Of a stretch of 42,954 nt of DNA, positions 1 to 42,954 are shown one piece after another. Positions within the stretch are counted from its first letter, which is position 1; each line of letters opens with the position of its first letter. This stretch comes from Sulfobacillus sp. (GTDB taxonomy: Bacteria; Bacillota; Sulfobacillia; Sulfobacillales; Sulfobacillaceae), in contig DAIDDL010000034.1 of assembly GCA_027309085.1 (NCBI GenBank), positions 1 through 42,954 on the forward strand. The letters run 5' to 3'. The translations under genes and the position numbers were made by a program. The notes below the pieces were generated by a model. The model had not been told where the DNA came from, searched no databases, and saw only the letters and a program-made list of their open reading frames with translations.

Positions 1-248
1 AGTAAGGCGTCGAGCGATCCCGTTTCACCGGTCTCGCCCCATCGGCCCCGCGCATCGGCAATGCTTAAGGTAAAGGTCTGTCCATGCCTCCATGTGAACC
101 GCGCGCGGTTCACTTTGTCGCCATCGGCATCTTGGGAATAGATCACGAGATGTTGTCCCCGCTTCGTGACCTGCAAGTGGGTCCATTGCAGCGCCCGCAA
201 GCGGGCGCTCACGTTGCTCCCATAGGCTTCCAGGATAATCGGATTCAT
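1..248 (-). CDS. Small ORF coupled to the IS630-type transposase, partial (runs off left edge)
   Basis: An open frame of 82 complete codons begins at ATG 248 and is still open at position 1, so its end is outside the window. The protein starts MNPIILEAYGSNV and contains many basic residues and tryptophans. I do not recognise the family. The start is separated from the transposase stop by one base (TAA-G-ATG), with an AAGGTGAGG-like ribosome binding site inside the end of the transposase gene, so translational coupling is likely. This suggests a second gene of the same insertion sequence, or a host gene the element landed beside; the missing left end prevents deciding. Confidence 0.5.
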   Translation of the reverse strand, partial: MNPIILEAYGSNVSARLRALQWTHLQVTKRGQHLVIYSQDADGDKVNRARFTWRHGQTFTLSIADARGRWGETGETGSLDAL

Positions 249-249
249 C

Positions 250-1338
250 TTATGCCGCCTCACCTTGCATGGGATAGCCCCGGAAGGTCCAGTGGAAGGG
301 ATGGCCTTCGCCGCTATTCCATCGGGCAATGAACGCCATGACGCGGTCCTTCAAGTCCTCGGTCGAGGTAAAACTTCCGTGTTTGAGCGCCCTTTTATAG
401 ACAATTGAAAAGAAAATTTCCACCTGATTCACCCATGACGCATGCAAGGGCGTGTAGTGAAACTCGAACTTGTTCCCATGGCGGGCATTGAACGCGGTCC
501 AGCGGTGGTCTGGGCCTTCCTTGTGGGTATTGAGATTGTCCCACATCACAATAATGCGGCGGGCGTCTTGATTCTGGGCCGCCAGATGCTCCATAAAGTC
601 GAGGAGGTCGTCGGCCGTGCGGCGCACCCGACATTCCGCATAAACCGCTCCGGTGATGATGTTAAAACTGGCCAATAGCGAGAGGGTGCCGTGGCGAATA
701 TACTCATATTCGATGCGCCCCGCCTTTCTGACTTGGGGCATCTGGGTTTCGTATTTGCGTTCGTTGGCCTGCATGCCCGTTTTCTCATCAATGGAACAGA
801 CGACGACATCGTCGTCCCAATCCGTGAGGTATAAGTCCACGATGTCATTCACTTTCTCTTTGAAGTGAGGGTCAGGACTATGTAACCACATTTGCGTTTT
901 ATGCGGTTTCAAGCCCTCTGCTTTCAACGTCCGCACGACGCTCGACCGGCTCATCGCGAACCCGTCAACCGTTCGGTTGACCGTCTCGGTCAGGTTATCA
1001 TACGTCCATAAGGTTTGTCCCTCCCAGCCATAGTGCTTGGGGACATCGCACGCGATCGCGAGGACCTCACACCGCTGCGCGGCGTCGAAGTGGTAAGGGG
1101 CGCCGCTGCGCGGCGCGTCGTCGAGCCCCGGCACTCCCAGAGTGCGGAAGCGCTCACACCATTTTCGCACGGTTTTCACGCACACTCCCAAAGCCTGGGC
1201 CACGGTATTTGGGAAGCAATGGTCTTCCGCCACTTGCCAGATCAGGGTCGCGCGTTGCTTGAGCCGATATTCCGTTTTGACGCCACGCATCAGGGCAAAC
1301 ACTTGTTGGCGCTGCTTGGGATCGAGTTGAATAGCCAA
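250..1338 (-). CDS. IS630-type DDE transposase
   Basis: Intact 362-residue protein. The N-terminal third is a helix-turn-helix region of the Homeodomain-like/winged-helix kind (VAQALGVCVKTVRKWCERF near residues 46-64). The C-terminal half is an RNase H-like DDE domain: first Asp in CSIDEKTG (about 182), second in IIVMWDNLNTHKE (about 268), Glu in HASWVNQVEIFF (about 308). Length and motif spacing fit the IS630/Tc1-mariner group. The annotated start is TTG 1338, which lacks a good ribosome binding site; an AAGGAGGGG (1361-1369) lies 7 bases before an in-frame ATT at 1353, so initiation at a rare ATT is possible. Terminal inverted repeats could not be fixed because the left end is outside the window. 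Confidence 0.9.
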   Translation of the reverse strand: MAIQLDPKQRQQVFALMRGVKTEYRLKQRATLIWQVAEDHCFPNTVAQALGVCVKTVRKWCERFRTLGVPGLDDAPRSGAPYHFDAAQRCEVLAIACDVPKHYGWEGQTLWTYDNLTETVNRTVDGFAMSRSSVVRTLKAEGLKPHKTQMWLHSPDPHFKEKVNDIVDLYLTDWDDDVVVCSIDEKTGMQANERKYETQMPQVRKAGRIEYEYIRHGTLSLLASFNIITGAVYAECRVRRTADDLLDFMEHLAAQNQDARRIIVMWDNLNTHKEGPDHRWTAFNARHGNKFEFHYTPLHASWVNQVEIFFSIVYKRALKHGSFTSTEDLKDRVMAFIARWNSGEGHPFHWTFRGYPMQGEAA

Positions 1339-1485
1339 GGGATGGCGAATAATGCGAGAGCCCCTCCTTATCCACCGTGCCGTTAAGGGCTAAGGCCAGC
1401 ATAGCGAACCAGGAGAAAAAAGTCCAGCTTTTCCGTCGGTATATATAGAAATACGCGGCTCGGCTATAAGACGTAATATTCAGTA

Positions 1486-1784
1486 TTAATAGCCAAAGGA
1501 ACGGACTTCTGGCATGAGGTAATAGCGTTCCCAGACTTGCTTTTGCCGCTCCAGATCCTCTTTCTGGTCGTGGCTCGATACGCGGGCATAGGTCACGGTT
1601 TTGCGAGGCTCGGCGTAGCGATGAAACCGCTCAGCCGCAATCGAGCCCAGTCGTACCGGCGATATCCGCCCGCCGTCCGTTCAGCGGGCAACACTTTGCC
1701 CTCCCGTTCCCAGCGGCGCAATGTCGACGGGGTCACGCCGAGAAATGCCGCCGCTTCGCGAATGCCCACCAGTTTTCGATCCAT
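1486..1784 (-). pseudogene. IS607-type serine recombinase (tnpA) relic, frameshifted and truncated
   Basis: Reading from ATG 1784, the first frame gives a MerR-like helix-turn-helix typical of IS607 TnpA (REAAAFLGVTPSTLRRWEREG, then GGYRRYDWARL) and stops early. In the next frame the sequence continues with the start of the resolvase catalytic domain: RKTVTYARVSSHDQKEDL, including the catalytic serine motif ARVSS, then ERQKQVWERYY and a stop at 1486. So there is one frameshift near 1620-1660, and the protein stops after about 95 residues where the family runs to about 190-200. The break lies close to the IS630 element. No tnpB follows it; the TnpB piece at 4710-4946 lies on the wrong side to be its partner. 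Confidence 0.8.
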
Positions 1785-2044
1785 GCCAAAATTAATACAT
1801 AACCATAGGTAAACTTTTAGGAAACTGTTAAAACCCTCTGACAGGTTTCCGCTATCCCTCCCGCGCCAATGCTTGTCTTCACCGCGTTCCGGATGCGCGG
1901 CTCTCGATAGGGCCGATGCGGCTCTGTGACCGGAAATCGTCATACTCGCCGTGCTTGTTGCCCTTTTCTGCTCTCTGTTATCACACAGACCTTTAATAGA
2001 CAAGCCTCGGGACCGCATAGAAGTGCCTGACCTCGTCAGAGAAC
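1785..2044. other. Intergenic stretch, no gene seen
   Basis: About 260 bases between the IS607 relic and the vapC stop. No open frame with family resemblance, no strong hairpin plus T-run. It probably holds the left end of the IS607-type element and its promoter, but no boundary can be pointed to. Confidence 0.4.
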
Positions 2045-2452
2045 TTAAACCAACTCGATAGCACAGGTCTTGGCAGCCGCGGCCAACTTCGCATCGGCGG
2101 TGGCGATCGGGCATTTCAGCCGTTGGGCCAGTTCCAGGTAAGAAGCGTCGTAAACGCTTAACACGCAGTTTACAGCCATGCTCACCAACCCATCAAGCGT
2201 TCTCGCCACTAACGCTGGGTCTATCTCGATAGGCAACTCCTTTAGGAGCCGCACCACCAGCGAAAACTGCTCTTCGTTGAGCCGACCACGCCGCATACCG
2301 ACCACGAGCGCATTGGCCACCTCGAGAGGCCAGATGGACGGGACGATAGCCGTCTCTACCTTGAAGCGATGAAAGATGGATACCGCGTGATTACTTGATT
2401 CGTCGGGAAAGCACCAGGCCAGTGCCACGGAAGCGTCGAGGACGAAGGCCAT
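2045..2452 (-). CDS. vapC: VapC-type PIN-domain toxin (predicted ribonuclease)
   Basis: A 135-residue PIN-domain protein. PIN toxins are Mg-dependent RNases that cut tRNA or other RNA when the antitoxin is lost. The acidic residues expected for the active site are visible: Asp in VLDASVALAW near the start, Glu in PLEVANAL (about 44), Asp in SVYDASYLELA (about 103) and Asp in PIATADAKLAAAA (about 121). It begins with ATG 2452, whose A is shared with the TGA stop of the upstream antitoxin gene (TGATG), so the two are translationally coupled. Gene order antitoxin-toxin is the usual one. No frameshift or missing catalytic residue is visible, so this module appears functional although its surroundings are decayed. 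Confidence 0.88.
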   Translation of the reverse strand: MAFVLDASVALAWCFPDESSNHAVSIFHRFKVETAIVPSIWPLEVANALVVGMRRGRLNEEQFSLVVRLLKELPIEIDPALVARTLDGLVSMAVNCVLSVYDASYLELAQRLKCPIATADAKLAAAAKTCAIELV

Positions 2453-2688
2453 CAAAAACGCCGCCCCTCTTCGATTAAGTCCCGAAGACTGCCACCCGGC
2501 TTCAGCGATAGGCGCAGGCGCTCGAACTCTTGCGCGATAGCGTCTACCGACATCGGCTGTGGACGGTACGGCTCGATTTTGGCTATGGGTCTCCCCCGGC
2601 GCGTCACGATGATGGTTTCACCCTGTTCGGCCGCTTCGAGCAACTCCGCGAGATGGGTCTTAGCCTCGTACGAACCGATCTGTCTCAT
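2452..2688 (-). CDS. vapB: VapB-type antitoxin of the Phd/YefM fold
   Basis: A 78-residue protein with the Phd/YefM signature: MRQIGSYEAKTHLAELLEAAEQGE followed by TIIVTRRGRPIAKIEP, the DNA-binding N-terminal domain. The C-terminal 30 residues (FERLRLSLKPGGSLRDLIEEGRRF) are the typical toxin-wrapping tail. It would bind and neutralise the PIN toxin encoded directly downstream and repress their shared promoter. A palindrome 28 bases upstream of the start is a candidate operator. Confidence 0.88.
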   Translation of the reverse strand: MRQIGSYEAKTHLAELLEAAEQGETIIVTRRGRPIAKIEPYRPQPMSVDAIAQEFERLRLSLKPGGSLRDLIEEGRRF

Positions 2689-2715
2689 CTTTTAACCCCC
2701 CGTAGACTGGTCTTA

Positions 2716-2725
2716 AAACTAGTTT
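2716..2725. promoter_or_regulatory. Candidate VapBC autoregulatory operator
   Basis: Perfect 10-base palindrome AAACTAGTTT, within a longer imperfect TTAAAACTAGTTTAA, located 28 bases upstream of the vapB start. Phd/YefM-type antitoxins usually bind such palindromes at their own promoter. Function is inferred from position. Confidence 0.4.
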
Positions 2726-2729
2726 AACG

Positions 2730-2977
2730 TACCACTTGACAATGCGCAAGCGGCTGCGCTATCGAATGCGTTGGGCTCCGACGCGTCCCAGCCCAACGGG
2801 TAGAGTAGGAGGTGTCGTCCCGGACCGCGGTAGGTAAAGAGGGGTCTCGGTCTACCTTGGGCCGCTGGATCGCACGAGACAGGTCAGGCGCTCCGGGACG
2901 GAAACAGGCCAGAGCGGCCGCGCCGAAAATGTCCTGATTTCTCGCCATGTCTTGGAACGCTTTGTGCACCGCCAGTC
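2730..2977. other. Decayed intergenic DNA between vapB and the RNase J relic
   Basis: About 250 bases. A minus-strand open frame (2724-2969) exists but has no recognisable family and no ribosome binding site. I see no gene here. Confidence 0.4.
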
Positions 2978-3499
2978 CTATGCCTTGGTCAGCAAATCCT
3001 CCACAGGAGCGTGGCCGAACTTAAAGTCGCCGGTAGGCAAAATTCCACAGGATTTCGGATCCTCAGGCCGGCCATATCTGCAATAGAATGGTTCACCCGG
3101 AAAATCTCTACCGAAATTGCTCCGGCACGGATCACTTCGCCCGGTTCCGACGCGCTCGAATTCGGATGCAACTGCACATGGTGTGCGGGCTATTTGGTCT
3201 CGACAATGCCCATCGTCATGGGTGTGCCGTACCCGGGGATAGACATGCGCTTCAAGAAATACGGGGTCTCCCAATGTGCTCCTCATGGCCGTGCGTTAGA
3301 AAGATTCCCCGGAGACGGTGGCAGTTTTCCATGAGGTACGTCATATCCGGCCAGCACGTCAAAGCAAGGAAACCCGAGACCACAGTCAATCAGGATAATA
3401 TCCTCACCACCATACACCACCGCTGCAGATTTTTGCCGATTTCCCCGAGACCCGAAGGGGAATAAACCGTAAGACACCGCGTGGAACAACTGCTTCCAT
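2978..3499 (-). pseudogene. Ribonuclease J-like metallo-beta-lactamase fragment, multiply frameshifted
   Basis: A good ribosome binding site (AAAGGAG) precedes ATG 3499, but the protein can only be read by switching frames. Pieces in order are LRFIPL with GLGEIGKN, GGEDIILIDCGLGFP, VIRAGAISVEIFRVNHSIADMAG, and ILPTGDFKFGHAPVEDLLT. These match the beginning of RNase J proteins (glycine-rich start, IDCGL strand, VNHSIPD and TGDFK segments). The segment holding the HxHxDH metal site is missing, as is everything after the TGDFK region. It starts 37 bases after the SulP gene ends on the same strand, so the two may once have formed an operon. Clearly not functional. Confidence 0.75.
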
Positions 3500-3536
3500 T
3501 GTGTGGTCTCCTTTACGCAGCACCGCATCGCTGTGC

Positions 3537-4605
3537 CTATCCGGCTAGCCAGTCGAGTCGGTGCATCAACTCCGCGCTCTCAGTATTGAGGCCCCGGATT
3601 TCAATCGTTTTTGCATGAAGCCGATACTTCTCGACGATTTTTTGAATGCCGATGACACCGGCGTGATCCCAAACATGGCTGTGGCGAAAGTCAAGAATGA
3701 CGCTGTCTGGATCCCCAGCCACATCAAAAAGGTCCACAAAGGGCATCATGGTTCCGTCGCCCAGCGAGTGAATCTCCGCATGGATCCTCGTCATCTGCCA
3801 TCCAAAGCCGACGGCGCTGAGGATCACTCCCAGCAGCACCCCCAGCGCCAAATCGTTGGTCACGACGACGGTGACGACTGTCGAAATCATGACCACGGCA
3901 TCGAAGCGGGGAATTTTGTGCAAGTCGCGCAGCGACTTCCACTCAAACGTGTTGGTGGCCACCATGAACATCACTCCCACAAGAGCCGCCACAGGCACCA
4001 CGCTGCCCCATGCCCGGAGCACCACAATCAGGGTAATCAGAAAGGCGCCGGCAATGAATGTCGCCAAACGCTTCCGACCCCCTAATTCCACGCTGATAAT
4101 CGTTTGACCGGTCATCGCCGACCCTGCCATCGCGCCAAAAAATCCGGACGCGAGATTCGCGACTCCCTGTCCCCGAATCTCGCGGTCCTTGTCGCTCTTA
4201 GTCGAGGTCATATCGCCCACCACGGTAGCGGTAAGCAAAGTCTGCAAGCTGCCCACAACGGCAATCGGCACGGCATAGGGAAAGACAACTGCCAGCGTGT
4301 GAAAGGACACCGGAACGCGGGGAATATGAAAGTAGGGCAAGTGGCCGACCAAATGTCCGATGTCTCCGACATTTTGGAGATGCCATCCGAACACCACAGT
4401 CAAGATGGTCATGAGGACGACAGCCGCTAACGCAGCAGGCACGCCTTTGACCACCCGCGGCAATCCGTAGACAATCAGTAAAGTCGCAGCCACCATCCCG
4501 TAAGCGAGTAGGCCGGCGCCCTCCAGATGGGGCAATTGCGCCATAAAGATCAAAATGGCCAGGGCATTGACAAATCCTGTAATGACGACCACGGGAACAA
4601 ACCGG
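3537..4605 (-). pseudogene. SulP-family anion transporter, 5' end lost at a TnpB-element boundary
   Basis: The frame encodes about 356 residues (GTG at 4592 is the first start-like codon, but homologous sequence RFVPVVVITGFVNALAI reads in from 4605). It carries SulP membrane segments, the core GAMAGSAMTGQTIISVELGG followed by GRKRLATFIAGAF, and a short C-terminal STAS domain (SVILDFRHSHVWDHAGVIGIQKIV). Complete SulP proteins of this type have roughly 480-550 residues; the first 4-5 membrane helices are absent. The homology stops exactly where the hairpin typical of an IS200/IS605/IS607 right end begins (4606-4635). The missing half is not found elsewhere in the window. Substrate would have been sulfate, bicarbonate or a similar anion; not likely functional now. 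Confidence 0.8.
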
Positions 4606-4709
4606 GTGACGACTCCCTGCGGCTAAAGCCGGGAGCTTCTCGGTTCATCGCGGTGGCATGTTCTCCTGCCGCTCCCCGAAGGCTCCGTCCGAGCCCGAAA
4701 AATCTGGTG
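4606..4709 (-). ncRNA. TnpB-element right end: candidate omega-RNA scaffold
   Basis: On the minus strand, directly after the TnpB stop, about 100 bases lead to a hairpin CTCCC-GGCTTTAGCC-GCA-GGGAG (4613-4635) and then GTCGTCAC. This is the shape of right ends of TnpB-carrying elements, where the transcript forms the guide-RNA scaffold and the first bases beyond the end act as guide. The adjoining flank is CCGGTTTGTTCCCGTG, which is SulP coding sequence. The assignment rests on hairpin form and position; transcription is not shown. Confidence 0.5.
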
Positions 4710-4946
4710 TTACCCTACCAAAGCCCGTTGCAGGATGTTATGCGCCGCATTGATGTCGCGGTCATGCCCGGTTCCGCACTGGGCACAGTGCCACGTGCGA
4801 TCCGCCAGCGTGAAATCCGTCTTGCGGTGCGTACAGTGCGGCGTCGTACACTCCTGACTCGTATAGCGCGGGTCCACGAGCACCCCCCGACGACCCGCCC
4901 TTTCAGCCTTGTACGTCGTAACCGGCACGAGTTGCCCCTCCCGCAT
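4710..4946 (-). pseudogene. TnpB RNA-guided nuclease, C-terminal fragment
   Basis: About 75 residues match the end of TnpB: TTYKAERAGRRGVLVDPRYT, the zinc-finger cysteines in CTTPHC and CAQC, then GHDRDINAAHNILQRA, which carries the last RuvC aspartate. The rest of the protein (about 300 or more residues with the first RuvC acidic residues) is missing, so it cannot cleave. The frame happens to have an ATG at 4946 but no upstream homology. It is followed by the element's right end at the truncated SulP gene. Confidence 0.85.
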
Positions 4947-5017
4947 CGGCGATGCTCTTCGCTAAATGGTGGTGCTAGAAAAAGATTGACGGCAAGAGAT
5001 CCGTTTCGTATTATTAT

Positions 5018-5095
5018 GGCGATAGTGCTCACCACGCCTAGCGCGCAAGCGATGCGAAAATCGGTGAGCCATTTGCTTTCTACAGGGGAATATAG
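5018..5095 (+). ncRNA. Structured leader upstream of the Abi_2 gene, candidate abiF-type RNA
   Basis: A 7-base stem GCTCACC (5027-5033) with GGTGAGC (5063-5069) encloses a small hairpin CGC-GCAA-GCG (5042-5051) with a GNRA tetraloop. It lies 26 bases before the Abi_2 start. Many abiF-type genes carry a conserved structured RNA (abiF motif) directly upstream. The match to that motif was judged by position and presence of structure only, not by a covariance model. Confidence 0.3.
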
Positions 5096-6101
5096 ATGAC
5101 TTATAGTGTGAAACCCGCGACCACCATTGATCAGCAGGTGGCCATTCTTAAAAGCCGGGTCTGGTGATGGCGGACGAGGCTGACGCCAAAGCGATCTTGC
5201 AACGCATCAGCTACTACCGCCTTTCGGGATATCTCGTGGAATACAAGCGGCCAGACGACACCTACCTGCCAGGTACCCGGTTGTCAACAATCTACGCGAT
5301 TTATGAGTTTGACCGCCGCTTCCGCAACCTTTTGCTTGGGATAATCGAACCCATTGAAATTTCTATTCGCACCAAGCTCGCGCAATACCTTGCGATCCCC
5401 TGGCATATCGCGACCCCACCTACTTTGTGGAGGCCACCACACATGCCGACCAATTGGCGATGATAGACGCCGAGATTGCGCGGAGTCGCGAACCGTTTGC
5501 TGATCATTATCGGAAATACTATGGAGGCACCTTTCCGATTTGGGTGGCGGTCGAGATGATGTCCTTCGGGTCGGTATCGAAAATATATGGCAATATGACC
5601 CGTACCCATCGCCAGCTTATTGCTAAACCGCATTACGGACTGCACGAAAAAGTTATTTCCCAGTGGCTGCTGAGTATGGTGACGGTGCGGAATGCCTGCG
5701 CGCACTTTGCCCGTCTGTACCGCCGGACTCCCACGTTTCAGCCTAAGATATGTAATGACGACCGCTCAAACGTTCCGACGCCTCAGTCCTGGTTCACCGT
5801 CCTGATGGCGGCACGACACCTCTATGAGCCGTGGCCTGACTGGGGACATTTTGTGACGGCGCTGGAAACGCTATGCGACGAATATGACGGGGTCATCAAC
5901 GTCAGTGCCATGGGATTCCCGCCGCAGTGGGACCGCCTTTTACGCGTTCTTGTCGACGCCACCCCTAACGAGACCCTGCTCCGGACACAGGTGCACTGCT
6001 CAATCGTGGTGACCGTGTTGGCAGACCTGAGCGAAATCAGCAGACATCATTTAGCGTATAGAATTTTTAGCTTTTACCGCGTAAAAGCTACCCGATATTA
6101 G
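5096..6101 (+). pseudogene. AbiF/AbiD-like Abi_2 (HEPN) phage-defence protein, two frameshifts
   Basis: Three pieces in different frames make one Abi_2 protein. Piece 1 starts at ATG 5096: KPATTIDQQVAILKSR, the classical N-terminus. A one-base deletion in a G run (5157-5159) shifts frame to LVMADEADAKAILQRI and SYYRLSGYLVEY, then FDRRFRNLLLGIIEPIEISIRTKLAQYL. A second shift near 5410 leads to RDPTYFVEATTHADQLAMID and on to MGFPPQWDRLL, the usual C-terminus. The HEPN ribonuclease motif is intact as RNACAH (Arg-X4-His) around 5690. Abi_2 proteins cause abortive infection. With both shifts the gene should be dead unless the shifts are sequencing errors or are bypassed. The last 45 codons or so to 6101 extend past the usual end. 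Confidence 0.82.
6068..6090. repeat. Perfect 10-bp inverted repeat
   Basis: TAGCTTTTAC (6068-6077) pairs with GTAAAAGCTA (6081-6090) across a 3-base loop, at the tail of the Abi_2 frame. No T run follows on either strand, so it is not a typical intrinsic terminator. The half GTAAAAGCT occurs again at 6263-6271. Confidence 0.6.
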
Positions 6102-6249
6102 TGTTAGCAGTATACAGGGTTTGTCTCTGCAGCGCAACCACAGAACCGTATTAGCGATGCGTCTGTCCGAAGTCCGGTCTCTCCACAGGACACAGCAAAC
6201 AGCTTTGGCCATCCATTTCCGGCCAGATGTCCTGCAGCCCTGGTGCCAT

Positions 6250-6278
6250 TTGATTTTTGTCGGTAAAAGCTCTACAAT
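6250..6278 (+). promoter_or_regulatory. Promoter of the rib operon
   Basis: TTGATT (6250-6255), 17-base spacer, TACAAT (6273-6278): a good sigma-A type promoter. Transcription would start near 6285, a few bases before the FMN riboswitch. Confidence 0.65.
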
Positions 6279-6290
6279 AACCTCTATTAA

Positions 6291-6431
6291 GACCTTCGGG
6301 GCGTGGTGAGAGGCTTTTGGCCTCAATTCCCGACCGGCGGTAATCTCATGAATGTGAGCAGCCCGCGAGCCATTATGGCAGGAGTCCGGTGTGATCCCGG
6401 CGCCGACAGTACAGTCTGGATGGGAGAAGGT
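6291..6431 (+). promoter_or_regulatory. FMN riboswitch (RFN element)
   Basis: The conserved RFN blocks are present in order: CTTCGGGGC, then TTCCCGACCGGCGGTAAT, AGCCCGCGAGCC, GGTGTGATCCCGGCGCCGAC and AGTACAGTCTGGATGGGAGAA. The closing stem P1 is ACCTTC (6292-6297) with GAAGGT (6426-6431). It binds FMN and shuts off the riboflavin operon downstream. Together with the terminator at 6469 it points to control by premature termination. GGATGG (6418-6423) could pair with CCATCC (6467-6472) as an antiterminator. Confidence 0.95.
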
Positions 6432-6468
6432 TGTAGGCCTGTGTGTATTGGCCTATTACAACTTTGCC

Positions 6469-6494
6469 ATCCCCCGAATGTGGGGGATTTTTTG
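6469..6494 (+). terminator. Riboswitch-controlled intrinsic terminator
   Basis: ATCCCCC-GAATGT-GGGGGAT followed by six T (6488-6493), 17 bases before the ribD start. A second hairpin TAGGCC (6434-6439)/GGCCTA (6450-6455) lies between it and the aptamer. Confidence 0.88.
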
Positions 6495-6510
6495 TTATGG
6501 GGGGAGAAAT

Positions 6511-7650
6511 TTGAGCAGTCCAATGATGCGCCGCGCGCTGCGGCTGGCTGGCCGGGGACGCTACAGCACATCCCCCAACCCCATGGTGGGCGCAGTGGTG
6601 ACAGATGCCTCGGGTCAAGTCGCCGGGGAAGGCTATCACAAGCGGGCTGGGGGGCCTCATGCCGAAGTCGGCGCACTGGCCCAGGCAGGAGCCCGGGCTC
6701 AGGGAGGCACTTTATACGTCACCTTGGAGCCGTGCAATCATACGGGGCGCACCCCTCCGTGCACCGATGCCATTATTGCCGCGGGAGTCGCCCATGTTGT
6801 GGTGGCCATGACGGACCCTAATCCTGAAGTCAAAGGCGGGGGAATCGCCCGGCTCAGGTCCGCGGGCATCACCGTCGAGGTGGGAGACGGTGGGGAGGAA
6901 GCAGCTTCGCTCAACCAGGCTTTTGTGACATGGAGCCAGAAGCGCCGACCCTTTGTCACCCTGAAGGCGGCAATGAGTCTGGACGGGAAAGTCGCCACCA
7001 AAACCGGAGATTCCCGGTATATCACTCACGAGCAGTCTCTGGCTGTCACGCATACTCTGCGCCGCCGCCACGATGGCATATTGGTGGGGGTGAACACAGT
7101 TCTCACAGACGACCCGGCACTGACGTACCGGGGACAGGCTGCGGGTTCTGACCCCGTGCGGGTTATTCTAGACAGCCAGGGCCGCACCCCCCCGTCTGCC
7201 CGCGTTTTTTCCCAAGACTCCCCGTCGCCCACACTGGTCTTCACAACCGCACAGGCATCCGGTTTCTGGCAGCGGGAGATATTTTCGGCGGGCGGCGAAG
7301 TCATTGAAGTGGCCGCCAACCCGTCGGGTCGGGTCAGCCTTAATGACGTGCTGAGCGAATTGGCGTTGCGGCACCTGCTGTCCCTACTCGTGGAAGGGGG
7401 GCCCACTGTTCATGCCGCGTTTATTGCCGAAGGTTTGGCCGACGAGTGGTACGGCTTCATCGCCCCCCTCATCATTGGCGGGCAGGCGCCAGGACCCGTG
7501 GCAGGGACGGGCGCAGCCACCTTGCCAGACGCCTGGCGACTCGGGCCTCTGGACATGAAAAGGCTCGGACCCGACGTGCTGGTGCACGCCCGCTTCCTGC
7601 CTGCAGACCCTATTTCCCAGGAGGAGAATGCCGAATGTTTAGCGGACTGA
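6511..7650 (+). CDS. ribD: RibD: bifunctional diaminohydroxyphosphoribosylaminopyrimidine deaminase / 5-amino-6-(5-phosphoribosylamino)uracil reductase
   Basis: Catalyses the second and third steps of riboflavin synthesis from GTP. From the chosen start it has 379 residues. The N-terminal cytidine-deaminase-like domain shows the zinc ligands His50 in GGPHAEVGAL, Cys75 and Cys84 in LEPCNHTGRTPPC. The C-terminal dihydrofolate-reductase-like domain begins at about residue 140 (RRPFVTLKAAMSLDGKVAT) and includes LLVEGGPTVHAAF. Start: TTG 6511 has GGGGAG five bases before it; the ATG at 6523 is too far from that site. First gene of the FMN-riboswitch operon; its end overlaps ribE by 16 bases. Confidence 0.95.
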   Translation: MSSPMMRRALRLAGRGRYSTSPNPMVGAVVTDASGQVAGEGYHKRAGGPHAEVGALAQAGARAQGGTLYVTLEPCNHTGRTPPCTDAIIAAGVAHVVVAMTDPNPEVKGGGIARLRSAGITVEVGDGGEEAASLNQAFVTWSQKRRPFVTLKAAMSLDGKVATKTGDSRYITHEQSLAVTHTLRRRHDGILVGVNTVLTDDPALTYRGQAAGSDPVRVILDSQGRTPPSARVFSQDSPSPTLVFTTAQASGFWQREIFSAGGEVIEVAANPSGRVSLNDVLSELALRHLLSLLVEGGPTVHAAFIAEGLADEWYGFIAPLIIGGQAPGPVAGTGAATLPDAWRLGPLDMKRLGPDVLVHARFLPADPISQEENAECLAD

Positions 7651-8258
7651 TAGAAAGTGTGGGCCAACTGGCCGCAGTGCAGAACACGGGGGACCCCCAT
7701 GCCCGCACCCTCACGGTGGAAGCGCCGTTCGCCGCATCTTTAGATCTGGGAGAGTCGGTGTCCGTCAACGGCGTGTGCCTGACGGTGACCGCCCAAACGG
7801 ACCGTTCCTTCCAGGTGGAGTGCACCCCGACCACCTTAGCCATAACGACTTTGGGCGGCTTGCCGGTCCCCCACCTGGTCAATCTCGAGCGTTCGGTCAC
7901 CCCGTCCACCCGCTTGGGCGGCCACTGGGTGCAGGGCCACATTGACACTCAGGGGAAGGTGGAAGCCGTAACCCCCGAAGGGGAAGCCCGCCATATCACC
8001 TTTTCCTATCCCCCAGAATTCCGCGGACTCATCGTGCCCTTTGGCTCCATCACCGTCGACGGAGTCAGCCTCACCGTAGTATCGGCAGAGCCCGGCCGCT
8101 TTCAGGTCACTTTGATTCCTTATACCCAGAGCCACACTACTCTGGGAGCTCTTGCCCCCGGCTCCGTGGTGAATCTGGAGTTTGACGTCTTAGGCAAATA
8201 TGTCCAACAGCTGTTAGATCCCTACGCGGGTCAGGAAAAGAGGCCAACGGTCCAATGA
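7635..8258 (+). CDS. ribE: Riboflavin synthase alpha chain
   Basis: Converts two 6,7-dimethyl-8-ribityllumazine molecules into riboflavin. The 207-residue protein shows the duplicated lumazine-binding barrels: [10 protein letters not shown] at the start, SVNGVCLTV in the first repeat, then [16 protein letters not shown], and [12 protein letters not shown] in the second. Normal length. It starts at ATG 7635 inside the end of ribD with GAGGAG upstream, and its stop overlaps the ribBA start (ATGA), indicating coupled translation. Confidence 0.96.
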
Positions 8259-9469
8259 CAGAAAAAAACCTGTTAGAGTTCAATACCATCCCGGAAGCGC
8301 TGGAAGCCTTGCGCAACGGCGAAATTATCGTCGTAGTCGATGACGAAGACCGGGAGAATGAAGGAGATTTAGTCATGGCGGCCGATTTTGCGACCCCAGA
8401 CGCCATCAATTTCATGGCCCAGTGGGGACGCGGACTGATCTGCGTGCCCATGACCGGAGAGCGGCTGCAAGAACTCCAGCTGCCGTCCATGGTGGGCGCC
8501 CCGGATGAGTCGATGGACACTGCGTTCACCGTTTCCGTGGATGCCCGCCAGACCACTACCACCGGCATATCGGCTCATGACCGCGCTGCCACCGTGCGTG
8601 CCCTCATTGACCCGGCCAGCCGTCCCGAGGATTTTGTCCGTCCCGGCCACTTGTTCCCGCTGCGGGCTAAGGACGGCGGTGTGATGCGGCGCCCGGGCCA
8701 CACGGAAGCCAGCGTAGACCTAGCATTTATGGCCGGCCTGACGCCCGCCGCCGTCATCTGCGAGATCATGGATGACAATGGCACCATGGCGCGGCTGCCC
8801 CGGTTGCAGGAATTCCGCCGGGAGCACGGACTCAAACTGATCACCATTGCCGATTTGATCCGCTACCGCCGCCACCAGGACACGCTCTTTGTGCGGGAAG
8901 GCCGCGCTCAACTGCCAACCCGCTACGGCACGTTTACAGCGATTGCCTACACGGAGAAAGAGACCAAGGATACACACTTGGCGCTGGTGATGGGGGACGT
9001 CTCCAACGGTGACCCGATGTTGGTGCGGGTGCATTCCGAATGTCTGACCGGGGATGTATTCGGCTCCAAGCGCTGCGACTGCGGCGATCAGTTGGACATG
9101 GCCCTGCGCATGATTGCCCAAGAAGGCCGGGGGGTATTGCTGTATATGCGCCAGGAAGGCCGGGGAATTGGACTGGCCAACAAAATCAAAGCCTACGCCC
9201 TGCAGGAAGCCGGGTATGATACCGTCTCCGCCAACCAGGCGCTGGGGTTCCCCGCCGATTCCCGCGATTACGGCGTCGGGTCGCAAATTCTTGCGGATTT
9301 GGGTGTGCGCGACATGCGCCTTCTGACCAACAATCCCAAAAAGTACCACGCGCTCGACGGATACGGCTTGCGAATTGTGGAGCGCATCCCCATCCACTCC
9401 GAGCCGCGTGAGGAAAATGCCTTTTATCTCGAGACAAAAAAGGTCAAAATGGGACATTGGATGGACTGA
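8255..9469 (+). CDS. ribBA: RibBA: 3,4-dihydroxy-2-butanone-4-phosphate synthase / GTP cyclohydrolase II
   Basis: Supplies both precursors of riboflavin. 404 residues, the usual length for the fusion. The RibB half has the acidic metal-binding loop [10 protein letters not shown] (residues 29-38), then [14 protein letters not shown], and [14 protein letters not shown]. The RibA half starts near residue 205 and has the zinc cysteines in [18 protein letters not shown] and the arginine motif [19 protein letters not shown] 8255 overlaps the ribE stop by four bases. Confidence 0.96.
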
Positions 9470-9509
9470 GAGTCCGCCCATTGCACCCTTGAAGAGAAAG
9501 CGAGGTCTT

Positions 9510-9986
9510 ATGCCTACCGTGTCAGAACACCAAGGATTTCTCACCACCTATCCAGGACAATCCTGGGCCATTGTGGTCAGCCGCTTCAACCAGCGGGTCA
9601 CGGACCGCCTGCTCGAAGGGGCGGTCGACACCCTGATCCGCCACGGAGTGCCTGCAGACGATGTCGACGTGTTCTGGGTTCCGGGCGCGTTCGAGATTCC
9701 CAACCTGGTCAACGCGCTCAGCGGCCGGAAATATTCCGCCATCATCACTTTGGGCGCCATCGTCCGCGGGGAGACTCCCCATTTTGACTTCATCGCCTCC
9801 AGCACGGCGGGAGCCATCTCTGATCTGGCCCGCCACAGCGCCATCCCCGTCATTTTCGGAGTGCTGACCTGCGATACCATGGCGCAAGCCGAGGACCGCG
9901 CAGATGGAAAATCCGGCAACAAGGGCGCTGAGGCGGCTTTAGCCGCGATTGAGATGGCCAACTTGTACCACAGACTCCAGGACTAA
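9510..9986 (+). CDS. ribH: 6,7-dimethyl-8-ribityllumazine synthase
   Basis: Condenses the RibA/RibD product with dihydroxybutanone phosphate; forms icosahedral or pentameric shells. 158 residues, normal length. Motifs: VSRFNQRVTDRLLEGA, VPGAFEIP, and LGAIVRGETPHFDFIASSTA with the catalytic histidine. Start ATG 9510 with GCGAGG nearby and 40 bases after ribBA. The stop overlaps the convergent birA stop by four bases, so the rib operon ends here. Confidence 0.96.
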   Translation: MPTVSEHQGFLTTYPGQSWAIVVSRFNQRVTDRLLEGAVDTLIRHGVPADDVDVFWVPGAFEIPNLVNALSGRKYSAIITLGAIVRGETPHFDFIASSTAGAISDLARHSAIPVIFGVLTCDTMAQAEDRADGKSGNKGAEAALAAIEMANLYHRLQD

Positions 9987-10756
9987 GACTCCGGGGCGTA
10001 ACCCCCGTTGGCCAGCCGCAAGCTGACCTCTCCGCTGATCACAGGAATGCAGCGGGACCCTTGCCGGATAAGGAGCGCACCATCTTCGGCAATGTCTTCT
10101 GCTATTCCTGTAATCCGCCCAGAGGCTGCCCAGGCCTCCACTTCCTGCCCGAGCGTCACACTGGCCCGGCGCCATGCCTCGGCCACAGGCGCATTGCCCT
10201 CGCTCTCCCACCGTTCGTACCAAGCCTCCAAAGCCGGGGCGAGCGTTCCCCACAGCCCCTCCCGGTCTATCTCCCGCCCGGCTTGCTGGGAAATGGTCGT
10301 CGCCTGGGGAAACTCCTCGGGCACGGTGCCGCGCACGTTGATGCCCATGCCGACAATAGCCCAGGGACGGGGATCGGTGCCCCCTTCCACCAGAATGCCG
10401 GCGTACTTCCTGCCCCCCATGACGGCGTCATTGGGCCACTTCAGTCCAGGGCTCAGGCCCGTCAGCGTGCGCACGGCATCTGTGAGCGCGACCCCCGCCA
10501 ACAGGCTGAGAATGCCGCCCTGCCGCAGTGGCGGGGGATAGAGAAGAACTGAGACATACAGTCCCTGGTCCGGAGGCGACCACCAAGCCCGTCCCATCCG
10601 CCCCCGGCCCGCCGTCTGCCGGCCCGCCACCACCGCCGCCCCCGCCGGCACCTCTTCCTGGCGCATCCTCTCCCGCAAGACCTGGTTCGTCGACCCAACA
10701 CTGTCCAGCCGTGTCAGGTCCTTGCCCAGCCAGCGGCTAGCCCCGAGACGGTCCAT
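9983..10756 (-). CDS. birA: Biotin-[acetyl-CoA-carboxylase] ligase, short form without DNA-binding domain
   Basis: Attaches biotin to carboxyl carrier proteins via biotinyl-AMP. 257 residues. The catalytic motifs are AGRGRMGRAWWSPP (biotinyl-AMP loop, about residues 49-62), LKWPNDAVMGGRKYAGILVE, and VGMGINVRG. The small C-terminal domain follows from about residue 205. There is no N-terminal winged helix, so unlike E. coli or B. subtilis BirA it should not be a repressor. The start lies inside the end of folK (20-base overlap), last gene of the minus-strand operon. Confidence 0.93.
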   Translation of the reverse strand: MDRLGASRWLGKDLTRLDSVGSTNQVLRERMRQEEVPAGAAVVAGRQTAGRGRMGRAWWSPPDQGLYVSVLLYPPPLRQGGILSLLAGVALTDAVRTLTGLSPGLKWPNDAVMGGRKYAGILVEGGTDPRPWAIVGMGINVRGTVPEEFPQATTISQQAGREIDREGLWGTLAPALEAWYERWESEGNAPVAEAWRRASVTLGQEVEAWAASGRITGIAEDIAEDGALLIRQGSRCIPVISGEVSLRLANGGYAPES

Positions 10757-11255
10757 GCGCTCCCCCTCCTGATCCCGGCCAGTCCATGACCCGGACCACC
10801 TCCTGGCCTGCCACCTGCGCGAGCAGTCCGGACACCTCCCCCACTCCCGGGATTGTCAGCCCGGGGGCAATTTCTGCCAAGGGTGCGAGGACGAACCGGC
10901 GCTGCGCCATGCGCGGGTGGGGCACCTGCAGTACTGGGCTGTCCAGCACCAAGCCCCCGCAAAGAAGGACATCTATATCCAGCGTGCGCGGCCCGAACCG
11001 TTCCAAGCGCTCCCGCCCGCAAGCCTGCTCGGCTGCCTGCGCCTGTTTCAGCACCTCCTGGCAGTCCCACACGGTCTCGAGGCACACCACCGCATTGTAG
11101 TAGTCCGGCTGCGGCGGGCCGCCTTGCGGTGCGGTCCGGTAGATGCCAGAGCGGCTTATAATCTGTCCCGCCCGCTGCATGAAAGACAGCCCTTCGGCAA
11201 AACAGGCCAGCGGATTTCCCAGATTTCCGCCAAAACTGAGATATACCTCACGCAT
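10737..11255 (-). CDS. folK: 2-amino-4-hydroxy-6-hydroxymethyldihydropteridine pyrophosphokinase
   Basis: Transfers pyrophosphate from ATP to hydroxymethyl-dihydropterin in folate synthesis. From ATG 11255 the protein has 172 residues: MREVYLSFGGNLGNPLACF, YRTAPQGGPPQPDYYNAV, FGPRTLDIDVLLCGG with the metal-binding aspartates, and VPHPRMAQRRFVLAPLAEI. The frame is open farther upstream, but ATG 11255 aligns with the family start and overlaps the folB stop by eight bases. The tail ends glycine- and proline-rich. Confidence 0.95.
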   Translation of the reverse strand: MREVYLSFGGNLGNPLACFAEGLSFMQRAGQIISRSGIYRTAPQGGPPQPDYYNAVVCLETVWDCQEVLKQAQAAEQACGRERLERFGPRTLDIDVLLCGGLVLDSPVLQVPHPRMAQRRFVLAPLAEIAPGLTIPGVGEVSGLLAQVAGQEVVRVMDWPGSGGGAHGPSRG

Positions 11256-11607
11256 CGCGCCAGATCTCCACTTCGACGTACCCAACCACCCCATCCACCG
11301 GCGGGGCCATTTTCCTCACCCGGACGCCCACCTGCACCACCCGCGGCGAATCCAGCACTTCCTGGGCTATCCGGTCCGCCAAGGTTTCCAGCAGGTTGAC
11401 CGGGGACGCCGCCATGACTGTGTTGATCCGGCGCACCACGGCCGCATAATTGACGGTTTCCGACAAGCGGTCATCACGGGCAGCCAAAGTGGTGTCGAGT
11501 CCAATCTCCACATCAACCTGAAAAGGCTGCGGCACATTTTTCTCATGGGGCAGCGCGCCGTGTTTGGCCTGGTACTGGAGATCATGCAAGCGGATCCAGT
11601 CAGTCAT
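11248..11607 (-). CDS. folB: Dihydroneopterin aldolase
   Basis: Cleaves dihydroneopterin to hydroxymethyl-dihydropterin and glycolaldehyde. 119 residues, full length. Motifs: LQYQAKHGALPHEKNVPQPF, ETVNYAAVVRRI, NLLETLADRIA, and VRVRKMAPPVDG near the end. Overlaps folP by eight bases upstream and folK by eight downstream. Confidence 0.95.
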   Translation of the reverse strand: MTDWIRLHDLQYQAKHGALPHEKNVPQPFQVDVEIGLDTTLAARDDRLSETVNYAAVVRRINTVMAASPVNLLETLADRIAQEVLDSPRVVQVGVRVRKMAPPVDGVVGYVEVEIWRDA

Positions 11608-12433
11608 GGCGCTGCCACCGGTCTGCGACCGCTACAGCATCACGCGTTGCGGCCACGTTGTGGACGCGCACCACATCCACATGGTGCGCCGCCGCCAGGG
11701 CGCACACTGCGGCTGTCGCCACATCCCGCCCGCCAGCCGCCTTCCCCGTCAGGGCGCCGAGAAAGCGCTTGCGGCTCGGCCCCAGCAGCATGCCGGCGCC
11801 GAATCCTGAAAACGCCGCTAGATGCTGCAGCACCGTCCAGTTGTCGTCCCCTCCGTAGGCAAATCCCAAGCCTGGGTCCACGAGGATGCGGTCCGGGTCA
11901 ATCTGACTGTCCTCAGCCCTCTCGAGCCCGCTGGAAAAAAATTTTTCCATCTCGCCAATATCCACCGCGCCCGGCGCCCATGGCTCATGGCGGTTGAACA
12001 TCATGACCAGCCCCGCATCCGTCCCGGCCAGCACCCGGATCATTTCCGGATCCCCGCGCAGGCCCTGAATGTCATTGATGATATCGACTCCCAAATCCAC
12101 AGCGCGGCGGGCCACTTCCGCTTTTTGGGTATCCACTGACAGCCGCAGCTTTGGCCACCGCCGCCGGATCTGGCGGATGGGATCTTCCAACCTCTGCCAT
12201 TCCGTGTGGACATCCACGGCTTCGTAGCCAGGGCGTGTGGACTCCCCGCCAATGTCAATAATGTCTGCTCCGGCCGCAATCAGATCCTCGACCTGGGCCA
12301 ACGCCTGGGCGGGGTCCATAAACTGGCCGCCGTCGGAAAAGGAATCCGGGGTCACGTTCACAATGCCCATCAGCCAGGTTTTGTGCCCCAGATCCAAGGG
12401 GCGGGATCCGCAGCGAAAGACTCTCTTCACCAA
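11600..12433 (-). CDS. folP: Dihydropteroate synthase
   Basis: Joins hydroxymethyl-dihydropterin pyrophosphate and p-aminobenzoate; the sulfonamide target. 277 residues. Motifs: GIVNVTPDSFSDGG, DIIDIGGESTRPGYEAVD, SVDTQKAEVARRAVDLG, DIQGLRGDPEM, DPGLGFAYGGDDNW and GPSRKRFLG. Start TTG 12433 lies seven bases after AGGAGG, inside the end of the amidohydrolase gene. Order folP-folB-folK is the standard folate cluster; folE and folC are not in this window. Confidence 0.96.
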   Translation of the reverse strand: MVKRVFRCGSRPLDLGHKTWLMGIVNVTPDSFSDGGQFMDPAQALAQVEDLIAAGADIIDIGGESTRPGYEAVDVHTEWQRLEDPIRQIRRRWPKLRLSVDTQKAEVARRAVDLGVDIINDIQGLRGDPEMIRVLAGTDAGLVMMFNRHEPWAPGAVDIGEMEKFFSSGLERAEDSQIDPDRILVDPGLGFAYGGDDNWTVLQHLAAFSGFGAGMLLGPSRKRFLGALTGKAAGGRDVATAAVCALAAAHHVDVVRVHNVAATRDAVAVADRWQRHD

Positions 12434-13605
12434 GGACTGGCCTCCTGCCCGCTCTGCCGGTCATAGACAACCCGCCCAGCCACAATGGTCTTGTCCACCA
12501 CACTGCGAAATTCAAAGGGATGGCCTGTCCAAATCACGACATCCCCGTCTTTGCCCGGATCCAGGGAGCCTATCCGCTCTCCCACCTGGCAGAAGTCCGC
12601 CGCATTTTGGGTAATGGCCTGCAGGGCTGCCGCTTCCTCCAGTCCTTCCCGCACAGCCAGCGCCGCCGACACCACCAGGTACTGTACAGGCACGACAGGA
12701 TGGTCGGTGATGAGCGAGATCTTCACCCCGCGCGCGGCCAGCATGCCGGCCTGCGCAAATCCGCGTTCCCGCACTTCGGGTTTGACCCGCGCCACCAGGC
12801 CCGGCCCCAGCGAGACGGGCACCCCATACGCAAGAAGCTCGTCAATTACCTTGAATGCCTCTGTGCCGTGCTCAATAATTTGCTGCACCCCAAATTCCCG
12901 CCCAATGCGCAGGGCGGTCAGGATATCGTCCGCCCGGTGCGCATGCGTCCGCAGGGGGATCTTGCGGTCCACGACGAGCAGCATCGCTTCATGATCCAGG
13001 TTGCGGTCCCCGTCCGGGTCTTTTTCCAGGTGCCGCCGGTAGTTCAGCGCCGCCACAAAAGCTTCCCGCAGCGCCTTGGCCACCCCCATGCGGGTCATGG
13101 GGAATTTCTTGTCTGTACCGTAGACTCTCTTGGGATTTTCCCCCATCGCGCTTTTCATTCCCGACGGCGCCTTCAGGATCATCTCGTCCATGGTCCGCCC
13201 AAACAACCGCAAAGTGGCCCCTTGGCCTCCCACAACATTGCCGCTGCCCGGGGTGACCCAGGCTGCTGTGATGCCGCCCTGCACAGCGTCTCTCAGTGCC
13301 ACGTCAGCGGGGTTGAAGCCGTCCACGGCGCGGACACCCGGGGTCAGGGGATTGGTCATCTCATTGCCATCGGCCCCTTCCCGCCCTTCCCCGTCACTGA
13401 AGACGCCCAGGTGCGTGTGGGAGTCGATAAAGCCGGGCAGCACGTACTGCCCGTGCGCGTCAATCACCCGCGCGCTTTCCGGCACGAGCACATCCTTGCC
13501 CACGGCCACAATCTGCCCCTCATCGTCAATCAGCACGGTGCCGTTCGGGACCGCTCCCCGGCTGATGGTTTCCACCCGTCCTCCAACAATTGCCAGCATT
13601 TCCAT
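12427..13605 (-). CDS. Metal-dependent amidohydrolase, imidazolonepropionase-like
   Basis: 392 residues of the amidohydrolase superfamily. Beta-sandwich start (MEMLAIVGGRVETISRGAVPNG), then YVLPGFIDSHTHLG with the HxH metal site at about residues 62-64, histidines in RTHAHRADD and QQIIEHGTEA, the catalytic aspartate in SLITDHPVVPVQY, and the closing GSLDPGKDGDVVIWTGHPF. Many family members occur in Firmicutes; the substrate is not determined. It overlaps folP, so it is co-transcribed with the folate genes, but no folate role is known to me. A TATTAT -10-like sequence (minus strand, 13621-13626) lies just upstream. Confidence 0.88.
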   Translation of the reverse strand: MEMLAIVGGRVETISRGAVPNGTVLIDDEGQIVAVGKDVLVPESARVIDAHGQYVLPGFIDSHTHLGVFSDGEGREGADGNEMTNPLTPGVRAVDGFNPADVALRDAVQGGITAAWVTPGSGNVVGGQGATLRLFGRTMDEMILKAPSGMKSAMGENPKRVYGTDKKFPMTRMGVAKALREAFVAALNYRRHLEKDPDGDRNLDHEAMLLVVDRKIPLRTHAHRADDILTALRIGREFGVQQIIEHGTEAFKVIDELLAYGVPVSLGPGLVARVKPEVRERGFAQAGMLAARGVKISLITDHPVVPVQYLVVSAALAVREGLEEAAALQAITQNAADFCQVGERIGSLDPGKDGDVVIWTGHPFEFRSVVDKTIVAGRVVYDRQSGQEASPW

Positions 13606-13720
13606 CCCTCATATCCCTGTATAATAGCGGCACGCTGCGCGCGTGTGCGGGGGCGTTGCCCCTCTCCCGCCATCATACACCGCTTGGGCTCACGCGGGCA
13701 AAATCCCTGAAGGCGACCGC

Positions 13721-14773
13721 TCACCAGTGCGGGCCGCGCCAGACCCACCGGGTTCCCGGGCGTAAATTCCAGCGCACGATGCGGTACTCGGCGTTTGTGC
13801 TCTGCAGGAGGTATAGAGAACCTGTGCTGCCCACGGTGCCGTACACCACGCTTTTCACCGGCACCGTGCGCACTTTCAGCGTCGTCGTCCGCCCGCTTGG
13901 GGTCACCATCACCACCAGGGAATGTCCCGGCACGTTTAGATTGATCCCCATGTAAATCCAGCCCAAACGGTTAATCCCGAGGAACTCGCTGTGCACAATG
14001 GGCTCAGGGGACAGCACCGGCATCTTTCGCAGCAGGCGGTCCTTGCGGCTATACACCAGCACTTCCCGCTGATAGCGGTCGCCGCTGGCCGCTTCAACGT
14101 AGAGCCAGCCGTGCGGTCCCGCCTCAAAAGAGCGTACGACCGCACTGATAGGGTAGGCGGCATCCACCTGAAGCGGACTGTCCCACTGGCTCCGGGCCAT
14201 ATTGATCACTCCCAGCAGCCTGCCCTGGGCGTTATACTTGGCCACCCACATTTCCGACTGTCCCCGGCCCAGCCGCACCCCCTCCAGCAGGAGATTGCGG
14301 CCATCCGCCGCCAAGTGCCATATCGCCTCGGTCTGCCCGGGCGGCACTGTCAGCTGGATGATCTTGGAGACGCGCCCCCCGAGAAGGCGGTACACCGCCA
14401 GCTGCTGATTATCCACAAAATAGAGCCCCCGGCTGGCATAGACCAGATCTTCGATGACAGCATCCGGCACCGCCACCGTGCGCCAAGTCTTGCCCGTTTC
14501 CACAATGCGGTGCTGATATGAGTCCGCAATCCAGAACCGGTGTTCCGCGTGCGCGAACGCCAGAGGCCCATACCGCTGCCCGTCCAGGCCTTTGGCGATT
14601 CCCACGTCCTGCGGCCTAGATCCAAAAGGGGCGCTCCAGACCAGAGCCGGGTTGGGGTCGAGATGCCAAAATTGCACCCGGTGCACTCCCCTGCCCGCCG
14701 CCAGCGCCATCAGAATCCCCAGTACCGCTATCCCCAGTCCCGCTTTTTGCCTGCGGGATAGTTTTTTTGCCAC
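13721..14773 (-). CDS. Membrane-anchored or secreted beta-propeller-like protein, function unknown
   Basis: 350 residues. A basic start (MAKKLSRRQKAG) and one hydrophobic helix (LGIAVLGILMALAAG, about 13-27) indicate an N-terminal anchor or signal sequence. The rest is beta-rich and lacks cysteines, with recurring short strands and motifs such as GPLAFAHAEHRFWIADSYQHRIVE, typical of NHL/six-bladed propellers. No catalytic motif is seen. It is upstream of the amidohydrolase on the same strand with a gap of 115 bases. Family and function are not recognised; the fold is an inference. Confidence 0.6.
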   Translation of the reverse strand: MAKKLSRRQKAGLGIAVLGILMALAAGRGVHRVQFWHLDPNPALVWSAPFGSRPQDVGIAKGLDGQRYGPLAFAHAEHRFWIADSYQHRIVETGKTWRTVAVPDAVIEDLVYASRGLYFVDNQQLAVYRLLGGRVSKIIQLTVPPGQTEAIWHLAADGRNLLLEGVRLGRGQSEMWVAKYNAQGRLLGVINMARSQWDSPLQVDAAYPISAVVRSFEAGPHGWLYVEAASGDRYQREVLVYSRKDRLLRKMPVLSPEPIVHSEFLGINRLGWIYMGINLNVPGHSLVVMVTPSGRTTTLKVRTVPVKSVVYGTVGSTGSLYLLQSTNAEYRIVRWNLRPGTRWVWRGPHW

Positions 14774-14813
14774 GCGCCGTCCCCTCCTCCTTCACGCTAT
14801 GCGCGAAGGCGCC

Positions 14814-14825
14814 GGGACATGTCCC
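14814..14825. promoter_or_regulatory. 12-bp perfect palindrome, candidate operator
   Basis: GGGACATGTCCC, 41 bases upstream of the propeller-protein start; the half GGGACATG recurs about 50 bases further at 14862-14869. Regulator unknown. Confidence 0.35.
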
Positions 14826-14895
14826 TCTTTGGGATAGCCCCTGCCCGTGTGCTGGGCAAGGTGGGACATGGGCAAGGCATGTGGCCTTTGTTTTT

Positions 14896-15049
14896 CATGC
14901 ATCCCCAGATCAGTCAGGCAGCAGGGAAACGCACCGCACTTCTCGCGAATTTCCGAAGAATTACCGCCCGTTCGGAGCGCTGTAGCCACCAGTTTTAACT
15001 CGATGTCCTCCATTGGAAGGGTCCCACCTGACTTATCTGGGGATGCATG
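14896..15049. mobile_element. MITE-like element, 154 bp
   Basis: Terminal inverted repeats of 23 bases with one mismatch: left 14896-14918 begins CATGCATCCCCAGAT, right 15027-15049 is its complement. The element is flanked directly by the 8-base direct repeat TTGTTTTT (14888-14895 and 15050-15057), the pattern of a target-site duplication. Inside, on the minus strand, ATG 15013 with GGAGG-free leader opens a frame MEDIELKLVATALRTGG that runs through the left repeat; it may be the start of a transposase left after internal deletion. The CATG ends and an 8-base or longer duplication fit IS4/IS231-type elements best, but family assignment is tentative. Confidence 0.75.
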
Positions 15050-15077
15050 TTGTTTTTTGCCCCAGCACCGTTAAAAT
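15050..15077 (+). promoter_or_regulatory. Candidate promoter of the diguanylate cyclase gene
   Basis: TTGTTT (15050-15055), 16-base spacer, TAAAAT (15072-15077). The -35 box coincides with the right-hand direct repeat of the MITE-like element. Confidence 0.4.
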
Positions 15078-15085
15078 AAGGGAAA

Positions 15086-15139
15086 CAGGCACGGGGAGGG
15101 CTGCTGCGGCAGCCCGGAATTTTTGTGCATTTTTGCCTG
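15086..15139 (+). promoter_or_regulatory. Structured leader with terminator-like hairpin
   Basis: Outer stem CAGGCA (15086-15091)/TGCCTG (15134-15139) encloses a strong hairpin GGGCTGC-TGCG-GCAGCCC (15098-15115) followed by GGAATTTTT. It lies in the 5' leader of the diguanylate cyclase gene and could be an attenuator. It does not match the c-di-GMP riboswitch cores I know. Confidence 0.4.
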
Positions 15140-15203
15140 AAGGTTCGTTAAAAGAGGAGAAGCGCTTACGCGTTACCGACGACATGTTCCCGGCGCCAAG
15201 CCG

Positions 15204-16490
15204 GTGCCTGCCCTGCCAAGCCCTGAAGGGCAGCCGCAGTGGGAAGATTTTTTCAATCTGCTGACAGACCATATGCTGGTCGGCGTAGACCTGCATACGG
15301 AAAGGTTTCTCTACACCAACGGGGCCTTGCAGAAAATGCTGGGTTATTCCGCTGAGGAATTGCAGTCGCTCTATGTGTGGGATGTCCTGTCTGAACCGTA
15401 CAAATCCATGATCCAGTCTTCTGTGGCAGCGGGGCTCCACAACCCGGGGCACGTCACCGCGACGCTCATCAGGGCGGTGAGGAAAAACCATGAGCCCCTG
15501 TGGCTCCAGGCTTACGCGGCGTCTGTGAGCTATCACGGTCAGACTGTGCGCATTGCCAATTATATTGACGTCACGGAGACCATAACCCTCAAAGAGCAGA
15601 TGGACCAGGAGGCCGCCGCCTTTTACCAGGCGCTTGACGCCATCCCCACTCCAGTCGTCATCACCCGGGAAAACTTTCTCTATGTCAATCCGGCGGCGGT
15701 CGCGTGGTATGGCTATGAGCGGGAGGAATTCTACCGGATGAATGTCTGGGACGTTCTCGACGTCCCGGACGACCTGCTGCACCGCATCCAGATTAATATC
15801 CGCCGGCGGCTTGCCGGGGAATCCTTCGCGGAAGAGTACCCGCCTCTGCGGATCAAGGTGCGCAGCCTGCAGCCCGCATGGGCCCTTATCTCGTCCCGCA
15901 CCTTGTGGCACAACGGTCAGTGGGTCATTCTGGTGGTGGCCTCCGACGTGACGAACACCGTCTTGAAAGAGCAGAATATGCGCCAGGAAAAAGAGCTCTA
16001 CCGCGCCTTGTCCGAAGTCGACAGCCTGACCGGCATTTACAACCGCCGCATGTTCGACCACCGCCTGGCGGCCGCCTTGAAGGCCAGGGCGGCCAGCCAG
16101 GCGTCCTCATGGATGCTGATCATGTTTGACCTCGACAATTTCAAACAGCTGAACGATGCCTTGGGCCACCACACGGGCGACCGGGTGCTGCAAGAGGTCG
16201 TCCGCGTCGTCCGCGCAAACCTGCGCGGCAGCGATTTTTTTGCCCGCTACGGGGGCGAGGAATTTATGATTATCTTGCCCAACACGTCCATGGAGGCGGC
16301 CTGGCAGCTGGCGGAGCGGCTGCGCTCCGCCACTGGGCAGCATGATTTCCACACCGGAGTCCCTGTCACCATCAGTCTGGGAATGACTCCCTGCCAGCCC
16401 CATGATACCCCCGCAGATACGGTCCACCGGGCCGATGCTGCGCTGTACCGGGCCAAAAGTCTGGGGAAAAACCGCGTGGAAACCGATTGA
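15204..16490 (+). CDS. PAS-PAS-GGDEF diguanylate cyclase
   Basis: Makes c-di-GMP from two GTP. 428 residues, cytoplasmic, no membrane segment. PAS domain 1 about residues 12-128, PAS domain 2 about 135-255 (FYQALDAIPTPVVITRENFLYVNP), GGDEF domain about 270-428 (DSLTGIYNRRMFDHRL, FDLDNFKQLND, ARYGGEEF). An RxxD inhibitory site (RGSD) stands five residues before GGEEF, so product feedback is expected. The first usable start is GTG 15204, which has no clear ribosome binding site. The frame stays open upstream to 15141, and a strong AGAGGAGA (15152-15159) sits there without a standard start codon in frame. Confidence 0.92.
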   Translation: MPALPSPEGQPQWEDFFNLLTDHMLVGVDLHTERFLYTNGALQKMLGYSAEELQSLYVWDVLSEPYKSMIQSSVAAGLHNPGHVTATLIRAVRKNHEPLWLQAYAASVSYHGQTVRIANYIDVTETITLKEQMDQEAAAFYQALDAIPTPVVITRENFLYVNPAAVAWYGYEREEFYRMNVWDVLDVPDDLLHRIQINIRRRLAGESFAEEYPPLRIKVRSLQPAWALISSRTLWHNGQWVILVVASDVTNTVLKEQNMRQEKELYRALSEVDSLTGIYNRRMFDHRLAAALKARAASQASSWMLIMFDLDNFKQLNDALGHHTGDRVLQEVVRVVRANLRGSDFFARYGGEEFMIILPNTSMEAAWQLAERLRSATGQHDFHTGVPVTISLGMTPCQPHDTPADTVHRADAALYRAKSLGKNRVETD

Positions 16491-16497
16491 GGACAGC

Positions 16498-18969
16498 TCA
16501 GGCGGTCCCTTGCGCAACTCCGTACCGCCCCATGCGCTGGTGCAGGCTCCAGGCACTAGGCTTGTCAGGGGGATAGGTATCCAGCACCAAGAGGTAGTCG
16601 CGGGCCCTCGTCAGCGCCACATAGTACAGGCGTTCCCGCTCGGCCGCAGCGCGCAGGCGCTCTTCGCCGTCGAGCGCTTCCCAGTCCCGACTCTGCAGGT
16701 CCCCGGCAGCCATCGCCACGCGGCCACTCTCAATCCGCAGCCCCGGGTGGGCATGCGCCGGTGCCGACTGCCAGTTGGCGACAATCACGACTGGCCATTC
16801 GAGTCCCTTGGCCCGGTGCACCGTGAAAATGTGCACCGCATCCTCGATGTGAGGCAAAGCGCCCTCCTCTTCCTTGTCGCGCTGGCGGACTTTCTTCTCG
16901 AGCCACTGGCAAAACCCATCGCTGCCCCAGGCATCTCCCAGATCCCGGCTTAAATCCGCCATTTTTTCCAAGTTGGCCTGAGCCCCCCTATCCTGTCGCT
17001 GCTCCAGCACGGCCGGCAGCGCGCTCCAGTCGTACAGGGCCCAGAAAAAGTCTTCTGCCCGCCACGACCACCACTGGCCGCGCCATTGGCGCAGCTGGGC
17101 CAGCGCCCTCAACACGGTCTCCGCTCCCTGCCCGCTGTCTTCAAGATACGCGAAGGTCCCTCCCCGCTGCTTGTGCGCCGCCAGTTCCGCATGGGATATC
17201 CCCACCCAGGGCGAGCTCAGCCAGGCTGCCGTGTGGAGCGCCTGCTGCGGCTGGCGCAGGGCCGACAGCAGCTGTTGAAATCCCCGCACCTCATCGCGCT
17301 CGAAAAAACGGATGCCGCCTTCCGGGGCGACAGCCATGCCCGCTTGAGCCAGCGCGTCCTGATAGATGGCCATCCCCGTCCGGCTCGGAATTAAGAGCGC
17401 CACATCCCCCAGCTGCGCCGGGCGGGTGAGCCCCGTTTCGGGGTCGGCAATATTCAGCTGGCCGGACCGGACATGGGTTTGCAGCCAGGCAGCAATAGTC
17501 CGCGCCTGAAAAAGCCTCTCGTCGTAGGCGTTTTTGTCCACCGGACCGCCTTCCACCAACAGCCTGCACACTCCGTCCGGCGGAAGAAACGGCGCCAGCG
17601 GCGTGTAGGGCGACACGTAGGGCCGGGCCGGGTCGAAATGGTCTGGCCAGTTGGCCGCAAACAGTTCATTGACTGGCCTGATGATTTCTGGGCGAGAGCG
17701 GAAATTCTGAACAATATCAAGCAACAGAGCCCCTTCCTGCTGCAGTTTTTCGCGGACCCTCTGGTAAGTTTCCACACTGGCCCCCCGGAACCGGTAAATG
17801 GACTGCTTCGGATCCCCTACCACGAAGAGCGAGCCTGCCGGCACCGGGGCCTCCGTCCAGTTTCCCCGCCACGCCGGGCTCAGCGTGCGGACAATAATTT
17901 CGGCCTGCACGGGGTCGGTGTCCTGGAACTCATCGACCATGATCATGTCGTACAGGCGCTCGTGGCCTGAATCCTGCCGCAGAAAATCACGGGCTTCCCA
18001 GAGCAGGTCATCAAACGTCAGTTGCCCGCTGCGCCAGCGGGCAGCCTTCCAGTATGGCAGGAAACTTCCCTGCACAAGGTCCAGAAATTCACTCAGCAGG
18101 TAGTCGGCCAGCGCCTGCCGGAAGGTGTCCACCGACTCTTTGAGAGCGGCGACCCATGCCTTCTGCTCCACCAAGGCGGCCGGATCTGTCCACTTCTTCC
18201 GGTTGCCTTTGGGAGCGGTGAGATTCCACGCGCCGAGAGCCCGGTACCACCCGTCTGGGGGAAGCGCCTGCAAAGACAGGCAGAACCGCCTGATCTCCTG
18301 CATCTGCAGCCAGCCCTGGTCATCCCTCTGCGCAAGGCTGACGGCCTGGCTGAGCCTCTCTTCACTGGCGGCGATGACCTCTTCCATCCAGGCTAGGCCG
18401 GGTTTGAAAGCCCGGTAGGGAGGGACGTCGGGCTCGCCGCTCAGAAATTTGGCCATGCTTTGAAAGCGCTCGAAGGGCAATCCCAGGGTGAGCAAATCCT
18501 GAGTGCGCCGCGCGGCACCCTGGTCCGTCTGAAGCCAATTCCGGAAGGTCTCAGCAAAGAGCTGGTCCTGCTCATAGACATCCATCACCCGAAAATTCAT
18601 CGGGACTGAGGCATGGTGCCCTGCAGTTTGCAGCAGGCGCATGGCAAATCCGTGGATCGTGGTAATGGCCGACCCCGGCAGCAGGTCCAACGCCCGCCGC
18701 GCCCGGCGCCCCGCTTCCGTGTCGCCGGCTTCTCCCGCCACCGTCTCCAGCCGCGATGCCAACCGCGCCCGAATCTCCCCGGCAGCTTTTTCCATAAAGG
18801 TAATCAGCGCCATGCGCTCAATCGGAATCCCACGATCCACCAGCGCATAGACTGTCCGCTCCACCATCAAAGTGGTCTTGCCCGTGCCGGCCCCGGCTTC
18901 CACCACAATATTGTGCGCAAAATCCGTAGTAGCCCGCTCCCGCGTCTTTTGGTCGACAACCTGATTCAC
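16498..18969 (-). CDS. UvrD-family helicase, AddA-like, without nuclease domain
   Basis: About 823 residues, superfamily 1 helicase. Motifs: NIVVEAGAGTGKTTLMVERT (Walker A), MIMVDEFQDTDPVQ (Walker B), FVVGDPKQSIYRFRGA (III), FTVHRAKGLEWPVVIV (V), YVALTRARDYLLV (VI). This architecture and pairing with an AddB-like partner point to double-strand break processing. AddA proteins have about 1,200 residues and end in a PD-(D/E)XK nuclease; here the protein ends shortly after motif VI. Start: GTG 18969 follows GGGGGGAG by five bases; the open frame also has ATG 19002 and 18990, which would overlap the partner gene. Confidence 0.85.
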   Translation of the reverse strand: MNQVVDQKTRERATTDFAHNIVVEAGAGTGKTTLMVERTVYALVDRGIPIERMALITFMEKAAGEIRARLASRLETVAGEAGDTEAGRRARRALDLLPGSAITTIHGFAMRLLQTAGHHASVPMNFRVMDVYEQDQLFAETFRNWLQTDQGAARRTQDLLTLGLPFERFQSMAKFLSGEPDVPPYRAFKPGLAWMEEVIAASEERLSQAVSLAQRDDQGWLQMQEIRRFCLSLQALPPDGWYRALGAWNLTAPKGNRKKWTDPAALVEQKAWVAALKESVDTFRQALADYLLSEFLDLVQGSFLPYWKAARWRSGQLTFDDLLWEARDFLRQDSGHERLYDMIMVDEFQDTDPVQAEIIVRTLSPAWRGNWTEAPVPAGSLFVVGDPKQSIYRFRGASVETYQRVREKLQQEGALLLDIVQNFRSRPEIIRPVNELFAANWPDHFDPARPYVSPYTPLAPFLPPDGVCRLLVEGGPVDKNAYDERLFQARTIAAWLQTHVRSGQLNIADPETGLTRPAQLGDVALLIPSRTGMAIYQDALAQAGMAVAPEGGIRFFERDEVRGFQQLLSALRQPQQALHTAAWLSSPWVGISHAELAAHKQRGGTFAYLEDSGQGAETVLRALAQLRQWRGQWWSWRAEDFFWALYDWSALPAVLEQRQDRGAQANLEKMADLSRDLGDAWGSDGFCQWLEKKVRQRDKEEEGALPHIEDAVHIFTVHRAKGLEWPVVIVANWQSAPAHAHPGLRIESGRVAMAAGDLQSRDWEALDGEERLRAAAERERLYYVALTRARDYLLVLDTYPPDKPSAWSLHQRMGRYGVAQGTA

Positions 18970-18989
18970 CTGCACTCCCCCCTGACCCA

Positions 18990-21491
18990 TCAGTCCTCCC
19001 ATAGTGTCCAGTACTCTTGGGCCCGGCTATGCTTGCGCCGGGCTTCCGACTTGATGTCCGCAGGGCACAGCGCGGTATAGGCGCACAGCCGGCAGGGATC
19101 CTGGCTGAGACTCGGCAAAGGCAAAAATTCACCCGCCTGCATGCGCCTGGCCATCTGCTCCAAAATCTCCCCGACCCTGATCTCGGAAAACTGCGCCAAG
19201 TCCAGGGATTTCTGCTGAAACTGGTTCCGCCAGGATACCCCCAACAGCCGGGCGCTGACCGCCGCCCGGGGGGCCTGCTGCTGCACTGCCTGCCTGTAGA
19301 GCGGCATCTGCAGATTGTCCGGACGCACTTTGTTGGGATCGGGCAAAGTCCCGGTCTTGTAGTCCGTGATCTGGATCTCGTCCGTGTTCCACCCGTCGAT
19401 GCGGTCAATTCTCCCCGAAAGCTGCCAGGTGACGGAACCCGCGGCTGCTTGGAATGCGACCGGCTGCTCCGTGAGCAGCCCTTCAGCCTTGTCTGGGCGC
19501 ACCATGGGCCAGGCTTGAAGCATTTCGCGCACAATATCCTCTTGGACATGGCGCAGCACTGGGCCCACAATCCGGTCCACCCCGGGAGACTGCCCGCACG
19601 CCTCCTCCACCCAGCGCCTCACCGCGTCCGCTGAAGGCTCCTGGCCACTCTTGGCCATTTTCTCCAGAATCCGGTGAACCCACTGGCCGCGCATGGACGG
19701 CGGTACGGCAAACGGCTCGACCACGGCCTCTTCGGCGATACCCAGCACCCGCGCGTAAAAGAATGCCAAGGGACAGGTGCCGAACTGCTCCAGCGCGGAC
19801 GGCGAGGACGCCATTCCCGCCACAGCGCGGCCCATCTCCCCGCCAATCACCCCCGTAAAGCGGTCGAAGCCGTTGCGGTCCGAATGGCTCGCATACCACT
19901 GCGCAGGACCCTGGTCCCAGTCTGGCGCGCGGGTAGCCACAGGCAGCAGCCGGAGCACGGGCTCTTCCTCATCCTGGGGGTCAATGCCGTGAGGCCAGCG
20001 TCCGCCATCTGGGTCCGCACCGAGCCACCATATGTCATGAGCGCCCGATTCTGTCAGCAGGTGCAGCAGGTGCAGGTCCTGTTCACGGCCGTGGGCCGGT
20101 CCCGGCAAGCCAAATTCCTCCGCCAGAGCCGCCGGCCACAACGCATCCGGCGCCGGATTCCTGGGAAACACCCCATCTTCTACAAAGGCCACAGCCATCA
20201 CCTCTGCGGTCAGCATGCGGGCGCTCACCCCGTGGGCCCAGCGCAGCCCTGACCCACGCCCCATCTGCGGCTGCCGGAAAGGCAAGAGATCCCAGAGCTC
20301 CCCCAGCACCGCCACGGTCGGTCTCCACTGCCACTGGTCATACACTACCCAGTCGGCGGCCGCGGACAGCGCCTGCGTCAGGTCGGCCATACGGTGAAAC
20401 CGCGCAGCTTGCTCCACCAGTCGCGCGACTTCCCCCCAAGAGGCGGCCCGCGCCAGCTGCCCCGACCACTGTTGGGCAAACGCCCAGGCTTCCGCTCCCG
20501 CCACCCCCTGGGAGGCCATGGCCTCCAGCCAGTTGAATCGGTCCGCGCCGTCATGCTCATGGCGCACGATCCTCCAGAATGCTCCCCAGAGGTTGCGGGC
20601 AAGGTACTGGGTGCGGGTATCCTCGGCCATGATCTGGCCGCGGCGCCGGGCATACCGGATCAAGGGCTCTGGGTCTGGCGCGCCGACCACCAGCAGCGCA
20701 TCTTGTCCGGACAGGGACTCCATCTTCCGTACCGCCTGCTCCAGTCCTGACGTGCCGCGGCGCACCCGCGCCCCATGCTGGCGCGAAGGGGGCGGACCGC
20801 CTCCCAGCTCTTCCACATGGGCTCCCAACTGTCTCCAAAGGGCGACCCACGGCTCCGCTAGGCTGTTTTGGTGTCCTTGCATCCAGGGCGTGTAGACGGT
20901 GGTGGGATACCGGGAAGCCAGAGCTGTGATAAACTGCCACTGGGAGGCGTGCGCCTCCGCGTAGCCATAAAGAGCTAGGGAGCGCCAGGGACGGTGAACG
21001 CTTGCCGCTTTGGCTGCATACTGATATACCCTAAACTCATCGTAGACGGCCGCCGGGAGCACCGCTTCCATCCACTCGAGAATGCGCGGCCAGGCGACGC
21101 CGTCGAATGCCGGCAGGGAAATATGCCGGCGGCGCAGTTCTAAAGCGTGGCGGACGGCGCTAAGATAGATACCCGGGACGTCAGCGGGCATTGACGCGCC
21201 CAGGTCTCGGGCCAACAGGTAGGCTAAGGCTTTTTCCATGCCGATAGGGGCCACCTGCACGCCCTCTGGCAAAGCGGAACGGGCCAGGTCCCATAGGCTC
21301 ATAATGTCCCACGGCTCTGTGGCGCTTATGGCCTGCAAGCGTTCTTTAAGAAATCGTCCCAACGTCTGGCTGGGAACCAGGGTGGCCCCCAGACCCTGTA
21401 TGCCGCGGGAGTCGTCGAGCCACCGGTCAAGCAGTGCCGGCGGTGATCCGAGCACTAGTGTCACCAACACCGTACACCTCCCAGGCTTCAT
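18990..21491 (-). CDS. AddB-like protein with PD-(D/E)XK nuclease and Fe-S cysteines
   Basis: 833 residues. The N-terminal two thirds resemble the inactive helicase part of AddB; a Walker A motif is not seen. The C-terminus is a RecB/Cas4-type nuclease: GQWVHRILEKM, GRIDRIDGW, EIQITDYKTGTLPDP. Four cysteines fit the AddB iron-sulfur clamp: one in QFGTCPLAFFYARVLG and three in CRLCAYTALCP. It is the upstream partner of the helicase, so the pair probably forms an AddAB-like end-resection enzyme with a single nuclease. AddB is normally about 1,150 residues, so this one is short. ATG or GTG alternatives near the start exist. Confidence 0.8.
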   Translation of the reverse strand: MKPGRCTVLVTLVLGSPPALLDRWLDDSRGIQGLGATLVPSQTLGRFLKERLQAISATEPWDIMSLWDLARSALPEGVQVAPIGMEKALAYLLARDLGASMPADVPGIYLSAVRHALELRRRHISLPAFDGVAWPRILEWMEAVLPAAVYDEFRVYQYAAKAASVHRPWRSLALYGYAEAHASQWQFITALASRYPTTVYTPWMQGHQNSLAEPWVALWRQLGAHVEELGGGPPPSRQHGARVRRGTSGLEQAVRKMESLSGQDALLVVGAPDPEPLIRYARRRGQIMAEDTRTQYLARNLWGAFWRIVRHEHDGADRFNWLEAMASQGVAGAEAWAFAQQWSGQLARAASWGEVARLVEQAARFHRMADLTQALSAAADWVVYDQWQWRPTVAVLGELWDLLPFRQPQMGRGSGLRWAHGVSARMLTAEVMAVAFVEDGVFPRNPAPDALWPAALAEEFGLPGPAHGREQDLHLLHLLTESGAHDIWWLGADPDGGRWPHGIDPQDEEEPVLRLLPVATRAPDWDQGPAQWYASHSDRNGFDRFTGVIGGEMGRAVAGMASSPSALEQFGTCPLAFFYARVLGIAEEAVVEPFAVPPSMRGQWVHRILEKMAKSGQEPSADAVRRWVEEACGQSPGVDRIVGPVLRHVQEDIVREMLQAWPMVRPDKAEGLLTEQPVAFQAAAGSVTWQLSGRIDRIDGWNTDEIQITDYKTGTLPDPNKVRPDNLQMPLYRQAVQQQAPRAAVSARLLGVSWRNQFQQKSLDLAQFSEIRVGEILEQMARRMQAGEFLPLPSLSQDPCRLCAYTALCPADIKSEARRKHSRAQEYWTLWED

Positions 21492-21516
21492 GGACTTTAC
21501 CTGTTATATTCGTGCC

Positions 21517-21534
21517 GCAGGGAAGAATCCCTGC
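21517..21534 (+). promoter_or_regulatory. Perfect hairpin in the leader of the HAD gene
   Basis: GCAGGGA-AGAA-TCCCTGC, 7-bp stem, 33 bases before the HAD-phosphatase start and within the 75-base divergent spacer. Could affect mRNA stability or be an operator. Confidence 0.35.
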
Positions 21535-21566
21535 AAGAAGCCGGGGCAGAAAAGAGGCGGCTCACC

Positions 21567-22397
21567 ATGATTCGCATGATTGCGTGTGATTTAGACGGCA
21601 CCTTGCTCGACCCGGAGGCCAGGGTGCGCCCCCAGGCCGCCAGCCATCTCCACCAGCTGTGGGAGCAGGGTATTCACATCGTCGTGGCCACGGGCCGCAG
21701 TTGGCGCACCGCGTTGCGTGTCCAGCAAGATTTAGGGATTGCCGGACCCATTTTAGCGCACAACGGCGCGTATGTATTCGACCCCTCGAAAAGCCATCCG
21801 GATTTGTACCGGCACGGCGTGCCGGCATCACGGAGCCAGGAAATGATGCGCTGGGGGTTCCGCCACCAGGCCCAATTGCGCTGTTACCTTGGATTTCAAA
21901 AACCCGTGCTGTTCACCCGGTTTCCCGAGGACTATGAGCCCTGGCGCAAGCCGGAGGACCGGATGACCTCGGAGTCTGTCCCGATTGAGTCCGACCCTAT
22001 GGAGATCCTCTTGCTCGGCAATCACAAGGTGGACCAGTTTATCGACGATTTCGGCTGGAGCGGGCCCGATTACGAATTGACGGTTTTTTCCCATCTCGGT
22101 TACCGGGAAGTCAATATCTGTGCCCCGGGGGTGACCAAAGCCGAGGGCCTGCAGCATCTGGCCCAAATGTACCACATTGAGGCCAGCCAGGTGCTGGCCA
22201 TCGGAGATGGCCAGAATGACATTCCCATGCTGCAGTGGGCAGGGGTCGGCGCCGCAGTGGGAGAGGGACTGGAGGCGTGCCGCCAGGTGGCCGACTATGT
22301 CAGCCCCGTGCCCTGCCCCGACCCCGTGTCCGCAGCCCTGTTATGGGCCGAGCGGCAGAGCCTGTTAAGCCCTTTCAGCGGCAAACAGGGTTTCTAA
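21567..22397 (+). CDS. HAD-superfamily phosphatase, Cof subfamily (IIB)
   Basis: 276 residues. Motif I DLDGTLLDPEARV with the nucleophile Asp8, motif II VVATGRSW, motif III lysine in GVTKAEGLQHL, motif IV GDGQNDIPMLQWAG. A cap of type IIB lies between about residues 85 and 190. Such enzymes dephosphorylate sugar phosphates or cofactors such as pyridoxal phosphate or flavin precursors; the substrate cannot be read from sequence. Its end overlaps the convergent hutH by 33 bases. AAGAGG serves as ribosome binding site. Confidence 0.9.
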   Translation: MIRMIACDLDGTLLDPEARVRPQAASHLHQLWEQGIHIVVATGRSWRTALRVQQDLGIAGPILAHNGAYVFDPSKSHPDLYRHGVPASRSQEMMRWGFRHQAQLRCYLGFQKPVLFTRFPEDYEPWRKPEDRMTSESVPIESDPMEILLLGNHKVDQFIDDFGWSGPDYELTVFSHLGYREVNICAPGVTKAEGLQHLAQMYHIEASQVLAIGDGQNDIPMLQWAGVGAAVGEGLEACRQVADYVSPVPCPDPVSAALLWAERQSLLSPFSGKQGF

Positions 22398-23894
22398 CAG
22401 GCCGAGCCCCGAGCTGTCCAGCATGGCCGAGGCCAGGGCCTCGATGTCCACCGAAGGCGGGCGGTCGGCATCCAGCGTGGGGACGGTCTGCCTCACCCAG
22501 TCATAGACTTGGCGGGTCCTGGGCGCCATGAGGCCCGGTCCGAGCAAGTCTGCCGCCTGTGCTCCGGCAATCAGTTCGATCGCCAGCACCCCCCGCAAGT
22601 TCCCGACGATGGTCAGCGCTTTGCGCCCGGCTGTCGTCCCCATGGACACATGGTCTTCCTGATTGGCCGACGTGGGAATTGAGTCAACACTTGAGGGATG
22701 CGCCCAGACTTTGTTTTCCGACACCAGACTGGCCGCGGTGTACTGCGCCAGCATCAGTCCCGAGTGCAGTCCGCCGTGGCGGGTCAGAAACGCCGGCAGC
22801 CCGGACAGACTGGGATTGACCATGCGCTCTATGCGCCGTTCGCTGATGCTGGCCCACTCCGCAGCCACAATGCCGAGATAGTCGAGAACCAGCGCCAGGG
22901 GCTCCCCGTGAAAGTTCCCCGCCGAAATCACCTCGCCCTCTTCCGGAAACAGCAGAGGATTGTCGGTGGCGCTGTTCAGCTCGCGCGACACCACATCCAG
23001 GATATGGCTGAGACCGTCCCGGGCCGCGCCGTGGACCTGGGGGGTGGCGCGCAGGGAGTAGGCGTCTTGCACCCGCAGCTGCCCGGGCTCCGTCGTGAGC
23101 TGGCTTCCCGCCAGCATGCGCCGCAGGTGGTCCTGAACCGTGGCCTGCCCCGGGTGCGGGCGCACCCTCGCCACTGCCGGGTGAAACGCCATGGGAATTC
23201 CCCGCAGCACATCCACACTCAAGGCGGCTGCCGCATCGGCCCAGTTTGCCAGCCACTGGGCCTGCTGTCCGGCCAACACTGCCAGAGCCCCCATCGCCTG
23301 CGTGCCGTTGATTAAGGCGAGTCCCTCTTTGGCTTCCAGAATAACGGGCGCAAGCCCTGCCCCGCTGAGCGCGGCGGCCCCCGGCTGCACCCGCCCGCCA
23401 TGCACGGCCTGCCCCTCTCCAATCAATACCAGCGCGAGATGCGCCAGGGGCGCCAGGTCTCCGCTCGCCCCCACAGATCCCTGGGAGGGGATGACCGGCA
23501 GCACGTCCTGGTTGAGCATATCCACCAGCAGCTGCACGACTTCAGTGCGCACCCCGGAATAGCCTTTGGCCAGAGCGTTGGCCCGGAGCAGCATCATTCC
23601 CCGCACCACGGCTGGAGAAAAAGGCACTCCCACCCCGGCGGCATGGCTGCGCAGGAGGTTGACCTGCAGCGCCTGCCGCTCTTCGGCAGGAATCACCACG
23701 TCGCTGAACCGCCCAAATCCTGTCGTCACGCCGTAGACGTTGCGCTCTTCATTCAGGTAGCGCATCACCATACGACGGGAGGCCGCCATCTGGATGGCGG
23801 CCTCCGGGCTCAGTGCAACGGGGCGATGATTTTCTGCAGTCTCGTAGGCTTGTCTAATGGTCAGGCCGTCGCCCGAAAGGATCACGGTCGGCAT
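22365..23894 (-). CDS. hutH: Histidine ammonia-lyase
   Basis: Converts histidine to urocanate and ammonia. 509 residues, normal length. VYGVTTGFGRFSD near the start, the MIO prosthetic-group triad Ala-Ser-Gly in GSVGASGDLAPLAHLALV, SATDNPLLFPEEG and the SANQEDHVSMG loop near the C-terminal third. The selectivity pair in LLRSHAAGVG is Ser-His, as in histidine rather than phenylalanine or tyrosine ammonia-lyases. No hutU, hutI or hutG neighbours, so the rest of histidine breakdown must be elsewhere or absent. ATG 23894 is preferred because GGAAGGGG is eight bases upstream; ATG 23900 is too close. Confidence 0.93.
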   Translation of the reverse strand: MPTVILSGDGLTIRQAYETAENHRPVALSPEAAIQMAASRRMVMRYLNEERNVYGVTTGFGRFSDVVIPAEERQALQVNLLRSHAAGVGVPFSPAVVRGMMLLRANALAKGYSGVRTEVVQLLVDMLNQDVLPVIPSQGSVGASGDLAPLAHLALVLIGEGQAVHGGRVQPGAAALSGAGLAPVILEAKEGLALINGTQAMGALAVLAGQQAQWLANWADAAAALSVDVLRGIPMAFHPAVARVRPHPGQATVQDHLRRMLAGSQLTTEPGQLRVQDAYSLRATPQVHGAARDGLSHILDVVSRELNSATDNPLLFPEEGEVISAGNFHGEPLALVLDYLGIVAAEWASISERRIERMVNPSLSGLPAFLTRHGGLHSGLMLAQYTAASLVSENKVWAHPSSVDSIPTSANQEDHVSMGTTAGRKALTIVGNLRGVLAIELIAGAQAADLLGPGLMAPRTRQVYDWVRQTVPTLDADRPPSVDIEALASAMLDSSGLGLLETLFAAERA

Positions 23895-23918
23895 ATGCAT
23901 TCCCCTTCCTGAGTCAGG

Positions 23919-25214
23919 TCAATTGTCTTGCGGCCGGATCACAGAGGCCGCCCGCTGCGATTCCTGCAGATGCTCCGCGCGCGCCTGCTCGATATCCTGC
24001 AGTGTCAGAGCCATGGCCGTGTCCACATAGTCAAAAATGTCAATGCCGCGGAAAAAGAGACTGTTGTAAGCGTAGGCCAGCTCCTCGGGATTCTGGAACA
24101 GACCGATGAACTCCCCGATTTCCCGCTTCTTGGCGCGTTCCAGATCCGCTGCGGTCAAAGGCGCCTGCCCGAGGGCCTGGGTCAGTTTTTCCTCCAGCAG
24201 CTCCGGCTGCGGCGTCTCCCCGCCCAGGGCACTGAAGCCAAAGGTCGTGGACCCTCCATACCGGGCATAAAAACGGTCATTGATCAGCCCCTGGCCATAG
24301 AGATCCTGGAAGAGCGGAGAGCTTTTCCCGCACAGCATCTGCCACATCAGCCCGTAAGTGAGTTCCTGGCGGAGCAGTGCCGGGCCCGTAAGCCCAGTCC
24401 GCGCATCCTTGTAGCCCATCACAAAGAGAGGCATGGACACCACCATGGACTTCTCCACATGCTTCTCTTTCACCCCGGCAGGCTCAGGCGGGTATACCGG
24501 GACCACCGGTCCCTGGGCCCCGTACCCCTTCGGCTCCTGATTGCGCCGCACCTCGGCAATGATCTGCTGGGGGTCCACGTCCCCTATCACCAGGAGAATC
24601 ATATTGCTGGGATGGTAAAACGTGCGGTAGCACGTGTACAAGTCCTCGGGGGTGATGGTGCGGATGGATTCCACACTGCCGGCAATGTCGATGCGCACTG
24701 GGTGGTTCACATATAGCGCGCGCATCAGATTGGAATGCAGGCGGTCTCCAGGCATATCCAGGTACATCCGAATTTCCTGCTCAATGATGCCCTTTTCCTT
24801 GTTGACATTGGCCTCCGTAAAATACGGGCGCTGCACAAAGTCGAGCAGAGTCGTCAAATTTTCCATCACATGGCTTGTCGTCTGAAAGAGAAAAGTGGTG
24901 GAGGTGTAGTCGGTGTATGCGTTCGATGACGCTCCCAGCCGCGCAAAATCATCAAAAGCGTCTCCGCCCCCCTCTTTCTCGAACATTTTATGCTCTAAAA
25001 AGTGGGCAATGCCGTCCGGAACGGTCACGACCGCCTGCGTTTTCGGATCATGAAAAGCATTGTCAATGGATCCATAGCGGGTGGCAAACGTGGCAAAAGT
25101 CTTGTGAAATCCGGGGCGGGGAATGACTACCACCGTCAGCCCCGACGGCAGCACCGCCTGGATGCGGCGCTCCCCAATCTCTGTGTTCTCAAACGTTTGG
25201 GTCATCAGGCTCAC
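23919..25214 (-). CDS. ymfH: M16-family zinc peptidase, YmfH-like
   Basis: 431 residues. It has the inverted zinc motif HFLEH (HxxEH) in DGIAHFLEHKMFEKE at about residue 70 and the distal glutamate in KEKGIIEQEIRMYLDMPG, so it should be the active subunit. M16 proteins are processing peptidases; YmfH of Bacillus acts with YmfF, implicated in peptide or PqqF-like processing. The start GTG 25214 overlaps the stop of the partner gene (GTGA). Confidence 0.9.
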   Translation of the reverse strand: MSLMTQTFENTEIGERRIQAVLPSGLTVVVIPRPGFHKTFATFATRYGSIDNAFHDPKTQAVVTVPDGIAHFLEHKMFEKEGGGDAFDDFARLGASSNAYTDYTSTTFLFQTTSHVMENLTTLLDFVQRPYFTEANVNKEKGIIEQEIRMYLDMPGDRLHSNLMRALYVNHPVRIDIAGSVESIRTITPEDLYTCYRTFYHPSNMILLVIGDVDPQQIIAEVRRNQEPKGYGAQGPVVPVYPPEPAGVKEKHVEKSMVVSMPLFVMGYKDARTGLTGPALLRQELTYGLMWQMLCGKSSPLFQDLYGQGLINDRFYARYGGSTTFGFSALGGETPQPELLEEKLTQALGQAPLTAADLERAKKREIGEFIGLFQNPEELAYAYNSLFFRGIDIFDYVDTAMALTLQDIEQARAEHLQESQRAASVIRPQDN

Positions 25215-26518
25215 TGGACACTCTCCTTTCCCGCTGCATCCCCGTCTTCCGACTGGGTCAAAAAGAATATCGTGTCCAGGCTAACCATTTTGGCCACCGC
25301 TGTGACCTGATCCAGGGTGACTGCGCGCAGGGCTTGGATCAACCCGGACCCGGACAGGCCACCACCCATCAGAGTATGTTCCAACTGCCGCCCAATCATT
25401 TGACTGGCGCTGTCTTCCTCAGACAAAATGTCATTTTCGAAGGCCCGCAGGGTAAACTCCCACTCCTGGTCGCTAATGTCACCCTGCGCCATGGCGTCCA
25501 GCTGTTCGCCGATAATGCGCACCGCCGGGTCAAAATCCTCGAATTCTATTCCCGCCCCCACCAGCATCGAGCCGATGGCCGCGTCCAGCCGGGCATAGGC
25601 GTAATAGGCGAGAGATGCCCGCTCGCGCACATTGAGGAACAGTTTGGAGTGGGGGAATCCCCCTAAAATCCCTGCATACATCATGAGCGCAGGATAGCGG
25701 GCATCCGTCATAGTGATGCCCGTGTGGTACCCGATGTCGACCTTGCCCTGGCGGACATCCTGGCGCTCGATCAGCGTGCGGTTGTGAAAACGCTGGGTAT
25801 AGGGAACGATGGGCGCAATCCCGGCGGCCGTCTCCCCCTGGTAGCCCGACATAAACTTCCGCACCGCCTCAGGGTCCACATTTCCCACTGCGAACAGCAC
25901 AAAAGGTCGGGTTCGTCGCACCTGCCGGTAATATGCCAAAAGACTTTCCGGGGTAATCCGCTCTATATCCTCCGCCCGCCCCAGCTTCCTAAGGCCAAAC
26001 GGCCTCCCGTCCGCCATCTGCTCCACCAGACGGGTCAGGGCATACTGCCCTTTGTCATTGATGAGAGCCTGAATCTGCCGGCGCAGCAAATCTTTTTCCT
26101 GTTCCACCACCGGGGCGCGGAACCCCTCGCCCTCCGTGAGGGGTTGGTCGAGAACTTCCTGGAGAAATTCCAGGCCCAGCGCCAGAGTGTCAGGATGGCC
26201 CGGCAGGTATTGCCCACTGACAATTTCCAGATGGAAAGACAGCAGCTGCTTGTCGCCAATCTTACCCACATCGGCCCGGAATGCTGCTCCGTACAGTGAT
26301 TCCAGCGTCTGTTCCATAATTTGAAACGTCGGCCACTTTTTGGTTCCCCGCTGCATGACATGAGGAAGCAGCGCCCCTAGCGCGGCTTCCTCCTGGCTCA
26401 GCTGGTTAATCCAGAACGCGTGCAGTGTGATGGTCTTGAAACGGTTGGTAGGGAAACAATACCACCCCGTGCCGTGATGCATTTCTCCCACAAACTCTGA
26501 TTCCTCCGCAATGGACAA
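25211..26518 (-). CDS. ymfF: M16-family peptidase-like protein, YmfF-like, lacking the zinc motif
   Basis: About 435 residues, same family as its downstream neighbour. The position of HxxEH is not conserved (LGALLPHVMQRGTKKWPT), so it is probably a non-catalytic partner that forms half of the chamber. Start: TTG 26518 lies eight bases after AAAGGAG. The frame can be read from 26578, but that would place the start inside a terminator-like hairpin. Four-base overlap with ymfH. Confidence 0.87.
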   Translation of the reverse strand: MSIAEESEFVGEMHHGTGWYCFPTNRFKTITLHAFWINQLSQEEAALGALLPHVMQRGTKKWPTFQIMEQTLESLYGAAFRADVGKIGDKQLLSFHLEIVSGQYLPGHPDTLALGLEFLQEVLDQPLTEGEGFRAPVVEQEKDLLRRQIQALINDKGQYALTRLVEQMADGRPFGLRKLGRAEDIERITPESLLAYYRQVRRTRPFVLFAVGNVDPEAVRKFMSGYQGETAAGIAPIVPYTQRFHNRTLIERQDVRQGKVDIGYHTGITMTDARYPALMMYAGILGGFPHSKLFLNVRERASLAYYAYARLDAAIGSMLVGAGIEFEDFDPAVRIIGEQLDAMAQGDISDQEWEFTLRAFENDILSEEDSASQMIGRQLEHTLMGGGLSGSGLIQALRAVTLDQVTAVAKMVSLDTIFFLTQSEDGDAAGKESVQ

Positions 26519-26555
26519 ACAGTCCACTCCTTTCGTGCTGATACCATAAGAATAG

Positions 26556-26589
26556 CCTGAAAGCCCATGAAATATCACGGGCTTTCAGG
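26556..26589 (-). terminator. Terminator-like hairpin after ftsH
   Basis: An 11-bp perfect stem CCTGAAAGCCC / GGGCTTTCAGG with a 12-base loop lies between the ftsH stop and ymfF start. The following TATTCTTAT is only moderately T-rich, so termination may be partial. Confidence 0.55.
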
Positions 26590-26599
26590 GTTGTCCCGA

Positions 26600-28414
26600 C
26601 TAAATGGCGACTTCGCGTCCCTTGACAATGGACTGCAGTTCATCCGACAGCAGCGTCTCTTTTTCCATGAGGGTCAGCGCAAGGCGGTTGAGCGTCATGC
26701 GGTGGGTCATCAGAATGTGCTTCGCCCGCTGGTACTGCTCCATCACCGTCTGCTGCACCTCGCGGTCGATGGCTGAGGCGACGTCCTCCCCATAATCGCG
26801 GTCGCGCCCAATGTCCCGGCCCAGAAACACCTGGTCCTGTTTCTCCCCATATGTCATGGGGCCCAGTTCATCGGACATGCCATATTCGGTAATCATCTGC
26901 CTCACCATCGACGTCGATTTCTCCAAGTCGTTTTGCGCTCCGGTGGAGATTTCGCCAAAAACCAGCTCTTCAGCGGCCCGGCCGCCCAAAGCCATGGCAA
27001 CCTGGTCCAGAATCTGGGACTTCGTGACCAGGTAGCGGTCTTCATCCGGCAAGGGCAGCGTGTAGCCCATGGCCATTCCCCGGGGAATGATGGTCACTTT
27101 GTGCACGGGGTCGCCGTGAGGCACCAGCATCCCGACTAGGGTATGCCCGGACTCATGAAAGGCCACCGCCTTCTTTTCCTTCTCGCTGATAATGCGGCTC
27201 TTCTTTTGGGGTCCAGCCATAATGCGCTCGGCGGCCTCTTCGAAGTCGTTCATGTGAATCGTGCGCTCGCGGCCGCGGGCCGCGAGCAGCGCCGCCTCAT
27301 TAGACAAATTCGCCAGGTCCGCCCCGGTGTAGCCGGGGGTCCTCTTGGCGATCACGCCGAGGTTGACATCGTCCGCCAAGGGCTTGCCCCGGGTATGCAC
27401 CTTCAAAATCGCTTCGCGTCCGCGCACATCCGGCCGGTGGATGATAACCTGGCGGTCAAAGCGTCCGGGACGGAGCAGCGCTGGGTCCAGCACGTCCGGG
27501 CGGTTGGTGGCGGCGACGACAATAATTCCCTCGTTAATTCCGAAACCGTCCATTTCCACAAGCAGCTGGTTCAGAGTCTGCTCGCGCTCGTCATGGCCGC
27601 CGCCGTAGCCAGCGCCGCGCATCCGGCCCACCGCGTCAATCTCGTCGATAAAGAGGATGCAGGGCGCGCTCTTCTTGGCCTGGTCAAACATGTCCCGAAC
27701 CCGCGATGCCCCGACCCCGACAAACATTTCCACGAAAGCCGAGCCGCTTTCGGAAAAGAAGGGCACACCGGCTTCCCCGGCCACTGCCTTCGCCAGCAGG
27801 GTTTTGCCGGTGCCCGGAGCCCCCGACAGCAAAATCCCCTTAGGAATCCTGGCACCCAATTCCAGGTACTTTTTGGGGTAGCGCAGGAAATCGACGACTT
27901 CCTGCAGTTCCTGCTTCTCTTCCTCCACGCCGGCCACGTCCGCAAACGTGACCCGGTTATGATCATCCGTATGCAGCTTGGCCCGGGATTTGCCAAACTG
28001 CATGACCCGGTTGCCGCCTCCTTGCGTCTGGCTGAAAAAGAAATACAGCATAAACACAATCAGCAAGAGGGGCAGGATATTGCCCACCAGGCTCAGCCAG
28101 AATGAGGTTGTGGCCGGCTTCATGATATCCACCGCCACATGCTCACCGGTGAGGGTGTTCGACAGAGAGGACGTGCCTCCCGTGGGATACGTGGTCTGAA
28201 ACTTCTTTCCGGTGCTGGTCGTCGCGTAGACCACATGAGTTTGGGGATCCACGCGGACACGGCTCACCTGCCCGCTATGGGCCATGGACATCAGACGGCT
28301 GTATGATTCCTGTGTCGTTGTTGACGATTGTCCGCTCATCAATTCCCACAACGTGACAATGAAGAGCACTGCCAGAACAATGGTCAGTCCTCCCCTAAGC
28401 CATCGATTCGTCAA
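26600..28414 (-). CDS. ftsH: ATP-dependent zinc metalloprotease FtsH
   Basis: Membrane-bound AAA protease that removes misfolded and regulatory membrane proteins. About 604 residues. Two membrane helices ([19 protein letters not shown] near the N-terminus, [15 protein letters not shown] at about 110-125) flank an extracytoplasmic domain. The AAA domain has [15 protein letters not shown] (Walker A), [11 protein letters not shown] (Walker B), and [20 protein letters not shown] (SRH). The protease domain has the zinc site HESGH. The start chosen is TTG 28414 with AGAGGAGG seven bases upstream. ATG 28465 would lie only about two bases after the predicted transcription start. Confidence 0.95.
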
Positions 28415-28473
28415 GAAACGGCCTCCTCTCGCACTTTTGCGCCGCAAGCGGCGTGCATGGGCCAAGTTGCGTT

Positions 28474-28492
28474 ATTATACCACAATATTATA
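28474..28492 (-). promoter_or_regulatory. Tandem TATAAT boxes upstream of ftsH
   Basis: Two TATAAT sequences on the minus strand (28487-28492 and 28474-28479), 13 bases apart, in an AT-rich gap after tilS. No clear -35 box. Confidence 0.45.
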
Positions 28493-29861
28493 TTCCTTCT
28501 GATGCCGGGAAATCCCGCGTGAAATACTGAATCCGCACGCAAGGCGCCTGAATTTCGCACCGCACCGATTCAGCCACGGCCAGCCCCACCACGGCCAGCA
28601 CCCGGCTGTTATCATTCTGGTCGACAATCACCGGCCACTGGCGGCGGCGGGCTCCGGAAATTTTCTTGTCCACAAAAATATCCTGCAGTTTTTTGTGATG
28701 CCCCGCCATGCCTGCCGGTTCCATACGGTCTCCAACACGCCAGGGTCTAACCGCCAGAGCCTGCCCGTTTTCCAGGCAAATATGGGAAGTCCCGGGCTCG
28801 GGCCCATAAAACAGGCCGGGGGTCACCACCAGGCGGTCTTGGCTCCCCAGCAGGACCTCCCCGGACCTGGGCAGCATCTCTTTAGCTGTCCAGGTTTTGG
28901 CCGCATCACGCTCTGGCTGGCCCACAAGCCACCCCCCGGCGGCGTCGCGGCTCACCTGCACGCCGCCAGGCCAGCTGGCGTAGCCAAGGCGGGCCTGGCG
29001 GATGTGGCGGCGGTCCACGCGCAGGCCATGGGCCTGCGCAATCTGCTGCAGGATGTCGGCTTGCACGGCGGGCAGCAGAGTGGAAAACTCCTTGGGCATC
29101 CGGACCACGTCCGCATCCAGACTGACCGCCCAGTCCTCAACAAATTGCGCAGACTGGCGGCGGATCACCGCGTATTCTTCCCCAGCCCGAACCGCCAGGG
29201 ACGCCAGGGCTTCCTCCACCCGGGGATTGAACCGCTGGCGCAACAGGGGCAGGAGCTCCCAGCGGATGCGGTTGCGCAGCCAGTAAGGATCCCGGTTGGT
29301 GGGGTCCTCGCGCCACGGCACACCCTTCGTCTCAAGATATTCCCTGAGTTCCCCCGGGGTATAGGACAGCAGCGGGCGCACCACGTCCCCCGCCCGCTCG
29401 CGCATGCCTTGAATCCCCTGAATGCCCGTTCCGGCAATGATGCGCATCAACACCGTCTCCGCCTGGTCGCGCTGGTGATGGGCAACCGCAATCAAGGCGT
29501 CGGAGGCCGAATGCCGGCAGTACTCGCGCAACGCGCTGTAGCGTTCGCGCCGCGCCGCCATTTCCCATGACTCCCCCCGGCGGCGTGCGATGCGCAGCGT
29601 TTTCACCTCCACCCCCATATTCAGGCGCTCATCCAGCACCCGCACCACCCACGCGGCGTCACCGGCTGACTCCGGCCGCAGGCCGTGGTCCACATGCACC
29701 GGCAGGATCGTCACCGGCCACTCGGCATTGACCTGCGCCAACAGGAAAATCAGCGCCATCGAATCCGCCCCGCCGCTGACCCCGACCACCAACGTGGAAC
29801 CCGGCTGCCAGAGCCTGCGCGCGGTCTCCAGAAATCTCTTCTCTAGGGTCTCCCCACCCAT
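28488..29861 (-). CDS. tilS: tRNA(Ile)-lysidine synthetase
   Basis: Converts C34 of the tRNA-Ile2 CAU anticodon to lysidine; essential for AUA decoding. 457 residues. PP-loop STLVVGVSGGADSMALIF (about 22-39), then VHVDHGLRPESAGDAAWV, VAHHQRDQAETVLMRIIAGTGIQG, and RNRIRWELLPLLRQRFNP. The C-terminal TilS domain is present (RPWRVGDRMEPAGMAGHHKKLQDIF followed by KKISGARRRQWPVIVD). It sits between spoIIE and ftsH as in Bacillus, but the hpt gene usually between tilS and ftsH is absent: the gap to ftsH is under 80 bases. Confidence 0.94.
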   Translation of the reverse strand: MGGETLEKRFLETARRLWQPGSTLVVGVSGGADSMALIFLLAQVNAEWPVTILPVHVDHGLRPESAGDAAWVVRVLDERLNMGVEVKTLRIARRRGESWEMAARRERYSALREYCRHSASDALIAVAHHQRDQAETVLMRIIAGTGIQGIQGMRERAGDVVRPLLSYTPGELREYLETKGVPWREDPTNRDPYWLRNRIRWELLPLLRQRFNPRVEEALASLAVRAGEEYAVIRRQSAQFVEDWAVSLDADVVRMPKEFSTLLPAVQADILQQIAQAHGLRVDRRHIRQARLGYASWPGGVQVSRDAAGGWLVGQPERDAAKTWTAKEMLPRSGEVLLGSQDRLVVTPGLFYGPEPGTSHICLENGQALAVRPWRVGDRMEPAGMAGHHKKLQDIFVDKKISGARRRQWPVIVDQNDNSRVLAVVGLAVAESVRCEIQAPCVRIQYFTRDFPASEGI

Positions 29862-30016
29862 ATATCCGTATCCCCACGTGATTTGGCATACTCTGCAAAT
29901 TCATGATATACAACGGCCGTTCAGTAGTCTATCCATTCTGTCTGTGATTAGAGCGCCACATGACGGCACCGGTGATTTTTCCGCCTTGTCCCCCACCGGT
30001 TGCAGGGCTCCGCGGT
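29862..30016. other. tilS-spoIIE spacer
   Basis: 155 bases, no gene. It holds two CACCGGTG/CCACCGGTT repeats around 29967-30000 with inverted complementarity, a possible spoIIE 3' hairpin, but no T run. Confidence 0.3.
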
Positions 30017-32173
30017 TCAGCGCCGGGAGGCCTTGATGGGCTGGGGAGTGATCCGCTGCCACTCCCCAAGGGGCTGCCCGTGAGCCGGCGCCGCTGCCTT
30101 CTTCCCGTGCGCTTGAATCTGGACCACCATCACGGCGGCATCGTCGCGCCCGTCTTGATCGTGTCCCAGCATATAGCTCAAAATCATTTCCGCCATGACC
30201 TGGGGTTCTGCGCTCGGCATTTCCTGCAAAAATTTGGCCAGAGTTTCTTCCGCGTGCGGGTCGGAGATTTCAAGAGCCCCGTCCGTGACCATCACCAGCA
30301 CATCACCCGGATCCATCGTATGGTACACCGGCTCCACTTGCACTTCTTGCAAAATTCCCACAGGCAGCGCGTGCGAGCGGATGATCTCCACGTGGCGGTT
30401 CCGGCACAGAAAAGTAGGCGCCGCCGCAACTTTGACGATTTCGGCTCCCCTCCCCGCCCGGTCTACCAGCAGAAGGTCCAATGTGGCAAAATGGTCTTCC
30501 ACTGACCTCAGCAGCAACGTGGTGTTCACTGCGCGGACCGCCAGCATCTGATTGAACCCCGCCCGCAGCAGCTGTTCCAGCAGGGCCACGGCGGTACCGC
30601 TCTCCCATGCGGCGCGGGGACCCACTCCCATGCCGTCAGAGAGCGCAAACACAACCCGCTCCCGGGACAGCTCGCACACCAGTTCGCTGTCGCCCGTGAC
30701 CACCCCTCCGCGCCGCGGCCGCTTGGCAACGCCGGCCCGGCAGTCCAGGGCAGGCTGGGTCTTCTTGACGCTTTCTTTAGGCCCTGTGTCCATGGCCAGA
30801 TCCTGGGCCATTTCTTTGATCAGGGAGGCCAGCCCATCAAGCTGGCGCTCGGCCAGCGCCCTCGATTCTTTCACCCGCAGCCGGAAGTGCGCCCGCTCCC
30901 GCTCTTTGCCCAAAGCCAGGTTCGCCGCCTGCACAACGGCTTCGGGCCTGATGCAGCGTTTTTGAAGGTCCCGGCTCAAATCGGACACCGTCAGCAGGTC
31001 GTCAGACCCTGGCGCCGTCAGATCCAGAATGCCGCGATATGACCGGTAAAATTCATCTTCCCAACAGGAACGGTAGAGAGAGCACTTGCGGCAGACTTGC
31101 GCTACCACCGACTCCACTAGATTGGTGTCCGGACCGGGATCCGCCTCTTCGATCTGAAAGGCGCGGGCCATCTCCTTCATCACTTCCGCAATCTGTTCCA
31201 TCCGCGCAGGCAGAAGGTCGGGCCGCTCTCCCGTGACCAGCACGCGGACCCAGGTTCTAGCCTCCTCCACGAAGGATCCCGGCACAGCCTGGAAAAGCAC
31301 ACTGGCCGTGCCTAAAGACACCCACAGCACGGTCATTTCCTGGGGCAGGCGCACCAAGACCGCGTACAGCACAATCCCTGCCATCAGTCCCACCGGCGCC
31401 AGCCGCCACTGCCGGGAAGCCAGAATCCCCGCCAGAAATCCCCCGGCCACAAGGATCCCGAGACCGCCGCCAGGACCCGTGCCCCGGACGGCTAAAGTAA
31501 AACCCAAAGTCGCGCCGGCCACCGCCCCTCCGGCTGGGCCATTGAGCACGGCCGCTCCCAGAATCAGCAGGCCACCCACGACTAAGCTCGGAGCAAAAGG
31601 GCCAAACTGCCAGCCCTCCAGTCCGGCAATCAGCGAGCCCGTCGCCGCCAAGCCAATGACCAGAGTCGCCTGATTTCCCTGGCCCGTGTCCAGCACCTGG
31701 ATTTGCCGCACGGCCGCCCAGTAGAGCAAGAGAGCCCCGACACCGACCAGTCCCGCTATAATCAGCTCAAATCCGCTGACCCCCCTCCCCGCGAGGTAGA
31801 GTCCTCCGGAGCCCAAGGCCACCAGCGGCCACCGCATCCATTCCCGGCCGGCCCGGTGCCACGGCACCGGGATTGCGAGCGCCATGCCGCAGATCACGAG
31901 GCCCGAAATCCAGTTGATGCCCAGGACTGTCCCCGCCAGCCCGCCCAGCAGCACCGCCCCAAATACGTAACGCCACCGGGGCCATACCAGCACCAGCACA
32001 ATCCATAAGAACGGCGCCGCCCGGTGAAAGATCATCGCCTGTCCCAGGACCAACCCTACCAGCGCCATCACGACCCGAGCCTTGCGCCTTGCGCCCTTTC
32101 CGGTCTCCTGAACGTCTGGCGCCGGTTCTTTTGTCCCCATCGCCGGCATATTCATTGATAAGGTTCCCGCCAT
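30017..32173 (-). CDS. spoIIE: Stage II sporulation protein E (PP2C-type serine phosphatase)
   Basis: Dephosphorylates SpoIIAA to activate sigma-F in the forespore and associates with FtsZ at the polar septum. 718 residues, shorter than the about 830 of B. subtilis. About ten membrane helices fill residues 35-300. A linker with the SpoIIE cysteine motif CRKCSLYRSCWEDEFYRSY (about 370-390) follows. The PP2C domain covers about 500-700: FALSDGMGVGPRAAWES with metal-binding Asp, DLLLVDRAG, VMVTDGALE and DGRDDAAVMVVQ. Strong ribosome binding site (GGGAGG). A Spo0A-box-like sequence lies about 95 bases upstream of the start. Confidence 0.94.
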   Translation of the reverse strand: MAGTLSMNMPAMGTKEPAPDVQETGKGARRKARVVMALVGLVLGQAMIFHRAAPFLWIVLVLVWPRWRYVFGAVLLGGLAGTVLGINWISGLVICGMALAIPVPWHRAGREWMRWPLVALGSGGLYLAGRGVSGFELIIAGLVGVGALLLYWAAVRQIQVLDTGQGNQATLVIGLAATGSLIAGLEGWQFGPFAPSLVVGGLLILGAAVLNGPAGGAVAGATLGFTLAVRGTGPGGGLGILVAGGFLAGILASRQWRLAPVGLMAGIVLYAVLVRLPQEMTVLWVSLGTASVLFQAVPGSFVEEARTWVRVLVTGERPDLLPARMEQIAEVMKEMARAFQIEEADPGPDTNLVESVVAQVCRKCSLYRSCWEDEFYRSYRGILDLTAPGSDDLLTVSDLSRDLQKRCIRPEAVVQAANLALGKERERAHFRLRVKESRALAERQLDGLASLIKEMAQDLAMDTGPKESVKKTQPALDCRAGVAKRPRRGGVVTGDSELVCELSRERVVFALSDGMGVGPRAAWESGTAVALLEQLLRAGFNQMLAVRAVNTTLLLRSVEDHFATLDLLLVDRAGRGAEIVKVAAAPTFLCRNRHVEIIRSHALPVGILQEVQVEPVYHTMDPGDVLVMVTDGALEISDPHAEETLAKFLQEMPSAEPQVMAEMILSYMLGHDQDGRDDAAVMVVQIQAHGKKAAAPAHGQPLGEWQRITPQPIKASRR

Positions 32174-32234
32174 CTGGTGTTCCTCCCTCTTTACAGTTCA
32201 TTTGGAACCATAACAGAAGACAAGAGGCACAATC

Positions 32235-32259
32235 TGGAATTTACTGCCATTTAATTCCA
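32235..32259. promoter_or_regulatory. Interrupted palindrome upstream of spoIIE
   Basis: TGGAATT (32235-32241) and AATTCCA (32253-32259), 7-bp arms with 11-base spacer, in the spoIIE promoter region. A second palindrome TCCCAA-AA-TTGGGA lies at 32288-32301. Candidate operators. Confidence 0.35.
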
Positions 32260-32263
32260 ATAG

Positions 32264-32276
32264 TTTCTCGACACAA
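32264..32276 (-). promoter_or_regulatory. Candidate Spo0A box of spoIIE
   Basis: Minus strand TTGTGTCGAGAAA resembles the 0A box TTGTCGAA/TGNCGAA with one mismatch. spoIIE is a direct Spo0A target in Bacillus, so the placement is sensible. Confidence 0.4.
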
Positions 32277-32319
32277 TGGGAACCAAATCCCAAAATTGGG
32301 ACACCCTCTCCCGGGCATG

Positions 32320-32350
32320 AAAAAACCCCCTCACACCCTAAGTGAGGAGG
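32320..32350 (-). terminator. Intrinsic terminator after galU
   Basis: Minus strand stem CCTCCTCAC / GTGAGGGGG with a TTAGGGT loop and six T. It separates galU from spoIIE transcription. Confidence 0.85.
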
Positions 32351-32387
32351 GCCGGAAAAACGGAAGAGCCTCTGTCAGATCTCCCGC

Positions 32388-33293
32388 CTATTTTATAGAG
32401 GAGTTCGAAACGGCGCTCAGCTGGTCCACCAGAGAACGCAGGTAGGCCGTCACATCATCTCTCAGGTCGTCCCGGTCCAATGCCGCCTCAATCGTCGCCT
32501 TGATGAATCCCAGCTTCTCCCCCACGTCAAACCGCTTGCCCTCATAGGCGACGGCGATTAGCCGGCCTTGGCGCGCTATCACGTCGAGTGCGTCGGTGAG
32601 CTGAATCTCTCCTCCGGCTCCGGGTTTGATGCCTTCCAGCACCGCAAAGATGCCGGGGTCGAGAACATAGCGTCCCATAATCGCCAGAGGGTTTTCCGGC
32701 GCCTTGTCAAACGGCGGCTTTTCCACCAGGTGGGAAACATGAAACGCGCGCCCGTCCACCGCCCACTTGCCATAGACAATGCCGTAGCGGCTGGCCTCTT
32801 CGCGCGCTACCGGCTGCACTGCCACGACAGACAAACCGGGCTTCCAGTGGTCAATCAACTGCTTGAGAACCGGGGGGTGGCCCTGCATGACGTCGTCACC
32901 CAGCAAGACAGCAAACGGCTCGTGACCCACGTGGCGGCGGGCGGAGAGGACCGCGTGCCCCAGGCCCAGCGGCTCTTTTTGTCGAATAAAATGCAGGTCT
33001 GCGAGACGGGAGACATTCATCACCACTTCCAGCAAATCGGTCTTGCCGCGGCTCCGCAAATATTGCTCAAGCTCGGGAGTTCTGTCAAAATGATCTTCAA
33101 TACTGCCTTTATCTCGTCCGATCACCACCAGCATATCATCAATGCCGGACGCCACGGCCTCTTCCACAATATATTGAATCGTAGGCTTGTCGATTAGCGA
33201 AAGCATTTCTTTCGGCTGTGCTTTGGTGGCCGGGAGAAACCGGGTCCCTAAACCCGCGGCGGGAATCACTGCCTTTTTTACATTCTCGTTCAT
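32388..33293 (-). CDS. galU: UTP-glucose-1-phosphate uridylyltransferase
   Basis: Makes UDP-glucose for cell envelope and exopolysaccharide synthesis. 301 residues, normal. Motifs: AVIPAAGLGTRFLPATKAQPKEML with the nucleotide-binding loop and catalytic lysine, PTIQYIVEEAVASGID, FIRQKEPLGLGHAVLSA, VLLGDDVMQG, VSHLVEKPPFDKAP and GEIQLTDALD. Ribosome binding site AGGAAAGG. It lies downstream of a mannose-1-phosphate guanylyltransferase gene, spaced 64 bases, suggesting a nucleotide-sugar unit. Confidence 0.95.
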   Translation of the reverse strand: MNENVKKAVIPAAGLGTRFLPATKAQPKEMLSLIDKPTIQYIVEEAVASGIDDMLVVIGRDKGSIEDHFDRTPELEQYLRSRGKTDLLEVVMNVSRLADLHFIRQKEPLGLGHAVLSARRHVGHEPFAVLLGDDVMQGHPPVLKQLIDHWKPGLSVVAVQPVAREEASRYGIVYGKWAVDGRAFHVSHLVEKPPFDKAPENPLAIMGRYVLDPGIFAVLEGIKPGAGGEIQLTDALDVIARQGRLIAVAYEGKRFDVGEKLGFIKATIEAALDRDDLRDDVTAYLRSLVDQLSAVSNSSIK

Positions 33294-33357
33294 AGCCTTT
33301 CCTGCCTTTCGTCTCAGAATGTGCCCGGTCTATTCCCCCGGGGGCGGCGGGGCTGCC

Positions 33358-34404
33358 CTACAGCAGGTGGTCGTGCTGCCCTTCCTTTAGGGCCTGAACG
33401 ACTTGGCGGACGTCTTGGCTGCGGTCAGGCGACAAGATGAGGACCGCGTCCTTGGTTGCCACCACAAACAGGTCTTTGACACCGATGAACGAGACCACCG
33501 GCCCTTCGCTAATGGCCGTAACGTTCTGGCTGTCCACAAAAATCGCATGGCCGCGGGCCGCATTCTGCTCATCGTTGCGGGGGAGATGGCGTGCCAGCGC
33601 CGCGAATGTGCCCACATCGTCCCACCCGATATCCGCCGGCAATACGAAGACATTCTGAGCCTGTTCCATAATGCCATGGTCCACGGAAATCTGCGGAAGC
33701 TCAGGAAAAATTCTGTCCAAACCGTCCGGGTGCGCCACCAGTTCTTCAATGCCGTCGGCCAAAACGGGAAGTTGGATGCGGACGGCGCCGAGAAAATCTC
33801 TGGCCGTAAACGCGAACATGCCGGAATTCCACACAAAATGTCCCGACTGGACCATCTCCTGGGCCGCTTCCGCCGGGGGCTTTTCAATAAACCGCTTGAC
33901 GCGGGCAATGCCGTGAGCCACTTCCTGCCCCTGTTCAATATATCCGTAGCCTGTCTCCGCATGGGTGGGCACAATTCCGAACGTATAAAAGCCGCCTTGC
34001 GTTTCTGCGGCAGCCAGAGCCATTTCAGCCAGCTTTTGGAAGCGCTTCTGGTACTTGATCATGTGGTCTGACGGCAAAACCAAAAGCACGCCGTCCGGGT
34101 CCTGGGCGTAAATCTCTCGGGCAGCCCAGGCAATGGACGGGGCCGTGTTGCGGCCAACTGGCTCCCCCAAAATATGGGAGGCGGGAACGTCCGGAAGATT
34201 TGTCTGAACCTTCTCCACATAGTCTTGGCCGGTCACCACCCATGTGTTGTCAGGGCCGATAAGGGAACGGACCCGGTCCCTCGTGCTGCGAATCATGCTG
34301 TGGTTGCCCATCAGCGTCAGAAACTGCTTAGGATGCATCATGCGCGACAGCGGCCAGAACCGCTCGCCACGCCCTCCTGCCAAAATTATCAACCAACGTG
34401 CCAT
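33358..34404 (-). CDS. manC: Mannose-1-phosphate guanylyltransferase
   Basis: Makes GDP-mannose from GTP and mannose-1-phosphate for glycan synthesis. 348 residues, the single-domain bacterial length with no fused isomerase. Motifs: LIILAGGRGERFWPLSRM followed by PKQFL, GEPVGRNTAPSIAWAA, LPSDHMI, ETGYGYIEQG, VKRFIEKPP and FVWNSGMFAF. The usual SIDYAVMEK is VDHGIMEQ here. AAGGAG precedes ATG 34404. Confidence 0.92.
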   Translation of the reverse strand: MARWLIILAGGRGERFWPLSRMMHPKQFLTLMGNHSMIRSTRDRVRSLIGPDNTWVVTGQDYVEKVQTNLPDVPASHILGEPVGRNTAPSIAWAAREIYAQDPDGVLLVLPSDHMIKYQKRFQKLAEMALAAAETQGGFYTFGIVPTHAETGYGYIEQGQEVAHGIARVKRFIEKPPAEAAQEMVQSGHFVWNSGMFAFTARDFLGAVRIQLPVLADGIEELVAHPDGLDRIFPELPQISVDHGIMEQAQNVFVLPADIGWDDVGTFAALARHLPRNDEQNAARGHAIFVDSQNVTAISEGPVVSFIGVKDLFVVATKDAVLILSPDRSQDVRQVVQALKEGQHDHLL

Positions 34405-35223
34405 AGTGTGTGCGACTCCTTAGGGCGCCACCGCCGCCATTGCTGTGGATTCGGCCTGCGGTCCTGAGCCGTGGGGCGGGCTGGGGACTGTATGCGCATC
34501 CTTGTACTCCTTCTGTAAATGTAACATATTCACCCCGGGCTCGGCCAAGCCCACAGCATTTTCGCAGCTCTAAAGCATCAATCTGGTCCAAAGCAACAAT
34601 TAAAGCGCGGAATTCTTTGGAAGACCAGGTAATTCCGATGCGGATCAGGCATCTCCGAAATTCGAGGGACCGGAACCCCCACGGGGCGCTGCCGTGTTCC
34701 GGCAGAATCCGGGCGGAAATGCCACGGCACCAGGTGTACCGTGCCTCGCGCCAGCGATGTGAGAAAGCGACCCAGATTCACCAGATCAGCCGCAGCGGAC
34801 GGGGTCGGCTATATTAGCCAAGACGTCTATACGTAAAATTGATAATCCATCATGTTGCAGGATCTCAAACCCGGGACCAAAAAAACGCGAGACTGAATGT
34901 CGGCTTCAAACACCCAATGAATGGGGCGGTGTGAAGACGAGAATTTGCAGCAAAAATTACGCGCACGGGGATGAAGCCAGTCCGATTACCGCCACGGCCG
35001 AGTATTTTCGGTGGCAATGGAGAGCAGGTTCCCCGTCCCCGACCAAACGATTGCCGACAGCCAGTGTGATGGCGTTTACGGTCTTTGTCTCTCAAAAACT
35101 GGGCTTTTTCCAGAAACCCGGCCGTGGCTGTTAGTCCAAGGCGAGTTGGCGGCGGACTTGCCGCGGTCGCAATTCCCGGGACAGAAACGGGCGTGGCGTT
35201 TAACGCGGCGCTAATTGTCTCGT
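34405..35223. other. Decayed region without recognisable gene
   Basis: About 820 bases. Several open frames exist on both strands but none has a ribosome binding site plus family resemblance. Two minus-strand stretches around 34450-34650 (containing VALDQIDALELRKCCGLG) and 34580-34790 (GTVHLVPWHFRPDSAG) look like old coding sequence in different frames; I cannot name them. Confidence 0.45.
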
Positions 35224-35662
35224 TCACCCATAGTTTGCCGCCAGTTGTCCGATCATGGTGCGAAGACGTTGCACGGCATCTCCAGGGCGCAAGACCACCA
35301 GTCCCGGAGGATTAAAGAAATGGCGCATATAAACGTCACAAGCCAGTGCGTCGGTACGCGCAGGGCGGCGGCTACTACGTGAATGTCTTGGCGTGAGCAT
35401 ACGGGGCGACGTGCTCCATGTCTGTGGTATCGAGATCGGACCCTAACTGCAGACACTGCGGCCACAGCGTCTCGAAGATTGGTAAGGCCCGGGGAATTTT
35501 TTGCGAGAGGTTGCGGCGGACCTCTTCGGGCACGAGCGCGGAGGTCCATGCCTCAACTAAGCCCAGTTCAGCCACTTGAAGCAGCGCATGAGAGGCTTCG
35601 TCCGGCGATGCACTGCCTGCAATAATGACATCCGCGTCAAGAAACACTCGGAGAGATGGCAT
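35224..35662 (-). pseudogene. PIN-domain toxin, frameshifted
   Basis: ATG 35662 opens a PIN protein: SLRVFLDADVIIAGSASPDEASHALL with the first Asp, VEAWTSALVPEEVRRNL, then HVAPYAHAK. There the frame breaks; the next frame continues DIHVVAAALRVPTHWLVTF, and a further shift gives MRHFFNPPGLVVLRPGDAV to a stop at 35224. So about 145 residues were encoded, now broken by two frameshifts. The start overlaps the antitoxin stop by one base (TGATG). Confidence 0.72.
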
Positions 35663-35939
35663 CAGGTGTGATCGGGGGACGCAGGTTCTCCGGCTCCGTA
35701 GCGATCCTGAGCCCATGCCGTCAACATGTCTTGTACGGAGATGCGCTGCAGCACGCTCTGCCGCCACTTGTCTGGCGAGTTCTGTCACCACCGGGACACG
35801 AGAACTCATGATGACAATGCCGTCCCAATCCATTAGCGTTAGGGGCATGTTCAGCGCAAAGCCATAACGCTGACGCACTTTTTTGGGTAAAGTGACTACT
35901 CCACGGTCCCGTATTTGTACGTATATTGTTGCATGACAT
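35662..35939 (-). pseudogene. AbrB/MazE-type antitoxin, frameshifted
   Basis: The swapped-hairpin AbrB core is clear: ATIYVQIRDRGVVTLPKKVR, then QRYGFALNMPLTLMDWDGIV and SRVPVVTELARQ. A strong GGAGG precedes ATG 35939/35934, but the start is out of frame with this core by one base (apparently ATGGCA became ATGCA). A second shift near 35745 moves to ISVQDMLTAWAQDRYGAGEP and the stop at 35662-35664. Paired with the broken PIN toxin; both are dead. Confidence 0.7.
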
Positions 35940-36530
35940 CAAGACCTCCAGTCTTTAGACAGAGTATACCTGCAGAAAAACTGATGGCAAGCTTACTCTC
36001 TTCCTTTTTGCGAGTGGGGAGTGCGCCTGTGCGAACTGGGTGGCGCTCGCTCCTATCTGGTCGCGTTAGATCACCGGAAATCCTGAAATGGCGGTGAGTC
36101 CCCTATAGCCGCCGAGGCCTGACGTTACCCAGCGGCAACGATCATCAGCCATTTGTACCATCCCCATAGATGGTGTTCATAAGAGAGGGGTTGATTGACA
36201 CAGAACCCGGGAATCGCAGCGGCAGCAAATATGAGTTGACGACTTCGGTCACGGTGTCTAGAGAAACCGGGTTTGACACCACCACGAACACGGTGCTCGC
36301 AAGCTATGACATCCGGCCCGATCTCTCATATTGACCAGCACGTCGGGACCGGACCAGCCAATGGTGGCAGTGGTCTCAAGGCAAGCTATGCCCGTAATTT
36401 CCTGAGTGATGACGGTTTCAATGGCGGTGTCGCCATAGCCATGGCATGAAGTTTCCCCCCATGCATCCCGGCTTGCGGCGGCTTTCCCGGAATTCCCGCC
36501 CCTTTGCATCAACGGGACGGGCCCAGAGTA
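35940..36530. other. Decayed region upstream of phoU
   Basis: About 590 bases with no intact gene. On the + strand around 36190-36449, two frames read like coding sequence (IDTEPGNRSGSKYELTTSVT, then HIDQHVGTGPANGGSGLKAS with FLSDDGFNGGVAIAMA before a stop), so a small frameshifted gene is possible. I do not recognise it. Confidence 0.35.
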
Positions 36531-36536
36531 TATAAT
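36531..36536 (+). promoter_or_regulatory. -10 box of the phoU operon
   Basis: TATAAT, about 35 bases before the phoU start. TTGCAT lies 21 bases upstream, too far for a good -35 box, which would suit an activated promoter. Confidence 0.45.
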
Positions 36537-36570
36537 AAAGGGAACTCTCCAAGGGAAGGGGCGGGGCTTC

Positions 36571-37260
36571 GTGTTTATGAACAGTTATGACCGGTCGCTG
36601 CAACAAATCAAGGACCGGGTCAGTGTGCTCGGTCAGGACGTGTCCGCCATGCTGGAGCAGGCGCTCGCTTCCCTTTACCGCCAGGACAGGGCCTTGGCCG
36701 CTTGGGTCTTGGAGCATGATGACCCCATTGACGATGAAACCAACCAAATTGAAGAAGACTCCCTGCAGCTCATCTCTTTGCAGCAACCGAGGCAGAAGGA
36801 CTTGCGCATCCTAGCCGCAGCGCTCCGCAACGTGAGAGATTTGGAGCGGATTGCTGACTACAGCTGTGACATCGCAGAAGTCACCGAAATTCTGGCAGGC
36901 GCTCCCTATTTCAAACCGCTGAACGACATCAGCCGCATGGGGGAGAAAGCTCTGGCCATGGTGCAGCTGGCGCAAGAAGCCGTCAGCAGCCGCGATCAGG
37001 AACTGGCGCGGCAGGTGTTCTTGCGTGACGACGCCGTGGACGAGCTCTACCATGCTCTCCATGATGATATGCTGCGGGCCATGCACGAAGATTCCCGGGC
37101 CATTGAGCAGGCCAGCTACCTGTCTCTGGCAGTCCGCTATCTGGAGCGCATTGCGGACCATGCTGTCAACATCGCCGAAATGGCGGTGTTTGTGGAAAAT
37201 GGGAACCGCCGGCCTTTCCGCCGCATCCCGGACGGAGATAATGTCCATGGTCAGATCTGA
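36571..37260 (+). CDS. phoU: PhoU-family phosphate regulator
   Basis: 229 residues, two three-helix PhoU repeats. The signature with metal-binding acidic residues is seen twice: RNVRDLERIADYSCDIAEV (about 87-105) and RYLERIADHAVNIAEMAVF (about 189-207). PhoU modulates phosphate uptake and signalling. Next to it is a Na/Pi cotransporter-type gene and no pst genes, so it may control this transporter. Starts GTG 36571 or ATG 36577 are both possible behind GGGGCGGGG. Confidence 0.92.
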   Translation: MFMNSYDRSLQQIKDRVSVLGQDVSAMLEQALASLYRQDRALAAWVLEHDDPIDDETNQIEEDSLQLISLQQPRQKDLRILAAALRNVRDLERIADYSCDIAEVTEILAGAPYFKPLNDISRMGEKALAMVQLAQEAVSSRDQELARQVFLRDDAVDELYHALHDDMLRAMHEDSRAIEQASYLSLAVRYLERIADHAVNIAEMAVFVENGNRRPFRRIPDGDNVHGQI

Positions 37261-37275
37261 ACCGGGAGTCTGCTC

Positions 37276-38874
37276 ATGACCGCAAGCTGGATCTCTCTCG
37301 TCGGCGGCATGGCGCTCTTTACTTTTGGCCTGTCGCAGACGAGCGACAGCCTCAAAAGACTCACCGCCGGCTGGCTCAAGTCTCTGCTGCTGGTCATGAC
37401 CAAAAATCCTCTGGGCTCTATGGTGCTGGGCCTGAGCGCCACCATGCTGGCGGGCTCATCCAGCGCGATTACCGTGATGGTGGTGAGCTTTGTCAGCGCT
37501 GGGCTACTGGAACTGCGGCAGGCGCTGGAAGTGATATTGGGGGCGGCCATCGGCACCACCTTGACGGTGCAGCTGATCTCGTTCAATTTCATCCGCTACG
37601 CCCCGCTGCTGGTGTTTGTCGGGGTGGTCATCGGAATCATTCAAAGAGGGCGGCCCAATGCCTCCCTCGGCTCGCTGACTCTCGGGTTTGGCCTCATTTT
37701 CTATGGCATGATGGTGATGATTTCCGCGGTGCGCACTTTGTCGGGCGTCCCCCAAGTGCGAACCGCCCTGGCCGCGGTGGACCATAACCAATTCATGGCT
37801 TATGTGCTGGCCATGGTGTTCACGGCGCTTATCCAGAATTCCGCGACCGTTATTGCCCTGGCCATCACCTTCCGGATTCACGGCCTCATCGGTCTGCCAA
37901 CGGGCCTGATCATTGTGCTGGCCGCCAATGTGGGTTCCACCGCAGCCGCCCTGTACAGCGCGTGGCTGGGAGGCTCCCGCAGCGCCAAACGGACCGCAGC
38001 CGCCTACTTTCTAATGAAATTCACCGCCTCGCTGGCAGCCGTCCTGGCTTTGCCATGGCTTGAAATGGCCGTGCGGGCGGTCGACAGCTCTCCTGGCCGG
38101 CAGCTGGCCGATGCCCACTCGCTCTTCAATATCGCCATGGCTATCGTGTTCGTCCCGTTTTTAGGACCGCTGGCCCGCCTGATGGAGCGCATCTTGCCCG
38201 ATATCCTGCCGGAGCCCGTCAGCGTGCTGCTCGACACCGACTTGCTGGAAGATCCTCCCGAGGCGCTGTCCCGGGCGTCCTCAGAAATCGTGCGCATGGC
38301 CCGGATTATTGACAGCCGCATTTTCGAGATGCTGACAGGCTACCTGCAATTTCCCAGCGAGGCGGATTCCCGCACCATGCGCCAAGCTGAGTCTGACGTG
38401 GACCTGCTCCACCACGCTGTCACCCACTACCTGTTTCAGCTGGGACGGGAGACGCACCTTGCAGGCAGTGAGCTTTCAGGCCAAGTGCGCCTGCTGTATC
38501 TGGCCAACCACCTGGAGCACCTGTCCGACACTGCCATCAAGGTCATCAACACCCGCGACAAGCTGGTGCGCCGCAGCTTTGTCTGGCCTCCCTCATTATG
38601 GGACGACACCCGCAACCTGCTTGAGCGGCTTCGCGTCCAATTCGCGCGGCTTGCTCAGGCCATTGCCCAGGATGACGATGAGCAGGCATTGCAGCTTGTC
38701 CAGGAAAATCCGGAAATTCTGCGTCAGGAAGGCAAGATCCGCCTGAGGATCCTGACGCACGTCGACGAATCCCAGCTCCCCTTCACCTCGGCCCTTCTCG
38801 AGCTCTCCGATGACTTGTCGCTGTTGACCGGCCGCATCGCGGCGGTTTCACGGGCTTTGCTGGGAATCATCTGA
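37276..38874 (+). CDS. Na/Pi cotransporter family protein with C-terminal PhoU-like domain
   Basis: 532 residues. The membrane half (about 1-300, eight or more helices) has the two inverted repeats with serine-rich motifs AGSSSAITVMVVSF and ALIQNSATVIALAITF. The cytoplasmic half (about 335-530) is helical and PhoU-like (LYLANHLEHLSDTAIKVI). Family members import phosphate with sodium or are linked to c-di-AMP-type signalling. Co-transcribed with phoU, gap 15 bases. The 3' end overlaps the convergent tetR by 27 bases. Confidence 0.9.
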   Translation: MTASWISLVGGMALFTFGLSQTSDSLKRLTAGWLKSLLLVMTKNPLGSMVLGLSATMLAGSSSAITVMVVSFVSAGLLELRQALEVILGAAIGTTLTVQLISFNFIRYAPLLVFVGVVIGIIQRGRPNASLGSLTLGFGLIFYGMMVMISAVRTLSGVPQVRTALAAVDHNQFMAYVLAMVFTALIQNSATVIALAITFRIHGLIGLPTGLIIVLAANVGSTAAALYSAWLGGSRSAKRTAAAYFLMKFTASLAAVLALPWLEMAVRAVDSSPGRQLADAHSLFNIAMAIVFVPFLGPLARLMERILPDILPEPVSVLLDTDLLEDPPEALSRASSEIVRMARIIDSRIFEMLTGYLQFPSEADSRTMRQAESDVDLLHHAVTHYLFQLGRETHLAGSELSGQVRLLYLANHLEHLSDTAIKVINTRDKLVRRSFVWPPSLWDDTRNLLERLRVQFARLAQAIAQDDDEQALQLVQENPEILRQEGKIRLRILTHVDESQLPFTSALLELSDDLSLLTGRIAAVSRALLGII

Positions 38875-39465
38875 CGGGCAAGGCTCTGGCCTTCGCAGAA
38901 GCGCCAGCAAATTCCCGGCCACGTCGTCTCCCAGCCATGGCAGCTTGCTGTCCACGTGCCAGCGGGTGATCAGGGCAAACAGCAGTCCCAAAGCCGCCTG
39001 CGCCAAAAACTCGGGAGCGATGTCCCGGCGGAACTCCCCCTGATCCTGCCCCGCTTGGATGATCTCCACCATCTGCTGGCTCATCACCTGGCTCAGCTGC
39101 TCCTGCAGCACCGACTGCACCTCCGGATGAGTGGAGGCGTGCGACAGCATCTGGAAGAGAATTTGCCGGTTGAGGGGCCGGCTGTACACCGCCAGGTATT
39201 CCTTGACCAGCATCCGGATAGTGTCGCGGGGCGAGTCGCCCCGGCTGCTCTGGAGAACCTGCTGGACTTGCGCCAAAGGCGACGCCTGCCGTATCACCTC
39301 AAGAAACAGGCTCTCTTTGTCTTTGAAATACCAAAAAATCAGGCTGGTCGTGGAAATCTGCGCTTCCCGCGCGACATCCTTAATCGAGGCCTTGAATCCC
39401 TGGGCGCCAAACGCCTTCTGCGCCCCTTCGAGAATCTGCTCCCTGGTCGAACTGTCCTTGGCCAC
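38848..39465 (-). CDS. TetR-family transcriptional regulator
   Basis: 205 residues. N-terminal helix-turn-helix: TREQILEGAQKAFGAQGFKA followed by SIKDVAREAQISTTSLIFWYFKDKESLF (to about residue 52), with the usual TetR tail of ligand domain. Repressor of unknown ligand and target. Its own promoter region has a TACAAT -10 and a direct repeat CGCGAAC at 39487-39493 and 39516-39522. Overlaps the transporter gene tail to tail. Confidence 0.9.
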   Translation of the reverse strand: MAKDSSTREQILEGAQKAFGAQGFKASIKDVAREAQISTTSLIFWYFKDKESLFLEVIRQASPLAQVQQVLQSSRGDSPRDTIRMLVKEYLAVYSRPLNRQILFQMLSHASTHPEVQSVLQEQLSQVMSQQMVEIIQAGQDQGEFRRDIAPEFLAQAALGLLFALITRWHVDSKLPWLGDDVAGNLLALLRRPEPCPSDDSQQSP

Positions 39466-39900
39466 GGCCTTGCGCCATCTCCTGTCCGCGAACTGTTAAG
39501 ACCTATATTGTATCACGCGAACAAAAAAGGGTTCCCGCGCCGTTCCAGGCCCGGCCCAACGCACAGATTTCGCTCACACGGATATTCAATCATGAATGCG
39601 TCCCCTGATCTTCGCCGCGGTGAAAGGTGGGCTCGTATTCCCGGGCGGGCGCTTAGGACAGGCCCAGTGCGGGTCACTGCGGTGGTTCCCGAGAAATGCA
39701 GGACCTGCCACGCCCGGTTGCTCTCACCGCGCCGACTGCGCCATGATGGGTCCTGCGAGGTCCCTACTTTGCCGTCACCGGAAATAGGTAGAACTGAGAT
39801 GACCAACCCAGCCGCACCAGCAAAGTCAGTAATCTCGACTCATTTCTCTGCGTATGAAATGCTCCCAGTTCAGCCAACATATCCCGGAGGTGATGACAAC
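39466..39900. other. Divergent tetR-gerA spacer
   Basis: 435 bases. Holds the tetR promoter with its CGCGAAC repeat. The gerA frame is open through much of it, with an ATG at 39799 that could be an alternative gerA start. No sigma-G promoter could be matched with confidence. Confidence 0.4.
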
Positions 39901-41508
39901 GTGGCCTACGACGACTCTGCGGCGCTCAAAGATATTCAGGCCCTCGTGAAAAATCTCCTGCAGACCCTGGAAGCTTGGATCGCCTTGCAGCAGGACGGGC
40001 CTCTAGCCCTGACCCGCTACACCCCCGATGTGCCGGCCGCCTATAACCGCCTCAAGTCGGGATTCGGCACCAGCCCCGATGTGCTGCTGCGCTGGCTGCA
40101 GGTCCCCGCCTGCGCGCCGGACAAAGTGCTTCTGGCCAGCATTGACGGGTTGTCTGACACCCAGATGGTCGACCAGGACATTGTGGCGCCCCTGCTGCAG
40201 ACCCACGCCGACCCGGCGTCGTGGGGCGAAACCACGCTCACCCCGGGCCATATCCACGCCGAAACCTCATGGGACACCATCATTCAAGCGCTGGCGGCGG
40301 GAAACACCTTGGTCTTCGCCCCCCATTTTCCGAAAGTCTGGGTGGTGGATACCGTCACCTACAGGCAGCGCGCCATCACCCGCCCGCAGACGGAAATCAG
40401 CGTGCGCGGACCGGAAGATGCTTTCAACGAGGTGCTTCTGACCCAGATGAACCAGATTCGGCAGCGCATCCTGGACCCGTCCCTGCGGTTTCACCAAATT
40501 GTCCTGGGGGAGCGCCAGCACACCGCTGTCGCCGTGGCCTATCTTGACGGGCTGACCAATCCCGCGCTCGTAGAGACCGGCATTGCCCGGCTGGATCAGG
40601 TCAAAATTGGGGGCCGGGCCAACGCCACCATGATTGCCGGACTGATCCGGGACCACCCCCGGTCGATTTTCCCCACCATCCGCCCCACGGAACGGGTCGA
40701 TGTCGCCTGCTGGAGGCTGCTGGAAGGGAAAATTGTCATACTGGTGGACGGGGATCCCTTTGTCCTCATCGCCCCCGCGCCCCTAGCCGACTTTTACCGC
40801 ACCGGGATGGACTATTCCGACGTCTGGTACGACAGTTCTTTTGTGCGCATCATCCGCCTGGCAGGCTGGCTGCTAGGGGTCTATTTCCCCTCGCTGTACA
40901 TTGCGCTGACCCAGGTCAACACCAATCTCGTGCCCGCCGCTCTGCTGGAAATCACCCTGGGCAGCCATGCCGCGTTGCCCTTCTCCCCTTTTGAGGAAGC
41001 CATCCTCATGGTCCTCATTATTGAGGTGCTGCGGGAAGCGTCCTTGCGTCTGCCCAAACCCATGGGCACGACCATCGGCATCATTGGCGCCATCGTGGTC
41101 GGCACGGCGGTGGTCCAAGCGGGATTCGTGAGTCCCCAGATCATCGTCATCATCACCCTCACCGCTCTCAGCTTCTACACCGGTCCCGTGTACGACCTGA
41201 CGGGCTCCTGGCGGCTGATCAACATGGCGCTGCTGTTTACATCTGCCATTCTTGGTGTATTCGGCATTGTGCTCTTGACCATGGCGCTGGTCGGGTCCCT
41301 GACCCAGATGACCTCGTTTGGCGTCCCGTACGTTGTCCCCTACGCGCCTTTGCGGATAAAGGACTTCAAGGACTACCTGGTCCGAGCACCGTGGGTGGAC
41401 TTGCGCCAACGGCTCAACTCCTCGCGCCCCCTGGACGTCACGCGGAGTCGGCCTGGCACTGTCCCGGAAGTTCCCCACCTGCGCAAAACTCAAAAGGAGA
41501 GCCCGTGA
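39901..41508 (+). CDS. Spore germinant receptor subunit A (GerA family)
   Basis: A-subunit of an inner spore membrane receptor that senses nutrients. From GTG 39901 it has 535 residues. The hydrophilic N-terminal domain (about 1-300) contains PEDAFNEVLLTQMNQIRQRI with IGGRANATMIAGL. Then membrane helices follow from about residue 320 (FVRIIRLAGWLLGVYFPSLYIAL, FEEAILMVLIIEVLREASLRLP). GGAGG precedes GTG 39901 by 10 bases; ATG 39799 has a weaker site. gerA-gerC-gerB order with 4-base overlaps indicates one operon, presumably forespore-expressed. Confidence 0.9.
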   Translation: MAYDDSAALKDIQALVKNLLQTLEAWIALQQDGPLALTRYTPDVPAAYNRLKSGFGTSPDVLLRWLQVPACAPDKVLLASIDGLSDTQMVDQDIVAPLLQTHADPASWGETTLTPGHIHAETSWDTIIQALAAGNTLVFAPHFPKVWVVDTVTYRQRAITRPQTEISVRGPEDAFNEVLLTQMNQIRQRILDPSLRFHQIVLGERQHTAVAVAYLDGLTNPALVETGIARLDQVKIGGRANATMIAGLIRDHPRSIFPTIRPTERVDVACWRLLEGKIVILVDGDPFVLIAPAPLADFYRTGMDYSDVWYDSSFVRIIRLAGWLLGVYFPSLYIALTQVNTNLVPAALLEITLGSHAALPFSPFEEAILMVLIIEVLREASLRLPKPMGTTIGIIGAIVVGTAVVQAGFVSPQIIVIITLTALSFYTGPVYDLTGSWRLINMALLFTSAILGVFGIVLLTMALVGSLTQMTSFGVPYVVPYAPLRIKDFKDYLVRAPWVDLRQRLNSSRPLDVTRSRPGTVPEVPHLRKTQKESP

Positions 41509-42602
41509 TACGGACCGTCAAGGCCGCGCGCACCTGTCTGGTCCTGGTGTTCTTGCTGCTCTCGCTGACGGGTTGCTGGGATTCCAAGCCGATTGACCAC
41601 CAGGGCATTGTGCTCATGATGAGCATCCGGGCGGCCCAATCCCCCGGACAGTACGACTGGCGCTTTGTGTTTCCCAATGTCACGCTCTCGCCGAGCTCTC
41701 TGAGCGACATCAAACCGGGCGAGGAATACTACGACATCAAGGTCATGGCGCCCAACTTTGCCACCGCCGTCATGCTGGCCCAGGAAAAATCCGCGCGCTC
41801 CTTGTACCTGGGCCAGCTCGAGGGAATCGTCTGGGACAGCCGGCTGCCCTTCAGCCATCTGTGGCCCCTTCTCAGCGCCGTCAATGCGGCCGGTACGATT
41901 CCCAAAACCTATTGGGTCATGACCGCCGACGGCGTGTCGCTGTCCCGCTATATGAATTTTGTCTCGCCGCAGGTGGTGGCGCCGCGCATTGCCCTCGCCG
42001 CCTATTTTGACTGCACCCGCTGCTCCCCCATGCAGCTCGGAGAGCGGGGCTGGCAGTTCTGGTCCGACGCCGTCTCCCAAGGCATCAGTCCCTCGGTGCC
42101 CGTCGTGCAAATCAAGCAGGGCAGTCTGGCGGTGCGGGAAGTGGAGGTCTATGCCCCAAACGGCCAGGCCGTGGTGTACACCCCGGCCGAAACCCAGGGC
42201 CTGAGCTACCTGACTGGGCGGGTTCGGCGCCTGACCCTGACCTTCCCGTGGCACGGGCAAATGGTCAGCTTAGCCAGAGTCAGCGACCGCCGCTCCGTGA
42301 AGACGTGGCCAACGCCGCAGGCGCTCGACGTCCGCGAGACGGTCCACCTGAATGCCTTCATCGACGAAGTGTCGGGCCAGAACGCGGTGACCCTCAGCGA
42401 TGAGCACGCCATTGTCCGCCGGGCCGAGCACGATGTGCTGGGGCTGTGCCTCTTAGCGATCAACCGGGCCAACGCCACCCATACCGATCCCTTCGGCTAT
42501 GCCCGCCCCGGCGACTGGTTTCACCCAAGAGAGGGCTTTCGTCCCATAAAGGCCACGATCACCGTCATCCTCACAGTCAAAGGAGAGGGGGTCGTCCGGT
42601 GA
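41505..42602 (+). CDS. Spore germination lipoprotein, Ger(x)C family
   Basis: C-subunit of the germinant receptor, 365 residues. Lipoprotein signal: basic start, hydrophobic LVLVFLLLSL, lipobox LTGC (Cys about residue 22) followed by WDSKPID, the family hallmark. Body begins with GIVLMMSIRAA as expected. The C-terminal Ger(x)C domain is shorter than the usual about 380-400 residues but present to KATITVILTVKGEGVVR. GTG 41505 overlaps the gerA stop. Confidence 0.9.
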   Translation: MIRTVKAARTCLVLVFLLLSLTGCWDSKPIDHQGIVLMMSIRAAQSPGQYDWRFVFPNVTLSPSSLSDIKPGEEYYDIKVMAPNFATAVMLAQEKSARSLYLGQLEGIVWDSRLPFSHLWPLLSAVNAAGTIPKTYWVMTADGVSLSRYMNFVSPQVVAPRIALAAYFDCTRCSPMQLGERGWQFWSDAVSQGISPSVPVVQIKQGSLAVREVEVYAPNGQAVVYTPAETQGLSYLTGRVRRLTLTFPWHGQMVSLARVSDRRSVKTWPTPQALDVRETVHLNAFIDEVSGQNAVTLSDEHAIVRRAEHDVLGLCLLAINRANATHTDPFGYARPGDWFHPREGFRPIKATITVILTVKGEGVVR

Positions 42603-42954
42603 GAGTCTTCGTCGAATCTTCTGTGGAGCCCATCGGGCCCCTGGAATATTTTTTCCTGGTCACCTCGTCCATTGTGACGGGTGCCGTCTACGTCTGGCCG
42701 CAGGCGCTGATTTCGGCCTCCCATTCCCAAGCTGACTGGGCCGTCGTGGGCAGCGTGCTGATGGCCCTGATTATGACGAGCCTCGGCATGATCTGGATTC
42801 AAGTCTCCCCGCCAGGCATTTTGGTGGATCGGCTGCAGTTCGCCTGGGGGCCCCTGCGCTGGCCGCTCCTGATCATCCACGCCCTGCTGTGCCTGCTGCT
42901 CGACACTGCCCTCCTCACGCTTTTCACACAGATGCTGGCCACGGCCTTCTATCC
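42599..42954 (+). CDS. Spore germination permease subunit B (GerAB family), partial
   Basis: Only the first 118 codons are in the window. It starts GTG 42599, overlapping the gerC stop (GTGA). Protein begins MRVFVESSVEPIGPLEYFFL and shows three membrane helices (about residues 15-35, 45-65, 80-105). APC-fold transporter-like B subunit, which binds or passes the germinant. Confidence 0.85.
   Translation, partial: MRVFVESSVEPIGPLEYFFLVTSSIVTGAVYVWPQALISASHSQADWAVVGSVLMALIMTSLGMIWIQVSPPGILVDRLQFAWGPLRWPLLIIHALLCLLLDTALLTLFTQMLATAFY

Follow-up and report, generated by a model that had tools for sequence, protein, structure and literature searches.

What is the short, inverted-repeat sequence that separates a probable diguanylate cyclase gene from its divergent neighbor in Sulfobacillus sp., and did its arrival give that gene its promoter? 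The locus lies on contig DAIDDL010000034.1 of assembly GCA_027309085.1 (4.49 Mb, 172 contigs), from which we analyzed a stretch of 42,954 bases, referred to here as the window. The original prediction described a MITE-like element with 23-bp terminal inverted repeats that differ at one position and an abutting 8-bp duplication, a description that proved exact in the sequence and is backed by other copies and by an empty site, both detailed below. The element is 154 bp long (14896-15049, plus strand), with its left repeat, CATGCATCCCCAGATCAGTCAGG, at 14896-14918 on the plus strand and its right repeat, CATGCATCCCCAGATAAGTCAGG when read on the minus strand, at 15027-15049. The repeats match at 22 of 23 positions (96% complementary), and a perfect 8-bp duplication, TTGTTTTT (8/8), touches the element directly at both ends, with its left copy at 14888-14895 and its right copy at 15050-15057 (neither assigned to a strand). 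These arms are the sole pair of 23-mers in the window with at most one mismatch and a spacing of 50 to 1000 bases, and simulation of 30 windows with matched dinucleotide composition produced no comparable pair. Short, bounded by terminal inverted repeats and without a transposase frame, the element has the form of a non-autonomous miniature inverted-repeat transposable element (MITE).

The original prediction named no family for the element, and the proposed search for a parent insertion sequence (IS) now makes the MITE assignment specific, since IS1595-type elements with the same ends are present, broken in the element's own genome and intact in relatives. In the own genome, a 1201-bp IS (C77:27813-29013) carries the element's ends with TTTCCGTT on both flanks, and encodes Zn_ribbon_IS1595 and part of DDE_Tnp_IS1595 in two broken pieces. 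An intact 1167-bp IS from a relative (L203) has the same ends, CTTGGAAA on both flanks, and a roughly 300-codon transposase frame that scores 169.7 bits against NF033547 (IS1595 family; cut-off 75) and contains both Pfam domains (84.7 bits for PF12762, DDE_Tnp_IS1595). The N-terminal zinc ribbon, PF12760, which is a trait of all IS1595 groups but IS1016, is found in both C77 and L203. The same ends also bound an intact 1387-bp IS among the relatives (L227), where TAAAAATT stands on both flanks, such that C77, L203 and L227 all display the 8-bp target duplication of the IS1595 family. The element's right end is the counterpart of the partner's left end, the one where the transposase starts, with 38 of 45 bases identical (E 7e-10), a likeness that reaches well past the shared 23-base repeat; at the other end of the element 24 of 45 bases agree. 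Given the shared ends and duplication length, mobilization of the element by an IS1595-family transposase is very probable.

Two results count against parts of this explanation. No IS that we found convincingly matches the element's middle (the top hit, to L069, has 62% identity and E 0.002), so that descent by simple internal deletion would be no more than a possibility. The assembly of the own genome contains no intact IS1595-type transposase, as the partner copies on C77, C11 and C92 are broken or truncated and those on C118 and C82 run to contig ends, and any present-day mobility would be hypothetical. Contigs can end where an assembler meets repeated sequence, and contig ends were observed inside partner-IS copies in L074 (C11:1-378), L073 (C82:79065-79136) and L065 (C118:27484-28095). 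With three contigs ending in this way, an intact copy may have been collapsed or be missing from the assembly. We also observed an extended -10 pattern, TGCTATAAT / TGTTATAAT, in front of the transposase at the partner's left end (L059:1014-1080; reverse strand of L074:1-378), and TAAAAT occurs nearby on the corresponding strand in most MITE copies.

The search for other copies proposed with the original prediction succeeded both in the own genome and in six relatives of the same family. At least six essentially full-length copies are present in the own genome, plus fragments; a DNA search of the 4.49 Mb recovered further copies at 99, 97, 96, 88, 85 and 75% identity as well as several fragments, and the repeat pattern, allowing three mismatches, occurs at 33 sites compared with 0 for the reversed control. 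Among 61 genomes searched, the element or long parts of it were found in G005 and G007 (same genus), G013 and G021 (another genus, with many copies), and G030 and G032 (same family); the remaining matches cover just the ends or shorter stretches, and outside the family no genome matched the element. Plasmids and viral contigs yielded no relative of the element and no exact end. When 22 nearly full-length copies (143-155 bp) were compared, they aligned throughout, with the ends most conserved (mean identity 93%, against 79% in the middle). Perfect 8-base duplications flank eight element copies, and each has a different sequence: three are in the own genome (C44:12310, C92:31094 and the window) and five in relatives (C420, C209 and C256 of G021; C59 and C117 of G013), with several other copies duplicated at 7 of 8 positions. 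The element thus shows the constant-length target duplication and the multiple copies at unrelated sites that define a MITE. Across 11 perfect duplications the A/T content is 77%, compared with 39% for the window. Counting against the MITE reading, a matching duplication is absent at some copies, namely two on C99 and one on C82. In one C99 region (L004, C99:32588-33066), a MITE copy at 32914-33066 directly adjoins a partner-IS fragment at 32588-32913 without a matching duplication, an arrangement that probably arose by nested insertion followed by rearrangement.

The same copies bear on three other readings of the element. A reading as a functional RNA or regulatory hairpin, conserved for its structure rather than transposable, is very unlikely. 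Its transcript does fold unusually well (-60.1 compared with -42.1 kcal/mol for shuffles, z -4.9), but the excess is due to the inverted repeats, since for the interior alone 34 of 50 column shuffles of the 22 copies folded as well or better; in addition, Rfam returned no match, and the copies sit at different sites with differing duplicated 8-mers. Still less credible is the idea that the element encodes a small protein from a 73-codon minus-strand frame that starts inside it, a frame that is open in the window copy (14792-15013, minus strand) but depends on one extra base present in three copies only. Most copies read ATG GAG GAC ATA GAG TAA or similar at that position, and the frame extends into flanking DNA. 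As for a chance inverted repeat beside a chance T-rich direct repeat, the duplication is of low complexity, as this reading would have it, yet the simulated windows, which held no such pair, and the numerous other copies and ends across the genome, set against none for the control, refute the idea and leave its probability practically nil. Nor does anything indicate that the element carries cargo or is selected for a role other than moving itself.

We conclude with high confidence that the window element is a MITE that arose from an IS1595-family insertion sequence or co-adapted with one. Elements of this kind are already known; what is new here is an IS1595-type MITE family in Sulfobacillus-like bacteria, for which one insertion event is well supported, and our literature search found no paper that names MITEs together with Sulfobacillus. 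A passage of PMC8101967, citing Siguier et al. 2009, lists the groups of the IS1595 family as IS1595, ISPna2, ISH4, IS1016, ISSod11, ISNwi1 and ISNha5. The window element shares with this family the 8-bp duplications and, through its partner, a transposase with an N-terminal zinc ribbon and a DDE_Tnp_IS1595 domain, while it differs in having no transposase of its own; its ends start CATGCATCC, and the partner is placed at the family level. MITEAba12 of Acinetobacter (PMC6382973) is likewise short (113 bp) and non-autonomous, has ends that match a co-resident IS, prefers A/T-rich targets and can sit beside host genes. In contrast to the window element, it has 16-bp ends beginning GGCTTTGTTG, 9-bp duplications and ISAba12 as its partner, its identity to the IS is confined to the ends where ours extends further, and transcripts from an outward promoter were seen, whereas none is predicted here. 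MITEPye1 of Paracoccus yeei (PMC11578231) is also non-autonomous, with terminal inverted repeats, direct repeats and a long stem at the RNA level, but is associated with IS1182-family elements.

The element stands between two divergent genes. Downstream, at 15204-16490 on the plus strand, is the gene that had been called a c-di-GMP synthase, and its product has the domains PAS-PAS-GGDEF, in keeping with a probable diguanylate cyclase. Upstream, at 13721-14773 on the minus strand, is a conserved gene for a 350-aa product, which has no Pfam or NCBIfam match. Both neighbors are found in the same arrangement in Sulfobacillus thermotolerans Kr1 (L109), where the orthologous site is empty, thereby providing the uninserted locus with which comparison had been proposed. 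After removing the element and one duplication from the window sequence, we aligned the flanks, and the intergenic sequence CCTTTGTTTTTTTGCTGCAACATCGTTACACTAGGAGAAA of S. thermotolerans then pairs with CCTTTGTTTTTTGCCCCAGCACCGTTAAAATAAGGGAAA of the window; this empty site supports the target-site duplication, with the caveat that the GGDEF proteins are 72% identical and the comparison is with a different species rather than a sister strain. The insertion therefore took place on the window's lineage, barring the less likely case of a precise loss from S. thermotolerans.

The empty site also speaks to the promoter. As originally described, the right duplication supplies a TTGTTT -35-like hexamer that lies 16 bases from TAAAAT, a -10-like hexamer at 15072-15077 (plus strand), and it was proposed from this that the insertion created or changed the promoter of the GGDEF gene. 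In S. thermotolerans, however, the uninterrupted site is CCTTTGTTTTTTTGCTGCAACATCGTTACACT, with the same TTGTTT and, 17 bases on, a -10-like TACACT at the position aligned with TAAAAT. A -35-like and a -10-like hexamer thus stand in the same place without the insertion, and neither derives from the element, which contradicts creation; a strict scan also found no outward promoter within the element. The possibility of change is narrower but stands, since the sequence upstream of the -35-like hexamer, along with any activator or UP-element site in it, has been pushed 162 bp away and the element's end now takes its place. A regulatory mutation in which the insertion created or markedly changed this promoter, with an effect on c-di-GMP, is therefore unlikely. 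It was the -35-like hexamer that the insertion hit, and target duplication restored this hexamer on the side of the gene, such that the predicted core promoter was probably kept rather than created, and the most likely effect on the gene at the core promoter would be near-neutral. The promoter itself is a prediction, as a strict sigma-70 scan did not call the TTGTTT-16-TAAAAT pair.

We propose that a transposase of the IS1595 family worked in trans on both 23-bp ends, and that a staggered 8-base cut would have placed the element in an A/T-rich 8-mer of the divergent intergenic region that contained the -35-like hexamer. Gap fill-in would then have rebuilt the hexamer beside an unchanged -10 region, probably keeping the core GGDEF promoter while moving all upstream sequence 162 bp off. 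More speculatively, and as something of a long shot, the IS1595-type elements of this lineage might favor A/T-rich 8-mers such as -35 regions, where the duplication rebuilds the hexamer and an insertion could settle in a promoter without destroying it; such a "self-healing" insertion would be tolerated and might gradually rewire the regulation upstream, in this case of a c-di-GMP enzyme. With this analysis, Sulfobacillus-type acidophiles gain a MITE family together with its IS1595-type partners. The locus is also a clear case where comparison with an empty orthologous site points to a promoter kept by target duplication although it had looked newly created, and a caution against reading promoters off insertion boundaries.

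Two features of the cyclase gene's leader were observed alongside. The GGDEF reading frame continues without a stop upstream of the GTG listed as its start (15141-15204), where AGAGGAGAAG and ACGCGTTACCGA(A/C)GACAT are conserved with S. thermotolerans, and no in-frame ATG, GTG or TTG lies near this stretch in the window, which suggests that translation starts upstream of 15204, perhaps at a non-standard codon such as ACG. A strong, terminator-like hairpin of seven pairs followed by a T run (15098-15115 and beyond, plus strand) sits between the predicted promoter and the gene. The S. thermotolerans leader differs in sequence and could also pair (CCAAAGC...GCTTTGG) ahead of a T-rich stretch, and the hairpin and T run of the window are possibly an attenuator.
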